Source: Diplonema papillatum
Taxonomy: Eukaryota; Euglenozoa; Diplonemea; Diplonemida; Diplonemidae
Length of the DNA: 64,000 nucleotides
NCBI GenBank assembly: GCA_030068145.1
Contig: JAPJBO010000220.1
Span: 1 to 64,000, forward strand
Reading direction: 5' to 3'
Shown: piece by piece, positions 1 through 64,000 of the stretch
How the letters are laid out: the number at the start of each line of letters is the position of its first letter
Numbering within the stretch: the stretch's first letter is position 1
Notes under the pieces: model-generated
The model's database searches: none
What the model was told of the DNA's origin: nothing
What the model saw: only the letters and a program-made list of their open reading frames with translations
Translations under genes and position numbers: made by a program

Positions 1-332
1 AGCAAAGTTCGGGCGAAACAAAGTTCGGGCGTAGCTAAGTTCGGGTGAAGCTAAGTTCGGGTGAAGCAAAGTTCTGGGGGAAGCAAGGTTCGGGCGAAGC
101 AAAGTTCGGGTGAAGCTAAGTTCGGGCGAAGCAAAGTCCGGGGGAAGCTAAGGTCGGGGGGAAGCAAAGTTCGGGTGAAGCAAAGTTCTGGTGAAGCTAA
201 GATCGGGCGAAACAAAGTTCGGGCGAAGCTAAGTTCGGGTGAAGCTAAGTTCGGGTGAAGCAAAGTTCTGGTGAAGCAAAGTTCGGGCGAAGCAAAGTTC
301 GGGCGAAGTTCGGGTGAAGCAAAGTTCTGGTG
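1..332 (+). repeat. 16-bp minisatellite array
   Basis: About twenty head-to-tail units of the form WAAGTTCGGGYGAAGC, with point variants (ttctgg, gatcgg). The unit is not a multiple of three, so three units give a 16-codon period and long spurious reading frames on both strands. I treat those as repeat artefacts. The same unit recurs at 39650-39760 and, inverted, at 1228-1290. Confidence 0.95.
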
Positions 333-620
333 AACATTGCATGTTCATAGGACCTCTAGTCTCGAAAAATTCTCAAAAACTTCAAACCGAAAAAAACACT
401 TCGCGCGGGGATCCAACCGCGATCCTGTGGGTCCGGAGACCGCGGCACTGTTGAAGTGGACCATACAGGCATGAAATCCGAAAAACGGAAAAAGCCAGCT
501 CCTAACTATTATCTAGTTCAAAAACAATACACTTTTTAGTGTAGAGAAAAGTGGGGTTGGCTCGAATAGAGGCTATTCACATTGCATGTTCATAGGACCT
601 CCAGTCTCGAAAAATTTTTT
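333..620 (+). repeat. tail of composite dispersed repeat, with tRNA-like segment
   Basis: The tract ends in an attgcatgttcataggacc-type motif followed by tccagtctcgaaaaa. The same tail, preceded by aaaacaataca and a ggttggctcgaatagagg block, occurs at 40230-40345. The attgcatgttcatagg motif also occurs at 336-352, so it is duplicated inside this copy. A segment around 390-450 resembles a decayed tRNA on the minus strand. I read this as a tRNA-derived, SINE-like tail attached to the minisatellite. No gene is seen. Confidence 0.7.
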
Positions 621-680
621 AGGGCTCCATCGGCCCCGCGGGAGCGTTTTGAAAAGACACAAGGTTTTGACCCTGCATGA
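621..680 (+). repeat. short dispersed repeat
   Basis: The block gcatcggccccgcgg-like, then agcgttt, aaaagacacaag and ttttgaccctgcatg, recurs almost unchanged at 59826-59890. It lies immediately before the possible transposase fragment at 677. Confidence 0.75.
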
Positions 681-1111
681 TAAACCGCGCAACTGAAGGT
701 TTAGCAGGCTTTACCCGCGTGACACCCCAGACAGTCCAGGCCTATCATGCCGAAGTGGCCACGCCCTACGTTAACGGGCTAATCTCTGACCTTCGTTCGG
801 GTTTGAAGAGCAACCTGGGTGTCATGGAGGGATTCAGCCTTTTTGACCTGAGTGGGCCTGTGGCTGGAAACCAACCTGAGGCGGTCAGACTTGTTGATAT
901 TCTTGTCGCCCATTATGGCGAGGAAAAGGTCCGACCAACCCAGGAAGGCAGATCCGCACGTTCTCCTCCCTTTCTCAATGCCCGCTTCATTGCAGATTTC
1001 AGGAATGAGGTTTTTCCCCGAGCCGACGACGAGCACAGATCTGTTCTCGAGGAGCTCAAAACCTTTCGACACCTCTCGGAACGGCATCAGTTGAAAGACT
1101 GTTCAGTTTGA
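677..1111 (+). pseudogene. possible hAT-like transposase fragment (144 codons)
   Basis: This open frame starts with ATG and encodes 144 residues. The stretch PYVNGLISDLRSGL, a following FSLFDLSGP and a later HYGEEKV have the spacing I recall from the middle of hAT-derived, ZNF862-like proteins (helix, then sIFDP, then YGeee). No zinc finger, DDE core or dimerisation domain is present, so at most this is a fragment. It sits directly after a dispersed repeat, which fits mobile DNA. It could equally be a chance open frame in repeat-rich sequence; the family assignment is weak. Confidence 0.3.
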
Positions 1112-1227
1112 TGAAGCTGATCAAAACGAGGCAAAGGTGGCATACAGCATGCAGTTGCAGCAAAAAAAAAAAACAAGCCCAGACCGGAACTCAGGATTTT
1201 TTCGAAGCCCCGTATAAACCCCTGGAA

Positions 1228-1341
1228 CTAAGCATCACTCGAACTTAGCTTCACCCGCATTGCCCGAACTTAGCTTCGCCCGAACTTTAACTGCTGCCTC
1301 CAGTCTCGCCACGCGCCGGCCTTAGCCGAGCGCACGTACTT
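1228..1341 (-). repeat. head of composite repeat, inverted copy
   Basis: The reverse complement of 1285-1341 matches 39595-39655 almost base for base: an unrepeated head running from ctaagtacgtgcgctcgg to gactggaggcagcag. It is followed on the minus strand by the aagttcggg minisatellite units. This shows that head and minisatellite belong to one repeat family. Confidence 0.85.
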
Positions 1342-1344
1342 AGT

Positions 1345-2285
1345 CACAGTCGCGATTGTGACCCTCAACATTTTCACTATGAAAATCTTTAGTCACAGTC
1401 GCGATTGTGTGGCCCTTAACATTTTCACTATGAAAAACTTCAGTTACAATCGCGATTGTAACTGAAGATTTTCCTGGTGAAAATGTTAAGAGCTACAATC
1501 GCGATTGTAACTGAAGATTTTCCTGGTGAAAATGCCTTGTGATTGTAACTGAAGTTTTTCATAGAAAATGTTAAGAGCTACAATCGCGACTGTGACTGAA
1601 GATTTTCCTTGTGAAAATGCCTTGCGATTGTAACTGAAGATTTTTTCTGGTAAAATGCCTTGTGCGATTGTAACTGAAGATTTTCCTGGTGAAAATGCCT
1701 TGTGATTGTAACTGAAGTTTTTCATAGTGAAAATGTAAAGAGCTACAATCGTGATTGTAACTGAAGATTTTCCTGGTGAAAATGCCTTGCGATTGTAACT
1801 GAAGATTTTCCTGGTGAAAATGTTAGGAGCACAATCGCGATTGTAACTGAAGATTTTCCTGGTGAAAATGCCTTGCGATTGTAACTGAAGATTTTCCTGG
1901 TGAAATTGTTAGGAGCACAATCGCGATTGTAACTGAAGATTTTCCTGGTGAAAATGCCTTGTGATTGTAACTGAAGTTTTTCATAGTGAAAATGTTAAGA
2001 GCTACAATCGCGATTGTAACTGAAGATTTTCCTGGTGAAAATGCCTTGCGATTGTAACTGAAGTTTTTCCTGGTGAAAATGTTAGGAGCACAATCGCGAT
2101 TGTAACTGAAGATTTTCCTGGTGAAAATGCCTTGCGATTGTAACTGAAGTTTTTCCTGGTGAAAATGTTAGGAGCACAATCGCGATTGTAACTGAAGATT
2201 TTCCTGGTGAAAATGCCTTGCGATTGTAACTGAAGATTTTCCTTTTTAAATTGTTAGGAGCACAATTGCGATTGTAACTGAAGAC
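1345..2285. repeat. 0.9-kb tandem array with an inversion centre
   Basis: Roughly twenty copies of gattgtaactgaag followed by attttcctggtgaaaatg, in two alternating unit types: a short one with a ccttgc spacer and a longer one with gttaggagcacaatcgc. The first three units (1345-1437) are in the opposite orientation to the rest. The switch happens at 1438-1467, a perfect 30-bp palindrome whose core is acaatcgcgattgt. Confidence 0.95.
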
Positions 2286-2900
2286 TGTCGAGTAAAAACC
2301 AACACCAATTAATATGTAAGGCGGCACCGAAAGTGTAGGTCCACCGCAGAAGGTACCCGGAATGCTTTGCCATTGCAGCGCTGAATGCACATCTCTGACA
2401 GACAGGAACCACTACTTTCCAAAGCCTCCAGAGGGCAAGCCCGGTTGTGCTTGACGCAACGGACTACAACCGACCACCAGCAATTGCCTCAAACTCCCCC
2501 GATACTACGGGAACCGAGGAGCCTAGTACAAGCAGATTAACCCTCTGCCCTCGCTGTTTCCAAATGAAGCATCATTTCCAAATTCGTGTGTCATGCTGGC
2601 TCTAGCGAGCGAGCGTTACTTCACCACCGCGCCGTAGCCTCCCTTGTGCCCTGGGTTCCATGATTGGCTGTTCTCGGCCGGTCGGTGTTTCCTCGTCTTA
2701 CACGTCTTCTTCAATTGTTTTACCCCAACGTCCGGGTCTGCCACTGGTGCGGCCCCCGTTTCTCCGCTCCTCTGTCTCTTCTGCTTCACCTCATGCTTCC
2801 ATCCGGGCCTGCCTGCGCTTCCAGTCCGCTGGGTATTGTTCCTGGGGGTGAATCTTCCATTTCGGGTCCCCGTTTTCGAGCGACCTGCCTGAGGTACGGC
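2284..2900. repeat. dispersed repeat, copy 1 (about 0.6 kb)
   Basis: This segment aligns with 18797-19440 across its length. Shared blocks include ctgtcgagt, ggtacccggaatgct, ctgacagacaggaaccact, cccgatactacgggaaccg and gattggctgttctcgg. The copies differ by indels and many substitutions. No coding potential is shared between them, so the open frames here are not genes. Confidence 0.85.
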
Positions 2901-3689
2901 ACGCTCTCTCGCTTGCCATCTTGCCTGCTCGCAGAACGGCCTCGAATGCCTGCATTTGCGGCACTCATCGTCTGCATCGATGTTCTGCATCCGCGGTACG
3001 TGCTTACTTTTCAGTCGACAACTACTGCTCCCGACACATTGAGCTAATGCTAACTCCACTGCAGAACGAGTGGTGACCTGTCTCTGCTAATTGCGTGACG
3101 CTTGTTTGCACGCAGTTGCGCGTCCACGAACGCCACGCACCCATGCTCGGTAGCCATTCCTCCCAGCTGCCGGGGTTGTTGGTACCCGCATTTTGGAGTG
3201 CATCAAAACCCCTGCAGAGCTCAAACAGCGGCTTGGTCAGCCACAGTTTGAAAGGATGCGGAACCAAAGGTAGCAGTCTGCTCAGGCCATCTTAAGCCAT
3301 CCGACAGCACCTTCTAGGCGAGGGAAAACCGGTTGTACTTGATGGGCGGGGAACCCGCCCGTCCGAACCGCTTGTTGCCGACTTCTGTTCCGATGGCACA
3401 GCCGAGCGGGTTGAGCATGGGAACTTCTGTCCCTCGTTCTGATCCGATGGAGATGCTGCTTCTCTTTCCGTTTTCCAAGCTACAGAAGGGGCCTCAAACC
3501 GACAAAATATTCACGATACCGAAGCCCATAGGCTGAACATAACAGAAGGGCGAGGGACCGTAAAGAGCGGGACAAACCCCCACGAGCACCAGACGATCAT
3601 GAAACGTGGCAAAATCCTCCGCGAAGCCTGAAATCTCCACGACCAAGGGTGCTAGCAGGTGCTGGGGAGACAAAAATAAAAAAACCAGA
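2901..3689. other. intergenic, no gene recognised
   Basis: Several short open frames exist on both strands but none resembles a known protein, and none is repeated elsewhere in the window. The segment ends at a run of about 21 C (3690-3710), which marks the truncated 5' edge of the USP retroelement copy. Confidence 0.6.
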
Positions 3690-3710
3690 CCCCCCCCCCC
3701 CCCCCCCCCC

Positions 3711-4766
3711 GGTACTTCTCTGAATTTCCGGGGGTTCCTGAAGGAGTTCTTGACGTACTTCGTCCTACTGGTAAGCTCGCGCTCGGGGAGGAGCCAGCTC
3801 AGCCAAGACAGCCGAAGGATAGGGGCTGAAACAATCCTCGCCATGCTCCCAATGTTCTGCGATGCGCGACAGCACGACGCGCACGAGGCTTTGGTTGCAA
3901 TTCTGGATAGGACAGACAGCTCCCTAGGGCCGGACGAGACGACGGAGGCTTGTCCGGATTGGCGGCTTTTCCAGACGTGCCTGGAAAACACGATGACGAC
4001 AACAACACGATGTATCGCCTGTGGCGCCACATCCACCCGTCATCAACTGGTACGGTGTCTTCAAGTCCCTCGTGGAAGGCCGGTGGAGGACGCATTCTGT
4101 GTTCGTGGAATTATGAATCCGGAGAGGAGGTGTGACTGCGGAGCTGCTGGATCCGTTGTGGAGACCATGAACGTGCATGTGGCGTCCGAGTGCCTGCTGT
4201 TGCAGTTCGGCATTTACGCAAGCGATGGTGCGAGACTACGGAATGACGCTTCCCTACCGCTCCTCCTGCGACTGCCGGACGGCACACTACGCCTTTCCGC
4301 GGTGGTTGTACACACGGGACAAAATACGACAAGCGGCCATTTTGTCACATACGTCTTGCAAGGGATGCAATGGACGCTTTTCGATGACGAACGAGTCTTG
4401 CACGTCGACAACGTTCCTTGGACTGACATATACCTCGCCGCATACGTACGAATCCCCAATGCGTCCCACGAGGTGGTCGAACGCTTGCCATCACCTACTA
4501 TGATGGCAACAACAGTCCCACCGCAGGTCCCGCTGATACCTTCTAGTCCGCCCTGTACCGACGCGAATCTGGAATCTTGCCAACCCATGCCCTCCGACGC
4601 CGCTTTGGCAGCACACGACCAGCCACCTGAACAGCCCAAGGACCCCCCGGAACTGCGCTGCAAGCGCTGCTTCACCGACCGCACCAAGGACGGTCGATTG
4701 TTCCGGGGCCTCAGAGGCCTGCATGTGCACGAACGTCTCTGCACGTACGTCAACTTCGGGGAGTGA
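3711..4766 (+). pseudogene. 5'-truncated USP (C19) protease of a retroelement, copy 1
   Basis: The frame encodes the C-terminal two thirds of a ubiquitin-specific protease. Visible are the CDARQHDAHEAL block typical of the USP palm, a CIACG half zinc knuckle, the catalytic-His box SGHFVTYV and the Asp box LFDDERV. The catalytic-Cys box is absent: homology to the copy at 55.5 kb starts at NFRGF, downstream of the NTCFLG motif there, immediately after a 21-C tract. The protein ends in a CCHC-like finger, CKRC then H-x4-C (about 4651-4740). The reading frame is otherwise open. The truncation on the 5' side with an intact 3' region fits target-primed retrotransposition. An open frame runs upstream through the C tract but has no ATG and no homology. 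Function today: probably none. Confidence 0.85.
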
Positions 4767-5425
4767 TGTATGCCCTGCGGAACAGCCGGAATCTCGGCCT
4801 AGCGGGGCTGAGTTCAGGTACGGTGCCCACTGTAAATAAGAGGACGCATTGCTGAAGTGCTGCGTCGGCGACGTTTGCTTTTCGTGCCGCGTCTGATGAC
4901 GACCTGCCGACTTGCGTTTAATGTACTGGAGGTTCGTTAAAGACCGCCTGGCCGTGTGCTAGGCGTAGTTTAAGGTTGTACTGATCTACAAACAACCACT
5001 TACGAGCTTGTCAACCCCACCGATTTTCTATCTTCTTTCCCCCTCCCCCTTTTCGACGTTGCTGTTGACTAACGGTTAGGTCGGACCCTTCCCCGGTGAA
5101 CATCCCATGAAAGTAACAGTGTTGACTTAGACCGATACGGGCTACATGGCAACCCCTGCTCAACATGTATGCACGTGGGGGGCCCAGGGCCACATTCATT
5201 GCGAATGTGTTCGTGGTGTCGGTCGCAGAAGTCTTTTGTTTTGGCTAGCCAAAGAGAGAAAAAGAGCGAAAGAGTACGTACAGTAGTGAGTAGAGAAGAG
5301 AACGAGTGTAAAAGAAAGGAGGTAGCACAGACTACCAGGCCAGCGGAGACCACCGCAAAAAGAAAAATTTTCTTTCCCCTACTTCATCCCACAAAACCAT
5401 CACCAACAACAACGACCCCCCCCCC
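4767..5425 (+). mobile_element. 3' non-coding region of USP retroelement, copy 1
   Basis: About 0.66 kb downstream of the USP stop codon is repeated almost identically at 9024-9670 and more distantly at 57835-58190. The block gtgctaggcgtagtttaagg and the block acgggctacatggcaac are conserved in all three copies. This identifies it as the 3' end of the element rather than host DNA. It ends near acaacaacaacg and a 10-C tract (5416-5425). Confidence 0.85.
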
Positions 5426-5432
5426 GGTACTT

Positions 5433-5621
5433 CACGACACACTAGTAAGGTACATAACTTGTGAAAATAACTAGTTATTTTATAACTAGTTATATTTGAT
5501 AACTTGTGACTAGCACGAGCTAGTTATATAACTAGCTCGTGCTAGTTATATAACTAGCTTGTGCTAGTTATATAACTAGCTCTGCTAGTTATATAACTAG
5601 CTCTGCTAGTTATATAACTAG
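5433..5621 (+). repeat. left terminal inverted repeat with five 16-bp palindromes
   Basis: Perfect palindromes ctagttatataactag start at 5520, 5542, 5564, 5585 and 5606, giving steps of 22, 22, 21 and 21 bp. The spacers are ctcgtg, cttgtg, ctctg and ctctg. The outer part (5433-5519) is less regular but also rich in actagt and taactagtta. The right end at 8658-8833 has the mirror arrangement. Confidence 0.9.
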
Positions 5622-5626
5622 CTCCT

Positions 5627-6090
5627 AGGGTATTTTACGGGTGAAATGCATTGAAATACACCATCACTAAACAGCTACCACAGCTCGAAAGACACAAAAT
5701 AACAAGAAAACAGCAGCCTCGCAGGGAATGTGCCAGCAGGACCAAGAAGGGAAGTGTGTTGTTACAAACTGAGGCCGTGGAAAATCAGAATGTTCCACAC
5801 GATACTTCGTCTGATGCACTCCTATGAATGTGTGGACGCAGAAACTCTGCGGGCACATGGGAACTAACTGCCGAGAACCGGGCGCGACTGGGACTATCAC
5901 TCAACGCATGCGCAGAGCGGATACGGATCGTGAAGGAAGAAACTGGGTTGCTATGCGCCGAGGCTGCCGCATCGTGGCTCCTATTATGCAAATTCTCTCA
6001 CTTGTAACTTGCTCCTCATGGTATTTTACGGAGAAATGCACTGAAATACTGCCCACTGAACGGCGACCACAGCTGATATACACGAAAAAT
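5627..6090 (+). pseudogene. duplicated leader and N-terminal fragment of the zinc-finger gene
   Basis: 5824-5975 is a degraded copy of 7447-7600, the start of the C2H2 gene, recognisable from gacgcagaaact, actatcactcaacgc and gtgaaggaagaaactggg. It is out of frame and has internal deletions. The leader at 5632-5690 (ggtattttacggg, tgaaatgcattgaaatac) is duplicated at 6018-6078, just before the gene at 6095. The left arm has thus gained a second promoter-like leader and a broken partial gene. Confidence 0.75.
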
Positions 6091-6094
6091 CAAA

Positions 6095-7126
6095 ATGAGC
6101 AAGCGCGCACGTGAGACAAAGGCGAAGACACCCGAGAAGAAGAAGCAGAAGTCCGGCGACTTGGAGCCGGACGCGAATGCCAAGACGGACGCGAACATCG
6201 TGGAAGACTTCGTGGAGTTGTTTTTGATGGTAAAGGAGGGAGAGGAGGTCCAACACGTGCCTTTGAAGGCACTGGTGGGACAGCTTTTTGGTCTCTCGTT
6301 GTCAACGAAGAATGGCATCCTCGGCAAGGCTATTGCCGCAAAGTTTCCTGCGCTCAAGGCGCTGAAAAACCAGACCCAAACAATTGGCTCAAAACTCTAT
6401 TCGCTGCGGGTGAAAATGAACACCGACTTGGTGTTCCGCGGTGTCGGGCTCCGCAAAAAGCTGACGGCCACGGCGAAGGACTCGGAGGCGTACCACCGAT
6501 TGAAGGCGGCTACGGTAGGCGATGTCAACCTGGAAACGGTTGACTTGCCGTCCTTATACAAGTGCAAGACGGCATCGGGGGCTATTACTCCCGCTGCTGC
6601 TGTCACAGGGACTCGCAGAAACAAGTGGCCGGACATCACTGTCCTGGGGAGGAAACAGGTGCGCGAAGAGGGTGTGGACGTCACCTACTTCTGCATCGTT
6701 ATCGAAAGTGGGTGCAGTGTCGTGTCGACTGTGCACCCACCGACGCTGACAGGCAACCGGCTGGATTTCACGTTTCTTCGTGAACGTCCGTCGGAGCACT
6801 GTGAGGCTGGTTTGTACACCGGAAGCTACACCCTCCCTCCAGACGTCATGATCGACAGTGTCCGGCCCCTGCAGGTCCGGGGGGCTAGCGGGGGATTTGC
6901 AACCTTTGTGAACTTTCCCCTGTCGAGGAAGAAACATAGCGTGAGCCTGCAGCCCGGTGACTGGCGCAGCAATCCAGATGTCGTGGGGCTTTTCTCCGAC
7001 TCGGGGGACGACGCTGATGGCATCGAGGATGAGGACGACGACGACAAAGACTCTCAAATCAAAGCCGACGTGGAGGATGATCCTGATGCCAGCGACAATG
7101 AGAGCGTGACGTTTGTTCCCAACTGA
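6095..7126 (+). CDS. transposon protein A, unknown function (343 aa)
   Basis: I do not recognise the family. The protein starts at an ATG in a favourable context (caaaATGA). It opens with a strongly basic segment, KRARETKAKTPEKKKQK (residues 3-19), which looks like a nuclear localisation signal. A predicted globular part of about 280 residues follows, with no obvious zinc ligands or membrane segments. It ends in an acidic low-complexity tail of Asp and Glu runs (about residues 300-335). The gene lies inside the palindrome-array inverted repeats, in tandem with the zinc-finger gene 321 bp downstream. It is intact, with no frameshift or stop. By position it is a candidate recombinase or DNA-binding partner; that is inference only. 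Confidence 0.7.
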   Translation: MSKRARETKAKTPEKKKQKSGDLEPDANAKTDANIVEDFVELFLMVKEGEEVQHVPLKALVGQLFGLSLSTKNGILGKAIAAKFPALKALKNQTQTIGSKLYSLRVKMNTDLVFRGVGLRKKLTATAKDSEAYHRLKAATVGDVNLETVDLPSLYKCKTASGAITPAAAVTGTRRNKWPDITVLGRKQVREEGVDVTYFCIVIESGCSVVSTVHPPTLTGNRLDFTFLRERPSEHCEAGLYTGSYTLPPDVMIDSVRPLQVRGASGGFATFVNFPLSRKKHSVSLQPGDWRSNPDVVGLFSDSGDDADGIEDEDDDDKDSQIKADVEDDPDASDNESVTFVPN

Positions 7127-7447
7127 AAACCTTTTTGTTTTTGCAGCACCAAAATCAGATCATCCTTTTTATTTTGTACTCCGTTTTTTGAGCAAACCAA
7201 GGTACAGGCACATCACATACCGGTAAGCAACATTGACACTTTGCGGGTTACGTAAGCAACTTTTAAAACTTCGCTGGTCACAACAGTTTTTGATGAGTAG
7301 GATGCGGTCTTCCAGGTTCCTCGTAGGGAAGTGTCGAACGAGGAAGGAAATTTATTGTTAGAACCAGACCATGGATACCACTTGAAATCTTCCGCAGGAC
7401 AAAAAAAATACTCCATTCTTTCCTGGCCAGCTTACACTCTTAAGAAG

Positions 7448-8392
7448 ATGGACGCAGAAACTGTGCGGGCAATTGGGAAGATAATAGCCGAGAACCGGAC
7501 GCGATTGGGACTATCACTCAACGCTTGCGCAGAACTTGGACGGATAGTGAAGGAAGAAACTGGGATTGCGATGGGGCTGTCGCAATCGGTCGTGGCCAAG
7601 GCCGGCGAAGACTTCAAGCTGATGGCAGGTAGGGCCCTGGGGAATATCGCGGAATCCCTCCAGTTTTTATTGCGCAAATTTCCGTTCAAGACGTGTAGGG
7701 AGGCTCCCTCCGTGATTATATTCATGGACGCGTACAACACGGGGAATGCCTTTCGCTCTCGGAGCTCCAGGCAGCGGCTGGCCATCTCCCTCTCGGCTGG
7801 GAGGACTGCGACACGCTTTCTTACAGTTTGTGACAAGCGAAAGCCGCAGTTCCACGAATGGTGGATATTCAACGCCTTGCCGCAGCTGACGCAGATTCAG
7901 ACGGGCAGTTTCAGCAAAGGGAAGCACGCAGCCTCTGTACAGCTGTTTCGCTTCGGCGGGGATCATGCGGAGCTGTGGTCGCTGTTCAGTGGTGTTGGCG
8001 GTTCTGGCCATCGTAGTGCGTTTTGTACGACGGCTGCCGGTGACTGGCTAGAGCAACTGCACGCCTGCGAGAGGCTCAGCCTGCAAGAGATGCATGCAGC
8101 CGGCTATACATGCCACATCGCGCAACGGTTCCTGCAACCGTGCTTCACGATGACCCCGGCCCTGCACGACGTGAAAGGGATGATACGCCTCATTCAGCAC
8201 CGCCCTGCCGTGACATGTGAGTGCAAGGAAGACTGTCCCGCCTGTGCGAAGTCTGTACTAAAACGTGGCTTGAGCCAACATATCTTGTACAACCATGCAA
8301 GTCTACTGACAAAGACGAAGTGTCCTCTGTGTCTTGAGAGCTTTTCCTCCGCAAGACTAAGAGACTCGCACATGAAGAAACGCCATCTGTGA
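7448..8392 (+). CDS. transposon protein B, two C-terminal C2H2 fingers (314 aa)
   Basis: The start is the ATG of MDAETVRAIG; the frame is open further upstream but without ATG. The first 60 residues form a helical, possibly helix-turn-helix region, because the same segment is preserved as a fragment at 5824-5975. The middle (about 90-250) contains IIFMDAYNTG and EWWIFNALP but matches no family I know. The C terminus has two classical fingers: C-P-A-C with H-x4-H about 12 residues on (near residues 264-283), and C-P-L-C with the same spacing (near residues 292-313). Fingers at the C terminus suggest recognition of a repeated DNA target, plausibly the terminal palindromes. Whether this or protein A is the catalytic subunit cannot be told from sequence. 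Confidence 0.75.
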   Translation: MDAETVRAIGKIIAENRTRLGLSLNACAELGRIVKEETGIAMGLSQSVVAKAGEDFKLMAGRALGNIAESLQFLLRKFPFKTCREAPSVIIFMDAYNTGNAFRSRSSRQRLAISLSAGRTATRFLTVCDKRKPQFHEWWIFNALPQLTQIQTGSFSKGKHAASVQLFRFGGDHAELWSLFSGVGGSGHRSAFCTTAAGDWLEQLHACERLSLQEMHAAGYTCHIAQRFLQPCFTMTPALHDVKGMIRLIQHRPAVTCECKEDCPACAKSVLKRGLSQHILYNHASLLTKTKCPLCLESFSSARLRDSHMKKRHL

Positions 8393-8657
8393 GGGGAGAG
8401 AGCGGTGTTAGCTTTGTTCTCCGACCATCTGTCTCCTTCTACAGCTCTGTAAAGCATTTCTGTTCAGATCGATTACCTCAAGACGCTTCTTGCTTCACCG
8501 TTCCGCTAAGGTGAACACAACGAAGAGACAACCGAGACAGCCGAGCAGATAGCAGAAAAAGCGGGCCAGGATACCTAGTCCGAGTGATATACACGTCCTT
8601 TTTTGACTCAACTCAATGCAGCTTCACTGTATTTCACTGGTTATTCTGCTGGGAGAG

Positions 8658-8833
8658 CTAGTTATATAACTAGCAGAGCTAGTTATATAACTAGCAGAGC
8701 TAGTCATATAACTAGCAGAGCTAGTTATATAACTAGCACGAGCTAGTTATATAACTAGCTCGTGCTAGTTATAAATTTCACTAGTCATTGAGCTAGTTAA
8801 TAACTAGCAAAACTCCATAACTAGTGCGTCGTG
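8658..8833 (-). repeat. right terminal inverted repeat with palindrome array
   Basis: Palindromes start at 8658, 8679, 8700 (one variant base, tagtcatat), 8721 and 8743, in steps of 21, 21, 21 and 22 bp, with a partial sixth at 8765. Spacers are cagag and cacgag, the reverse complements of those on the left. The outer part (8770-8833) contains actagtcattgagctagtta and ends in actagtgcgtcgtg. The same outer sequence recurs at 55228-55300. Confidence 0.9.
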
Positions 8834-9670
8834 TTGCCAACCCTTGCCCCCCGACGCCGCTTTGGCAGCACACGACCAGCCACCTGAACAGCCCAAGGAC
8901 CCCCCGGAACTGCGCTGCAAGCGCTGCTTCACCGACCGCGCCAAGGACGGTCGATTGTTCCGGGGCCTCAGAGGCCTGCGCGTGCACGAACGTCTCTGCA
9001 CGTACGTCAACTTCGGGGAGTGATGTATGCCCTGCGGAACAGCCGGAATCTCGGCCTAGCGGGGCTGAGTTCAGGTACGGTGCCCACTGTAAATAAGAGG
9101 ACGCATTGCTGAAGTGCTGCGTCGGCGAAGTTTGCTTTTCGTGCCGCGTCTGATGACGACCTGCCGACTTGCGTTTAATGTACTGGAGGTTCGTTAAAGA
9201 CCGCCTGGCCGTGTGCTAGGCGTAGTTTAAGGTTGTACTGATCTACAAACAACCACTTACGAGCTTGTCAACCCCACCGATTTTCTATCTTCTTTCCCCC
9301 TCCCCCTTTTCGACGTTGCTGTTGACTAACGGTTAGGTCGGACCCTTTCCCGGTGAACATCCCATGAAAGTAACAGTGTTGACTTAGACCGATACGGGCT
9401 ACATGGCAACCCCTGCTCAACATGTATGCACGTGGGGGGCCCAGGGCCACATTCATTGCGAATGTGTTCGTGGTGTCGGTCGCAGAAGTCTTTTGTTTTC
9501 GCTAGCCAAAGAGAGAAAAAGAGCGAAAGAGTACGTACAGTAGTGAGTAGAGAAGAGAACGAGTGTAAAAGAAAGGAGGTAGCACGGACTACCAGGCCAG
9601 CGGAGACCACCGCAAAAAGAAGTTTTCTTTCCCTACTTCATCCCACAAAACCAGCACCAACAACAACGGC
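8834..9670 (+). mobile_element. 5'-truncated USP retroelement, copy 2
   Basis: This is a near-identical duplicate of 4577-5415: the last 64 or so codons of the USP frame (linker plus the CCHC-like finger, stop at 9021-9023) and the whole 3' non-coding region. It starts abruptly at the right edge of the DNA transposon. The few differences from copy 1 indicate a recent origin. It encodes no catalytic residues. Confidence 0.85.
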
Positions 9671-9787
9671 CCCCCAAAGTTGCCACCGTAAAAAGAAGAC
9701 AAGTCAGTGCTGCCTAGCGAGTCGCAGTCACAATCAGGGCGAGTGCCCTGAGTTTTTTAACTGATTGCTCAGACACGGTTGTAGGGG
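9671..9787. other. short spacer
   Basis: This is the sequence between the retroelement end and the next dispersed repeat. It contains an 8-bp hairpin-like cagggcgagtgccctg. No gene is seen. Confidence 0.5.
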
Positions 9788-10022
9788 CCTTCTCCCCGTG
9801 ACGGATTCGCCTGTGCTCTAGTAGCACGGGTGGTCCTGGCTGTGACGAGCTACGAACAGCCGCCTGACAAACCAGACTCACACCGCAGTCCTGTCTGCAG
9901 ACACTCAGGTTCCACGCTGATGATGGTCCGCCTTATGTGTCCGTGGCTTAAAGGACCGAAACACGGCGCAGACGGGACCAGTGCGGTGTTGAGCACATAC
10001 CCATTCCAAGCACGTTCTTGCA
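9788..10022 (-). repeat. dispersed repeat, probably 3' end of a non-LTR element
   Basis: The segment matches 54037-54258 at roughly nine bases in ten. Shared blocks include cccgtgacggattcgcctg, acgagctacgaacagccgcc and gtgtccgtggcttaaagga. At 54 kb the same sequence lies just downstream (minus strand) of an RT pseudogene, so it is best read as that element's 3' region. A shorter diverged copy is at 42556-42640. It is followed by a 12-C run (10024-10035). Confidence 0.75.
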
Positions 10023-10035
10023 ACCCCCCCCCCCC

Positions 10036-10329
10036 GGGAGGAATGTGCAAGAAGATTCACAACGAATGGCTACATCATCTCTCTCGAGAAAGCGTAAACA
10101 CTTTCACCTGGTGGAAGTAGTGCCCCGTGGCGGTTGGTTACGAGCCACAACACACTTTGAAAACCCTCCTTTTTTTTTTAAAGAAGAACGGACGAAGGAA
10201 GGAGGAAGTGGAACCATACCGTATGGTTTCAAACCACGGAGTCCTGGACTCCTTTCCCACACTTTTTCTGCGAAGCAGACGCACAAAGGGACGGTGCCAC
10301 GGCATGATTCGGCAGCCGCTGCTAAACGA
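10036..10329. other. intergenic, no gene recognised
   Basis: No homology or repeat is visible. The last ten bases, gctaaacgaa, match the end of the 56-bp direct repeat that follows. The insertion site may therefore already have held part of that sequence. Confidence 0.5.
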
Positions 10330-10385
10330 AGTGCATGCTAATCCATGTGGTTCATGTACTTAAAAGAACTCAATGCTAAACGAAC
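10330..10385 (+). repeat. 56-bp direct repeat, left copy
   Basis: It begins agtgcatgctaatccatg and ends caatgctaaacgaac. It is identical to 15394-15449, and the flanking bases differ on both sides. It is preceded by gctaaacgaa, a partial copy of its own end. Confidence 0.95.
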
Positions 10386-10406
10386 CCTGGTCCCGGCCGC
10401 ACGGAG

Positions 10407-13400
10407 ATGAAGTTCGCGACGCTCAACGTGACTAGCATGCTGCAGTACATCCTAGCGGTTAACGCGGTGGAAGCCGATCTTCTCTGCTGCCAGGAGGTCA
10501 CACTCCTTCGATGCAAACGGGCACAGGCGGAGGAATACCTGCGGAATTGGTGCTGCCACTGGGGTCCGCCACCTCCCGGGAGACTCTGTAGAAGCTCCGG
10601 TAGTCGCTCGACGACGAACGCTGCGAACGGGGGACTCTCCACCCTAGTACAGAGGCCGATACCGGCGTACGACACGATGGCAGCGCTCTCGCACGTGGCG
10701 GTACGGTCCCCGGACCGGGTGAGCCATACTGTAGTCGCAACAGGGACCGGCAGCACCTTCGTGCACGTGTTCAATGTCTACTGCCCATCAGGAAACGGGA
10801 GGGCGGAGAACGAGGAACGTGAGGACATGCTGGAGAAGGTCCTCTTTGCGGCGGCGGACAGCCTCGGCGACGTCCCCATACTGGTGATGGGAGACCTCAA
10901 CACAGAAGAAGATCGGTCCCCTGTTCTGCGGAAGGCACTTAGGAACGGATGGTCCGACGCAGCGGAACTGCACCATGCGCGCACCGGAAACACGCCACCG
11001 CCACCGACCTTTACCAGCGCCCGGACGTCAGGCACGAGGATCGACCGCATACTCCTCAACCGCATAGCGGCGTGTGCCTTCCGTCAATGCGTCACCACCG
11101 CGGTGAACGTACCGGGACACCGGCTCGTGACAGTGACCCTGGATATTGCAGCGCTGCGCCAAAGCGTGTGGCGATTTAAGGTGCCGCGGGAAATCCCGAC
11201 AGAGGGGGGATCCAAGTGGGACCTCTCGGACGCAGAAGCCGACAGGGAAGCCGTACAGAGACTGGCCAACTCCGAATTCGCGGAACGGTTGGCAGCGCAG
11301 CGGGTGGAAGAGGCCTGGCTCGAGTGGTCACGAGTCAGTGAGCAGTATTTGCAGGATGCGTTCGCAGTCCCTGTGGAAGAGAGAGGAAGGGGTTCCGGCC
11401 GGGGGATGAAGACATTGCCGAGGAGGGTCTGTGTCACGGCGGGCACTGCGACCGACGGGTCGGGGGCAGCAAACAGCAGGCAACTACGGCTCAGAAAGGC
11501 CATCCACCGGATGGAACGCATCTGCAGCTACCTCGCGCAACGTCGCGGGCCGGAAGCTGTTCCACATGAGGTGTCCCTCTGCTGGCAGAACTGCAAGCGG
11601 CTGGCACAAGCGTGCATGGAGGGCGACCAAGGCGCAGGGGGGTTTCCGGATCATGAGAAGGCGAAACAGCTGCTCACAGCGTTGCGGGAGGAGACGAGTA
11701 GGCTCGGAAGAGAAGGATCTGCGGCCAGGTTTACGAAGTACCGAGACAAGCTGAACGAGAGGGCGGACGCGAGCAGACGATGTCTAGCGACCGTCTGCGC
11801 CGGTCGCGCTGAGCCGTCGGGTGTGTTGCGCACCGGAGCGAAGATGACTGCAAATGTGGACGAGATGGACGAGGTGTTGCACACTGCGTGGGACGCTATC
11901 CTGCGTAAATACAAGGACCGGCCAGAGCCGGAGTACGGACCGTTTCGGGATCGGTTCCAGGAGCACATCGACACACACTTGATGGAACCCGGGACGATCA
12001 CGGGGGAGGAGCTGCGGACTCTGCTAAGGAAGAAGCCGAAGAAAAGCGCGTCAGGCGTGGATGGCTGGCGCATGGCTGAACTGCGGGAGTTGCCGCTTCC
12101 CCTGCTGAATGCGCTAGCGGATGTCATGAACCTGGTCGAAGTGACTGGGGTTTGGCCGGCGAGCATGACAACTGCCCTGGTGTCGATGGTGCCGAAGGAT
12201 GAGAGCCAAGACCCGCTGCACACGAGGCCAATAACCGTCACGTCCGCTGTGTACCGCCTATGGGCGTGCCGCAGGCTTGCGGACATAGTCCTGTGGCAGG
12301 AGAAGTGGATCGAAGAAGGACAGAAGGGCTTTCGACCGGGTCACCGTATCGAGGACGTCCTGATGGAGATAGGGCTCGAGATGGAGGACGCCTTGCTAGA
12401 TGGAGAGCCGCTCTACGGGGTGGCGCTGGACTTCCGGAAATGTTTCGACATGGTCCCGCGAGAGATAGTGCTGCGCCTGGCCGGGGACTTAGGGTTGCAC
12501 AATCGGGTTCTCAAGCCGCTGAGGGCGATCTACAGACTGCTCGCGAGACGCTTCAAGCTGCCTCTAGGGGTGGGCAGGGAGTTTAGTGTGACCAATGGTA
12601 TCCTTCAAGGGTGCCCTGTATCCGTCATCCTCATCAATGCCCTGCTGTCGGTAGTGATGAAGGCGGTCAAGAAAGAAGCGGAGGGGGTGAGCCCAAAGTC
12701 GTACGCGGACGATGCCACGCTGCTATCGCGGCTGTCGGAGGCCGCCCTGCAAAAGGGGGTGGACGTGGTAGACGAGTTCTGCACGCTCACCGGAATGGAG
12801 CTGAACCTCCAGAAAACGGTCGCCTTCTCGACGAGACGTAGGCATCAGTCGACGCTCAGACTCCGCAGCGTGGATGCGCTGCTGCGGTTTGGCAAATCTG
12901 TCACGTGCCTGGGGGCCCTAGTCTCGACGGCGAAGAATAGGACAGAAAGGTCCGACTCGGAGAGGGTGGAGAAGGCGGCTGCCCTGGCGGAAGGCCTCCG
13001 CCATGCGCCGTTCCGGTACGAGAAGCGGGTCCGGATTGTACAGTCGAATGTGCTGCCGGCGGCGCTGTCAGGCTGCTCTTTCGCGCCGGTGTCGAAGGTG
13101 GCAATGAAACGGCTGACGACGTCGGTGATGGGACTGATCTGGGGTGGGTCCAACCCAAAGCGCGCGAGGGAGATGGTCCTAAATTTTCAGGAGAAGGGCC
13201 ACCTGACGGACCCCAGTACATGCCTAGCATATAGGGTGACGACGGCGTTCTACGCGGCGTGCGAGAGGTTGCCACGACTTCTGCCTCTGATGGAGAGCAT
13301 CCGGGGAAGGTACGCCGAGGAGGACCTACCCCTGGGGCCAGTTGGACTGGCGATGAAGAGCATGGAGGAGTGTGGACACGTATGGGGACCAGGGCCCCTG

Positions 13401-15377
13401 TCTCGCACGCTGAGGAATGGTGCAATATTTGACCCGATAGCCTCGACACCCTCGAAGAGGGGGCATGAAGTGAGGGCGGATTTGAGGGCGAAGACGTGGT
13501 CCCGTCTGGTAGCGAGGCGGCCGGGATTTGAGGGTGTACAGAGAGCCGACTTGGAGCGGACGAACTCCTTCTGGAGGATGCGTGAATGTCCCGCGCACAC
13601 CGCGAGGCTTATACGTGTAGCGTTGGCGGGAGGAGTGAACACGGCTGAGTTCACGTCGCGGATGAGGCAGGCCGGAGCTGAGCCGCAGGCGCCCAGCTGC
13701 AAGCACTGTGGAAGCGGCGACACCGAGGACGAGAAACACGTATTCTGGGACTGCGGAGCGTACTCGCACATACGGCGACGAGAGGCACATGCCGAGCTGA
13801 TGGCGGCCAACCGCGCCGACTGGCCCAGATGCACGCTGGAACACGGAGTGGTAGTACCCGAGAATGCCCACTTCTCGAGGCGGCTCCAGGAGATGATGGC
13901 TGAAATCCTTGCGGAGCGGGCAGGGCTCGAAGCACGAGGCTGGGTAGCCAGGAACCCCACGACCCCCTGGTCGAGAGCGGATGCGATGCCTGCCGAGAAG
14001 CTCGACCACCCCTTTGCGCGGATTGCCCCGGCATGGGCGTGGGAGCGGAACAAGGCCTGGGGGCTACCGACGTTTTATGCGTTGGTAGCGTGGCTGTCAG
14101 ACATGGAGTGGACCGAGAACGGGCAGGCGTCAATGCTAGAGCTTGCCATCGACTTTGAACTCTTTTCAGGCCTCAGCATACCGCTGCACGAGAATGCACC
14201 GAAGGGGGTGAGGGAGCGAGGAAACGTCCTGCGCTGCATGATCAGCGCGTTGGACAAGCTGGCGACACAGCAAGGGCTGGGGAGTTGCGAGCGAGGCGAG
14301 AGAGTATGCCCGACGACGTCGCTGTCGTTCATGGGCATCACGGGGATATCGGGGGTGCGGCCCAGGCCCCGCTTTCGCGAGGCACACACGGGGACGATCC
14401 TCGAAGAGCAGGTGAAGGGAAGCGATGTAGGGACGCAGTTCCCGACGTACCCGGACTGGACGGCCGAGAGAGCGGCGAGGTGGGCCCTGCCTGCCCCACC
14501 ACAGCTGCACCCCGACCCCGTGCATATGCCGGGTGTCGGAGTAGAGAAGGCGCTCGTCACCTGCGCGACCCACCACAAGGGGAAGTGTGAGGCGTGTCGA
14601 GCACTCGTCCGAAGGGACGTGCCCACGGTAGAGATGTGCTGTCGGCACCATCACCACGCTGACGATGGGCAGCCGATCGCGGTGTGCGTGGAGCACAGCA
14701 CGACGAAATGCGGCGAGTGCAAGACGGCGGCGGCGTGCTGCCGCAGCGGGCATCATGCCTGCCGCACGCATGGCAGAGGAACCTGCCAGGAATGCAGGAG
14801 GCTCCCTACGTTGGCGCAGAGGAGACCGGCAGCGTGCTGCCGCCGCGGCCACCACCAACCCAACGAACCGAACGCCCCGGCAACCCCCGGACACAGCAAA
14901 AAGAAGAAGAGACCCCTCTCACCCACCCAGGTGGGCGTACAACGAGAAACACCGGCGGGAAAGCGCGCGGCGCAGGCACCGCCCGCCGTGGTGAAGCAGA
15001 AGACGGCGACGACCGGACGGGCGGCCAAGAGGCCGCCACCAACGCCAGGGACCGGCGAACGACCAGCGTTGAAGAAGAGGGTGCTCGGCACCCCGAAGGA
15101 GAGCCCGATCGCCGGCCGCAAGCGGAAGAAGGCGAAGGCGACCACACCCGAGTCAGGGGTGCAACGAAAAAAGAGGAAGGCCCTTAAAGCAAGCAGCTAC
15201 CAGAAACGTCCGACGTCCCCAAGCACTCCAGTGCCCTCGAGAGTGAAAAACGTGCAAGCCTGTCCGCACCTGTGCCCCCCCACGCAATCTCCAGAACCGC
15301 AAGAAAGCCCAGCGCCCCTGGCGCCACAAGTACTCGACCTTGACGACGCAATGACAGGTGACGACGTCATAAAGTAA
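10407..15377 (+). CDS. retrotransposon polyprotein: AP-like endonuclease and reverse transcriptase (1656 aa)
   Basis: The single protein drives target-primed reverse transcription. Residues 1-240 are an AP-endonuclease-like domain with FATLNVTSM, the catalytic CCQEV, GDLNTEE, GTRIDRILLN and the terminal GHR motif. The RT lies at about residues 540-900: GFRPGHRIEDV, motif A ALDFRKCFDMVP (near 674), GILQGCPVSVIL and the catalytic SYADDATLL (near 765). A zinc-binding CKHCGSGD...HVFWDC motif (near 1100) follows, as in other non-LTR enzymes. The C terminus is unusual: three repeats of C-x2-H-x4-C-x2-C with CCR-x2-HH blocks (about 1386-1480), then a long basic Pro/Lys-rich tail. The LDFRKCFD and ILQGCPVSVIL signatures resemble elements I know from dinoflagellates. 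No RNase H domain is evident. There are no stops or frameshifts. Confidence 0.93.
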   Translation: MKFATLNVTSMLQYILAVNAVEADLLCCQEVTLLRCKRAQAEEYLRNWCCHWGPPPPGRLCRSSGSRSTTNAANGGLSTLVQRPIPAYDTMAALSHVAVRSPDRVSHTVVATGTGSTFVHVFNVYCPSGNGRAENEEREDMLEKVLFAAADSLGDVPILVMGDLNTEEDRSPVLRKALRNGWSDAAELHHARTGNTPPPPTFTSARTSGTRIDRILLNRIAACAFRQCVTTAVNVPGHRLVTVTLDIAALRQSVWRFKVPREIPTEGGSKWDLSDAEADREAVQRLANSEFAERLAAQRVEEAWLEWSRVSEQYLQDAFAVPVEERGRGSGRGMKTLPRRVCVTAGTATDGSGAANSRQLRLRKAIHRMERICSYLAQRRGPEAVPHEVSLCWQNCKRLAQACMEGDQGAGGFPDHEKAKQLLTALREETSRLGREGSAARFTKYRDKLNERADASRRCLATVCAGRAEPSGVLRTGAKMTANVDEMDEVLHTAWDAILRKYKDRPEPEYGPFRDRFQEHIDTHLMEPGTITGEELRTLLRKKPKKSASGVDGWRMAELRELPLPLLNALADVMNLVEVTGVWPASMTTALVSMVPKDESQDPLHTRPITVTSAVYRLWACRRLADIVLWQEKWIEEGQKGFRPGHRIEDVLMEIGLEMEDALLDGEPLYGVALDFRKCFDMVPREIVLRLAGDLGLHNRVLKPLRAIYRLLARRFKLPLGVGREFSVTNGILQGCPVSVILINALLSVVMKAVKKEAEGVSPKSYADDATLLSRLSEAALQKGVDVVDEFCTLTGMELNLQKTVAFSTRRRHQSTLRLRSVDALLRFGKSVTCLGALVSTAKNRTERSDSERVEKAAALAEGLRHAPFRYEKRVRIVQSNVLPAALSGCSFAPVSKVAMKRLTTSVMGLIWGGSNPKRAREMVLNFQEKGHLTDPSTCLAYRVTTAFYAACERLPRLLPLMESIRGRYAEEDLPLGPVGLAMKSMEECGHVWGPGPLSRTLRNGAIFDPIASTPSKRGHEVRADLRAKTWSRLVARRPGFEGVQRADLERTNSFWRMRECPAHTARLIRVALAGGVNTAEFTSRMRQAGAEPQAPSCKHCGSGDTEDEKHVFWDCGAYSHIRRREAHAELMAANRADWPRCTLEHGVVVPENAHFSRRLQEMMAEILAERAGLEARGWVARNPTTPWSRADAMPAEKLDHPFARIAPAWAWERNKAWGLPTFYALVAWLSDMEWTENGQASMLELAIDFELFSGLSIPLHENAPKGVRERGNVLRCMISALDKLATQQGLGSCERGERVCPTTSLSFMGITGISGVRPRPRFREAHTGTILEEQVKGSDVGTQFPTYPDWTAERAARWALPAPPQLHPDPVHMPGVGVEKALVTCATHHKGKCEACRALVRRDVPTVEMCCRHHHHADDGQPIAVCVEHSTTKCGECKTAAACCRSGHHACRTHGRGTCQECRRLPTLAQRRPAACCRRGHHQPNEPNAPATPGHSKKKKRPLSPTQVGVQRETPAGKRAAQAPPAVVKQKTATTGRAAKRPPPTPGTGERPALKKRVLGTPKESPIAGRKRKKAKATTPESGVQRKKRKALKASSYQKRPTSPSTPVPSRVKNVQACPHLCPPTQSPEPQESPAPLAPQVLDLDDAMTGDDVIK

Positions 15378-15393
15378 CCTTAAGCGGCGACAC

Positions 15394-15449
15394 AGTGCAT
15401 GCTAATCCATGTGGTTCATGTACTTAAAAGAACTCAATGCTAAACGAAC
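15394..15449 (+). repeat. 56-bp direct repeat, right copy
   Basis: Identical to 10330-10385. It lies 16 bp after the stop codon of the retrotransposon gene and is followed by unrelated sequence (atcgacgtgg). Confidence 0.95.
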
Positions 15450-15479
15450 ATCGACGTGGGCGGCATAGAGAAAGAAGAA

Positions 15480-15565
15480 CTACTCTACGGCACCAGAAAG
15501 TCCAAAAAACCATGGTAAAGAAAGTAGAAGGAGAAAAAAGAAGTTGTCGACAACGAAAGAAAGAA
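15480..15565 (+). repeat. short dispersed repeat
   Basis: The blocks aaagtccaaaaaaccatggta and gttgtcgacaacgaa recur in the same order at 61790-61885, with an indel-rich middle. The second block contains the 12-bp palindrome gttgtcgacaac. Confidence 0.65.
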
Positions 15566-16164
15566 AAGAACAGAAAATAAGACTCTGCATTCCGCGAAGA
15601 AGACTTGATGCTAGCATCAAACACATGAGAGGCAAGTAGCGCCTGAACACGAAACTAAGATTTTCCCCCCGGCACAAACCCGGAAAAACTCCAGGGTGGA
15701 TCACACCAATCACGAAACAGAAAATCACAAAACACAGGTTCATGATTTACAGGACCCCCAAAAGCACCCCCCTGAACCCGCTCTTTGCGTGGCAGCTGTC
15801 CGGCAGCTGGACCAAGAAATCGTCGAAAGTACAGCCCCCGCAATGGCTGATATCAAGGTCATCACCGATCGCGCCGAACCGCTCGGTGTTGTTCAAGTGG
15901 ACATCGTGCGTTCGTGGAATGCGGAGCACCCAACAAAACCGTGGACGTGGCTGCAGTGTTCAGGTGCGTAAACTACAAGCGCGAGCACAACCAGTACTTT
16001 TTCCCAGGCAGCGCGGCCCGAAGCCACTGCTGACTCTCCCGCCGTCTCGGGTGGCCGGTAACGGCCAATCGATTTGCCGCGCTCGCGAGGCGAGCAACGA
16101 AGCGTGGCGCGGCTGCTGTCCCGTGTGTTCCCGGGCTGCACATGTACTCGCACAGCTGGGGTAT
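15566..16164. other. intergenic, no gene recognised
   Basis: Contains the recurrent motif aaactaagattttcccccc (15651-15669) followed by cggcacaaacccgg, part of which recurs at 18121. Open frames are short and unconvincing. Confidence 0.5.
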
Positions 16165-16414
16165 ACACTCCAGTCCGTAATTAATCAATTTCTAGTTCGT
16201 GAAGACCGCCAAATCCCTGAATCCGGGGGCCTGCCACCAGACCCCAGAAGCGCCTGTCAGAAAAAATATTTGTTTCCTTCACGAAATTGCTCTTCACACA
16301 AAATACAGTTTCACAAGATATTACTTGATAAATTACGGACTGGGGTGTATGCGATTGGTGCGTGGTTGTTCTGCCTCCCTCTCACCTGACTTGATTAATT
16401 ACGGACTGGAGTGT
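16165..16414. mobile_element. 250-bp MITE-like element with perfect 24-bp inverted repeats
   Basis: acactccagtccgtaattaa (start of the left end, 16165-16188) is perfectly inverted at 16391-16414. A third, imperfect copy in the right-end orientation lies at 16325-16349. The inside is non-coding. No target duplication is clear (flanks gtat and aatt). The size and structure suggest a non-autonomous DNA transposon with a duplicated right end. Confidence 0.75.
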
Positions 16415-16606
16415 AATTAGAGAGCAGTGCGTATCAATTACATAAATAGCATCCGGAGAGGTGGTATCCAGGTGGGGGGAAGCCCTGGGACTGCGACCAC
16501 AAAGGAAAAGCCCCGACACTCCCCGTTATCTTCTTCGGTGGTTATTTTTTATGTAAACACTTGCAACACATCAGGCCCCTTCACCTCTTCACCTCACTCA
16601 CAAAAA

Positions 16607-16975
16607 ATGGTTGCCGAGATGAAGCACCAGAAGCGCACTCCGTTCACGATTGCGAGCGAAACTCCGGACCCGAAGAAGTCGGCGGCTGCCAAGGAGAGAG
16701 CGGCGAAGATGAAAAAGGCAGCCACTGCTGCTAAAAAGGCGGAGGATGCCCTTGCTAAGCTGAAGGCCAAGAAGGAGGCGGCAAAGAAGAAGGCGGCCGC
16801 GAAGAAGGAGGCGGCAAAGAAGAAGGCGGGGGACAAGAAGAAGGCGAAGGATGCCAAGAAGAAGGCTTCGCCGAAGAAGAAGGCTTCGCCGAAGAAGAAG
16901 TCGTCGACGAAGAAGGCGGTCAAGAAGGCGAAGAAGCCTGCCAGCAAGAAGTCGAAGGCGAAGAAGTCGGCGTAA
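16607..16975 (+). CDS. linker-histone H1-like protein, copy 1 (122 aa)
   Basis: The protein is nearly all Lys and Ala. A short N-terminal head (MVAEMKHQKRTPFTI) is followed by an alanine/lysine helix and repeated SPKK-type blocks (KKKASPKK twice). There is no winged-helix globular domain, so it corresponds to the C-terminal tail only, as in H1 of kinetoplastids and some other protists. It should coat linker DNA in chromatin. The ATG lies after cacaaaaa and a CACCTC leader motif. Copy 1 differs from the others in the head (A for E at residue 17; E for A near residue 30) and ends in KKSA like the copy at 25488. A 16-nt histone-type hairpin follows 61 nt after the stop. The H1 call rests on composition and on the histone neighbours, not on a globular fold. 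Confidence 0.8.
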   Translation: MVAEMKHQKRTPFTIASETPDPKKSAAAKERAAKMKKAATAAKKAEDALAKLKAKKEAAKKKAAAKKEAAKKKAGDKKKAKDAKKKASPKKKASPKKKSSTKKAVKKAKKPASKKSKAKKSA

Positions 16976-17016
16976 GACAGTCCTCGCACTTTCTCTCATC
17001 TCTTTCCCCCATAGTC

Positions 17017-17052
17017 CGCAGCTTCGGCTGCGACTGGGCGTTGTTAGACGCC
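17017..17052 (+). promoter_or_regulatory. paired 3' hairpins after H1 copy 1
   Basis: An upstream stem-loop cgcagcttcggctgcg (17017-17032, UUCG tetraloop) is followed after actg by the 16-nt ggcgttgttagacgcc (17037-17052). The latter has a 6-bp stem and loop GUUA, fitting the histone mRNA 3' stem-loop plan. Confidence 0.85.
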
Positions 17053-17459
17053 ATGGTTTGATAGCGCTTCCGTTTTCATTCTCGCTACCCCGCATGCTTG
17101 CACGCAACGTGGCTACTGCCATGCAGTGATCGTTTCTCAGGTGTAAAGCATTTCAAGGCTTATCCGGATTGTCACCCGTCTTAAGAGAGAATCCTAGGAC
17201 CAGCCGGTCAGCGCAAGACTCGCTTGTTTGAGTCGGTTCCGTGCAAAAATCATCTAGGCTCAGGTTCCTGTCGCTCCGCGGAATAGCGAGTTGCCGGGCC
17301 GTCAGAAACCACAGGATGTTCACAAAGCTGCAAAAGTTCGCAGACGAAGGCACCACATCCTTTTTCAGTTACCACTACCCCGGCACGTCAATTGCCTCGA
17401 AAAACCGACACATCTACAGTTTGAAACCCAAGACTCCACCCCTTCACCTCTTTCACAAA
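17053..17459. other. histone spacer
   Basis: No gene is seen. The last 120 bp share scattered blocks (cacatcctttttcagttacc, ctacagtttgaaacc) with the leader of the H1 gene at 26664, as expected for paralogous promoters. Confidence 0.6.
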
Positions 17460-17822
17460 ATGGTCGCCGAATTGAAGCACCAGAAGCGTACTCCGTTCAC
17501 GATTGAGAGCGAAACTCCGGACCCGAAGAAGTCGGCGGCTTCCAAGGCGAGAGCGGCGAAGATGAAGAAGGCAGCCGCTGCCGCTAAAAAGGCGGAGGAT
17601 GCCCTTGCTAAGCTGAAGGCCAAGAAGGAGGCAGCAAAGAAGAAGGCGGCCGCGAAGAAGGAGGCTGCAAAGAAGAAGGCGGGGGACAAGAAGAAGGCGA
17701 AGGATGCCAAGAAGAAGACTTCGCCGAAGAAGAAGGCTTCGCCGAAGAAGAAGTCGTCGACGAAGAAGGCGGTCAAGAAGGCGAAGAAGCCTGCCAGCAA
17801 GAAGTCGAAGGCGAAGAAGTAA
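17460..17822 (+). CDS. linker-histone H1-like protein, copy 2 (120 aa)
   Basis: Same plan as the gene at 16607, with the head MVAELKHQKRTPFTIESE and one KKTSPKK block in place of KKASPKK. It ends at KSKAKK, without the final SA. Its 3' untranslated region (gtcgccgtcttgcctccgc, gttctgctttcgcag) is shared with the gene at 26664 and not with 16607 or 25488. The four genes therefore form two pairs, 1 with 3 and 2 with 4. Confidence 0.8.
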   Translation: MVAELKHQKRTPFTIESETPDPKKSAASKARAAKMKKAAAAAKKAEDALAKLKAKKEAAKKKAAAKKEAAKKKAGDKKKAKDAKKKTSPKKKASPKKKSSTKKAVKKAKKPASKKSKAKK

Positions 17823-17894
17823 GAGTGTTGTGCTCCGATGCACTAATTTGAAGTCGCCGTCTTGCCTCCGCATTCTGTTCCCCCTGTGTTCGTT

Positions 17895-17926
17895 CTGCTT
17901 TCGCAGCACGGGCGTTGCTGAACGCC
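17895..17926 (+). promoter_or_regulatory. paired 3' hairpins after H1 copy 2
   Basis: ctgctttcgcag (17895-17906) is followed by ggcgttgctgaacgcc (17911-17926): a 6-bp perfect stem with loop GCUG. Confidence 0.85.
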
Positions 17927-18796
17927 ATATTAAGAAGTTTTCTCCTTTCTCTTTTCGAAGTACCGCCGGCGCCAGGCACCTCATCGGTCCCGGGAAAAGT
18001 GATTCATGCAGCCATGCCCTTGGCCATGTGATGCAGAAAGGCAAAGTGGAAACACTACGCAACTGAGCGCCGCAGGAAATGCAGCTTTTATGGTGTGGTC
18101 CACACTGCCCGGTGTAAACTCGGCACAAACCCCGAAAAACTCAGGGGGTGTCCGATTTTTTATTTTGCACCACTCCTTCAGGTCAGGCTATTAGCTTCAT
18201 TTTTCCTTCCAAATTCCGTCTCAATGGCCCTGAGACCGAGAACTTTTGTTTAGGTTTCATGAATCTCCCAGTGGGGGGTCCGGGGGGCCGCCCCCCGGCG
18301 AACGGTACGGTACATTCAGGTGAAGAAAGAGTTTGCACTTCTCAGTCCGTTTGTCGCGCTGAGCATGTTGACCAACATACTAGTGACCCACCTGTATGAC
18401 CCTCGCCCCGCTCCTGATACTGTGTGCTGGTAAATCATTCGTACGAGTAGGATGCAGGCACGGAATAAGGCACTTGTGTCGACTCGGAAAGAATCTGGGC
18501 TGCTTTTGAGCCTCGCCTCTGTCACTCCGCAGCCCCCGCGACATCCCAAACTTCTGCCAGCCACCATGCCCGGCGATGCCCAGCCCCTGATCGCCCAGCC
18601 CAGCCCCTGACCGCCGGCCGGCTTCCTGGCACAGCGGCCAAACCCACGATTTTTTTCATCGAAGGTCGTTTTTTGCACTTTTTATTATTTTTTTGAGCCG
18701 CCCGGATTTCCAAATTCCGTCAGCTGACGGAATTTGGAAGTGCCCTACTTCAATTATGGCAGCATTCAAGCTAAACCAACTGCACCAGCGTCCTGT
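17927..18796. other. intergenic with low-complexity, no gene recognised
   Basis: Contains a GC-rich inverted repeat ccggggggccgccccccgg (18280-18298) and an attccgtcagctgacggaat palindrome at 18713-18732. No coding homology is seen. Confidence 0.55.
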
Positions 18797-19440
18797 CGAG
18801 TCAAAATCAGCACCAATACATACGTATGGCGGCACTGAAAGTGTGTAGGTTCACTGCAGAAGGTACCCGGAATGCTTTTTTTCCATTGCAGCGCTGAGTG
18901 CGCCGCACACCTCTGACAGACAGGAACCACTAGTTTCCAAAGCGAGCCGGACTACAGCCCGGTTGTGCTCGACTTGAGGCGCAGAAATACCTGGACAACA
19001 ACCGACCACCAGCCAAAATCCCGATACTACGGGAACCGAGGGCCGAGTACAAGCATATTAACCGTCTGCTCTCGCACTTTTCCAAACGAAGCATCATTTC
19101 CAGAGACATGTCGGATGTGGGTTTGAGTGAGCTTTCTCCTTTCGGATACGGCTTGCTCTTGCTCAAGCGAGCTTCACCACCGCGCCGTAGCCTCCCCTGT
19201 GCCTTGGCCCTGATTGGCTGTTCTCGGCTGATATCCGAGTCGGTGTTTCCTCGTCTTCAGTCTTCTTCTTCGAGTAGCGTGCAGCCGGGTCTGCACTGGA
19301 GCGGCCCCGTTTCTCCGCTCTCGTCACTCCTGCTTCACCTCATGCTTCCATCATCCATCCGGGCCTGCCTGCGCTTCCTATTGTTCCTGTGGGGGAATCT
19401 TCCATTTCGAGCCGCCATTTTCGAGCTACCTGCCTGATGT
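18797..19440. repeat. dispersed repeat, copy 2
   Basis: Homologous to 2284-2900, in the same orientation. This insertion separates the H1 pair from H4 in the first histone block; the second block (25.5-28.2 kb) lacks it. Confidence 0.85.
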
Positions 19441-19868
19441 ACGGCACACTGTCTCACACACATTAAACTAAGATTATCCCCCCGGTACCCCCTAAAAGTG
19501 GTCTCTCCCTGACGGTCCCTGGAAACAAAGAGCTCGGCCTGGTGTGACAGCGGCGTGTACCCAATACCCCACCAAATCCATTTCGCAGGCGAGGGCAGCA
19601 ACTACTGTGCCCTTGTTGCTGACGACCAACTCGGTATTTTTCCTCAAAGCTATTTACCAAATCACCACTCGCGGGTTCGATGTAAATACAGAACTTGTGC
19701 CACTTCGCCTATTTGAGAATTGCTCGTGATGCTCCGACCCGACTCACGACACACCAGGTGCAAGAACTTGACCCGTTGCACAAAAGGAGGTTTCGTATAC
19801 GCGTGAAGTTTCACGTCATCAAGTACAGGGCGGCAAAACCGAAGTTTGAAAAGAAGAAGAACTTAACA
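19441..19868. other. H4 upstream region
   Basis: Contains the motif aaactaagattatcccccc (19465-19483). The final 30 bp, aaaccgaagtttgaaaagaa with gaagaacttaaca, resemble the leader of the second H4 gene (aaaaccaaagaagaagaactt), which is the likely 5' untranslated region. Confidence 0.5.
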
Positions 19869-20165
19869 ATGGCACCCAGCAAGAACTCGAAGCTGTCGGC
19901 GACGACGAACAAGTCGAAGAAAAGCAAGGCGAGCACAAGGGGTATCACCAAGGGCAGCATTCGCAGGATCGCAAGGAGGGGAGGCTGCCGCAGACTCGCC
20001 GCGACCGTGTACAAGGAGGCGACTACCATTTTGACCTCATTTGTTGAGAACGTGATGGCAGACACCGCGGCGCTGCTCGAGATGACCGGCCGAAAGACGG
20101 TGCGCCCCGCTGACATCCTCTTCTCCCTGAAAAAGCAGGGCCGCACCCTGTACGCCGTCGCGTAA
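19869..20165 (+). CDS. histone H4, divergent, copy 1 (98 aa)
   Basis: The core carries H4 landmarks: GITKGSIRRIARRGG (alpha-1), VYKEATTILTSFVENVMADT (alpha-2), RKTVRPADILFSLKKQGRTLY (loop 2 and alpha-3). It pairs with H3 in the nucleosome in other eukaryotes. The N-terminal tail is not H4-like: APSKNSKLSATTNKSKKSKAST replaces the usual GRGKGGKGLGKGG and the KRHRK patch. The conserved R3, K5, K8, K12, K16 and K20 contexts are therefore lost. The core is also unusually divergent (CRRLAATVYKEA in place of the KRISGLIYEE type). The start is the only ATG, after ttaaca. The protein is identical to that at 27916. A paired hairpin follows 43 nt after the stop. Confidence 0.95.
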   Translation: MAPSKNSKLSATTNKSKKSKASTRGITKGSIRRIARRGGCRRLAATVYKEATTILTSFVENVMADTAALLEMTGRKTVRPADILFSLKKQGRTLYAVA

Positions 20166-20207
20166 AGATTCGTCTCATTTAGGGTATCCGTAGTGCCGAC
20201 TCAACAG

Positions 20208-20235
20208 CCCGGTCTCGGGGGCGCTCCTCAGCGCC
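20208..20235 (+). promoter_or_regulatory. paired 3' hairpins after H4 copy 1
   Basis: cccggtctcggg (20208-20219) directly abuts ggcgctcctcagcgcc (20220-20235), a perfect 6-bp stem with loop CCUC. Confidence 0.88.
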
Positions 20236-20524
20236 ATTTCCTCTTTCCCTGCTCTGGCAGATTGCACTATTGTTTCTCTTTCGCCTTTTGATATTGTCAG
20301 TGCACGACATGCGTCGAGGCGTTGCTAAATATCAAGTAATGTCGTTTCGTGAAGCGTGGCATTTTTGTAGTCTGAGGAGAGGCAGCCTGAAACGTTACCC
20401 ATTCCAGCAGTGCGTCCGCTCACGAGCACAAGTGTTAATGTAGTTATAAACGCTTTCTCGCCTTTTGTGCATCCCGTAACCAACTCAGCACTTTGCGCCT
20501 CAAAACAAACTACAAGAAAATACA

Positions 20525-20974
20525 ATGGTGAAGGCATCGAAGTCGCTGGCGCAGAAGGCCAACCTGACGTTCCCCGCTGGACGAATCACCGGGGCGCTGA
20601 AGAGAGGCAGATATGCGAAGAGAGTCAGCCCGATGGCCGGCGTGTTCTTGTCTGCTGTTCTGGAGTTCTGCACGAAGGAGGTGATGAAGCTCGCGAAGGA
20701 GGCTGCGTGCCGGAAGAAGCAGAAGCACCACATCAAGCCGCGTCACATCTGCTTGGCCGTGAGAGAGGACGAGGAGCTGAACGCTCTCTTGTCGAAGGTG
20801 ACGATTGCTGGCGGTGGTGTTGTGTCTGAGGTGCACGGCGCGATGGTGGGCAAGAAGAAGACGAAGAGCGCCTCGAGCGGCAAGGTGAAGAAAGCCAGGG
20901 CGCCGAAGAAGGACAAGAAGGTGAAGAAGGACAAGAAGGGTTCCTCGAAGAAGAGCTCGCCGAAGAAGGAGTGA
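20525..20974 (+). CDS. histone H2A (H2A.Z-like motif), copy 1 (149 aa)
   Basis: The histone fold is clear: LTFPAGRITGALKRGRYAKR, GVFLSAVLEFCTKEVMKLA, KPRHICLAVREDEELNALL and VTIAGGGVVSEVHGAMVGKK. TIAGGG with a following GKK is the H2A.Z-type form of the docking region; canonical H2A has TIAQGG. Of the acidic-patch residues, those in AVLE, TKE and DEEL are kept, but the one in the usual ILEL segment is Lys here (VMKL). The N-tail is short. The C-tail is about 40 residues of Lys-rich sequence with SPKK at the end. The CACCTC-like leader (gcgcctcaaaacaaactac) precedes the ATG. The seven copies are almost identical in the coding region and differ mainly in the number of KKDK units in the tail and in the last residues (KKE or KKTE). 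Confidence 0.95.
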   Translation: MVKASKSLAQKANLTFPAGRITGALKRGRYAKRVSPMAGVFLSAVLEFCTKEVMKLAKEAACRKKQKHHIKPRHICLAVREDEELNALLSKVTIAGGGVVSEVHGAMVGKKKTKSASSGKVKKARAPKKDKKVKKDKKGSSKKSSPKKE

Positions 20975-20999
20975 ACTTCACCCTCTGACTTTTGTCTAA

Positions 21000-21035
21000 C
21001 CCAGCCAGCAATGTCTGGGGGTGTTCCTTGACACC
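21000..21035 (+). promoter_or_regulatory. paired 3' hairpins after H2A copy 1
   Basis: cccag (21000-21004) pairs with ctggg (21015-21019); ggtgttccttgacacc (21020-21035) abuts it, with loop CCUU and a U-G closing pair. Confidence 0.85.
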
Positions 21036-21460
21036 GCCTTATTTCAGGGCTTTCCCTTTAAGCTTGCTCCGTCTTTTGTTGCCAGAGTATTACGATGAGC
21101 GAACGAACGGCAAGAGTCACTCGAGGGGGTCAATGCCCACAGGATCGCCACTGATATTACCGAGGTAGCACGATCCTCAATTCCGCCTTAGTTGGTCCGC
21201 ACTCCGAAACTGTGCGATACGTTTATTTCTCAGAGCTCTACGAAACGAAGTACCGTTCAACATAGAACCGCCCGTTTCGTAGGTTGATTTCATGCAATGG
21301 AATGAATTCTCAATAACACTGTTTCGACACGGTATGGCGTCCTTTAAGGACTGTGACCCTGCACTGCTTTCCAGTACAAAGTGAACAGCAGGAAGCTGCC
21401 ACGTTCAGATCAGAAAACGCTTCTTGCCTTTGTACACCTTCCGAACCTGCATGGTACCAA
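21036..21460. other. histone spacer
   Basis: Unique sequence with no gene. It shows no similarity to the other H2A spacers except in the last 60 bp before the next ATG. Confidence 0.55.
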
Positions 21461-21481
21461 CACAGCTTTTTGCACCTCAAA
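21461..21481 (+). promoter_or_regulatory. conserved H2A leader/promoter motif
   Basis: cacagctttttgcacctcaa lies about 20-40 nt upstream of the ATG. Matching motifs precede the other H2A genes: cagcactttgcgcctcaaa before 20525, cacctcttcgcacctcaaa before 22393, cacagctttttgtacctca at 23212-23230, cagcttattgcactcaaa before 24319, cacagctctttgcaactcaa before 29270, and cacagctttttgcacctaa at 30452-30470. Since the spacers are otherwise unrelated, this motif is under selection as a core promoter, transcript start or leader element. Which of these cannot be decided from sequence. Confidence 0.75.
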
Positions 21482-21501
21482 CTAAACTACAAGAAACCAC
21501 A

Positions 21502-21963
21502 ATGGTGAAAGCATCGAAGTCGCTGGCGCAGAAGGCCAACCTGACATTCCCCGCTGGACGAATCACCGGGGCGCTGAAGAGAGGCAGATACGCGAAGAGA
21601 GTCAGCCCGATGGCCGGCGTGTTCTTGTCTGCTGTTCTGGAGTTCTGCACTAAGGAGGTGATGAAGCTCGCGAAGGAGGCTGCGTGCCGGAAGAAGCAGA
21701 AGCACCACATCAAGCCGCGTCACATCTGCTTGGCCGTGAGAGAGGACGAGGAGCTGAACGCTCTCTTGTCGAAGGTGACGATTGCTGGTGGTGGTGTTGT
21801 GTCTGAGGTGCACGGCGCGATGGTGGGCAAGAAGAAGACGAAGAGCGCCTCGAGCGGCAAGGTGAAGAAAGCCAGGGCGCCGAAGAAGGACAAGAAGGTG
21901 AAGAAGGACAAGAAGGACAAGAAAGGTTCCTCGAAGAAGAGCTCGCCGAAGAAGACCGAGTAA
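21502..21963 (+). CDS. histone H2A, copy 2 (153 aa)
   Basis: Identical to the copy at 20525 through the fold. The tail has one extra KKD unit and ends SPKKTE. This is the longest of the seven. The frame is open upstream of the ATG at 21502, but conservation with the other copies begins at this ATG, which is in the shared acaATGGTGAA context. Confidence 0.95.
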   Translation: MVKASKSLAQKANLTFPAGRITGALKRGRYAKRVSPMAGVFLSAVLEFCTKEVMKLAKEAACRKKQKHHIKPRHICLAVREDEELNALLSKVTIAGGGVVSEVHGAMVGKKKTKSASSGKVKKARAPKKDKKVKKDKKDKKGSSKKSSPKKTE

Positions 21964-21987
21964 AACGCCATTCTTGGTCTTTTAAAT

Positions 21988-22024
21988 CCCAGTCACGAAA
22001 GTGCTGGGGGTATTTCTAAATACC
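21988..22024 (+). promoter_or_regulatory. paired 3' hairpins after H2A copy 2
   Basis: cccag (21988-21992) pairs with ctggg (22004-22008); ggtatttctaaatacc (22009-22024) is a perfect 6-bp stem with loop UCUA, the canonical UHUN form. The A-U pair at position 4 covaries with G-C in the other genes. Confidence 0.9.
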
Positions 22025-22392
22025 GCTGTTCCTCCTTGCCTTGACCCCGCGCTTGCGGTTATTTTCCAGCTTTTCCTGATGCCGAGCGCCCGCGACAGGA
22101 GCCTGTCTAAAACCTGAAATACGCCTTCAGCGGGTCCGGCCCCGCAAACTGAATGAAATGCCCGAACGTCGAGCTGAATACTTTGTGCTGCTGACCAAGT
22201 TCCGGCCTATTTAGTCGGCATCTTAGGAAGAGAGTGAAACATGAACCGAGTCTGATCTATTTCTTTTGTTAGAACCTATTTGTGTCGATGCGTCCTGCCC
22301 AGCTGTAGGGACCAGCCAGGCACGGACCATCCTTATGTATCTTCAGCAGAACACCTCTTCGCACCTCAAAAGGCAAGCTACAAGAAAACAAA
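22025..22392. other. histone spacer
   Basis: Unique sequence. The H2A leader motif occupies the last 45 bp. No gene or repeat is recognised. Confidence 0.55.
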
Positions 22393-22842
22393 ATGGTGAA
22401 GGCATCGAAGTCGCTGGCGCAGAAGGCCAACCTGACATTCCCCGCTGGACGAATCACCGGGGCGCTGAAGAGAGGCAGATACGCGAAGAGAGTCAGCCCG
22501 ATGGCCGGCGTGTTCTTGTCTGCTGTTCTGGAGTTCTGCACGAAGGAGGTGATGAAGCTCGCGAAGGAGGCTGCGTGCCGGAAGAAGCAGAAGCACCACA
22601 TCAAGCCGCGTCACATCTGCTTGGCCGTGAGAGAGGACGAGGAGCTGAACGCTCTCTTGTCGAAGGTGACGATTGCTGGTGGTGGTGTTGTGTCTGAGGT
22701 GCACGGCGCGATGGTGGGCAAGAAGAAGACGAAGAGCGCCTCGAGCGGCAAGGTGAAGAAAGCCAGGGCGCCGAAGAAAGACAAGAAGGTGAAGAAGGAC
22801 AAGAAGGGTTCCTCGAAGAAGAGCTCGCCGAAGAAGGAGTAA
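22393..22842 (+). CDS. histone H2A, copy 3 (149 aa)
   Basis: The protein appears identical to the copy at 20525, including the KKE ending. Its 3' untranslated region (aacccagccagcaatgtctggg) is also shared with that copy, so 1 and 3 are the closest pair by recent duplication or gene conversion. The leader is a diverged cttcgcacctcaaaagg. Confidence 0.95.
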   Translation: MVKASKSLAQKANLTFPAGRITGALKRGRYAKRVSPMAGVFLSAVLEFCTKEVMKLAKEAACRKKQKHHIKPRHICLAVREDEELNALLSKVTIAGGGVVSEVHGAMVGKKKTKSASSGKVKKARAPKKDKKVKKDKKGSSKKSSPKKE

Positions 22843-22864
22843 ACTTCGCCTCACGTTTATCTAA

Positions 22865-22900
22865 CCCAGCCAGCAATGTCTGGGGGTGTTCCTTGACACC
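22865..22900 (+). promoter_or_regulatory. paired 3' hairpins after H2A copy 3
   Basis: cccag (22865-22869) pairs with ctggg (22880-22884); ggtgttccttgacacc (22885-22900), as after copy 1. Confidence 0.85.
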
Positions 22901-23247
22901 AAATGCTTTGACTCCGCTTTTCATTCAAGATCGATCGCGAACAACCAGCACTCTTGCAGCTTAGCAGCGCTTTTGCATACATTAATCGGCCAGTGGCCTG
23001 CTTGCGCCTCGCGGGAGTCGTCGGTGGCATGTTTCGTACCAGCTTGTTAAATGAGCAGAAACAACACGACACTTCGATCAGTGGAGCTGCCAGCCTTTCT
23101 CCGAGATCTGGACCCTGCAAACTTAGACATTGTATTTGAACCGGTTAAAGTTGATTCGAGTTGGAAGTGCACTATTTGTAGCGTGTGGTAATTTTGATTT
23201 GAATCGACCAACACAGCTTTTTGTACCTCATACAAAACCACAAGACA
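22901..23247. other. histone spacer
   Basis: Unique sequence with no gene, apart from the H2A leader motif at 23212-23230. Confidence 0.55.
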
Positions 23248-23694
23248 ATGGTGAAGGCATCGAAGTCGCTGGCGCAGAAGGCCAACCTGGCATTCCCCGC
23301 TGGACGAATCACCGGGGCGCTGAAGAGAGGCAGATATGCGAAGAGAGTCAGCCCGATGGCCGGCGTGTTCTTGTCTGCTGTTCTGGAGTTCTGCACGAAG
23401 GAGGTGATGAAGCTCGCGAAGGAGGCTGCGTGCCGGAAGAAGCAGAAGCACCACATCAAGCCGCGTCACATCTGCTTGGCCGTGAGAGAGGACGAGGAGC
23501 TGAACGCTCTCTTGTCGAAGGTGACGATTGCTGGCGGTGGTGTTGTGTCTGAGGTGCACGGCGCGATGGTGGGCAAGAAGAAGAGCGCCTCGAGCGGCAA
23601 GGTGAAGAAAGCCAGGGCGCCGAAGAAGGTGAAGAAGGACAAGAAGGACAAGAAGGGTTCCTCGAAGAAGAGCTCCCCGAAAAAGACCGAGTAA
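23248..23694 (+). CDS. histone H2A, copy 4 (148 aa)
   Basis: This is the most divergent of the H2A set, though only slightly. It has Ala instead of Thr in NLTFP (residue 15), lacks the KT in the GKKKTKSAS tail start, and has a rearranged tail with KKVKKDKKDKK. It ends KKTE. The fold residues are otherwise unchanged, so it is probably functional. Confidence 0.95.
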   Translation: MVKASKSLAQKANLAFPAGRITGALKRGRYAKRVSPMAGVFLSAVLEFCTKEVMKLAKEAACRKKQKHHIKPRHICLAVREDEELNALLSKVTIAGGGVVSEVHGAMVGKKKSASSGKVKKARAPKKVKKDKKDKKGSSKKSSPKKTE

Positions 23695-23719
23695 GTGACC
23701 AGTTTCCGAGTCTTTTGAT

Positions 23720-23757
23720 CCCAGTCATGAAACGTGCTGGGGGTGTTTCTAAATACC
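23720..23757 (+). promoter_or_regulatory. paired 3' hairpins after H2A copy 4
   Basis: cccag (23720-23724) pairs with ctggg (23737-23741); ggtgtttctaaatacc (23742-23757) has loop UCUA and one G-U pair at position 4, an intermediate between the G-C and A-U forms. Confidence 0.88.
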
Positions 23758-24318
23758 ATTGACCACTGTTCCCTCCTGACTTGAGTTTGAGCCCTAGTCT
23801 TTTCCAACGTTTGACTGATGGCGTAACTCTGCGTGACCGCACGAGAAACAAGAGTGTTCATATGAATCGTTGGGCTGGTATATTTGTGTTAGAAATTCCA
23901 TGTATGTTCCATAGTGCTTTGTTCCGAACAAACAGTGATGGCATCGATTCAGAATTCAAGCTGCACGAGAACCCAGAACAAGCACAACGGAGCGTTGCGG
24001 ACCCCGAAGAAAAGAATGATTGGAAAGTGAGACGTCAAACGGGCGGAATCGCACCCGTCAAATACTTACTGAGACCTAACTCGGGAACCGAGTGCGCCAA
24101 AGCAATGCGCACAGTCTGCGAGTTCTCCAGTGTAAGTCGTGCTTTTGCTGCATAAACAGATGAAGAGCATCCCCCCGCGCGTGTTCCTTGTTTTTGAAAA
24201 GGGCTGATGGCTTTTCTGATGACTTTTCAGGTGGATACGGGAAGTCCCCGAGTTGCCATGGCACTCGAAATATTCACAATGCAGCTTATTGCACTCAAAC
24301 CAACTTCAAGAAAAGACA
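23758..24318. other. histone spacer
   Basis: Unique sequence with no gene recognised. The last 40 bp hold a cagcttattgcactcaaa version of the H2A leader motif. Confidence 0.55.
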
Positions 24319-24771
24319 ATGGTGAAGGCATCGAAGTCGCTGGCGCAGAAGGCCAACCTGACGTTCCCCGCTGGACGAATCACCGGGGCGCTGAAGAGAG
24401 GCAGATATGCGAAGAGAGTCAGCCCGATGGCCGGCGTGTTCTTGTCTGCTGTTCTGGAGTTCTGCACGAAGGAGGTGATGAAGCTCGCGAAGGAGGCTGC
24501 GTGCCGGAAGAAGCAGAAGCACCACATCAAGCCGCGTCACATCTGCTTGGCCGTGAGAGAGGACGAGGAGCTGAACGCTCTCTTGTCGAAGGTGACGATT
24601 GCTGGCGGTGGTGTTGTGTCTGAGGTGCACGGCGCGATGGTGGGCAAGAAGAAGACGAAGAGCGCCTCGAGCGGCAAGGTCAAGAAAGCCAGGGCGCCGA
24701 AGAAGGACAAGAAGGTGAAGAAGGACAAGAAGGGTTCCTCGAAGAAGAGCTCGCCGAAGAAGACCGAGTAA
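24319..24771 (+). CDS. histone H2A, copy 5 (150 aa)
   Basis: The fold is identical to copy 1. The tail ends SPKKTE as in copies 2, 4 and 7. A silent gtc replaces gtg in one tail Val codon, so the coding sequences are nearly but not fully homogenised. It is the last gene of the first H2A run. Confidence 0.95.
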   Translation: MVKASKSLAQKANLTFPAGRITGALKRGRYAKRVSPMAGVFLSAVLEFCTKEVMKLAKEAACRKKQKHHIKPRHICLAVREDEELNALLSKVTIAGGGVVSEVHGAMVGKKKTKSASSGKVKKARAPKKDKKVKKDKKGSSKKSSPKKTE

Positions 24772-24800
24772 GTTCTTATGTACCTTGCTTAGGGCTGGGG

Positions 24801-24816
24801 GGTGTTCCTGAACACC
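24801..24816 (+). promoter_or_regulatory. histone 3' stem-loop after H2A copy 5
   Basis: ggtgttcctgaacacc: a 6-bp perfect stem with loop CCUG, starting 30 nt after the stop. The upstream companion hairpin is weak here (ccttgcttagg, 24783-24793). Confidence 0.85.
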
Positions 24817-25487
24817 GTTTTTCCTTTGCCCTTTCGTTATTGTCCTCCCTCATGCATGACCACTTTCGCCGTCCGTTCTGTTTGGAGTGCGAAGAACGAA
24901 CAGCTGCAGTCACCAGGGAGCTTCAAGTACTTTCAATCATCTTCCAGAGGCACAGAGTACAGTCGCCCGTCAGCTTCTCCAGAAGTCCGCAGCGACTCAA
25001 GGTCTCGCAGACCTCAACTGCGAGTGACCCTTGGCCGGCTATCACATCTGCGTCTTCAAAAGGGTGCACGAGGGTCCTGCCTTCGTCTTCCGAAAGCTGT
25101 GTGCAGGTGCATTATGATGTTGCTCGTTCGGGGGGCGAAAAATACACCCGTTTGTCGCGCTGCCATCGACCGGTTTTGTTCTTGCGAAATGTCTTTTTGA
25201 GAATTCAATTCGCAAAAAATTCCTGCGGCGGACAACGGCGTGGCACGGTCGTCAGTGGGTATTCCTGACCTAGGTTCGGTTCCGCCGGTGGACTTTTTTC
25301 CGGGTCCGCACTCAGCACCAAAGGCTCACCAGGGGCGGTCCGGAGGGGCCCTCCCCGCCGGATAAGGTAGCATCAGGGGTTTCCGGGACGCACAGAGCGA
25401 TTTTGTGCAGCCGGCCACTGTTACTAAAAAAAAAACAAGTGAACCATCCTCTTCCAATCCGTCGAGACCCTTCACCTCATTCACAAA
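24817..25487. other. spacer between the two histone blocks
   Basis: No gene recognised. The leader of the following H1 gene (acccttcacctcattcacaaa) occupies the last 22 bp. Confidence 0.55.
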
Positions 25488-25856
25488 ATGGTCGCCGAGC
25501 TGAAGCACCAGAAGCGCACTCCGTTCACGATTGAGAGCGAAACTCCGGACCCGAAGAAGTCGGCGGCTTCCAAGGCGAGAGCGGCGAAGATGAAGAAGGC
25601 AGCCGCTGCCGCTAAAAAGGCGGAGGATGCCCTTGCTAAGCTGAAGGCCAAGAAGGAGGCAGCAAAGAAGAAGGCGGCCGCGAAGAAGGAGGCGGCAAAG
25701 AAGAAGGCGGGGGACAAGAAGAAGGCGAAGGATGCCAAGAAGAAGGCTTCGCCGAAGAAGAAGGCTTCGCCGAAGAAGAAGTCGTCGACGAAGAAGGCGG
25801 TCAAGAAGGCGAAGAAGCCTGCCAGCAAGAAGTCGAAGGCGAAGAAGTCGGCGTAA
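25488..25856 (+). CDS. linker-histone H1-like protein, copy 3 (122 aa)
   Basis: Pairs with the gene at 16607: same length, same KKSA ending and nearly the same 3' untranslated region (gacagtcctcgcacttt, catagtccgcagcttcgg). Its head matches copies 2 and 4 (ESETPDPKKSAASKARAAK). It starts the second H1-H1-H4-H2A block. Confidence 0.8.
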   Translation: MVAELKHQKRTPFTIESETPDPKKSAASKARAAKMKKAAAAAKKAEDALAKLKAKKEAAKKKAAAKKEAAKKKAGDKKKAKDAKKKASPKKKASPKKKSSTKKAVKKAKKPASKKSKAKKSA

Positions 25857-25899
25857 GACAGTCCTCGCACTTTCCCTCTCATCTCTTTCCCCCATAGTC

Positions 25900-25935
25900 C
25901 GCAGCTTCGGCTGCGACTGGGCGTTGCTAGACGCC
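25900..25935 (+). promoter_or_regulatory. paired 3' hairpins after H1 copy 3
   Basis: The cgcagcttcggctgcg tetraloop hairpin (25900-25915) is followed by ggcgttgctagacgcc (25920-25935), loop GCUA. Confidence 0.85.
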
Positions 25936-26663
25936 ATGGTTTTAATTGCCCTTTCGCTACCATTTTGTCCTTGGTACATCTCATACTCGCGGCGCCGCAC
26001 GCGGCTGAGGAATTCTGCGTCGGCTTCTCACTCCTGCATTAGGAGAATGCTGCTGCTGCAAGTTTCGCTGGAATATAGAAAAGCGGGACTACCGGTAGCC
26101 CCTCGAGATAGCCACGATGTGCGAGAATACGGCTATCCCAGGCGGCCACGGGGGGGAGGGTGGGAACCCCAAATTTCCCGGACCTCGCCACGGCGTTGAA
26201 GCGGCGGAAACAAAGCTGGTGATAACCCTCGCGCGAGGTAACAGGGGCCGTACCTACTCGAATGCAAACAGCAAGGAGGGTGAACGGAACCAATTTTTTC
26301 GCGCCCAGCCAGTCGGAAGGAACCAGATGGGCGTTCGTAATGCCGAGTGGAATTCCCGACGATGATTGTTTTACCGGTGTGAAGCGTTTCAAGAGCCAAC
26401 CCGTCCGAGGAGGAAGGAGACGACTATTCGGAGCAGAACTATTCCACCAGGAGAGTACTCTTGAAAGTGTGCTCGCTCCTGCATTAGGAGAATGCTGCTG
26501 CAGGTAGCTCCGCGGAGAGGCGATCGTCAGAGTTCACGTTGCCCGCTCGCAGACTGTTCACCAAATTACAAGAAGTTTGCTGAACGAGGCAACCATATCC
26601 TTTTTGTGTTACCACTCAGTCACGTCTACAGTTTGAAACCTACATCTTCACCTCACTCACAAA
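25936..26663. other. histone spacer with H1 leader motif
   Basis: No gene recognised. A short duplicated segment, ctgcattaggagaatgctgctg, occurs at 26034-26055 and 26480-26501. The H1 leader motif ttcacctcactcacaaa is at 26647-26663, directly before the ATG. It matches the leaders before 16607 (ttcacctcactcacaaa), 17460 (ttcacctctttcacaaa) and 25488 (ttcacctcattcacaaa). Confidence 0.65.
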
Positions 26664-27008
26664 ATGGTCGCCGAGCTGAAGCACCAGAAGCGCACTCCGT
26701 TCACGATTGAGAGCGAAACTCCGGACCCGAAGAAGTCGGCGGCTTCCAAGGCGAGAGCGGCGAAGATGAAGAAGGCAGCCGCTGCTGCTAAAAAGGCGGA
26801 GGATGCCCTTGCTAAGCTGAAGGCCAAGAAGGAGGCAGCAAAGAAGAAGGCGGCCGCGAAGAAGGAGGCGGCAAAGAAGAAGGCGGGGGACAAGAAGAAG
26901 GCGAAGGATGCCAAGAAGAAGGCTTCGCCGAAGAAGAAGTCGTCGACGAAGAAGGCGGTCAAGAAGGCGAAGAAGCCTGCCAGCAAGAAGTCGAAGGCGA
27001 AGAAGTAA
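26664..27008 (+). CDS. linker-histone H1-like protein, copy 4 (114 aa)
   Basis: Pairs with the gene at 17460 (ends KSKAKK, shared 3' region). It is shorter because one KKASPKKK repeat unit has been lost, an in-frame contraction of the repeated tail. Confidence 0.8.
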   Translation: MVAELKHQKRTPFTIESETPDPKKSAASKARAAKMKKAAAAAKKAEDALAKLKAKKEAAKKKAAAKKEAAKKKAGDKKKAKDAKKKASPKKKSSTKKAVKKAKKPASKKSKAKK

Positions 27009-27073
27009 GAGTATTGTGCTCTAGATTGATGTCGCCGTCTTGCCTCCGCATTGTGTTCCCCCTCGTGTTCGTT

Positions 27074-27105
27074 CTGCTTTCGCAGTGCGGGCGTTTCTAA
27101 GCGCC
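27074..27105 (+). promoter_or_regulatory. paired 3' hairpins after H1 copy 4
   Basis: ctgctttcgcag (27074-27085) is followed by ggcgtttctaagcgcc (27090-27105), with the canonical-type loop UCUA and one U-G pair. Confidence 0.87.
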
Positions 27106-27915
27106 GGATTTGGGTGGTTCATTTTTCTCCCCTTTTCTGAGACGATTCTGCCTGCCGCTGTCACCTGTAAGAACGAGCAACCCGCGTTGTCTGTATATTG
27201 GCTTTGCACCTATGTAACTTAGGCAAAGACACTCTGGGCGCTTCGGACTTGTCTCGCCCTCGACAGCGAGGAGTCCTCGTTGTCGTCCGTATCGGGAAGT
27301 CCCTTTCGCGACAAAAAGCAGCTCCGCTACGCTTGTGAGGCCCGCCTATACGGTAGCTGAGCTCCTTCGAGCTGAGCATACGTCAGTGCTGTACTCCTTA
27401 CTGCCTTTCCCTCACATGGCTACTTGCGCCACTGCCAGAGAAAAAAACCGACCGGCTCGAAAAATACTGCCCAGGAGCCTTCTTTCAAAGAAGACCGGCC
27501 ATCGGCCTTAGCGGGAACACTGACCGGCACGCACAACAACAAACGAACGAAGCACCTGTTTTGGAAACTGTGTGTACTTTGCTCAGGTCCCTATGTGTGA
27601 GCATCTCGCGGTGCTGAGAGGCTCACCGAATGCGGCTGTACGAAAGAGAGAATGGGTGGCAAGCAAGTTTGGCTGCCGATATCGTCGCCATCAGCCACCA
27701 ACCGCGGCCCGCAGCGCGCCTCCGGGCGCGCCTCCGGTAGTACGCAGAAAGTCGCGAGGAGACGGAAACCTCCTCGGGGGGGGGGAGGGGGGGAAGCTGG
27801 TCCACTGTGTGCGTGTGTGTGTGTCTCTCTCCGCGTGCATATTTGTGTCTATGAAGCTCAGACTTGCAAGAAATATCCATACAGCCCGGCAAAACCAAAG
27901 AAGAAGAACTTACCA
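27106..27915. other. spacer upstream of H4 copy 2
   Basis: No gene recognised. Contains a G-rich run (27777-27794) and a gtgtgcgtgtgtgtgtgt dinucleotide tract (27807-27825). The last 30 bp resemble the leader of the first H4 gene. Confidence 0.55.
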
Positions 27916-28212
27916 ATGGCACCCAGCAAGAACTCGAAGCTGTCGGCGACGACGAACAAGTCGAAGAAAAGCAAGGCGAGCACAAGGGGTATCACCAAGG
28001 GCAGCATTCGCAGGATCGCAAGGAGGGGAGGCTGCCGCAGACTCGCTGCGACCGTGTACAAGGAGGCGACTACCATTTTGACCTCATTCGTTGAGAACGT
28101 GATGGCAGACACCGCGGCGCTGCTCGAGATGACCGGCCGAAAGACGGTGCGCCCCGCTGACATCCTCTTCTCCCTGAAAAAGCAGGGCCGCACCCTGTAC
28201 GCCGTTGCGTAA
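27916..28212 (+). CDS. histone H4, divergent, copy 2 (98 aa)
   Basis: Encodes the same protein as 19869, with a few silent changes (gct for gcc Ala codons, attc for attt in SF). It holds the same position in the second block, between the H1 pair and H2A. Unlike all other histone genes here, it has no good 16-nt hairpin close to the stop. The nearest candidate is ggtggactttcccacc (28408-28423), 196 nt downstream, with a 5-bp stem and an off-consensus loop. It may have lost the processing signal or use poly(A). Confidence 0.94.
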   Translation: MAPSKNSKLSATTNKSKKSKASTRGITKGSIRRIARRGGCRRLAATVYKEATTILTSFVENVMADTAALLEMTGRKTVRPADILFSLKKQGRTLYAVA

Positions 28213-29269
28213 GCAAGGGTTCCGCCTCCATCACGACCTGAGCGGTCGCTTCTTCCCCACTTGTTTTCCACCGCCGATCGTGTGCTTTCGGGGATCCCTT
28301 CCCCCCCGATGGCCATGCCGTTCGCACTGCGTTTCCCATGGCTTGCCGGTACTGCGTTTTTTTTTCCACCGGCCTCTTTCTCGCCTCCCAGCGTTGCATT
28401 GAGCCGGGGTGGACTTTCCCACCTCAGGAAAAAAATGAAAAAAGTGGAGTTTTCTCTGTCCGTTTCGCGCGATTGAAGTCATGCCAGCGCTTGCCATGCG
28501 GTCTCCTGCTCCGTGCAAAAGCAGTCTCAACACGGAAAGACGTCACTCACCTCAGCCTTTGCAGCTGGTACTGGATTAGATGTGCTCTCTGTACAGCAGT
28601 GGTGTGCAGGAGTACTCCTCTCCTGCACGGACTCCTGCGCCTGGGGGTGCGAGATGGTGATTAGGCAGCGACCCAATCCAACCACAAGCAAAGGTCTGTT
28701 GGCCCTCGTTCTTAAGTGAGCCGGTCCATCCCCTCTTGATAGACCGTGATACACCGAAGAATACAGCACCGGGCAATTCGATGCAGCTCTAGGGACTAGG
28801 GATGGACCTGATAGACCGTGGTGGTTTGTGATTCACTGTGATAAACAGCGGCAGGCACTTCGATGCAGGTTCAAGAGATAGGGACCAATCGGCTCATTAA
28901 GTGTGCGGAGCCAGCCCCACGGGTTCCTCTACTTCAACGGTCCACTGCTGCCTGCTCCTTGATCAGACTCGTGAGCGCGATGTGCATAATAGCTCGAAGG
29001 CGTGCCGTCAACAGTCGGCAGCCTTTGCGTGCCGGTTCTCCAAAGCAGACACGAGTCACTGGTATTCAGAGCCGGACAGGGAGTGATTCTGCGAATCAAT
29101 GAATTGGCGACACACTTCCTCCGGAAGAAGAAAGTATACATGTGCCGGTATCGGGTTTGGTCTCAAAACCAATGGATTCTAATCATCTGTGCCAAATTGT
29201 TTGCAGCACAGTCCATTGCAGAAATACCACAGCTCTTTGCAACTCAAAACAAACTACATAAATAACAAA
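28213..29269. other. histone spacer with a short tandem duplication
   Basis: No gene recognised. Around 28738-28885 a segment starting gatagaccgtg and containing ttcgatgcag is imperfectly duplicated with a period of about 71 bp. The H2A leader motif is in the last 50 bp. Confidence 0.55.
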
Positions 29270-29728
29270 ATGGTGAAGGCTTCGAAGTCGCTGGCGCAGA
29301 AGGCCAACCTGACATTCCCCGCTGGACGAATCACCGGGGCGCTGAAGAGAGGCAGATATGCGAAGAGAGTCAGCCCGATGGCCGGCGTGTTCTTGTCTGC
29401 TGTTCTGGAGTTCTGCACGAAGGAGGTGATGAAGCTCGCGAAGGAGGCTGCGTGCCGGAAGAAGCAGAAGCACCACATCAAGCCGCGTCACATCTGCTTG
29501 GCCGTGAGAGAGGACGAGGAGCTGAACGCTCTCTTGTCGAAGGTGACGATTGCTGGTGGTGGTGTTGTGTCTGAGGTGCACGGCGCGATGGTGGGCAAGA
29601 AGAAGACGAAGAGCGCCTCGAGCGGCAAGGTGAAGAAAGCCAGGGCGCCGAAGAAGGACAAGAAGGTGAAGAAGGACAAGAAGGACAAGAAGGGCTCCTC
29701 GAAGAAGAGCTCGCCGAAGAAGGAGTGA
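29270..29728 (+). CDS. histone H2A, copy 6 (152 aa)
   Basis: The fold is identical to copy 1. The tail has an extra KKD unit and ends KKE, a combination not seen in the other copies. That suggests reshuffling of tail repeats between copies. The ATG is in a tcATAA-rich leader (aactacataaataacaaa). Confidence 0.95.
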   Translation: MVKASKSLAQKANLTFPAGRITGALKRGRYAKRVSPMAGVFLSAVLEFCTKEVMKLAKEAACRKKQKHHIKPRHICLAVREDEELNALLSKVTIAGGGVVSEVHGAMVGKKKTKSASSGKVKKARAPKKDKKVKKDKKDKKGSSKKSSPKKE

Positions 29729-29749
29729 GCTCAGTTGCTCCAATCTGAT

Positions 29750-29788
29750 CCCAGTGTATTCGAAGTTCTGGGGGTGTTTTTAGGCGCC
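29750..29788 (+). promoter_or_regulatory. paired 3' hairpins after H2A copy 6
   Basis: cccag (29750-29754) pairs with ctggg (29768-29772); ggtgtttttaggcgcc (29773-29788) has loop UUUA, with three U-G pairs keeping the stem. Confidence 0.82.
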
Positions 29789-30491
29789 AAAAAACAATGT
29801 ACCAAGTCCTGATGCCCGTCTTTGTCGACCGAGAACGTTGCAGTAAGTGAGTGGCGGCAAGCGAGAATTAAAACACCGCACGAATGAGAATAGTTGTCTT
29901 GCCCAATTGTGTGGCGAAGTTGACGTCAACGAAACTGTGCGCGACGCCTTCGAGCGTTCCGACGACTTTTTTGGCAAGTTCTTCTGTGTTTCATAGCTAC
30001 TGCCATGAGGAGGACTTTCTCCCAGGAGGTGTTCCTTCCGTCCTCCCTCTGACCTTCTCGAGAAGCTGCTGCGTTTTGTTCTGCTTTGCAACACGGATGC
30101 ATAAAACAAAAGAACTTCTTTGTTCGTCCCTGAGCAAGGGTTTCAGATTCGCCTGGACAAGCTGCCACCCGCCCAGTCAGGTCACGCAGAACATGAAAAG
30201 GAGGCCCATGGTCCTTACGGAGAAGCCGTTCTGCTATGTACAGGCTCGCGTTTGCCGGGCTTTCGTGGTGAGCTGTTGTGTGCTTCCGAAAGGAGACCGC
30301 GTGGGCTGTGCTGAAAGTGCATAAGGAGCAAGCCCGGGGCTGCCCTTTTTGCTGCCCGCAGATTTGAAGGCGTCCAAAGGAGACTCAGCGCGTTGATGTA
30401 CATGCTCTTTTAGTGGATGCACGGCGTACGAAGGCTTTTGAAAATTTTCCACACAGCTTTTTGCACCTAAAGCAACCTACAAGAAAAGACA
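29789..30491. other. histone spacer
   Basis: No gene recognised. The H2A leader motif is at 30452-30470. Confidence 0.55.
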
Positions 30492-30944
30492 ATGGTGAAG
30501 GCATCGAAGTCGCTGGCGCAGAAGGCCAACCTGACATTCCCCGCTGGACGAATCACCGGGGCGCTGAAGAGAGGCAGATATGCGAAGAGAGTCAGCCCGA
30601 TGGCCGGCGTGTTCTTGTCTGCTGTTCTGGAGTTCTGCACGAAGGAGGTGATGAAGCTCGCGAAGGAGGCTGCGTGCCGGAAGAAGCAGAAGCACCACAT
30701 CAAGCCGCGTCACATCTGCTTGGCCGTGAGAGAGGACGAGGAGCTGAACGCTCTCTTGTCGAAGGTGACGATTGCTGGCGGTGGTGTTGTGTCTGAGGTG
30801 CACGGCGCGATGGTGGGCAAGAAGAAGACGAAGAGCACCTCGAGCGGCAAGGTGAAGAAAGCCAGGGCGCCGAAGAAGGACAAGAAGGTGAAGAAGGACA
30901 AGAAGGGCTCCTCGAAGAAGAGCTCGCCGAAGAAGACCGAGTAG
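30492..30944 (+). CDS. histone H2A, copy 7 (150 aa)
   Basis: As copy 5 except for Thr in place of Ala at the start of the tail (KSTSSGK). It ends KKTE with a TAG stop, whereas the others use TAA or TGA. It is the last gene of the cluster, and mitochondrial EF-G follows about 370 bp downstream. Confidence 0.95.
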   Translation: MVKASKSLAQKANLTFPAGRITGALKRGRYAKRVSPMAGVFLSAVLEFCTKEVMKLAKEAACRKKQKHHIKPRHICLAVREDEELNALLSKVTIAGGGVVSEVHGAMVGKKKTKSTSSGKVKKARAPKKDKKVKKDKKGSSKKSSPKKTE

Positions 30945-30979
30945 TCTCGTTTCAGCGTTACCACCAATTTTTTCTGTAT

Positions 30980-31013
30980 CCCAGGACAAGTTCTGGGGGT
31001 GTTTATAAGCACC
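30980..31013 (+). promoter_or_regulatory. paired 3' hairpins after H2A copy 7
   Basis: cccag (30980-30984) pairs with ctggg (30993-30997); ggtgtttataagcacc (30998-31013) has loop UAUA, the canonical UHUN form. Confidence 0.88.
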
Positions 31014-31315
31014 AAGTTCTCCCTCGTTCAATGTTCCACTCTCCATTCTGCAATTCATTCAAGCTTGCGCTATGGACAGAGATTTACCCTGCGGGTCGGA
31101 CGTAGAATGTCGAAATGGCATGGAGCCCTTGAAATACCAGTGCTCAGTACTCAAACTAGGTGGTCAGCGTTCACCGCCCTTTGAACGGGTTTATCTTGGT
31201 CCGAAGCACTTGGAAGCAAGGACCGACGAAACGGGATGATGAACCGTAAACACTTCCCTTGGAAACACTTTCATTCCAAAATACAAAGGCAGTGGCCATC
31301 ATCGGGGTCAAAAGG

Positions 31316-33994
31316 ATGCAGAGGCATGCGTGGGGCACCGTCGCGCTGGCTCGGCGCATGACGCTGCGCTGCGTTAGCGTCCGGTTCGCGACTGACGTGC
31401 CGACGGAGAAGCTGCGGAACTTCGGCATCAGCGCACACGTCGACTCAGGGAAGACGACGCTGACCGAGCGGATCCTGTTCTACACCGGGAAAATCGAGAA
31501 GATGCATGAGGTGAACGGTAAGGACGGCGTCGGCGCTGTGATGGACAGCATGAAGCAAGAGCGAGAGCGTGGGATCACCATCAAGTCCGCTGCGACCTTC
31601 TCGATGTGGAAGGACTGCTGGTACAACATCATCGACACCCCGGGGCATATCGACTTCACAGTCGAAGTCGAACGGAGCCTGCGCGTGTTGGACGGCGCCG
31701 TGCTCGTCGTGTGCGCTGTTGGTGGGGTGCAGAGCCAAACGTTGACCGTCGACCGCCAAATGAAGCGGTACGGCGTGCCCCGCATCATTTTCATCAACAA
31801 ACTGGATCGTAAGGAGGCCGTCTCCGTCAACGGCACAGTCGCCGACCTCGGAAAGAAGCTTGGACTCAACGCGGCGCTCATCCAGCTGCCGCATGGGTAC
31901 GGGAAGGACCCGTTGGGCGTCCAAGGCGTCGTTGACGTGATCACGCAGAAGCTGCTCACCTTCGAAGGCCCCGCCGGCATCGACGTGAAGGAAAGCGAAG
32001 TGCCGGCCGAGCTGCGGGCAGAGGCGGCCGAAAAGCGGGCGGAGCTGATCGAGATTCTCGCCGACCTCGACGAAGGCATCGCCGAGAAGTTCTTGAACGA
32101 CGAGGATCCTACTGAGGAGGAGATCCACGCAGCGATCCGGAAGGGCGTCGTGGAGAGGACGTTCGCGCCCGTGCTGGTGGGCGCCGCGAAGAGCAACGTG
32201 GGGTGCCAGCCGCTGCTCGACGCGATCAATCGGTATCTGCCGCACCCGGGGGAAATCGTGAACAAAGGAATCGTCATCAACGACGACGTCGAATCGCACG
32301 TGGTCCTCGAAAACGACGAGAAAAAGGATCTGGTCGCAATGGCGTTCAAGCTCGAAGTCCGCGGCACGAAGCTGCTCACGTACATCCGCGTGTACCAAGG
32401 CGTCCTCAAGAAGGGGGACACCGTCCGCCTCGCGCCGCGCGGGTCTTCGAACTGGAAGGACGCGAAAACGGGGAAAATCACGCGGTTGGTCCGCGTGCAC
32501 AGCGCCACGGAAGAGCCGGTGGACAAGATCCGATGCGGCGAGATCTGCGCAGTGGAAGGTCTCGACTGCTCATCCGGTGACACGCTCGTCAACGCGTCGC
32601 AGAAGACGCTGGTGTCCTGCGAGTCGATCTTCGTGCCGGACCCAGTGATATCCATCCAGGTGCACCCTAGAAGCCAGATGCAGATGCAGGATCTGATTGC
32701 ACACCTGAAGAAGTTCGAGAGAGAGGACCCGACCTTCAGAATGGGCGTTGACCCGGAGACTAAGGACCTGTCCATGTCTGGGATGGGGGAGCTGCACTTG
32801 GACATCTTCGTGCAGCGTCTGCAGGAAGCTGGCATCGAGGTCACCACCGGTCAGCCGTTCGTGCAGTTCAGAGAGTACCTCCCCATCGAGACGGAGACTT
32901 TCGACCACAGACACAAACGGCAGTCCGGTGGCCGTGGCCAGTTCGCCCAGCTGTCGGGTGTTCTGTCCAGGCTGCCCATCTCGCTCTCTTCGAAAGACAA
33001 CGCGCCGAAGACGGAGTTCGCCAACGACATTGTCGGAGTATGTCCTTTGTTTGAAGTGCGCAACCGGGGCACACGAGCCACAAGCTTCACTTTGCTCAAC
33101 ACCCCACACAGCGATGGTCATTTCGGCCGTAACACTGCCTCCGGCAGAGGCGTACTTCGTAGTTTATAAAGAGGGAGTTAAACCAGTGCTGTTCTGTTGT
33201 TCTACTTCTCCTCGCGTTGCGTTCACGTGCATTGGTTCACCTACCTCATGTAACACTATCAGGGTATCTTGCCGGAGAACTACGTGAAGAGCATCCAGAA
33301 GGCGTTCAACGAAATGATGGCCAACGGACCGCTGCTGGGAGTACAAGTGTGGGGCCTGAAGTGCAGTCTCACGGGCGGCATGACGCACGAAGTCGATAGT
33401 AGTGACTTCGCGTTCAACATCGCGACGAAGGACATGATCCGTGAAAAGTTCGAGAAGAGCGGGCTCCTCCTCGAGCCGGTGATGAACGTCGAAGTGGTCG
33501 TCCCGAACGCTTCGACAAGCGAGATCGTCGGCATGCTCACCACGCGAATGGGCGACGTCAAAGAGCTGAAACAGGGCGTTGTCGAAACGACCGTCACCGC
33601 CGACGTGCCTCTACGAAGGATGTTCGGATTCATCTCTGACCTGCGCGGTTGTACCAAGGGTATGTTACCCCCGTCTTGTCGCGACCGTCTTTCGTGTTGC
33701 TTGAGCTGCATTCCGACCCCCCCCTCGAGATGTTTACCTCCGCAGTGCGCGGGATACTCATTCGCTCAATTGCTGGTAGATAGCATAACTTGCATGACAT
33801 ACTCGCCACTCACAGGTCTCGGTGACTTCACGATGGAATACAGCCACCACATCGAAGTCCCACAATACGAAAGTGCTACCATTATCGAAGATCGAAAGGC
33901 TGAGGTGTGCATTGTTTTTGCTGGTACACGATCTCGGAAGTTGTGCCGAGGCGCGAATCCCAAACACTTTGTATCTCGTAACACTTTTGCATAG
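31316..33994 (+). CDS. GFM1-like (mtEF-G): mitochondrial elongation factor G, three exons
   Basis: This translational GTPase moves tRNA and mRNA through the mitochondrial ribosome. Exons are 31316-33037, 33263-33659 and 33816-33994 (765 aa, close to the 751 of human GFM1). Introns of 225 and 156 bp start GTATGT and end AG, and joining them restores NDIVG-GILPEN and CTKG-LGDFTMEY. GTPase motifs: AHVDSGKTT (about residues 40-48), RGITI, DTPGH and NKLD. Domains II to V follow, with GRGQFAQ, GGMTHEVDSSDFAF and TMEY. The Arg-rich N terminus (MQRHAWGTVALARRMTLR) looks like a mitochondrial presequence. I chose ATG 31316 because the longer open frame upstream has no ATG. The last 25 or so residues are not conserved; a donor-like gag|gtgtgc at about 33903 could give a different end. 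Confidence 0.93.
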
Positions 33995-35329
33995 CGTAGA
34001 TTTTCTGATGAGGCGCACGCCAAAACGACCTTTCAACAACACAGCTCGCCAAGCGCGCGTAACTGCAGTTCGTTTTGAAGGGTTGCTGCTCTTCAGGTTT
34101 TGTGAATCTTTGTTAGTTGCTGGCGACGGACAACCGGCGAGCTGGAAGAAGTCTCGTCCCGTTTCGGGCGCAGACTGGTGATAATTCGCTGCTCATGACA
34201 ACCCGCTCAGTCACGAGTTTGTAATGCCGGACAACGACGAGGCGTACACACATGTGAGTTTGCGCGCCCGCTGAGAAGTGGCTGGCGTCTTCCTAACGAC
34301 CCAAGCCAGCTACTTAGCTTGCTCTTTGCCAGGGCTGGTGGTGGCCTTGGCAACCAAGGTGCCAAGGCCGCATGGCAAAGTCTGGGCTGCCAAGGACATC
34401 AGTCATCAAGATAACCGTAACCGCATCAGGGCTGCGTTCCGTGCAAGACGCGGAACCCCTTGTTGTACACTTTCCCTTCGGAAACTTTGTCTATTTTGGG
34501 CCCGGTGCGGAACTTCTCAACTTCACAGCTTCTTCCCACTGTGTTTCGCTTTTCTCGCTGCGCAGGAAGCTACTGTGGGAAGAAAGCAACTTGGGACGCG
34601 AAACCTTGACTCCTGACCCGGAAGTCCTGTCCAACTTTCCTACGATTTGTTCGTGGACCTCCAAAAGAGTACCCCATGTATGCCTCTCCAGCAGCCGGGA
34701 CTCACGCCACGTCGCCAGCTCGTCGATTGAAGGCCAATACCGGCCTTTCCTGCATCATTCCGTCGCAAAGAAGAGAGCCCGCGTAGCAAGACGGCGGTAT
34801 CCCCCGCAAGGTGAAATCATCCGCCGGCCAGAACGCCGTCAACGCTTCGAGGAGTCCAGGCGGGAGGCGCATATCACGCAATCGGGTCCGTCTGCAGCGA
34901 CGAGGACCTGATCCTGAAGGTGATCGAAGGGGCTTTGTCTGTGTTCCACCTGGCGTCGGTCGTCGACGTGAGGCTGAGCCGCGTTAAGAGTCTAGCCCGA
35001 TACAGTAACGCCCCCCGTAGCGTGTTTGCTCCAAGTAGAAGAAAAAACCCCTACCACCCAGACTAAAGGAAGGGTCGAAAGACTCAACTAAAAAACGGAC
35101 CCAGCGGGTCAAACCTTGACGGCAAACCGGCTGATCAAGCGCGGGTGGGGGTCGAGCAGTCGAGCTCCGGTGGCCGGACGCGCAGAGGGGCCGCAAGCCG
35201 GAAAGCTTGGGAAGCGACAAGCGCTCGCCCCTTCTTGCCCCTTTTAGAAAGTGGCACAGGCTACCGAGAACAAGTCGGAACGGGCGAGGTGACCAGCCGT
35301 CTGCGCCGTGGCGGGACGTTGGTGTACAA
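33995..35329. other. intergenic, no gene recognised
   Basis: About 1.3 kb between mitochondrial EF-G and the actin-family gene. Open frames are present but none is conserved or recognisable. No repeat shared with the rest of the window is seen. It must contain the actin-family promoter. Confidence 0.5.
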
Positions 35330-36604
35330 ATGGCAACCAAGGCGGCCGTTAACAAGGGTGTGGTTGAAGAAGAGAAGGAAGTCCCCATCCGGCCAGTGAA
35401 GGGGTTCGATGCGAGTCAAGTGTGCGTCATCGACAGCGGAGGTTGGACGACGAAAGCGGGGTTTGCCGGAGAGGTGATGCCACGGTCGATATTTCCGACC
35501 GTGGTCGGACAGGCGAGGAACCAAGGCGTCACCGTGGGGACCGGCGCTCGGGAGTTTTACATGGGGCACGCGTGCAACGAGCGGCGCGGGATCCTCAACA
35601 CGCGCTCGCCGATCCACAACGGTCGGATCGAGAACTGGGACGATATCGAGCGGTTGTGGGCGGGGACCATCTTCGACGACCTCATGATTCAACCGGACAA
35701 GAACGTGTTTCTTCTGTCGGAATCGGCCATACAGCCGCTGGCGGACCGGCACGCGAGGGAGCGGGCCACGGAGCTCTTCTTCGAGAGTTTCGCGGCCGAA
35801 GGGCTTTACATCGCGGTCAACGCCGTGCTCTCCCTCTACGCCTCCGGCCTGACCACCGGCGTCGTCGTCGACAGCGGCGCCGACCTTTCCTTGGCGGTGC
35901 CAATCCACGAAGGGTACACCCTCACACGGCAAGTCGTAACTTCCGAGGTAGCCGGGACCGCGCTGACGAACTACCTTTCGAAGATGCTGGCGCGGAAGGG
36001 GTACAGCTTTACGACGCCGGATGAAGTGGACATTGTTACTAAGATAAAGGAGACGATGTGCTCTGTGTCGGACACGTACTCGGCAGGGATGCAGGCACAG
36101 CACGAGGCATACACGCTGCCGGATGGCACCGAGCTGAAGCTGGAGAACGAGCGGTTTGACTGCTGCGAGTATCTGTTTGATTTCGGCCTGATGGACGGGA
36201 CGTCCGAGCCTTTCGAACTCGTAACGGAAACCGACGAGCTGGTCTCGTCCAGCGTCCGTCAGGGGCTATCGACACTGCTTTACAGCAGCATCACACAGTG
36301 CGAGTCCGCGTTGCGGCCTACTCTCCTGAACAACATAGTCATGGCGGGCGGAAACACGTTGTTTGAAGGCTCTCGGGACCGCCTTTTCCGCGATATTTAC
36401 ACGCTGTATCGCGAGGCGCACCCGACCGAAAACACGACGGAGGTTATCCGCGAGTCTGCGATCAAAGCTAATCCGAACAGAGCCCTGTCATCGTGGATGG
36501 GCGGCTCGATGCTCGGAATGCTGTCCATGTTCTCGCACATGCTGATTCAAAAGGAGGAGTACAATGAAGTCGGGTCTTCAATCATCCACATTAAGTGCTT
36601 CTGA
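35330..36604 (+). CDS. divergent actin-family protein (424 aa)
   Basis: An actin or actin-related protein, uninterrupted by introns. After a non-actin N-terminal extension of about 30 residues it follows actin to the C terminus KCF: AGFAGEVMPRSIFP, NWDDIERLW, LLSESAIQP, AVLSLYASGLTTG, EGYTL, NERFDCCEYLF, MAGGNTLFEG, WMGGSMLG, KEEYNEVG. The nucleotide-binding loops are altered. The usual DNGSG is DSGGW (residue 35 on), and the usual DSGDGVTH is DSGADLSL (about 178-188). The extension and an insertion near residue 370 make it about 50 residues longer than canonical actin. It could be the species' divergent main actin or an Arp; the altered phosphate loops favour an Arp-like role. The ATG is the first in frame after a GC-rich leader. 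Confidence 0.9.
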   Translation: MATKAAVNKGVVEEEKEVPIRPVKGFDASQVCVIDSGGWTTKAGFAGEVMPRSIFPTVVGQARNQGVTVGTGAREFYMGHACNERRGILNTRSPIHNGRIENWDDIERLWAGTIFDDLMIQPDKNVFLLSESAIQPLADRHARERATELFFESFAAEGLYIAVNAVLSLYASGLTTGVVVDSGADLSLAVPIHEGYTLTRQVVTSEVAGTALTNYLSKMLARKGYSFTTPDEVDIVTKIKETMCSVSDTYSAGMQAQHEAYTLPDGTELKLENERFDCCEYLFDFGLMDGTSEPFELVTETDELVSSSVRQGLSTLLYSSITQCESALRPTLLNNIVMAGGNTLFEGSRDRLFRDIYTLYREAHPTENTTEVIRESAIKANPNRALSSWMGGSMLGMLSMFSHMLIQKEEYNEVGSSIIHIKCF

Positions 36605-36839
36605 ACTTCGTGGTGATATCGCCAGCTGCTTCAGATCAGTCAGCACCCGGTTTGATCTATTTACTCAGTTCAATTGAGTATTTCCCGAAATACTACTACG
36701 AGTCCGACGTTCGTAGTCCCGCTCGGTGGAGGATTGTCTAGGTCACTGATCATCGTTCAGAGCACAGAACTGTTGTGTGCCCAAGTGTAGTCTTTCGTGA
36801 CAATTTAGCGGTGGCTGTCCTACTTGCCCCTGGCTTTAC
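36605..36839. other. actin-family 3' flank
   Basis: Short unique sequence up to the inverted-repeat element. Nothing is recognised. Confidence 0.5.
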
Positions 36840-36843
36840 CTAC

Positions 36844-37615
36844 TAAACCCCCCCCCTGCATATAATTTACATCCGCATATAATTTACATACCGTATATAA
36901 TTTACATTTTACGCCAAACTCGCATATAATTTACATTTTTCTATAATTTACATACGGTTTTTTCATTTTTCCCGGGGACAAACAAGCCATGCTCAAGTGT
37001 ACCAGGGAAGGTCAGCAGGTGTGGCAGCTGTGCCTTCGTGTTTCAGCTCCACGTCTCTCTAAGATGCGCATCGGAGTGAAGTCAGAACAAAGGGGGGAAC
37101 ACTGCAGAAAGACTTTCCATTGCTGACTCAAAAACGAGGGGTGATGATGATGTTCTCGCTTTTTAAAAATAGTAGAAGGACGGTTCCAAAGTCTTGAAAG
37201 GAAAAAGGCTGCTACTGTTGTGAGCCGGGGTTGGGCTGTGAAGCCTCTGCTTTCACCTCTGTTTTCACCTGGGTAAACATTGTGATCTTCTGCACCCCTG
37301 GGGGAAGCGGCTTTTTGTGTTTGCCCTTGGGCGCATCCCGAGCGGAAGCGGCAGCCATTTGGCACCGTTCCCGATGGCTTCTCCAAGGCTGCTGTCTGCA
37401 GTGCCTTTAGTTCAGCCATCCCCGCCCCTTTGTGCGGTGTTTTAGCCCTGTAAGGGGTCTGTGTAAGCGCCTCGTAATGTAAATTATATACACCACGAAG
37501 TGAATCTCACGTATTATTTACATAGGGGCCCAAACTCGTGTATAATTTACATACCGTATATAATTTACATTTTTTGGACCCCAAAAATGTAAATTATATG
37601 CGAGAGGGGGGTTTA
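36844..37615. mobile_element. 772-bp inverted-repeat element with 4-bp target duplication
   Basis: The ends are taaaccccccc (left) and its inverse ggggggttta (right), flanked by ctac at 36840-36843 and 37616-37619. Inside both ends are several copies of the 14-mer catataatttacat, direct on the left (36858-36960) and inverted on the right (37478-37600). The middle has no coding homology. This fits a non-autonomous DNA transposon with multiplied subterminal binding sites. Confidence 0.8.
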
Positions 37616-37619
37616 CTAC

Positions 37620-37968
37620 TATTTGGCTTACTGACACCGCGGTCCTTCCTGCCACGACACATTGCGAAGCTAGCTCCTACTGTCCCTAGGCCTCGCACGC
37701 CAGTTCCGGGGACTTTCTTCAATTATTTTGCCTTTCCTGTGTGAATAGTCGTCCAACGAGCGACCACATTTCTTGTTTTCGGTTCTCTTTTCGGTGTCTG
37801 TTGTGATGTGTGATGCGCGATGAGAAACTGCGGCCGTAGAGTTATTATCGCAATCTTCGGCATCAGATCTGATCCTCGGGGCACTGCAGAACCGACTGAC
37901 TCCTTCGACAACCTCTAGTTCGGAGCAAAGGTAACTATTCAAACCTAGGACAGATAGAAATCGCCACA
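37620..37968. other. RPS24 copy 1 upstream region
   Basis: Unique sequence containing the presumed promoter and leader of the gene at 37969. No further feature is recognised. Confidence 0.5.
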
Positions 37969-39187
37969 ATGGTTGAGGGCAAAGGGGAAGGGAAGATCCA
38001 TATCCGGACGAGGAAGTTCATGTACAATGCTCTTCTCGGCCGCAAGCAGTTCGTCATCGACATGACCCACACCAAGCGTGGTACGATCCCCAAGACGGAA
38101 GTGCGCACGAAGATCGCAGAAATGTACAAGGTGCAGGATGAGAACTGCGTCTCCGTCTTCGGATTCCGCAACCAGTTCGGTGGAGGCAAAATCATCGGCT
38201 TCGGTCTGATCTACGACACGGTATGGCACCCACTTTTCTCACATTCTTTCGTCTTCTTGTTAGTGGGGGGGTCATTTTGCATGCAAATGAGTACCACACT
38301 TTTTACATTATTTCAAGCCGCACGAGTATCCCCAAAGAAGAGGCCTTGTTATCTGGTGGGGAAAAAGAGCGAACGGCTGGAAGGTGCTCGTATCCATTCC
38401 CCAATCAACCATTTCCCGATGGGAACAGCGAAGCGTGACCGTTCTCATTTTCTCATTCGAGTGAGACCATTCATTTTCCGATACATCCAGGATCTGAAGC
38501 CCCTTTTTTTGTCAAATAAAGGGCCGGATGGCTACTGGCTACCTCAGCCGATTCCTTCGATGAACCGCAAGGTTCAATCAGCTTCGTACATCCCACACGT
38601 CAACAACATTTGCAGGTTGCCCAGGCGAAGAAGATTGAACCCCAGTTCCGATTGATCCGCGCTGGTCTGGCGACGAAGAAGGTTTGCATTTTCTGTCGTT
38701 AGTCAGGCACCGTCGGCATGTTCGAGATTCGCTTTTTTCCCGACATGCTTATCTAAAACGCTGTACACAGCCTCCAAAGGGAGCCCCCGCCCAAGACACA
38801 CCATTAACAACCACCAAAGCCGCACAGCGGTCTTTGTCTGGTGCAAACTGTTCCGCGGTATGAAGGTCGGTGTCACCCTGTCAACCGAGGATCACTTGGA
38901 CAGACCAAACTTAGCTAGTGTACGCAAGACTGCTACGATCTGCAGATGTGTTTACCTGGGCCTAGTGGTAGCACTATCACTAAATCCGAAGAAGACCAAT
39001 TTCGTCCAGAGATACGATAAGGAACTCCACACGCAAACTGCGTGGTGCAAGCACTAGAAACCAAATCCACTTCTATATAAATCAACAGGAGTCCAACCGT
39101 AAGCAGCTGAAGGACAGAAAGAACAAGGCCAAGAAGCACCGTGGTCTCGCGAAGATCAGGGGACCCAAGAAGAAGAAGGCCCAGTAG
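37969..39187 (+). CDS. RPS24: 40S ribosomal protein S24 (eS24), copy 1, three exons
   Basis: A structural protein of the small ribosomal subunit. Exons are 37969-38220, 38616-38681 and 39089-39187, giving 138 aa (about 130-135 in most eukaryotes). Introns of 395 and 407 bp start GTATGG and GTTTGC and end AG, both in phase 0. The family signature is clear: TRKFMYNALLGRKQFVIDM, TKRGTIPKTEVRTKIAEMYK, VFGFRNQFGGGKIIGFGLIY, IRAGLATKK and a Lys-rich end GPKKKKAQ. The ATG is in a tgccacaATGG context. It has a close paralogue at 40407, and the two differ by one residue (Gly6 here). Confidence 0.97.
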
Positions 39188-39594
39188 GTGCCTTCGCCGT
39201 TCTCTTTTTTGCCTATCATTGCCATGGCCTTCTCTAACTTCCGCGAAAGCTGTGCATCAGACTTTTGACCGTGTTCCTACCATTCTCGTTTCTGTTTCCA
39301 CGACCAACTGCCCCGTGCTAGAAATGTACACATTGACACTTGCCGTCACGCTTCGAGTTCAGTTTGGTCCAGATATGCCGAACTCTGAATCGGGATCAGA
39401 ACGTGGCAGGAAACATAGGTGGTGTTTTCTGTCCAACACGCCTGGCAGAGTTGGGTCGAAGACTAAAGGGTACTACGACCTTTGCAAGTGGGCGGGATAG
39501 TGCAGTTTCGACTTTCGTTTCGTGTGTCTTTCTCGGAAAATAGCATTGTGATCTGGCTAAGTAAGACGCACGTGCGGGATTGCGGAATGGTCTC
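39188..39594. other. RPS24 copy 1 3' flank
   Basis: Unique sequence with no gene. It ends at the head of the composite repeat. Confidence 0.5.
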
Positions 39595-40357
39595 TAAGTA
39601 CGTGCGCTCGGCTAAGGCCGGCGCGTGGCGAGACTGGAGGCAGCAGCTAAAGTTCGGGAACAGTAAAGTTCGGGCGAAGCTATGTTCGGGCAATGCTAAG
39701 TTCGAGTGATGCTAAGTTCGGGCGTTGCTAAGTTCGGGCGTTGCTAAGTTCTGGCGCTAAGCGCTCAGGGCCGAGTCAGGCTGCGCTGGTACTAAAAAAA
39801 AAGTTCGGGCACGAACCGAAGTTCGGCCAGGGTGGTAAAGTCCGGGTGAAGCCAAGATCGGTGCTCGTGCCCGGGGGGGGACACCCCCTGACCCACCGAG
39901 TACGGGTAAAGTTTGGCGCTCGTACCCGGGTGGGGCGCCTGGCACGAGGGGCCTGGGGCAGCCTTTTCCCGCCTGTCCCCCCCCCCGCCGGCCTCGGGGC
40001 GACGGGGTGACCCAAATACCGCGAGATACTGAGAAACTTCGAAACAAAAAACGCAAATTTCGGGCACATTAGACCCCGGAACGCAAGAAATCTCGAAAAG
40101 AACAGTCGGCCGGAAAAGTGCGGTGAGCGGGGTTCGAACCCGGGCCTACTGGCCTGAAGGCCGTCACCCGCTCACTCTGCCACGCCCCTGCCTACTGGCA
40201 GGCGGGAGAAAAGTTATATCCGCAATATTATCCAGTCCAAAAACAATACAGTTTCATAATTGTTGCAAGAAAAGCCGGGTTGGCTCGAATAGAGGCTATT
40301 CACATTGCATGTTCATAGGACCACCAGTCTCGAATAAAAATTCTCTACACTCCATCT
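39595..40357 (+). repeat. composite dispersed repeat, most complete copy
   Basis: In order: unique head (39595-39655), 16-bp minisatellite units (39650-39760), GC-rich middle, tRNA-like segment (40115-40190), then the conserved tail with ggttggctcgaatagagg and attgcatgttcataggacc (40230-40345). Parts of the same order are seen at 1-620, and inverted at 1341-1228. It lies only 50 bp upstream of RPS24 copy 2, so that gene's promoter must lie within or next to repeat DNA. Confidence 0.8.
40115..40192 (-). pseudogene. tRNA-like sequence, degenerate
   Basis: The minus strand has a box-A-like tggcagagtgag and a perfect box B ggttcgaaccc in the right order, with a 4-bp T stem. The acceptor and anticodon stems do not pair well (anticodon would read UCA or CAG depending on alignment). 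I read it as the pol III promoter head of a SINE-like repeat, not a working tRNA. Confidence 0.45.
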
Positions 40358-40406
40358 CCGGGCGCTGCAAGGAGTGCGCTTTATCAACAGGCGGGAGGAT
40401 CACAAA

Positions 40407-41560
40407 ATGGTTGAGGGTAAAAGCGAAGGGAAGATCCATATCCGGACGAGGAAGTTCATGTACAATGCTCTTCTCGGCCGCAAGCAGTTCGTCATCGACA
40501 TGACCCACACCAAGCGTGGTACAATCCCCAAGACGGAAGTGCGCACGAAGATCGCAGAAATGTACAAGGTGCAGGACGAGAACTGCGTCTCCGTCTTCGG
40601 ATTCCGCAACCAGTTCGGTGGAGGCAAAATCATCGGCTTCGGTCTGATCTACGACACGGTATGGCTCCCACTTCACACATACACAGCAACATGTGGCTTT
40701 GTTCCTAAAGGGCGGGTGCAAAGTTCCCGCATTCTTCGTCCAAGGGTGGAAAGTCTATTCTTCAGCCAACCTTTCCCATTATTTCGAAAGGGGAAAGTGT
40801 GGCACCCGTCAGCAGTGACTCCCTAATCTTGCAAACAAGTCCGAATGATAGACTAGCGAGGGATGAACCAGTTTCCTGCATCACATCAACAAACCTCAGG
40901 TTGCCCAGGCGAAGAAGATTGAACCTCAATTCCGATTGATCCGCGCTGGTCTGGCGACGAAGAAGGTTTGCATATTTTTTTTACATAAGCGCCAGCTTGA
41001 AAGGAAATGCTGCCCGACAAAGAACAGAAGGACTCCCAAGTGCTGTAGCTACCGAGCCACGTGTGAACGGACGTGAGGTCATGCGGGTCTACCCCTACAC
41101 GACAAATCACCAACACAACAGGTCAAAGTCCTGAGTGAGAAAGCAACACACGGTGGTGTAAGCGAAGAACAAAATAGTCTTTGCCATTTGTCCAGCTTGA
41201 CCGTGTCTGATGAATACGGTGTCCTCGATCTTGAAACGAGAGCCGCTTTGCAAGGGTCTTGAACTCGCGCGATGTAGCCAGTTTGTTGTCCGTTGAATCT
41301 GCTTGCCACAATTGACAGTTGCTTGAACAACATAGGCTCGGAATTTAATATGCCACAATTGACAGTTGCTCGATCGAACAACATAGACTCGGAATTTAAT
41401 ATGCCACAATTGACAGTTGCTTGAACAACATAGGCTCGGAATTTGATATATCAACCAACAGGAATCCAACCGTAAGCAGCTGAAGGACAGAAAGAACAAG
41501 GCCAAGAAGCACCGTGGTCTCGCGAAGATCAGGGGACCCAAGAAGAAGAAGGCCCAGTAA
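40407..41560 (+). CDS. RPS24: 40S ribosomal protein S24 (eS24), copy 2, three exons
   Basis: Exons are 40407-40658, 40900-40965 and 41462-41560, with the same lengths and phases as copy 1. The protein differs only at residue 6 (Ser for Gly). The exons are nearly identical to copy 1 in DNA, but the introns (241 and 496 bp) do not align beyond the first ten bases and the splice sites. So either selection or gene conversion has kept the exons alike since an older duplication. The second intron contains a three-unit minisatellite. Retained introns rule out a retrocopy. Confidence 0.96.
41305..41450 (+). repeat. intronic minisatellite, three units
   Basis: The unit gccacaattgacagttgct, then gaacaacatagrctcggaat, starts at 41305, 41352 and 41403 (periods 47 and 51). 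It lies inside intron 2 of RPS24 copy 2 and ends just before the acceptor. Confidence 0.9.
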
Positions 41561-43271
41561 GAGCGTCAATAAGTCCAGCGCGAGCCCTGTTCGGGTTCGC
41601 GTGCTTTTCCTTTCCTTCGCCGATTCAGAACGCGAGAACAAAAAAAAACGGAACATGTCAGCAGCGACTGTGCCGCTTTACTTTGTCAATTCTTTCGTCG
41701 AGGCAGCGCTCCATACTGCCGCCGGTCTGGACGCATTTCGTGATCAGCCTTGCCCCCAGGCGGGGGTAGGGTGGGGACCTCTGCGGTTCAGTCCAGGAAG
41801 TCGCAAGTGTTCTTCATCATATGTTGCTCCCCTTTCAACGGACCTCGCCCCGAGGGATCTCCCTCCTCGCAAGTCGTACTTCAACGCGCGATGAACGGCG
41901 TTTCCAAGCTCACCGTTTCCTTTGCGCAAAGCGAACTCTTCGGCATGCAGAGTACAGAGTGAGTCAATCTGTGCTGAACCTGAAAATTATCACATAAGCA
42001 ATGGGGCAAAGCTCGAAGTAGGCACATAAGTCACACCCCTGTGACCGTGCTACCTATCGCAGAGGTCGGGGCCCGCGTCCAAAAAGGACTTGAGAAGTGC
42101 CATCCTGGATTTCGATGTTGATCAGTGATATGATTAGAAGGAAGCGGGTGTCAGGTGATTGTATTCGTTCGTTGTGCCTAGCCGTACCCGTCGGCTGTCT
42201 CGAAACAGGGATCCGCACGCCTCATTGAGTTTCCTCCCTGGCCGACAAAATGACAACCTAATCGGCCTGCTTGACCCCAGGGTCCTCTCCGGGTGGTCGA
42301 AGCCGAATCAGCCATCGAAAGCAGCTTTGGGAGAGGGTTTCCTGATATCAACAGCGCCACACTCCGCTCGCCTCGTGGCCGGCTTTCCTTCTTTTTAGCA
42401 GTCCCTCTTCCGGAAGCGCATGGACCGCCTTTTTCGGCCGTTCGATCCGTTCGTCTCCATGCTTTGGCACAGACGAGCTGTCGTGAAGAACCAGAAGCGC
42501 CTCTCGTTTGCTGCGGTTTCCGGGCCGCCGACTGGCAGTGCACAGGGTTTGAGCGGTGATGATGGTCCGCTCGAACGTGTCTGTGGCTTAAAGAAACATG
42601 GAAACGGTGTTGGGCACATCATTCCAAGCATGCTCCTGCATTCTCCCCGGTCTTTGCCAGCGTCCGTTCGTCGCTCATGCATGATAGAACATGATGCTAT
42701 CATCTCTTCTTCATAGGGTCTCGTTGTTCCTGGTCTTGAAGTCCCCGCAATTCCTTACCCTGCAGGTTCAAGGCTTTCGCAACTCTTTCACCTCTCTGGG
42801 ACCTCCGCTGTGTCTACGGGATACTAGAGAGAAACCTGTACCTTCCACAGCATCTGGATTGCTCTGCCCAATCCGACTCGGGACGCACGAGAGTACCACA
42901 TCAGGGTTTCCGTTGTGTGGCCCACTCCGTGCCAATCGCAAGCATGTGCAGAGTAAGAACAATCAGGAAATCGACTCCGCAAAACCCCACAATAGGCAAC
43001 TGATAAAGAAAATACGCAAAACAACGCCACACATACACACACACACACACACAAGTAGCCAAGGAACAGCAGTTGGGCAAATCAAAGCAGTGCCGCACAC
43101 ACGCACGTGAGCCCCAAAAGGCCGGACTGACTAATCGCTGAGAGGAAAAAATCAGGAAAAAGAAAGCAAAAGTTTGCCAACCCCCGCGCAACTTCGAATA
43201 AAACTCTCGAGTACTTTCCGCGAGTGAGTGTCGATCCAACTTCCACCTTTTTTTTGATTCCGTCCTTCGCG
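41561..43271. other. intergenic with a partial dispersed repeat
   Basis: No gene recognised in 1.7 kb. 42556-42640 (gatgatggtccgct, gtgtctgtggcttaaag, cattccaagcatgctcctgca) is a diverged fragment of the repeat at 9788-10022 and 54037-54258. An (ac)n run lies at 43033-43052. Confidence 0.55.
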
Positions 43272-44279
43272 ATGTTCAATTGTGGGCGGTTCCCTATTGA
43301 TTTCGCCGAACTGCTGGGCAACGGCGCGGGTTGCGATGGGTTTGATGACGATCACGATGACGGAACGGTGAACTTCCGCGAGTGCGAGATGCACGGGAGG
43401 AAGAGGAACGCGGACTACATCCACTTCTCGCAGGGGTCGTGGCGGTGCATGCCGAACCATGCGTGCAAGGTTCCGAGGTCGGCGACGAAGGAGAAGAAGA
43501 AGATCGAGCAGTGGCTCTGCGAGTGCTGCGGCGTCGTGCTCAACAGCCAGCGGCAGGCGGCGATCCACTACGACGGCGGCAGGCACCTTGCGAAGGTGAA
43601 GGAAACCGAGACGTGCGCAGCGAAGCGGGGCGACAAGTACACGGCCCCGCCGCCTCGCCGCATCGGGGACCTCGTGCAGGAAGACAACCCCGCACCGGCC
43701 GTCGAGAAGCCCGATGCCGAGGACACCGATGCTACCGTCGTCGACGACGACGGCTTCCCGCCCCGCCTGATGTCCGACTGCTGCTACTCGATCCCGCAGC
43801 AGGAAAGCAGCGAGTGCCGCGTCTCCGGCGCCGAATCGGACAACAGCTCGCCCTACTCCGAGGTGCCCCGGTACATCCAGCAGCATCCGCTCTCGATCAA
43901 CGTGAGGCACGCCCCGTCGGTGTCGTCGACCCCGCAGTCCTTCACCCCAGGGCACACGCCGTCCACGCCGGGCAACGAGCAATGCTACATTTGGCCGGGA
44001 CCGGAGCAGCAATACATCGTTCTGCGCCCGGCGCAGAATCAGCAGCTTCTCGTCGCGCAGCCCGCGTCGCCGACGCCCTCCGTGCAGATGCTGGCGCCGC
44101 AACCTGTTGCAGCGCCGGTGCTATCGCAAACCTCCAACCCAAGGGTCTACCAGGCACCTGTACAGTACGTCCACATGCTCCCAGCGCAGCAGCAGCCCAT
44201 GGTCTCTCAGTTCATGACGCAGGCCCCACTGACACAATACTACGTGATCCCCACCGCGTACCAGGTCGTGTCGACATGA
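43272..44279 (+). CDS. two-zinc-finger protein with long Gln/Pro-rich C terminus (335 aa)
   Basis: Two metal sites lie near the N terminus. The first is C-x2-H-G-x-K-R followed by C-x5-C (C38, H41, C59, C65), a small CHCC module with the HG-K-R signature that I associate with RNA-binding proteins of some protists. The second is a U1-type C2H2 finger (C83, C86, H99, H105; CECCGVVL with H-x5-H), common in RNA-binding and splicing proteins. The remaining 230 residues are low in structure and rich in Ser, Pro and Gln, with repeated QQ and PQ. This suggests a post-transcriptional or transcriptional regulator. ATG 43272 is the first in frame; the frame is open upstream without ATG. A second open frame overlapping most of the gene is a shadow of its GC-rich codons. 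Confidence 0.75.
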   Translation: MFNCGRFPIDFAELLGNGAGCDGFDDDHDDGTVNFRECEMHGRKRNADYIHFSQGSWRCMPNHACKVPRSATKEKKKIEQWLCECCGVVLNSQRQAAIHYDGGRHLAKVKETETCAAKRGDKYTAPPPRRIGDLVQEDNPAPAVEKPDAEDTDATVVDDDGFPPRLMSDCCYSIPQQESSECRVSGAESDNSSPYSEVPRYIQQHPLSINVRHAPSVSSTPQSFTPGHTPSTPGNEQCYIWPGPEQQYIVLRPAQNQQLLVAQPASPTPSVQMLAPQPVAAPVLSQTSNPRVYQAPVQYVHMLPAQQQPMVSQFMTQAPLTQYYVIPTAYQVVST

Positions 44280-47200
44280 GCGTGAGCAGTCTGTTGAACG
44301 TTCCATTGAAGGTGCCGCACGCAAAGTTCGGTAACCATTCGTTTTGGCGGCTGCAACCACGGTGCTCGACCACGAAATGCAACGGATGCCTCGCTCCTCC
44401 CAGCCACTGACAAAGAAGGTTAAAAGTTGCATCTAGAAAAGCGAATATTTTCAGTGTTCCATTCTCCCCCTCTCACTCTCGCTCTCTCTCCGCCTCCTTA
44501 TCTTTCGAGCGCACAAACGAAGCTAGCGCCCTCGTGAAATACCCGTTTAAGTCACCCGTATTTGTTTTTGGGGGGGATACTATGGGGCGCGAGTCTGCTC
44601 TCAAGGCTTGACCGTGGATTTGCGGATTTGCTTTTCTGTTGTGCAAACGTTAGCTTGACCCGGGCCCGCGGCCAAAAGCATCGGCAGCTCGGCACCACAG
44701 TCCAACTCCCAAAATCGAAGGCGTTGGCGTAGTTGCCCAGAAGAGTGACAACAATACACAAGTGGTGGAATGTTGGTCAAGTGTCTTCTTTTCGCCTCTA
44801 CAGCCGACAAAGTGCGAACTCAAGCTTTGTACCATGGCTATTTGAGTCAAAATTAGACCACGAGAGCTGCCAAAGCTGGTATTCTGAAGGCACCTTTGAC
44901 TCTTTCTGAAGATATTGTGAAACAGCTTGGGTGGTGGATCGAATCAAGCTTTTTCGAAGCCACCTAGGAACCTTCGGCACGCACGAGGCTCGAAGGTTTG
45001 GACCAGCTCCTTAAATTGCGAGGAACGCACAAAGACTGTTTACCGACGGATTTCCTGGCGCGGGTGTATCGCTATTTTTGTTACTAGGAGCTAGGAGCCT
45101 TACTTTAGCTTTCGAACTCAAAACTGTTTTCGCGTGTGGGGGTGTTCATACCTTGCCCAGACAAAATGCTTGATGGCGGTACTGCACGCCAACGGCTAGA
45201 CATGATAGCGACCGACCAGGTTGGGCTGTCTACTGCAGGACATCGTCCGATTAATCGGGGGACCAGGAGATGCTCCCTGTCAAGCTTTCAGGCAGACTGG
45301 CAGTGTGCAGTCCGCCAGCGTGCGGCACCGACAGAAGCGGTTGCTTTTCGCCTTCTTCGCTTCGTTCTACAAACAAAGCTGGAAGTTCACTTTGATCCTA
45401 GCCATTCGTTGTTCCTTGCTCAGTGATTCACTTCGATGTCCGCTTATTTGCTAGTAAAGGCACGCTCCACGCGGCTTCTTTTGGGACGACGACTAGCAAA
45501 GCGGAATCCTTGCGGTGTTCGCTTGGCTTGCCTTCTACAAAACCCTTGCCTTTGAATTTTCCTTCAGCCAATCCTACTGCCATTTCCTCGAGTACGGTAT
45601 GATGCCTATCTACCTGCTGGTGGTTAAGATGGGCTTCCGCGAATTATTTTTTTCTCAAGTGATCGTCCCCAAAAGGAGTGCAGGGATGCAAAGCCACCCA
45701 GCCCCCTTTCTGGCTTGGCGCTAGGTGCGCACCGCGTTTCCCACAACCAACACTCGAGTATTGCAATACTCGCCGCCCCGAAGTGCTCCCGAAGTAGGCA
45801 TTCTCCCTGGCACAGCGGTAAACAAGAAAATAATCCAGACATTTAAAGCGGGCCCTCAATGCAATCCAACAAACCTACACGCACCCACATACACGCTCCA
45901 AAGAGAGGGGGTGGAAATGCTCTATCCATGATGCCAACATAATCGAGGTAACTTGGCTCAACATGGTCGGCTGGTTCTCATCTCGGTATTGTATCCACCT
46001 CGCTCGATCCCGTGGTCTGAAGCGAAAAATATGTTTACCCTGCTCCCCTCCTAGCCGGCCACCTTGGTGCCTTGGCAGGTTGGGGGATTCACGCGCCTGG
46101 TTGGTATTTGCTTCACGGCGAATCCAGAGTGTTTTCAGCGTGTTGTGTCACTGGATTCGCGCGGATCATCTGCTATATAAGGCTTTTCTCAGTGTCTCTG
46201 AGGGGTCGGTGGCATCTGAGAGACAAGATTCACGAGTTTGGGACTACATGCGTGTGACAGGATGCGCCGGTGCCTTTCGTCTCACCCTTGGGTACGGCTA
46301 TGCCGGATGGCATCGCAGTTGTTGGGTGGTATAGCCGCTGGGCTTCACCGAACACCGCAGCTTGTCGCACTCGCGGGTTCGTTAGACAGGGTGACCTGGT
46401 GCCTCCAGTCTCACCTTTCAGATACGACTGTGTCATGCTTTGCACGTGCCAGACGTAAACGCCCGGCATTTTCAAAGCGTGTCACAGCCGATCAGTGATA
46501 TTGAGCTGTTGTTGCATTAAAGGGGTGGGCAAGCCTACTCGGCGACATTCCGTGATTTCTAATTGACAAAATTGCGGCGAGCCCGACTCGGGCGACGATT
46601 CTGTTTACAAGTTGCAGGCGGCGAAGGCGCGTGCCACGTACCGACAAAGCTTGCGTTTCAGTCGACAGCCCCAGGGTCACTTTTTTCTCTGACATCTGGC
46701 ATGTTACTTCAATTCAGATTCCACCGGTCAACCCAATCCCCCCGAGTTGATTTGAAGATGCCATTTGAAGAGAAAAAATATCAGAAGTAAACTCAGTTGT
46801 CCCGAGGATGTTATCGATACTCTAGCCCTTTGGATGCTTCTCTCCAGGCGACCGTTCTGTATCGGTATCCCGAGGCAGCTGAGCGATTAATCTTGCGGAG
46901 AACGTTGTGTCGTCTCCGCATTCGCAGTTCTTTTAGTTTCACGATCTGTTCAGTTCAGTTTATTTTTCCCCCAACCTGCAGTTTTTCATCGAGGCATTTT
47001 GTGAATCCCGTCAGAGTCTGGCGACAAAGCCAGACGCTCTGGCTGGGCATCAGGCTCGGGAAGCTCAAATAACCGAACCGAACACAGCTGCGCGATCACT
47101 GGTTTCCGGGGTTGATTCCCTGAAACTGATGCGGTGTTCGGTACATTATCCCTGTTTGCAATTAAGGCTATCGAAAGCTGAGTCGACTGGAGCCTAAAGG

Positions 47201-48150
47201 CGAAGTACGAACTGCGAAAGGCTAAACCCCGTCCATGTATATTATTCACTCACGGATATAATTTGGGATTATTTCATTTCACAGGGGGTTTAAGTAGCGT
47301 TTCCTGGTCTGCCGTGTGTCTGCACCACGCAGTTCTTAGGACAGCGGTGCAGACTGGACACGTTGCCCCCCGAACGTGCTGATGCTACGGGGAAAGTTGA
47401 CCTGTTTCTCGCGACGCGGGGGGTCGGGAATCCTAACATAGGACCAACCCCCTTTCGCGCGAAAATGCGAAGCATGCAAACACCTTTTCTACCAAAAAAG
47501 CCGCGACTCAGCTATCCTGGAAGTTCAGCACAAACAAACAGCCAATCCCACAAGAGAAAGATACGTAATTACACCAGCAATACAATACCTGCACCGCATT
47601 TTTTAGAGAGTCTTTTTGTCTTCACCATCCAAGCGATGCTGTCGGCCGTAAGGGACGTTCCCTGCAGGATTTTTTTTCTCCGACAGAACGCACCGCAAAT
47701 CTGTTACCGTGGGACGAACAGGAAAAGAGGAAACTGACGATTTTACTCGTCTCGATCCTTGTCCTGTTGGGGTTCTCCTCCGGTAGTTGATTTTTGGCCC
47801 GAAGATTCCCTTCCGCACAACTGCCGAATTGGGTTCAATCTGCCAAAAGCGTTTCCATCCAGTAGCCTCGTTTCAGAATTGGAATCCTCAGCAAGTATCC
47901 TGCTGCAGGCTCACCTACAGCAACGTGTTGTTGTCATCTGTTGCAATTGCACCATCGCAGCACTGATTCCTCCTCTCCAATATGCTAGACACAATACGTT
48001 CCATCAGGTAAGGGAAAACATAGTAGGGGAGACTTCAATGGGACATTCAGTTGCCTGCCAAAGCTAGTTCAACAAGATCATGCGACTGGAAACTTTAAGG
48101 AACCATTGCCAAATCCGTTCATCCGGCGCACACTTCATCCAGCACCAGGC
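44280..48150. other. gene-poor region
   Basis: Nearly 4 kb with only short, unconserved open frames on both strands. A small inverted pair near 47226-47290 includes ggatataatttgggatt and ggggtttaag, faintly like the ends of the 772-bp element. No gene is supported. Confidence 0.5.
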
Positions 48151-48155
48151 CTTGC

Positions 48156-48275
48156 GCTCCGCATGCGGAACGTACGGAATTCCGCACGTGAATAAAAATT
48201 GTGATTTTCCGTACGTGCGGAATTCCGTACGTGTTTCCGCACGTGTTTTCCGCATGTGTTTCCGCATGTATTAAA
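48156..48275. repeat. cluster of CCGYACGTG motifs
   Basis: At least six copies of tccgYaYgtg on both strands (gcggaacgtacggaattcc, gtacgtgcggaattccgtac, gtttccgcacgtgttttcc). Two cttccgcacgttccgcatg copies lie also at 49120-49140. Several are self-complementary around cggaattccg. Confidence 0.75.
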
Positions 48276-49740
48276 ATTGGCACTCACATGTGTGTAAGGT
48301 CCACCACCTACTGTCAGTGGTTAGTCACAGTCAGCATTTCTGTCCAAACCTTGGACGGGATGTCCGAAAGGTGCGTCCTACATCCGAGTCGGGCAACTAA
48401 CCATACTGATTGCGTGGACCATTTGCCAAGGCAAAAGTAACACACACAAAGCAAAAGTGGACGTTCTTGAGGTTCTTGTACGAAATCTTGCTCTCATTTC
48501 GCTACCCGCCGAACCAACATGTCCCAGCTTGCGATCATGGACTGCGAGCAGGGCTTATGTAAATGTCAACCTGCCCCGATTCTTTTCTCCTGAGATGTGT
48601 CTTTTGGCCTGGCTTATCAACCTGTGGGGCAATACGAATATGCCTGGCCGCGGACGCCTTCAATGCAGCAAAGGGCAGAGGCCTCAGCTGACAGCCGATG
48701 TGCAGCAGTGTGAAGAGACGATCTATATTAACTTACTTACGAACTTTCACTCTAATCAAGAACGTCCCACCTACTATTTGCAAGAAGACGAAGGTAGTTC
48801 TGTTTTAGAAGCAAAGCATACTTGTTTTCCGGTAAGGAGTGGGCAGGACATCTCAACGGGAAAAGAGGAACAAAGCACTTGATTGCTTCTTGGCAGGTGG
48901 TCTGCAACACGCCGATAGATCCCGTGCCACCAAGCCAACCGCACAAAACCACGAAGCCCGCAAAGGATCAGCAAATGTGATGCTGATGTGGACTTGGTGA
49001 CCCAAATATGGCAAGTTGGGGCAGACTCTCCCTACCAGGTACACCTTGGACCCTTTTCAAGAGCATGTACCCCTCCTGCATGAAATTCGGAAAAGTATTT
49101 CCCCCGGCTTTTTGGACCTTTTCCGCACGTTCCGCATGTGAATTAAATTTGAGCCGAAAAGCATCGGAAGCCATGTCCAGCACACTTCAACACTAATGTG
49201 TGACGAGCCAGCAGCCTCCGGCTGAGGTGCGCGCCCAGTGCTAGATGGTTTGTTGTCTTGGTTGTTCGAACGAGAATGACGAACCGTAGTTCGTGACGAG
49301 ACAGCAGCCACCTTGGCTGACTCGCGTGCATCGGTACCCGCCGTATCACCGAACCGCTCACGAATGATGGTCCGCATCTCGCCAGAAGCTACTAGACAAC
49401 CAAACACCAGGGATCCCGCGAGGCGCCACTTGGACAGTCTTTTTCCCCCTCCGGGAAAGCTGGCCACACTCACATCGGAAACGTAGTATTGTTTGAACAA
49501 GCACCTGCGCTGTGGAAGTACTCGAGGGCCATCTCAAACGTTTCTCCACGTTTGCACTCGCTTTGCCTGCCAGCATGTATACCACTTTGGAGGTTTTGTT
49601 CTGATAGTCACTTGCTTTGCCAGTGTGAAAGCCTGTTAGGAGGTCTGCTGTGATAGTTTGCACTCGTTTGCTTGCCACCGGTTCGGAGGTCTGCTGGAAT
49701 AGTTAGAGAGTCACAAACGACAATTCTTGTGCAGTAAGTT
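48276..49740. other. gene-poor region
   Basis: An open frame of 141 codons (48457-48882, + strand) and one of 147 codons (49057-49500, - strand) are present but resemble nothing known and have no repeats or family features. I do not call them genes. Confidence 0.5.
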
Positions 49741-49990
49741 TCCAGATGAAGAAAAATCTGGAAAAATCGGCAAAAATCGGCAAAAAATGGCCGAAAATGG
49801 CCAAAAACTGGAAAAATCTGGAAAAATCGGCAAAAATGGCCAAAATTGGCCAAAATCGGCAAAAATCGGCAAAAATGGGCAAAAATGGGCAAAAATAGGC
49901 AAAAATGGGCAAAAATGGGCAAAAATGGGCAAAATCTGCAAAATCTGCAAAAATCTGGAAAAAATGAAAATTTCCAAAATTTGCTCAAAA
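49741..49990. repeat. 10-bp A-tract tandem array
   Basis: About 24 units of the form aaaaatSKgc, mainly ggcaaaaatg, ggcaaaaatc and ggaaaaatct. The period is 10 bp for most of the tract, so A5 runs recur once per helical turn. Confidence 0.93.
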
Positions 49991-50097
49991 TCTGCTAAGT
50001 GCATTTCCCTGACAAAAGTCAAGGTAACAATTTCCAAGTGGGACTAGTCCCCTAAGGCACCTTACTCATAAGAAATAGCTATTTATTACCTGTTAAT

Positions 50098-50196
50098 AAT
50101 GGCGAAAATTTTCACTCGAGAACCCAATCTTTTGGCACGAGACCCGGAGGGTCGAGTGCCAAAAAATTGGGTTCGAGAGTGAAAATTTTCGCCATT
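50098..50196. repeat. 99-bp foldback with GA/GA interruptions
   Basis: Arms pair as 20 bp (aatggcgaaaattttcactc), then GA opposite GA (50118-50119 with 50175-50176), 19 bp with one mismatch, GA opposite GA again (50139-50140 with 50154-50155), then gaccc, loop gga, gggtc. No other interruptions occur. Confidence 0.93.
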
Positions 50197-50212
50197 AATG
50201 GGTGATAAGATA

Positions 50213-50905
50213 ATTTTATTTCACTGGTGTCCCAAATGAGTCACTCCAAACGACCCGGAAAAAGTGGGGTAGTGAAGAAAACAGAGTTACGAGTGTTTTT
50301 AACGGAATGAAGGTAAAAAATACCCATATATAGATAGATAGATATACAGAAAAAGTGGCGCCGCAGTGCTGCCACCCACCTTGCCGACAAAGGTCGAACA
50401 CCAGCTGACCTCATGAGATTTTTTGGATGGACCTCCATAACAACTGCACAGCAGTACCTTGACCGAAGCAAGCATATGTTAACATCTTTGGCTGCAGATC
50501 TGTCTCTTGATCACGCGGCCACAGATACTGAGGCCAGTGGTAGCACCGCACCAACACTTGAGGCCCCCTGCATTGAGATCCCTGCATTTTTGACTCAAGC
50601 ACACCCTGTACCACCTTCGAATGTTTTCTACTTCAGCAACATTGCTGAGGGAGCTATCATTCAGATTGGTACAGATGCTATCAAGCCGCACCCTAAGGGC
50701 ACCAAAATATAATCACATGGCAAGCTGTTTACATCATTCTTCTTCTTTTTTGTCGTTTTTCCATTGGTAACATCATTGTTTTTACCCACCTGAACCGTTT
50801 TTTCTTCACTCGTGACCAGTTTTTAGGGTAGTGGTTAAAAAAGGGGGGGTAGTGGTTAAATGGGGGTAGTAAAAAAATGAATTTGGGACCCCAGTGAAAT
50901 AAAAT
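50213..50905. mobile_element. 693-bp element with 25-bp inverted repeats
   Basis: attttatttcactggtgtcc at the left end (50213-50237) is inverted at 50881-50905 with one mismatch. The element contains a tyrosine-recombinase fragment, a gata microsatellite (50330-50345) and gtagtggttaaa repeats near the right end. The 99-bp foldback adjoins its left edge. No clear target duplication is seen. Confidence 0.75.
50362..50712 (+). pseudogene. tyrosine recombinase C-terminal fragment
   Basis: The frame reads WRRSAATHLADKGRTPADL, then MRFFGWTSITTAQQYLDRS. This matches the end of phage-integrase-type tyrosine recombinases: the RR-S-AT-LA-G helix with the second catalytic Arg, then the GW-S-TA-YL box with the nucleophile Tyr. 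The remaining 65 residues are unrelated. Upstream, the homology stops at the microsatellite, so the first catalytic Arg, the Lys and the His of HxxR are missing. The fragment cannot be active. It may come from a Crypton-like or other YR element captured inside an inverted-repeat unit. Confidence 0.65.
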
Positions 50906-50915
50906 ATTATGGTGT

Positions 50916-52587
50916 CAACATCCTTGCCCTACGAGGTATTCTAAAGGCTACACAGACGTAGCTATGTGTGCCTAGGGGATGCCTCGCGAGTGATCTAAAC
51001 ATCCGCTCTTTGCCCCGTCTGACACAACATGCGACAAAGAACAAATAACATTGCAAATGGTGTGATCAGATTCCAGTTTTGCCGGGTTTGTGCCTGGTTC
51101 TTGCCAGGTTTCTGCCGAATTCTACCGGATCCACCAGCAAACCTACGCTTATTTCCATGTGAGGGAGACATGACCCACGAACACCTCAACCTGCTTTTGT
51201 GGAATTTTTGGACATACCATGCTACCTTGCTCCCTCCTCTGGCTTGGCGTTGGGTGTGCAGCGTTTGATCCAGCCAAGACTCGCGTCACAATATTTTAAG
51301 TACCGCTACGATACTTCAAAAAGAATTCGCATGTTCCGAGTGCAGAACACAGCTACGCAAATCTTGTTTTTGCTCCAGCCGTTCAACCAGTAAAAGTCAC
51401 GCAAGTGTGAGTCGGCAGTCTAAATAAGTCAGAGGCCAAAAAAAGGGGTAAAAAACTGGTTCTCATCAAAAGAGGGGGGGAAAAACTAAAAGCACAGACA
51501 CAGACAAAACTTTTACTCCAACATTGCAGCCAAAAAAAAGCCACTCTATGAGGGTGATCCAAAAGCAGGGGGTTGTGCACCAGTTATCACAATCTGATCA
51601 ATCTGGCCCATTCCGGATCGTCGGAAACACAAAAAACCCGGGCTCTCAAGCGAACTTTCACTCCGGTAATACGGACGGGGGACATATTTGTGTCGCCCAA
51701 GTCAAACCCGGAGCTGGAGTTCGGACATGTCAATAAGGATCAATGTTGCTTAGCTCAATTTGGAGAATCAGAAATTTCTCGAGTTTGGTCCCTCGTCAAC
51801 CCCCGGGGGGTCACCCCGACGGTCGGAAGTAAAAATTGTCAGAATGGGCCACCTGGCTGAATTTCTATTTGCAAAAGGGAGTAAACTGATTGGTGAGTGG
51901 GGATTGCTCCCAGAGGAAGAAGTTTATGTTTGGTAGGAGGAAATAAAAGGTCCACAAGGAAAACAAAGCAAGCAAATAAACAAAGTCGTCAGACATCAGA
52001 ACGACGTATATCGTCGACCGCACAAAAATCTGTCGGAGCTGTTGGGCCAGCTCTGGGGTCCTTCCTTTCGGTACAACAAGAAGCTGGATGAGTACGTCCT
52101 GGTGAGCCAGTCGCTGCTGATTTCGTTTACTTTCGTGAGGAAGTTCTTACTTTTGAGGACAGATGCCGACATACCTCAGAGTGGTGAGAGTGATCACGCC
52201 AGTAATTTAGCAGCAGCTTCTTACTTAGAGGGCCCAGCTTGTTGTGCAAATCCAAGTGTGCCTTCCTTAGGCTTTGACCTGTACTACCCCGTTCACATGC
52301 TGTCCTGAGTTCTGCGCAGCTCTGAACCAAAACTTGCGATCGCAATACTCATGCTTGGTCACGGCGGCTGGGAGGGAGGCCCTACTAAGCATCTGCTGGT
52401 AAAATTCAAAACACCCCCACGCGCATGTGAAGGAATACACAGGACCCAGTAATAAGTTCCTGGTGTAGCCCACACGAAAAAGGATTCACCACAGCACAAA
52501 TCCCACGTTAAGTTTCCTTCACCGGGTCAAGTGCATGAGGATGGCACGCGTCCCGACGTGAACTGCACTTCAGCAATACTTTGATTC
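50916..52587. other. gene-poor region
   Basis: No gene recognised. Only short open frames are present. Confidence 0.5.
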
Positions 52588-52730
52588 GCAACGATATATG
52601 AGCCAATTCACCCCCTGCCGTGCCAATTTCGTTCGAACGTTGTCGAACGTAATTGTTTGGGTTAGTTTGGGTTAGGATGCAAAGAATCTGTGGCGATAAT
52701 CTGAATGGTGAATTGGCTCAATCTACGTAT
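52588..52730. repeat. small inverted-repeat pair
   Basis: gagccaattcacc (52602-52614) is inverted at 52708-52720 (ggtgaattggctc), enclosing a gtttgggttagtttgggtta duplication. It could be a very small foldback. Confidence 0.55.
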
Positions 52731-53995
52731 CGGCATACATAAGTATCGACACGGTATCTCGAATATCGGATCAAATTCCTCTGACGGAAAACTTCTGGGC
52801 CGAGTACGTGGAGCTTGACTCCCGGGTTCCCCTTGCAAAGGGGAGGTGTCGCTGCCAGGTCCGTCCCGGCCCTGAAGCGAGCCCCGGCCGGATCCAACAG
52901 GGAAGCAAGGGCAGGCTTCCGCCACAAGGAAACGGTCGCTCAGGTGCGGCCGTTAAGCAAGTTGTGGCGTGGTGCCATCAGCGCTGAAGATGGACCCTTC
53001 GTAACGTTAATGCGTTTCGGAGTCTCGGTGCTTGTTCGCGGTAACACGTGCGTGTCTCAGCTCGGGTACAAGGAAAAAAATGTTTTGAATCCAGGCAAAG
53101 TGGGCTGCATCCTAGCCGCGTCGGCGTGGGGGCCAACTTTCTCATCACTACAGGGCACATAGATTGGACAGTGAGGAATTGCCGGGGGGGGGCTAGTGGA
53201 TGCGAATAGAAAGGAAAAAAAGCAAAACAAGACCTGCCCCTGCGCCTGCTGTCTCGGCTGCTTCGCGGAACCCAAATTTTTGACTGCTTTTCCTCTCTTC
53301 TTCGCGTTGCGCCAGGGGTTTAGCTAGAATTTTTCCTCTCGGCAAAACCCCCGTTTTCCCATTTGTTTTGCTCCGGTCCCGAGTTTCCCGGGATTTGCCA
53401 TCAGATCCGCCAGCTCTCTGCACAACTCCATTTCGTGTTTTTGGGCAGCTTTGAGGTCTCTGGAAGCCGCGTGTGCAAGCAGCTTTCTTCCTTAGTGCGA
53501 ACCCAAAGATGCCAAGCTGCGCTTAGACTGCTGTCCGCTGTGCCACGACTTCGTGGATCATACGGCAGTCCGTAGTGTACAAACCGGTTCCGAGCTAGGA
53601 CAATCTCCCCTTTTTTCTCTTTCAAACAGTTGGATTAAAACCGGGGATTTGGGCCAAACCCAGTTTTTGGCCACCGGGGCCCTAATTAAAACCCTGGTGC
53701 AAAGTGTCGTGGTTCACGTGGTTGAAGAATAGGCTCCCGAGTGCCGAAACAGCGTTTTCAACCGCAATTTATAACCGCCCGTGTGCGCCCCGGGGTGAGC
53801 CGACGCGGGCTCCGTCGCATTAGCACGTGTGTGGGCGCGCATAGCCGTTGTGAAAGCAAGTCGGCCCGCAACCCCACCGCCGGCGCACACGCGCAGCGAA
53901 CACGAACCGTACTGAAGGGACCCGTCGTCGTTCCTTTTCTTACTCCAGTATTTCATTCACCGAACCCCCCCACTCCCCCCCACATCAAAGATGCA
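52731..53995. other. gene-poor region
   Basis: No gene or shared repeat is recognised, apart from C-rich runs at 53967-53983. Confidence 0.5.
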
Positions 53996-54036
53996 TGCGA
54001 GGCAGTGTCCTGCCTAAACATTAAACTAAGTTTTTC
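53996..54036 (+). repeat. recurrent ggcagtgtcctgcc/aaactaag motif
   Basis: ggcagtgtcctgcctaaac followed by attaaactaag and a T/C run. The same unit occurs twice at 55405-55503. The aaactaagattttccccc part alone recurs at 15651 and 19465. Confidence 0.75.
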
Positions 54037-54258
54037 GCCCGTGACGGATTCGCCTGTGCTCTGGTAGCACTGGTGGTCCTGGCTGTGACGAGCTACGAAC
54101 AGCCGCCTGACAAACCAGACTCACACCGCTGTCATGTCTGCAGACACTCAGGTTCCGCGCTGATAATGGTCCGCCTTGTGTGTCCGTGGCTTAAAGGACC
54201 GAAATCGGCGCAGTCGGGACCAGTGCGGTGTTGAGCACATACCACGTTCTTGCAATCC
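54037..54258 (-). repeat. dispersed repeat, 3' region of the adjacent RT element
   Basis: Matches 9788-10022. On the minus strand it follows the RT pseudogene directly, so it is most simply that element's 3' untranslated region. Confidence 0.75.
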
Positions 54259-54269
54259 GCAAAAGGAGA

Positions 54270-54830
54270 GTCAACATAGTCATGATCGACTGGGCGGCAG
54301 CGCAAATCCTGTCGTGCGACCTGCGTCGGCTATGAGCTCGATGGCGGCGGTTTTGTACGATGGGGATGTGGGCGCCGGTGCCAGGTTGCCGGATGAGCCT
54401 TTCGCAGAGAATTGCTCTAAGCTTCGAGAAGCAGAGTTCGAGTGGAAGAGTGCCAGTTTCGAGGTGCAGAGCTTGTAGAGGCGTGGATTGCGGAAGCCCT
54501 GAGATGAGACGGGCTCTATTCTGATCACGAGCGAGGGCCTGCATCGTATCCGGTCTGAGCGAAGCACTGTATACGGCAGCACCATAGTTGAGGACGGGGA
54601 GGACGTATGCAAGATAAACCGGTCGCAGTTTATGCAATGAGAGCTTCTCATGGCAGACGACAACAGGTGCAGAACCGAGAGTCTTGCGTTGAAGCGCTGG
54701 CATACCTTCGTCGCATGTACCTCGAAGCTACGGAAGCTGTCGAAGGTGACGCCGAAAACCCTCCTTTTTTGGCTTTGGTGCAAATACGCAGTTCCGCAGC
54801 TTTTTGGCCGTAGAGTCGGTGTCATGCCGC
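54270..54830 (-). pseudogene. non-LTR reverse transcriptase remnant, frameshifted
   Basis: Reading the minus strand, one frame gives VFGVTFDSFRSFEVHATKV and then RFNARLSVLHLL, the post-catalytic LGV-x-hD region of non-LTR RTs. Near 54650 the homology continues in another frame with LRPVYLAYVLPVLNYGAAVY, then DQNRARLISGLPQSTPLQAL and ETGTLPLELCF. The catalytic RT core (YADD) is not present, so the copy is 5'-truncated as well as frameshifted. It is a different family from the element at 10.4 kb. Confidence 0.75.
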
Positions 54831-54841
54831 AGTGGAGGTGA

Positions 54842-55090
54842 TGTGTAATACCCGGAGTACGGTCACCGCCTTGGGCGAAAATGTCAAAAACACGAAATCA
54901 CGCTCGTTTGGCTGGGCCGTGGTACCCGGCTCGGGGGTTTTCACACGACAAGAAACTTCGACCCACAGAAAACCCCCGAATGAGCGTGCTTACAGCAACC
55001 GTTTGTTTGCCAAAAGCCTAGTGTCTTGCAGATCACGTGACTTTCTCTCGTAGGTAGGTACAAACCCCAGGGTCCTTATGAAATTGCAAC
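54842..55090. other. spacer
   Basis: Contains an inverted pair: cacgctcgtttggctgg (54899-54915) and accccc-gaatgagcgtg (54967-54985). No gene is seen. Confidence 0.45.
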
Positions 55091-55096
55091 CAAACA

Positions 55097-55385
55097 CTTG
55101 TTATAACAAGCAATCACTTGTTATATAACAAGCAATCACTTGTTATATAACAAGTGACCACTTGTTACATCACTTGTTAGAAACATAACTAGTTATGTCC
55201 CAAAAAAAAACAGCTAACAAGTGCGTCGTGTACACGACGCACTAGTTATGGGGTTTCACTAGTTATTAACTAGCTCAATGACTAGTGAAATTTATAACTT
55301 GCTCGGACATAACTAGCAACTAGCATAAAACTAGCAGTGCTAGTTATAAAACTAGCTCTGGTCGGAACTTGCAGTTGCCCCCTTT
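55097..55385. repeat. palindrome arrays and head-to-head transposon ends
   Basis: cttgttatataacaag palindromes (55117, 55139; a 14-bp version at 55097) are spaced about 22 bp. They differ from the 5.4-kb family by matched changes in both halves. At 55223-55245 the ends gtgcgtcgtg and cacgacgcac meet around ta. The following 70 bp (actagttatgg, ctagttattaactagctc) match the right outer end of the 5433-8833 element. I see no transposon genes here. Confidence 0.85.
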
Positions 55386-55404
55386 CACTTGCTCGTCCCC
55401 CCCC

Positions 55405-55504
55405 CCATGAGAGGCAGTGCTCTGCCTAAACATTAAACTAAGATTTTCCCCCCATGAGCGGCAGTGTCCTGCCTAAACATTAAACTAAGTTCCCCCCCCC
55501 CCCC
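55405..55504 (+). repeat. two tandem copies of the ggcagtg/aaactaag motif with C run
   Basis: catgagaggcagtgctctgcc and catgagcggcagtgtcctgcc, each followed by taaacattaaactaag. The second ends in the 13-C run that marks the 5' truncation of the RT-USP copy. Confidence 0.8.
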
Positions 55505-55509
55505 ACCTA

Positions 55510-57705
55510 AAAGCTCTTCTGGCCTTCTGCTTGGCGAACACGTATGTACTGGTGAATGCCATCCTCATGCGGCAAATACTTGGTATCCCGATGGGTGCCA
55601 ACGCCTCTCCGGACATAGCAAACCTCTTCTGCTACGCGAAAGAGAAAAGGTACGTCATGAGACTCCTGGCCGATGGAGATATCCGGCGAGCTACGCTTCT
55701 CAGTATGACACGCCGATTCATTGACGACCTGCTGTGCTTTGGAACGAAACCCCCGTCCGAGTCCGTCTACAACATGAAGTACAAGCAGACGAACGCTTGT
55801 GTTGGGGATTCGACCTTCCTCGGTATACGGATACGACACGAAGTCTCCGATGCGTCCGGAAGAAGGTACATGCGACTTTCGGTTTTGGACAAGGCGAAAG
55901 CCTACCCATATCGCCCCCTCGCGTACACATCGGTCCTCTCGACGGCCCCGTCAAACTTCGGCTCGAGTATCCTTATCGGGGCTCTCGTACGGAACGGTAG
56001 AATCGCCAACAACCTGCATGATTTCAAGACGGAAATGAACAACACGGTGTTGAAACTCATGCGACGTGGCTACCGCAAGAGCGTGTTGAAAAGCGGGTTC
56101 CGCAAATGGCTGCTGGACACGTACCCGGAAGCTAAGTTTGGCGAACACTGCGAGAGGGTACGTGCGCATTTCTTTTGGCTTGTGCACGAGGTGGAACGTG
56201 TCTTGTCGTTGCCGGATCTGGCGGTCATGGATCAAGCGATTGAGCAGCTACTGGCCGAGAAGCCCTTCGTGAAAATCAGAGGCCGACCGCAACCCGCCCC
56301 GGAGCCTAAACAGTGCCCCCCTCAACCACCGCCGGCCGAGTCACCGACCCAGCAGGCCGAACCGACCAGCCCTTGCGAGACGACACGAAGAGGCAACAAG
56401 CGGAAAGCCGAAGAGGTCGAGCAGGTCCCAAAGAAGCGACGCCGATCGAATGTCCGTACACGGGTTCACACACATTCCCCTTTGCCCAGGCGCTGCCGAT
56501 CGATCCCCTGCACACAGCTGCCCTCTATGACACGTGACCCATCGCTATCTGGCCCCGCCGGCCTCCCGAACTTGGGTAACACGTGCTTCCTTGGTGCTGT
56601 GCTGCAGCTCCTTCTGCGTGTTGAGCCAGTGAGGGAAATGTACTATGACCTCGCGCAGGACTCTCGCAATTACCGGGGGTTTTCTGTGGACTTCTTAGCC
56701 TTCTTCGCCATGTTGGCGGGCTCGCGCGACAGTGGTGACCAACGCAGTCAGGACTGTCGAGGGATGGGTGTCCGAGCTATCCTGGACATGTTCCCGAACT
56801 TCTGCGATGCACAACAACACGATGCGCACGAAGCTCTAATGGCGATTCTTGACGCCACCGGCGCAACGTTGGGGCCAGACGAGAGTGGGACCCCCTGCCC
56901 AGGCTATCGGCCCTTCCGTGCATGTTTAGAAAACAGCTGGACCAACACTGTCCCCCAGCCAAAGCAGTGCCTGCAGATCCCTTGTGGAAGGGGACTGGAG
57001 GACTCCCTCTACACGCGCGGGTTCGTAAACCCGGAAAATGTGCGACTGCGGAGTAGGAGGGAACGTTGTTGAAACTACGGACTTCCACTTGGCGGCTGAT
57101 TGTATACTAATGCAGTTTGGCATCTATACAAGGGATGGCGGCAGACACCGGAATGATGTTGGGTTGCCATCCCTCTTGCGACTGCCGGGATGTGTGCTGT
57201 CGTGGTACACACGGGGAGTAGTACGGCAGGCGGGCACTTCACTACGTATGTCACGCGGGACGCGGGATGGATCCTCTTTGACGACTTACGGGTGACCCGC
57301 GTAGATGATATCCCGTGGGATGATGTCTACCTCGCGGCCTTTGTTCGAGACTCCGGGAGTCTCCATGATATGACCGTGCGCGCACCTTCACCTTCCATGA
57401 TGCTCCCTTCTACACGTCAGCTGCTTTGCCCACTGCTAGGGCCTTCTGCGCCCCCCACATCGGCTAGCAAAGTGGAACCGAGGCAGATACCGGGCTTCAC
57501 CCATGCCCTTGGCATCACTCCGCCGTCCTCGCCTGGTACCGCGTACACGGTCACGCACGGTCAGTTGTTTGAGCAACAATTGACGGGGTCCCCGGTACTG
57601 CGGTGTCGGCACTGCTCCATCGAGTACACCAAAGAGGGCCAGAAGTTTCAAGGGTTGAAAGGATTGCGTACACGTGAGAGGCGTCGTTTCTTCGCTAGAA
57701 AGTAA
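55510..57705 (+). pseudogene. RT-USP fusion retroelement, copy 3 (truncated, two frameshifts)
   Basis: The first part is the C-terminal half of a reverse transcriptase: ILGIPMGANASPDIANLF, then the catalytic RRFIDDLLCF. The GIPMG and FIDD forms recall Penelope-like and related RTs rather than the non-LTR element at 10 kb. In the same frame follows a Pro- and Lys-rich linker with a basic PKKRRR signal (about 56280-56460), then a USP: catalytic-Cys box GLPNLGNTCFLGAVLQLL, AQQHDAHEAL, and, after a frameshift near 57035 and another near 57200, the His box GGHFTTYV, LFDDLRV and the C-terminal CRHC finger. The CIACG knuckle present in copy 1 is deleted. The RT is cut at its 5' side by a C run, removing the motif A aspartate. 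No ATG is needed because the copy is truncated. Confidence 0.85.
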
Positions 57706-58261
57706 TTCTGAACCGCGTCGTCTGAACCTCTTAAGGCTCTCGGATGTTTGCGTAGCTGGATAACCCCCCCGTGACTGTCTGCCTACCTCACGGGGAACAC
57801 CATTTAGTGTGATTTGCGAGCTAGTGCACAATACTCTAAGATGATGAAGACACGCATATGCCGCCTGGCCCTGTGCTAGGCGTAGTTTAAGGTTGTACTT
57901 GTTTCATCCACGAGCTTATCCACCCACACTATCCCCCTTTCTTGTTTTTACCCCTTCCGATGTCACTGTTGACTAACGGACCGTCGGACCTTTCCCAAAG
58001 GGAACACCTGTGGAAGTAGCAATGAGGACTTGGACCGGTACGGGCTACATGGCAACTCCTGCTCAACATGTAGAACGTGGGGAGCCCTTGGTCACATTCA
58101 TTACGGGTGTGGTCGTGGTGTCGGTCGCAATAGTCGCTCTGCTAGCCATAGAGAGAGATAGAGAGAAAAAGAGCGCCAGAGAGAAAAGAAAAGATAACGT
58201 TATCTTCCGGAAAAGAAGGGTTACGCGAACCCCCGAGAAAAATAATAACCCCCCAAAAAAC
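57706..58261 (+). mobile_element. 3' non-coding region of RT-USP element, copy 3
   Basis: Alignable with 4767-5425 and 9024-9670 through gtgctaggcgtagtttaagg, gttgactaacgg, acgggctacatggcaac and ctcaacatgta. Conservation of this non-coding part across diverged copies suggests a recognition structure for the RT. Confidence 0.75.
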
Positions 58262-58348
58262 GGCCCCCCCCCCCCCCCCCCCCAAAAAAAAAAAAAAAAA
58301 AAAAGAAAACCACAAACCGACGGAGACCCCAAAGCCTTTTCCAAGGGA

Positions 58349-58379
<31 letters not shown>

Positions 58380-58780
58380 TACAGTGCAGTTGCCTTGGAG
58401 ACTGGGTGGTCGAATTCTCAAAGGTGAAATGGCAAAATGGCAAAAGTGGGCCCACAAAAAATTTTCAAAGTGTGGTTTTTGGGGTATTTGGGCCAAAAAA
58501 TATTTTTTTTTCTGACCACCCACTGTGGTGACCACCTTAGAGAGTGACAGGTAGTGTCCCCCCTCCACAGTGAAAATAGCCTGTATATAGGGGGGGGGGG
58601 GGTCAGGTCAGATTCTGCCAACGACTCCGCAATCTGGCCGCTTAGGGCCACCCCTGGGGGGGGGGGGGGGGGGTCGTTGTATAATGGTCTAGCTTGGAGG
58701 GAATTGGAAAGGTTGCAAAGTCGTTGGGGGCTCTCAGGGTAGTGTCAGCACTGCCCCCCCCCCCACACACACACACACAC
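58262..58780. repeat. homopolymer-rich low-complexity tract
   Basis: Runs of C (58265-58283, 58350-58377), A (58284-58303) and G (58590-58601, 58657-58672). An inverted tccgaccacc-type pair surrounds a gggtatttgggcc segment. Base calls here may be unreliable. There is no gene; the open frames are poly-Pro or poly-Gly artefacts. Confidence 0.7.
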
Positions 58781-58784
58781 GGTG

Positions 58785-58885
58785 CACTAGTAAAAGTGAA
58801 AAAGGTGTTTTGACTAGTCATTTTACTAGTGAAAAAGCATGACTAGTGCACTAGTAAAAACACTAGTGACAATGACTAGTGCACT
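58785..58885. repeat. actagt/gcactagt palindrome cluster
   Basis: Seven or so actagt sites in 100 bp, several as gactagtgcactagt. The composition is like the outer ends of the palindrome-array transposon, but without the 16-bp unit. It is possibly a decayed end of a related element. Confidence 0.65.
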
Positions 58886-58894
58886 AGTAGTAAG

Positions 58895-59044
58895 CATTTA
58901 TTCGGCAAGATAGTTTCCGTTTATTTTGTCGAGGTGTCGGTTTTAGTAGCGAGTGGCGAGGGGTTGCAAACCCCCCCGAGGGCCTCCCGAGGGACTACAA
59001 CCGACACCGAGGCAAAATTGGCGGAAATTATTGCCGAATAAATG
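58895..59044. repeat. 150-bp foldback with GA/GA interruption
   Basis: catttattcggcaa (58895-58908) is inverted at 59031-59044. Further in, attttgtc-ga-ggtgtcgg pairs with ccgacacc-ga-ggcaaaat, with GA (58931-58932) opposite GA (59009-59010). The apex contains more cgag/cgagg steps. Confidence 0.85.
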
Positions 59045-60320
59045 ATTTTATTGGGAAAACTAAATTCCCGAGGGTGGAAACAAAACATCGTTGCTTGGAC
59101 GGCGTGAAATTTTGATAAGTCGCAGGGAGTTGATGTGGCGTTAGTTTGCAACGCGAGTGCTCGGCCGCTTGCACATGCACAGCAGGCGATCAGTAGATGA
59201 ACTCAGACAGCTGGAATCTAATGTGCTCAGGCAGACCCACAGATGTTCTTGCAACGAGACTCAAGCACACTGAATTGGTACAAGTTTTCTACGCACTTGG
59301 ACCTGGAATTCAGCATGGGTGAGTTCGCTGGCGGTGAACTTCATCTGACACTTACTGGGCTGGAGCGTTCACGGGAGGGGTTTTCTTCACAGGCCTTTGA
59401 GCACCGAGGATGAGACACCAATGAATTCGGCTCAAAACGAGCTCAAAACACGCGATTTCACTCACCACAGGGAGAAAAAAAATTTTGCGAGGGGTCTCCC
59501 CTACAGATTTCTCTGTATACCCCCACGCAAAAATAAACGTTTATTTTTCCCGCGATACAAAATAAATTTCGTTTATTTTTTTCACCTGAAAATGGCTGGC
59601 GGCACAAAATAAATGCTGCCACACGAAATAAATTCCTCATTTTCCATGCAAGAGTCGTGCTTTTTCCTCGGCGTGTCTATCATGCAGGTCAAACCCTTGT
59701 GTCTTTTTGGTAAATGGCCACCCTTTTTTTCCGGAAAAAAATTGGGGTTTTTAAATTTTAAAAATTTGGAACAAACACTGCAGTAATTTTTGATGAAGTT
59801 GAGCAAAACAAAAAAAATCCAAAAAATTTTGGGGGCCATCGGCCCCGCGGCAGCGTTTAAAAAAGACACAAGCTTTTGACCCTGCATGCTATCCTCTTTC
59901 TCGCATTTTCTCTCTTCTGCTCGCTGTCGCGCATGTCTTGCATCCACGCAATTATTCGCAGTTGCACTTCTTCTCGTTCTTATTTGACATGGCAACATCA
60001 GCGCATGTGCAACTCGGATCCATTATTGAACCGATCGTGCGCGCTCATAGGCGATCGTCGGAAACACAGTTCAGTGGGTAGTACCGAAAGTGTGCCGCGG
60101 TCGTATGGGGAACATCCCCTCTTGACATATCACGAACGGGATCTGAGATGAACCGGAAAACACACTGACACCTCCCAACTTTTCGTGTTCAGGGATCTTC
60201 CGGTTCGGTGTGTTTCAGGGCCATGATTATTCCGAATAGACAAGCGTTCATCCAACGACACAACACCATTGAATTGCCATTCAACCGGGCAAGACCCACC
60301 TGATCCCGGCTCAGAGGCAG
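59045..60320. other. gene-poor region with one dispersed repeat
   Basis: 59826-59890 repeats 621-680. A ggcggcacaaaataaatgctgcc hairpin is at 59596-59618. No gene recognised. Confidence 0.55.
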
Positions 60321-60387
60321 TTCCCCGAAACTCCCCGAAACTTGCTCGAAACTCCCGAAACTCCGCGAAACTCCCCGAAACTCACCC
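60321..60387 (+). repeat. 10-bp minisatellite ctccccgaaa, array 1
   Basis: Six to seven units with minor changes. The same unit forms a second array at 61631-61698, about 1.3 kb away. Confidence 0.9.
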
Positions 60388-60416
60388 CGTTTTTGGGAGA
60401 AAAAGTGGATTTGCTT

Positions 60417-60456
60417 GGGTGGGTGGTGGGTGGGGGTGGGGGGTGGGTGGGTGGGT
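60417..60456 (+). repeat. G-rich tract, likely G-quadruplex former
   Basis: At least eight runs of three or more G separated by single T or GT within 40 bp, starting 30 bp after the minisatellite. Confidence 0.85.
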
Positions 60457-60462
60457 ATGTGA

Positions 60463-60848
60463 AGAACGGTTTAGACTTGGAGGTTCAGCAAAGAAGCAGG
60501 CACCGCCACTTCGCACCGTCTGGTGCTGTGCTACGCTCCACAAACCCAACCCGCAACGTACCACAAAACTCCCGCATCAACAAATCCACAAGACCCAGAC
60601 TGTAAGAGCCGAACCAAATCAGCATCGCAAAAAAAGAAAGTGCCGTTTGTGGCGGTCGAGGTGGTCGTTGACGAGGCGATGCGGACTCTGCAGAGTGGAC
60701 CGTAAACTGGATGGCAATGACAAATGTTTGAACAAGGGATTAGACGTGGAGGTGCAGCGGAAGCGAGATGCCGCCACTTTGCACCGCCCGGTGCACTACA
60801 GTTCGCAAACCCGACCCGCAACACATCACAAAAACCTCCTCCTGCAGT
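60463..60848 (+). repeat. diverged direct duplication of about 110 bp
   Basis: 60470-60575 and 60740-60845 share ttagac-tggaggt-cagc, gccgccact-tgcaccg, cacaaacccaacccgcaac-type blocks in the same order. The intervening 170 bp are unrelated. No gene is seen. Confidence 0.7.
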
Positions 60849-61630
60849 AAATTAGAGCAGTTTACGACCTGTGATCACGAGCTCGCACTCAGCTCCTGTG
60901 GCTATGGGCACCACTCTCACTCCCCAAGCCTTCCCCTGCCTGCCTCCCCGCTTATACGCTAAAGCCACACCCACCTCGTGTGGGGCGTATCCTTTTCCGG
61001 TGATACCATTCCTTCCTCGTTTTCTTTACGCTGGAACGAGGGGACTGTGTACGCCTGCACACTGGCGGGCAAGAACAGGCAACGACAGGCTCGGCACAGC
61101 CAATGGTGTATTGTCGGGTGTCCGATCGAGAAAACACCCAAAGCCCGAACTGCAGACGCCCTGCGCGCATAAACAAAAGGAGCCACGGCTCCTGAGGGAA
61201 GAGACGTATTCGCAAAGAAACGGGCCGAGGGCACGAGCCCCGACGTAACCAGGTGGAAGGGGCAGTGGGGTCTGTACGCTACGGCTGCGACGAACACGGT
61301 TCCAATCCAGTTATTGGGTGGTTGACGGCGGCGCATCCGCAGCAGCAGCGAAGTCAACCACCGCCACCGTCCACGCGCGGGCGGGGATGAACACGAAACC
61401 TTCCGAACCACGGAGAAGAAGAAGGCAGAGGAGAACCGGGGGTAGTGAAGTAACGAAGCCCGCGGGGTATCGGCACCAGTCTGTCGTGAGCGTGCCACAC
61501 CCTGGCAAAGACAAGCACATTTGGCCAGGCGTGCAGGAGATTACTTGCGCACGTGCCAGGCAAGCACCGGCAGCACAGGTCGCAAGTGCCAGCGAGGTAG
61601 TCGCATGGGGACCCCCAGTCCCAAACAGGG
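60849..61630. other. gene-poor region
   Basis: GC-rich open frames on both strands, none recognisable. Confidence 0.45.
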
Positions 61631-61698
61631 AAACTACCCGAAACTACCCGAAACTCCCCGAAACCCCCCGAAACTCCCCGAAACTCCCCGAAACTTGG
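61631..61698 (+). repeat. 10-bp minisatellite, array 2
   Basis: Units aaactacccg (twice), aaactccccg (three times) and aaaccccccg, in perfect 10-bp register, ending at aaacttggg. Confidence 0.92.
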
Positions 61699-61786
61699 GT
61701 CAGGATCAGGTGGAAGACGGTCTAATGCGGGCAAATTAACCGGTACGCATCCGCGATTGTCGCCGGAACCACATTTGTTGTCAGGG

Positions 61787-61890
61787 CACCATAAAGTCCA
61801 GAAAATCCATGGTAGAAAGTAAACCCAAAACACCGTCACTAAAGGCATTAAAAGACGCTGAAAGTAAATAATGTTGTCGACAACGAATAG
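61787..61890 (+). repeat. short dispersed repeat, copy 2
   Basis: Matches 15480-15565 in the blocks aaagtccagaaaatccatggta and gttgtcgacaacgaa. Confidence 0.65.
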
Positions 61891-62108
61891 CAAAATAAAC
61901 CAAAACTACGCAGTTCTTTACTCTTATCTACAGCGCGTCACCAAATTCCTCGGGATCGACGGTAACAAAAAGGTCCACTCGGACAACCGACAACAACACG
62001 GAATTCACACGCCAGGCGCAAAGGGGGGGAAAAAGCGTCCGCCGTTGGCTCTGCGGGCGTCGGGTAGGGGGCTCGGGAGAGCCCCTTACCCGCGCGCGGG
62101 GGGGACGG
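61891..62108. other. upstream region of phosphatase gene
   Basis: Unique and increasingly GC-rich towards the ATG. No further element is recognised. Confidence 0.45.
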
Positions 62109-62660
62109 ATGGGCATGCAGAATTCGCCGAACGATGCGCCGAGGATCGCGGCAGACGCCCTCGTGATCAGAGTGTGCTCTTGGAATGTGGCGGAGATCGC
62201 GGTGGAGGACGTGCAGACGTCAAGGAGCTGCGTGCGGGACTGGCTGCTCGGCGAAGGTGTTGAGCGCAGGAGGCCGGACGTGATCGCAGTCGGGCTGCAA
62301 GAGGTCGACATGAGTGCGAAGGCGCTGCTGCAGGAGCGGACGAAGCCCGGGGTCGAGTGGGCGAAGCTGCTGACGGAGTGCCTGCAGGGCGGCGCGGAGA
62401 AATACACCCTCGTCGCGTCGGATCAGCTGACGGGGATCGCGCTGTTCATCTTCGCGGAAAGCGCGTCCGTCTACCCGTTCATCGACAACGTAGAGGTCCT
62501 GCCCATTCGCACCGGATTTTTCTACGCGTTCGGAAACAAGGGAGCCCTTTGTTCTCGCTTCGCTTTCCGACGGAAGTCGTTTTGCTTCGTCAACTGCCAT
62601 CTAGCCGCGCACCAACGGAGAGTGAAGCGCAGGAACAAGGACCATCATCGAATTCTCAAG
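62109..62660 (+). CDS. inositol-polyphosphate 5-phosphatase-like, first exon (partial)
   Basis: The exon encodes the first 184 residues of a catalytic domain that removes the 5-phosphate of inositol lipids or soluble inositol phosphates. Family motifs: VCSWNVAE (about 22-29), DVIAVGLQEVDMS (about 57-69, with the metal-binding Glu), a TGFFYAFGNKGA block (about 135-146) and CFVNCHLAAHQ followed by RN-D (about 160-178). The reading frame meets a good donor, AAG|GTATGA, at 62660/62661. The later motifs (W-GD-NYR and SDH) are not found in the remaining 1.3 kb, so the following exon(s) probably lie beyond the window. ATG 62109 is chosen as first in frame; a second ATG is two codons later. Type (synaptojanin- or OCRL-like) cannot be told. 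Confidence 0.82.
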
Positions 62661-63740
62661 GTATGACTTCGCGCGACAACTCCTTTTTCGCAACCCTTTT
62701 GTTGGTGGCCGAAGGCACCAAAGCTCAACACACCGGTTCTCTTACCCCGTGTACCTTAAGAACGCAGCGCACAAAGGATCGCTTCCCATATTGCCAGAGG
62801 TCGCCCGGAGACTTTAAAACCCCGGAGTTTCAAGCGATAAAAACTGAGAACCTATCGCAGCACGCCACGAACCCGTTAGTCGGAACGTCATGCACTGACG
62901 ACACTTCGCCACATCACACGGCATTGCAAAATTCGTATCCTGTTTGAAAGTACAGAAGCCTCACAGCCTCAATGGTCAACTGGAGACCCTAAAACACCGA
63001 ACCTCTAGTGGCCAATGTGCAATCTGAGGGCCTCTCAGGGCCCAGCCTTCGTGAAGATACGTCGCGTCGCTGTATTGAGCCTATTTCCTGGGCTGCAAGA
63101 ATTCGGCGACACAATATATCGAATGGGATGTTAGGCAACTTCTGTTCGCACTGCCCTTGCGACAGGTGTGGTGGAGAAGGGAGCAAGCTAGCTTGGGTGT
63201 CTGCGCATGATGGACAAACCCATTACTTCGGGCCTGGAAATTTGGTGTACCTTACCGTATTGTTTCCGGCTCGCTACGCGAGCCGAAGAATTGATTATTT
63301 GTGTACGAACTGGGTGAAGATGACCACTACACTACATTAGAGGGCCACACATGTTACGACCATTAATCAGAGTGCGTAGTGTGTCTCCATTCTTCTACTG
63401 TACTCAGAGACAAAATGCCGCGGGTTCCAGTCGCAAATCCTGGCTGTTGCTTACCGCCGCGATACCGGGGGTGAAGGCCGGAGAGGAGGCAGAGATGTGC
63501 AACACTAGCGGGTGAACCCCCAAAGTGCAGAAACCGCTGAAAAAACAGTGAAAACGCAAAAAGCCGTTGGCGGTCCAATTTGGAAAATGGGCCGGAGACC
63601 AAGGTAATGACCTGCTCTTGCAGGATTAGTTTCCGTTGCAGATTTAGACCGATGGTCATCTGCAAACCGACTTGGCCGCAGGGATTATCCTGTATGGTTA
63701 AAAAAATTTTTTTTCACCGAAAAAAAAAAATTCTGAAAAC
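62661..63740. other. presumed intron or intergenic
   Basis: Begins with the splice donor of the phosphatase exon. No continuation of the protein and no other gene is recognised. Confidence 0.5.
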
Positions 63741-63966
63741 AGGCCGGTGAAAATATATATTTTCCTCGGGGAAACAACAGGGCTTTTTTTCCCCCGAAGT
63801 GGTTTTTTCTCCCGAGCCGGGAGGCGAGGGAGAAAAAACCACTGAGGGGGAAAAAATGGCCCGAGGGATGTTTTTCTCCCGAGCCGGGAGGCGAGGGAGA
63901 AAAACATCCCGAGGGCCACTGCCCCAGTATTTCCCCGAGGAATGGTATTTTTTTACCGGCTGGCGG
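63741..63966. repeat. complex foldback: two GA/GA hairpins inside an outer inverted repeat
   Basis: Outer arms: gccggt ... cctcggggaaa on the left (from 63743) and tttccccgagg ... accggc on the right (to about 63963). Inside are two hairpins in tandem. Hairpin A (63784-63856) has ccccc, GA, a perfect 16-bp stem, GA, gcc, loop ggga, then the mirror arms. Hairpin B (63859-63915) has ggccc, GA, a different perfect 16-bp stem, GA, gcc, loop ggga, then the mirror arms. In both, GA faces GA at both interruptions. Confidence 0.93.
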
Positions 63967-64000
63967 ACTTTTATTCCCGAGAACGCGTGCTGTTCATGAC

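Follow-up and report, generated by a model that had tools for sequence, protein, structure and literature searches.

Elements of the diplonemid Diplonema papillatum carry a deubiquitinase of the C19 class covalently joined to a retroelement reverse transcriptase (RT), and selection appears to have kept this ubiquitin-specific protease (USP) in several families of this one genome. The fusion also occurs in a transcript that is probably from a second diplonemid genus. The new part is the C19 USP on a Penelope-like element (PLE) with an N-terminal endonuclease; this type of PLE is itself known. The window, i. e. the whole stretch of 64,000 nucleotides analysed here (contig C220:1-64000), belongs to a genome that was searched over 271 Mb in 2910 contigs. 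The original prediction had placed RT and USP in one frame, and such a frame is indeed present on the plus strand at 55489-57072 (527 aa), where an RT palm (GIPMGANAS, RRFIDDLL) is followed by a basic linker and a UCH domain (E=1.4e-11). The USP is incomplete in this frame, because a stop at 57070-57072 precedes the His box, which is found in another frame from about 57196, and of the finger only a remnant without its His/Cys ligands is left. Two further copies, at 3718 and 8834, consist as proposed of USP-side sequence and the 3' non-coding region with differing 5' cuts. The idea that all three share this region had to be revised: the two copies match family A (L009) whereas the copy at 55505 represents family C, so that the three copies belong to two families rather than one, with 3' regions that are 74.7% alike over 363 nt.

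The family C copy, dead and truncated at its 5' end, belongs to a Penelope-like retrotransposon group with an N-terminal GIY-YIG endonuclease (Chlamys-like). It contains RT palm and thumb, linker, USP, finger remnant and 3' UTR; the endonuclease, which intact members also hold, has been truncated away. The RT profile covers residues 4-229 of the frame beginning at 55489, and the N-terminal half of the USP has both the Cys box GLPNLGNTCF and the QHDAHEA box. The longer family A copy is 99.7% identical to L009 4454-6159, with a USP frame at 3720-4763, and the shorter one is 98.5% identical to L009 5313-6155; no target-site duplication was found around the latter. A G-run (58656-58673) adjoins an inverted fragment of family B type.

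Features of the element copies in the window
Feature	Position	Strand	Basis
Left target-site duplication, C10-GGTACTTC	3701..3718	+	end of C21 run 3690-3710, plus GGTACTTC
Family A copy, 5'-truncated, residue 1215 of 1562 onward and 3' UTR	3718..5425	+	
Right target-site duplication, C10-GGTACTTC	5416..5433	+	flank of family A copy 3718..5425
Family A copy, severely 5'-truncated, last ~64 codons (residues 1499-1562) and 3' UTR	8834..9675	+	
Poly-C run, 5' junction of family C copy	55492..55504	+	sequence
Family C copy, 5'-truncated and frame-broken	55505..58348	+	family B locus L010 aligns at 74% over 55505-58344
RT domain, starting just 5' of GIPMG, including RRFIDDLL	55505..56175	+	RT profile, alignment A1
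USP N-terminal half	56560..57072	+	Pfam UCH 1.4e-11, residues 358-463
USP His-box and FDD region, other frame (frame broken)	~57196..57350	+	three-frame translation; limits approximate
C2HC finger remnant, His/Cys ligands lost	~57590..57705	+	by-eye comparison with P0003/P0004 tails
Poly-C run, 3' junction of family C copy	58349..58377	+	sequence
50-nt inverted fragment, family B-type 3' end	58670..58719	-	90% to B 3' end

RT and USP do not meet only in the window. Full-length elements with the RT upstream of the C19 domain were found in intact frames at other loci (L009-L012, L039/L040), where the order is GIY-YIG endonuclease, CxC, RT, linker and USP. In families A and B a finger of the type C-x2-C...H...C (C2HC) forms the C-terminus, whereas family D ends with the USP and has no finger. 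The CxC motif of the intact frames is CPCQRYLL..GH, and their RT motifs are DFTTMYDQL, GIPMGANASPDIANLF and RRFIDDLL. The full unit of family A is L009, with the endonuclease motif GLIYGLVDAHANLLYIGKT; family C is 74% alike to family B in DNA. Pfam recognised UCH (5.7e-23) and GIY-YIG (1.1e-4) in family A. With a cut-off of 22.6 bits, GIY-YIG reached 22.9 bits in A, 22.4 (just below) in B and 28.0 in the D fragment P0071; the core residues are aligned in the element proteins, and the domain lies N-terminal to the RT with CxC between them in A, B, D3 and D4.

The genome-wide counts, all of them lower bounds, support the fusion as a real mobile unit. The UCH profile scored at 149 of 935 candidate places in the genome, and the fusion is therefore not a product of chance. 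According to our reading of the row list, with 18 of 112 element-type loci inspected, 112 of the 149 are of the element type (76.5-85.9 bits, profile to position 240), and 31 of these have an open frame that spans no fewer than 1551 codons. The other 37 of the 149 resemble host USPs, eight of which were fetched. In 15 of the 18 fetched A/B-type loci the RT precedes the USP and has the same orientation; the contig end interrupts two others, and one has lost its 5' part up to about the border of RT and linker. The proposal of one mobile unit with 5' truncations is thus borne out. For family D, a search with P0019 reached the USP in 52 of 52 scored matches, the best 52 of 1502 candidates, which were scored best first and are thus biased towards complete copies; at least 34 of these places have frames of no fewer than 1417 codons in which no stop was flagged. 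With 300 bp from the family A 3' end as the query, at least 40 matches listed as 100% identical were scored among 2808 candidates. The family A ORF itself matched seven proteins, all from D. papillatum; two of these, of 1485 aa (11 member sequences, identity listed as 100%) and 1499 aa (10 member sequences), are annotated as 'putative ubiquitin carboxyl-terminal hydrolase 16'. Among the Diplonema gene models called 'USP16/USP26' some thus belong to a retroelement, and this affects counts of host deubiquitinases. Five other D. papillatum gene models (P0008, P0009, P0018, P0063, P0065) join element pieces to host-type proteins (RRP12, Mg/H exchanger, dynein intermediate chain, UNC93-like and STIP1-like); these are perhaps annotation artefacts or insertions in introns.

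We are highly confident that the elements are Penelope-like with an N-terminal GIY-YIG, i. e. Chlamys-like. Pfam RVT_1 had no match on A or B, so that their RT was identified from its motifs, its homologs and the fold; RT profiles found no informative match among PDB sequences, and in the structural comparison, made on P0072 rather than on A or D, telomerase RT was the nearest relative. As regards the insertion-in-fingers domain of N-terminal-endonuclease PLEs, about 70 aa separate RT motif 2 from motif A in A1, as judged by eye. A hammerhead ribozyme is expected in canonical PLEs only and not in those with an N-terminal endonuclease; none was detected in L009, L010 and L039 at E<=1, in agreement with the latter subgroup. 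Rfam 'mir' matches in L009 were set aside as they lie in a flanking palindrome. Copies of D3 are arranged head-to-tail with a period of 5726 bp (99.9% over 1333 nt; three matches so spaced on C510), D4 is in tandem by its spacing of 5850 bp on C2819 only, and no tandems were seen for A/B in L009 and L010. None of the RT search hits bears a PLE name, with unnamed GIY-YIG+RT relatives among them, and since the RT tree contains no named PLE sequence, the Chlamys/Naiad placement is not read from that tree. Members of the Naiad/Chlamys group have an N-terminal GIY-YIG, CxC, a TERT-like RT, tandem copies and a bias to simple repeats, and they lack the hammerhead; the Diplonema elements share all these properties and differ by the C-terminal C19 USP (with the C2HC finger in A/B), the homopolymer-C target and the diplonemid host. 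These N-terminal-endonuclease PLEs were reportedly described by Craig et al. in 2021 (MBE), and we know of no USP in that description. One GIY-YIG + RT protein, P0052, has been assigned to a Candidatus Omnitrophica MAG, perhaps because eukaryotic sequence contaminates the bin, and a scan of IMG/VR with D gave 43 pattern matches, none of them relatives.

The ends of the copies point to the way in which they are made. As a rule the 3' ends read ACAACG(A/G) followed by a C-run of 4 to 19, and the 5' breakpoints vary from copy to copy: among copies not cut by a contig end they lie at B positions 1019, 2027, 2694, 2898, 3273, 3371 and 3699 and at A positions 2170, 3984 and 4843. The family C copy in the window ends with GGGA and C29, fragments in L016, L020 and L027 differ in the letters that directly precede the C-run, and in L020, L021, L024 and L028 the main piece stops short of the 3' end. 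Insertion is biased to simple repeats: most 3' ends carry poly-C, as do several 5' junctions (e. g. L011, L012, L016, L028 and the window A and C copies); the 5' junctions of L015, L017, L020, L021, L027 and the window copy at 8834 have no C-run. The C-run at the 3' end may be partly encoded by the element. L011 is a composite in which a truncated B copy sits directly behind an A copy, in the C tract of the latter, with C(n)AGGGATGATAA on either side of the two. Target-site duplications were sought in 13 copies (L010, L018-L021 and L024-L028 were left out), of which two have own-pair duplications of at least 5 non-C nucleotides (8 and 5 nt), in addition to the L011 composite; of 156 mismatched flank pairs none exceeded 4 non-C nucleotides except two, both within L011. 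This anatomy agrees with target-primed reverse transcription from poly-G ends, from which we infer the process including its priming step: The endonuclease would nick the G strand of a poly-C/G tract, and the (dG)n 3' end would pair with the C-tract at the 3' end of the element RNA, where reverse transcription could begin. Frequent early stops would yield the 5' truncations, some copies would be left with C-tract target-site duplications, and tandems might arise by template jumping or reinsertion.

The USP has the C19 fold in a minimal form, a domain of about 280 aa within the retroelement protein. The Cys-His-Asp/Asn triad is present in all eight aligned element USPs (A, B, D1-D4, P0069 and P0070, by eye), and the domain is predicted from this sequence evidence to strip ubiquitin from proteins. 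Its neighbours in sequence and fold include USP36, USP12/46, USP21 and SAGA Ubp8; it shares the C19 class with USP46/USP12 but differs from them, with only 14-22% identity in the structural rows. Among the VIA matches listed there were only USPs for D1 and only polymerases for P0072, and these exclude nothing. The USP is under purifying selection, although its dN/dS is above that of the endonuclease-RT part in seven of seven pairs, in five of which dS exceeds 1. Neither of the two outcomes that would have spoken against the original reading was encountered: RT and USP are joined outside the window as well, and selection retains the USP in several families.

In some relatives the place of the USP seems to be taken by ubiquitin-removing enzymes that are unrelated to it. 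P0070, a EukProt TRINITY transcript with CxC, RT and UCH (2.5e-21), is probably from Rhynchopus humris, as inferred from its prefix Rhum, and P0069 is an environmental protein with RT and UCH. In P0075, a Josephin domain lies between RT and a Cys/His finger; it scored 29.7 bits as a cut-out segment and 24.4 bits in the whole protein (cut-off 26), and a PDB sequence search with the cut-out returned no Josephin. P0072 has at the same place a domain that we call only OTU-like, since its score is below the cut-off (E=9e-4, 20.1 bits, cut-off 23.3) and the predicted fold is poor there. The related RT of the environmental protein P0073 (1428 aa) has a long C-terminus in which SWSCGYWALNY looks Ulp1-like by eye; Pfam and PDB gave no support, and we rejected this assignment. 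The environmental proteins P0016, P0022 and P0024, which group with A/B/C (100/99), have an RT, a Ser/Pro-rich linker and a similar finger but no USP, and the USP is thus dispensable in related elements.

These relatives raise the question of whether the USP was acquired once or repeatedly. In the RT tree, for which 18 of 60 proteins had been dropped beforehand (most of them were near-duplicates or short fragments), a branch (100/99) separates 20 rows with C-terminal extensions from 22 labelled as without, a label given to the remainder and not row by row; several of these are partial, and P0048 has 86 residues after the RT. B' (P0005) is labelled USP; its gene model holds only the start of the domain, and B-type loci such as L015 carry the USP. 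The USP-bearing rows require three changes on this tree, at least two of them forced by starred branches, with finger-only and OTU-like elements among them. Moreover, USP identity between element groups is only 0.18-0.25, about as low as to host USPs (21.7-24% in long alignments; 33-37% across about 100 residues of host L001), and a single old fusion is therefore not established. P0069 and D are 57-60% identical in RT and 20-24% in USP, and the P0069 USP is equally far from the other groups. These data, together with the position of the USP before the finger in A/B and at the C-terminus in D, would fit several convergent captures, of a USP in the ABC, Rhynchopus-type, D and P0069 lineages and of Josephin and OTU-like domains elsewhere. 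This is a serious possibility to which we give somewhat less than even weight. Against it, the ten element USPs form one group relative to eight host USPs (84/93, not starred, long branches flagged) in a tree with a topology much like that of the RT tree, and RT and USP identities are correlated (r=0.907, Mantel p at its floor of 5e-5), a correlation driven by pairs within groups. One capture with losses and swaps and several captures would both be compatible with the data. It is tempting to speculate that ubiquitin removal is a core step in this branch of PLEs and that deubiquitinases with mutually unrelated folds (USP, Josephin, OTU-like) have repeatedly been gained or swapped at one and the same position after the RT, a suggestion that we make tentatively.

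What the USP does for the element can be approached in two ways. Our leading guess, with a probability that we judge as just short of even, is protection in cis: travelling with the RT, the USP would remove ubiquitin from the element's own RT or RNP and so spare it from ubiquitin-dependent turnover or restriction. The explanation as a whole, comprising element identity, copying scheme and cis role, we consider probable. Action in trans on target chromatin, e. g. by deubiquitination of histones H2A/H2B that exposes the nick site or steers repair, ranks next and is rather unlikely in our view. Several of the neighbours USP36, USP12/46, USP21 and SAGA Ubp8 act on histones or repair factors, which favours such a role; USP folds are, however, too alike to infer substrates. 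Repair factors have also been proposed as targets of transposon ubiquitin/SUMO proteases (passages in PMC2836005). That RT and USP are separate units, or that the USP is a functionless hitchhiking fragment of a host gene, is very improbable: the two window copies that have USP-side sequence but no RT (3718 and 8834) are 5' truncations of A, the RT is kept upstream in 15 of 18 fetched A/B loci, all 52 scored D matches (best 52 of 1502) reach the USP, and purifying selection acts on it.

Comparable associations have been described for other mobile elements. (i) NeSL/Utopia elements likewise fuse a retroelement protein to a ubiquitin-like-modifier cysteine protease, but these are RLE non-LTR retrotransposons, and the protease is N-terminal and of the Ulp1 fold (passages in PMC4640811). 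(ii) Helitrons also have deubiquitinases on a mobile-element protein, of differing classes; they are DNA rolling-circle elements, and the folds are VTD and OTU rather than C19 (parts of PMC9741609). The same source remarks that herpesviruses and Helitrons seem to profit from a deubiquitinase activity that different classes can supply, and the pattern in PLEs parallels this remark. (iii) Ginger1 transposases occur with OTU or Ulp1, and one Trichomonas protein combines a transposase with Peptidase C19; these are DNA transposases without an RT (sections of PMC2836005). A C19 enzyme in a mobile element is thus not wholly unprecedented. For the joining of RT and C19, or of a PLE and a deubiquitinase, no report was found in titles and abstract openings of the top-ranked matches in an open-licence library, a scope outside which subscription papers and Repbase lie. 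The main text of the D. papillatum genome paper, as distinct from its supplements, names retrovirus-related, LINE-1, SLACS, R2, jockey, TATE, MULE and Helitron proteins and does not contain the words 'Penelope' and 'ubiquitin' (PMC10161547, as far as covered here). The same paper reports that genes can be replaced in Diplonema. With USP, Josephin and OTU-like domains after the RT and VTD/OTU in Helitrons, the older idea that the ubiquitin system bears on transposition becomes testable (parts of PMC2836005 and PMC9741609).

Other repeats lie close to the element copies in the window. Palindromic repeats of the ACTAGTTATATAACTAG / CACTTGTTATATAACAAGTG type adjoin them at 5450-5560, 8700-8830, 55095-55380 and 58790-58890, and a short repeat, GGCAGTG..CTGCCTAAACATTAAACTAAG, occurs 5' of the family C copy at about 53990, 55420 and 55465 (both by eye). 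Two plus-strand ORFs, 6077-7126 (349 aa) and 7301-8392 (363 aa), sit between the two truncated family A copies and possibly represent another mobile element; in the second, zf-Di19 gave a similarity of 1.4e-5 that does not reach the cut-off. Finally, a LINE frame of 1665 codons on the plus strand (10380-15377) encodes an APE-type endonuclease (1.1e-10) and RVT_1 (1.6e-19) and has a tail that is Cys/His-rich by eye.
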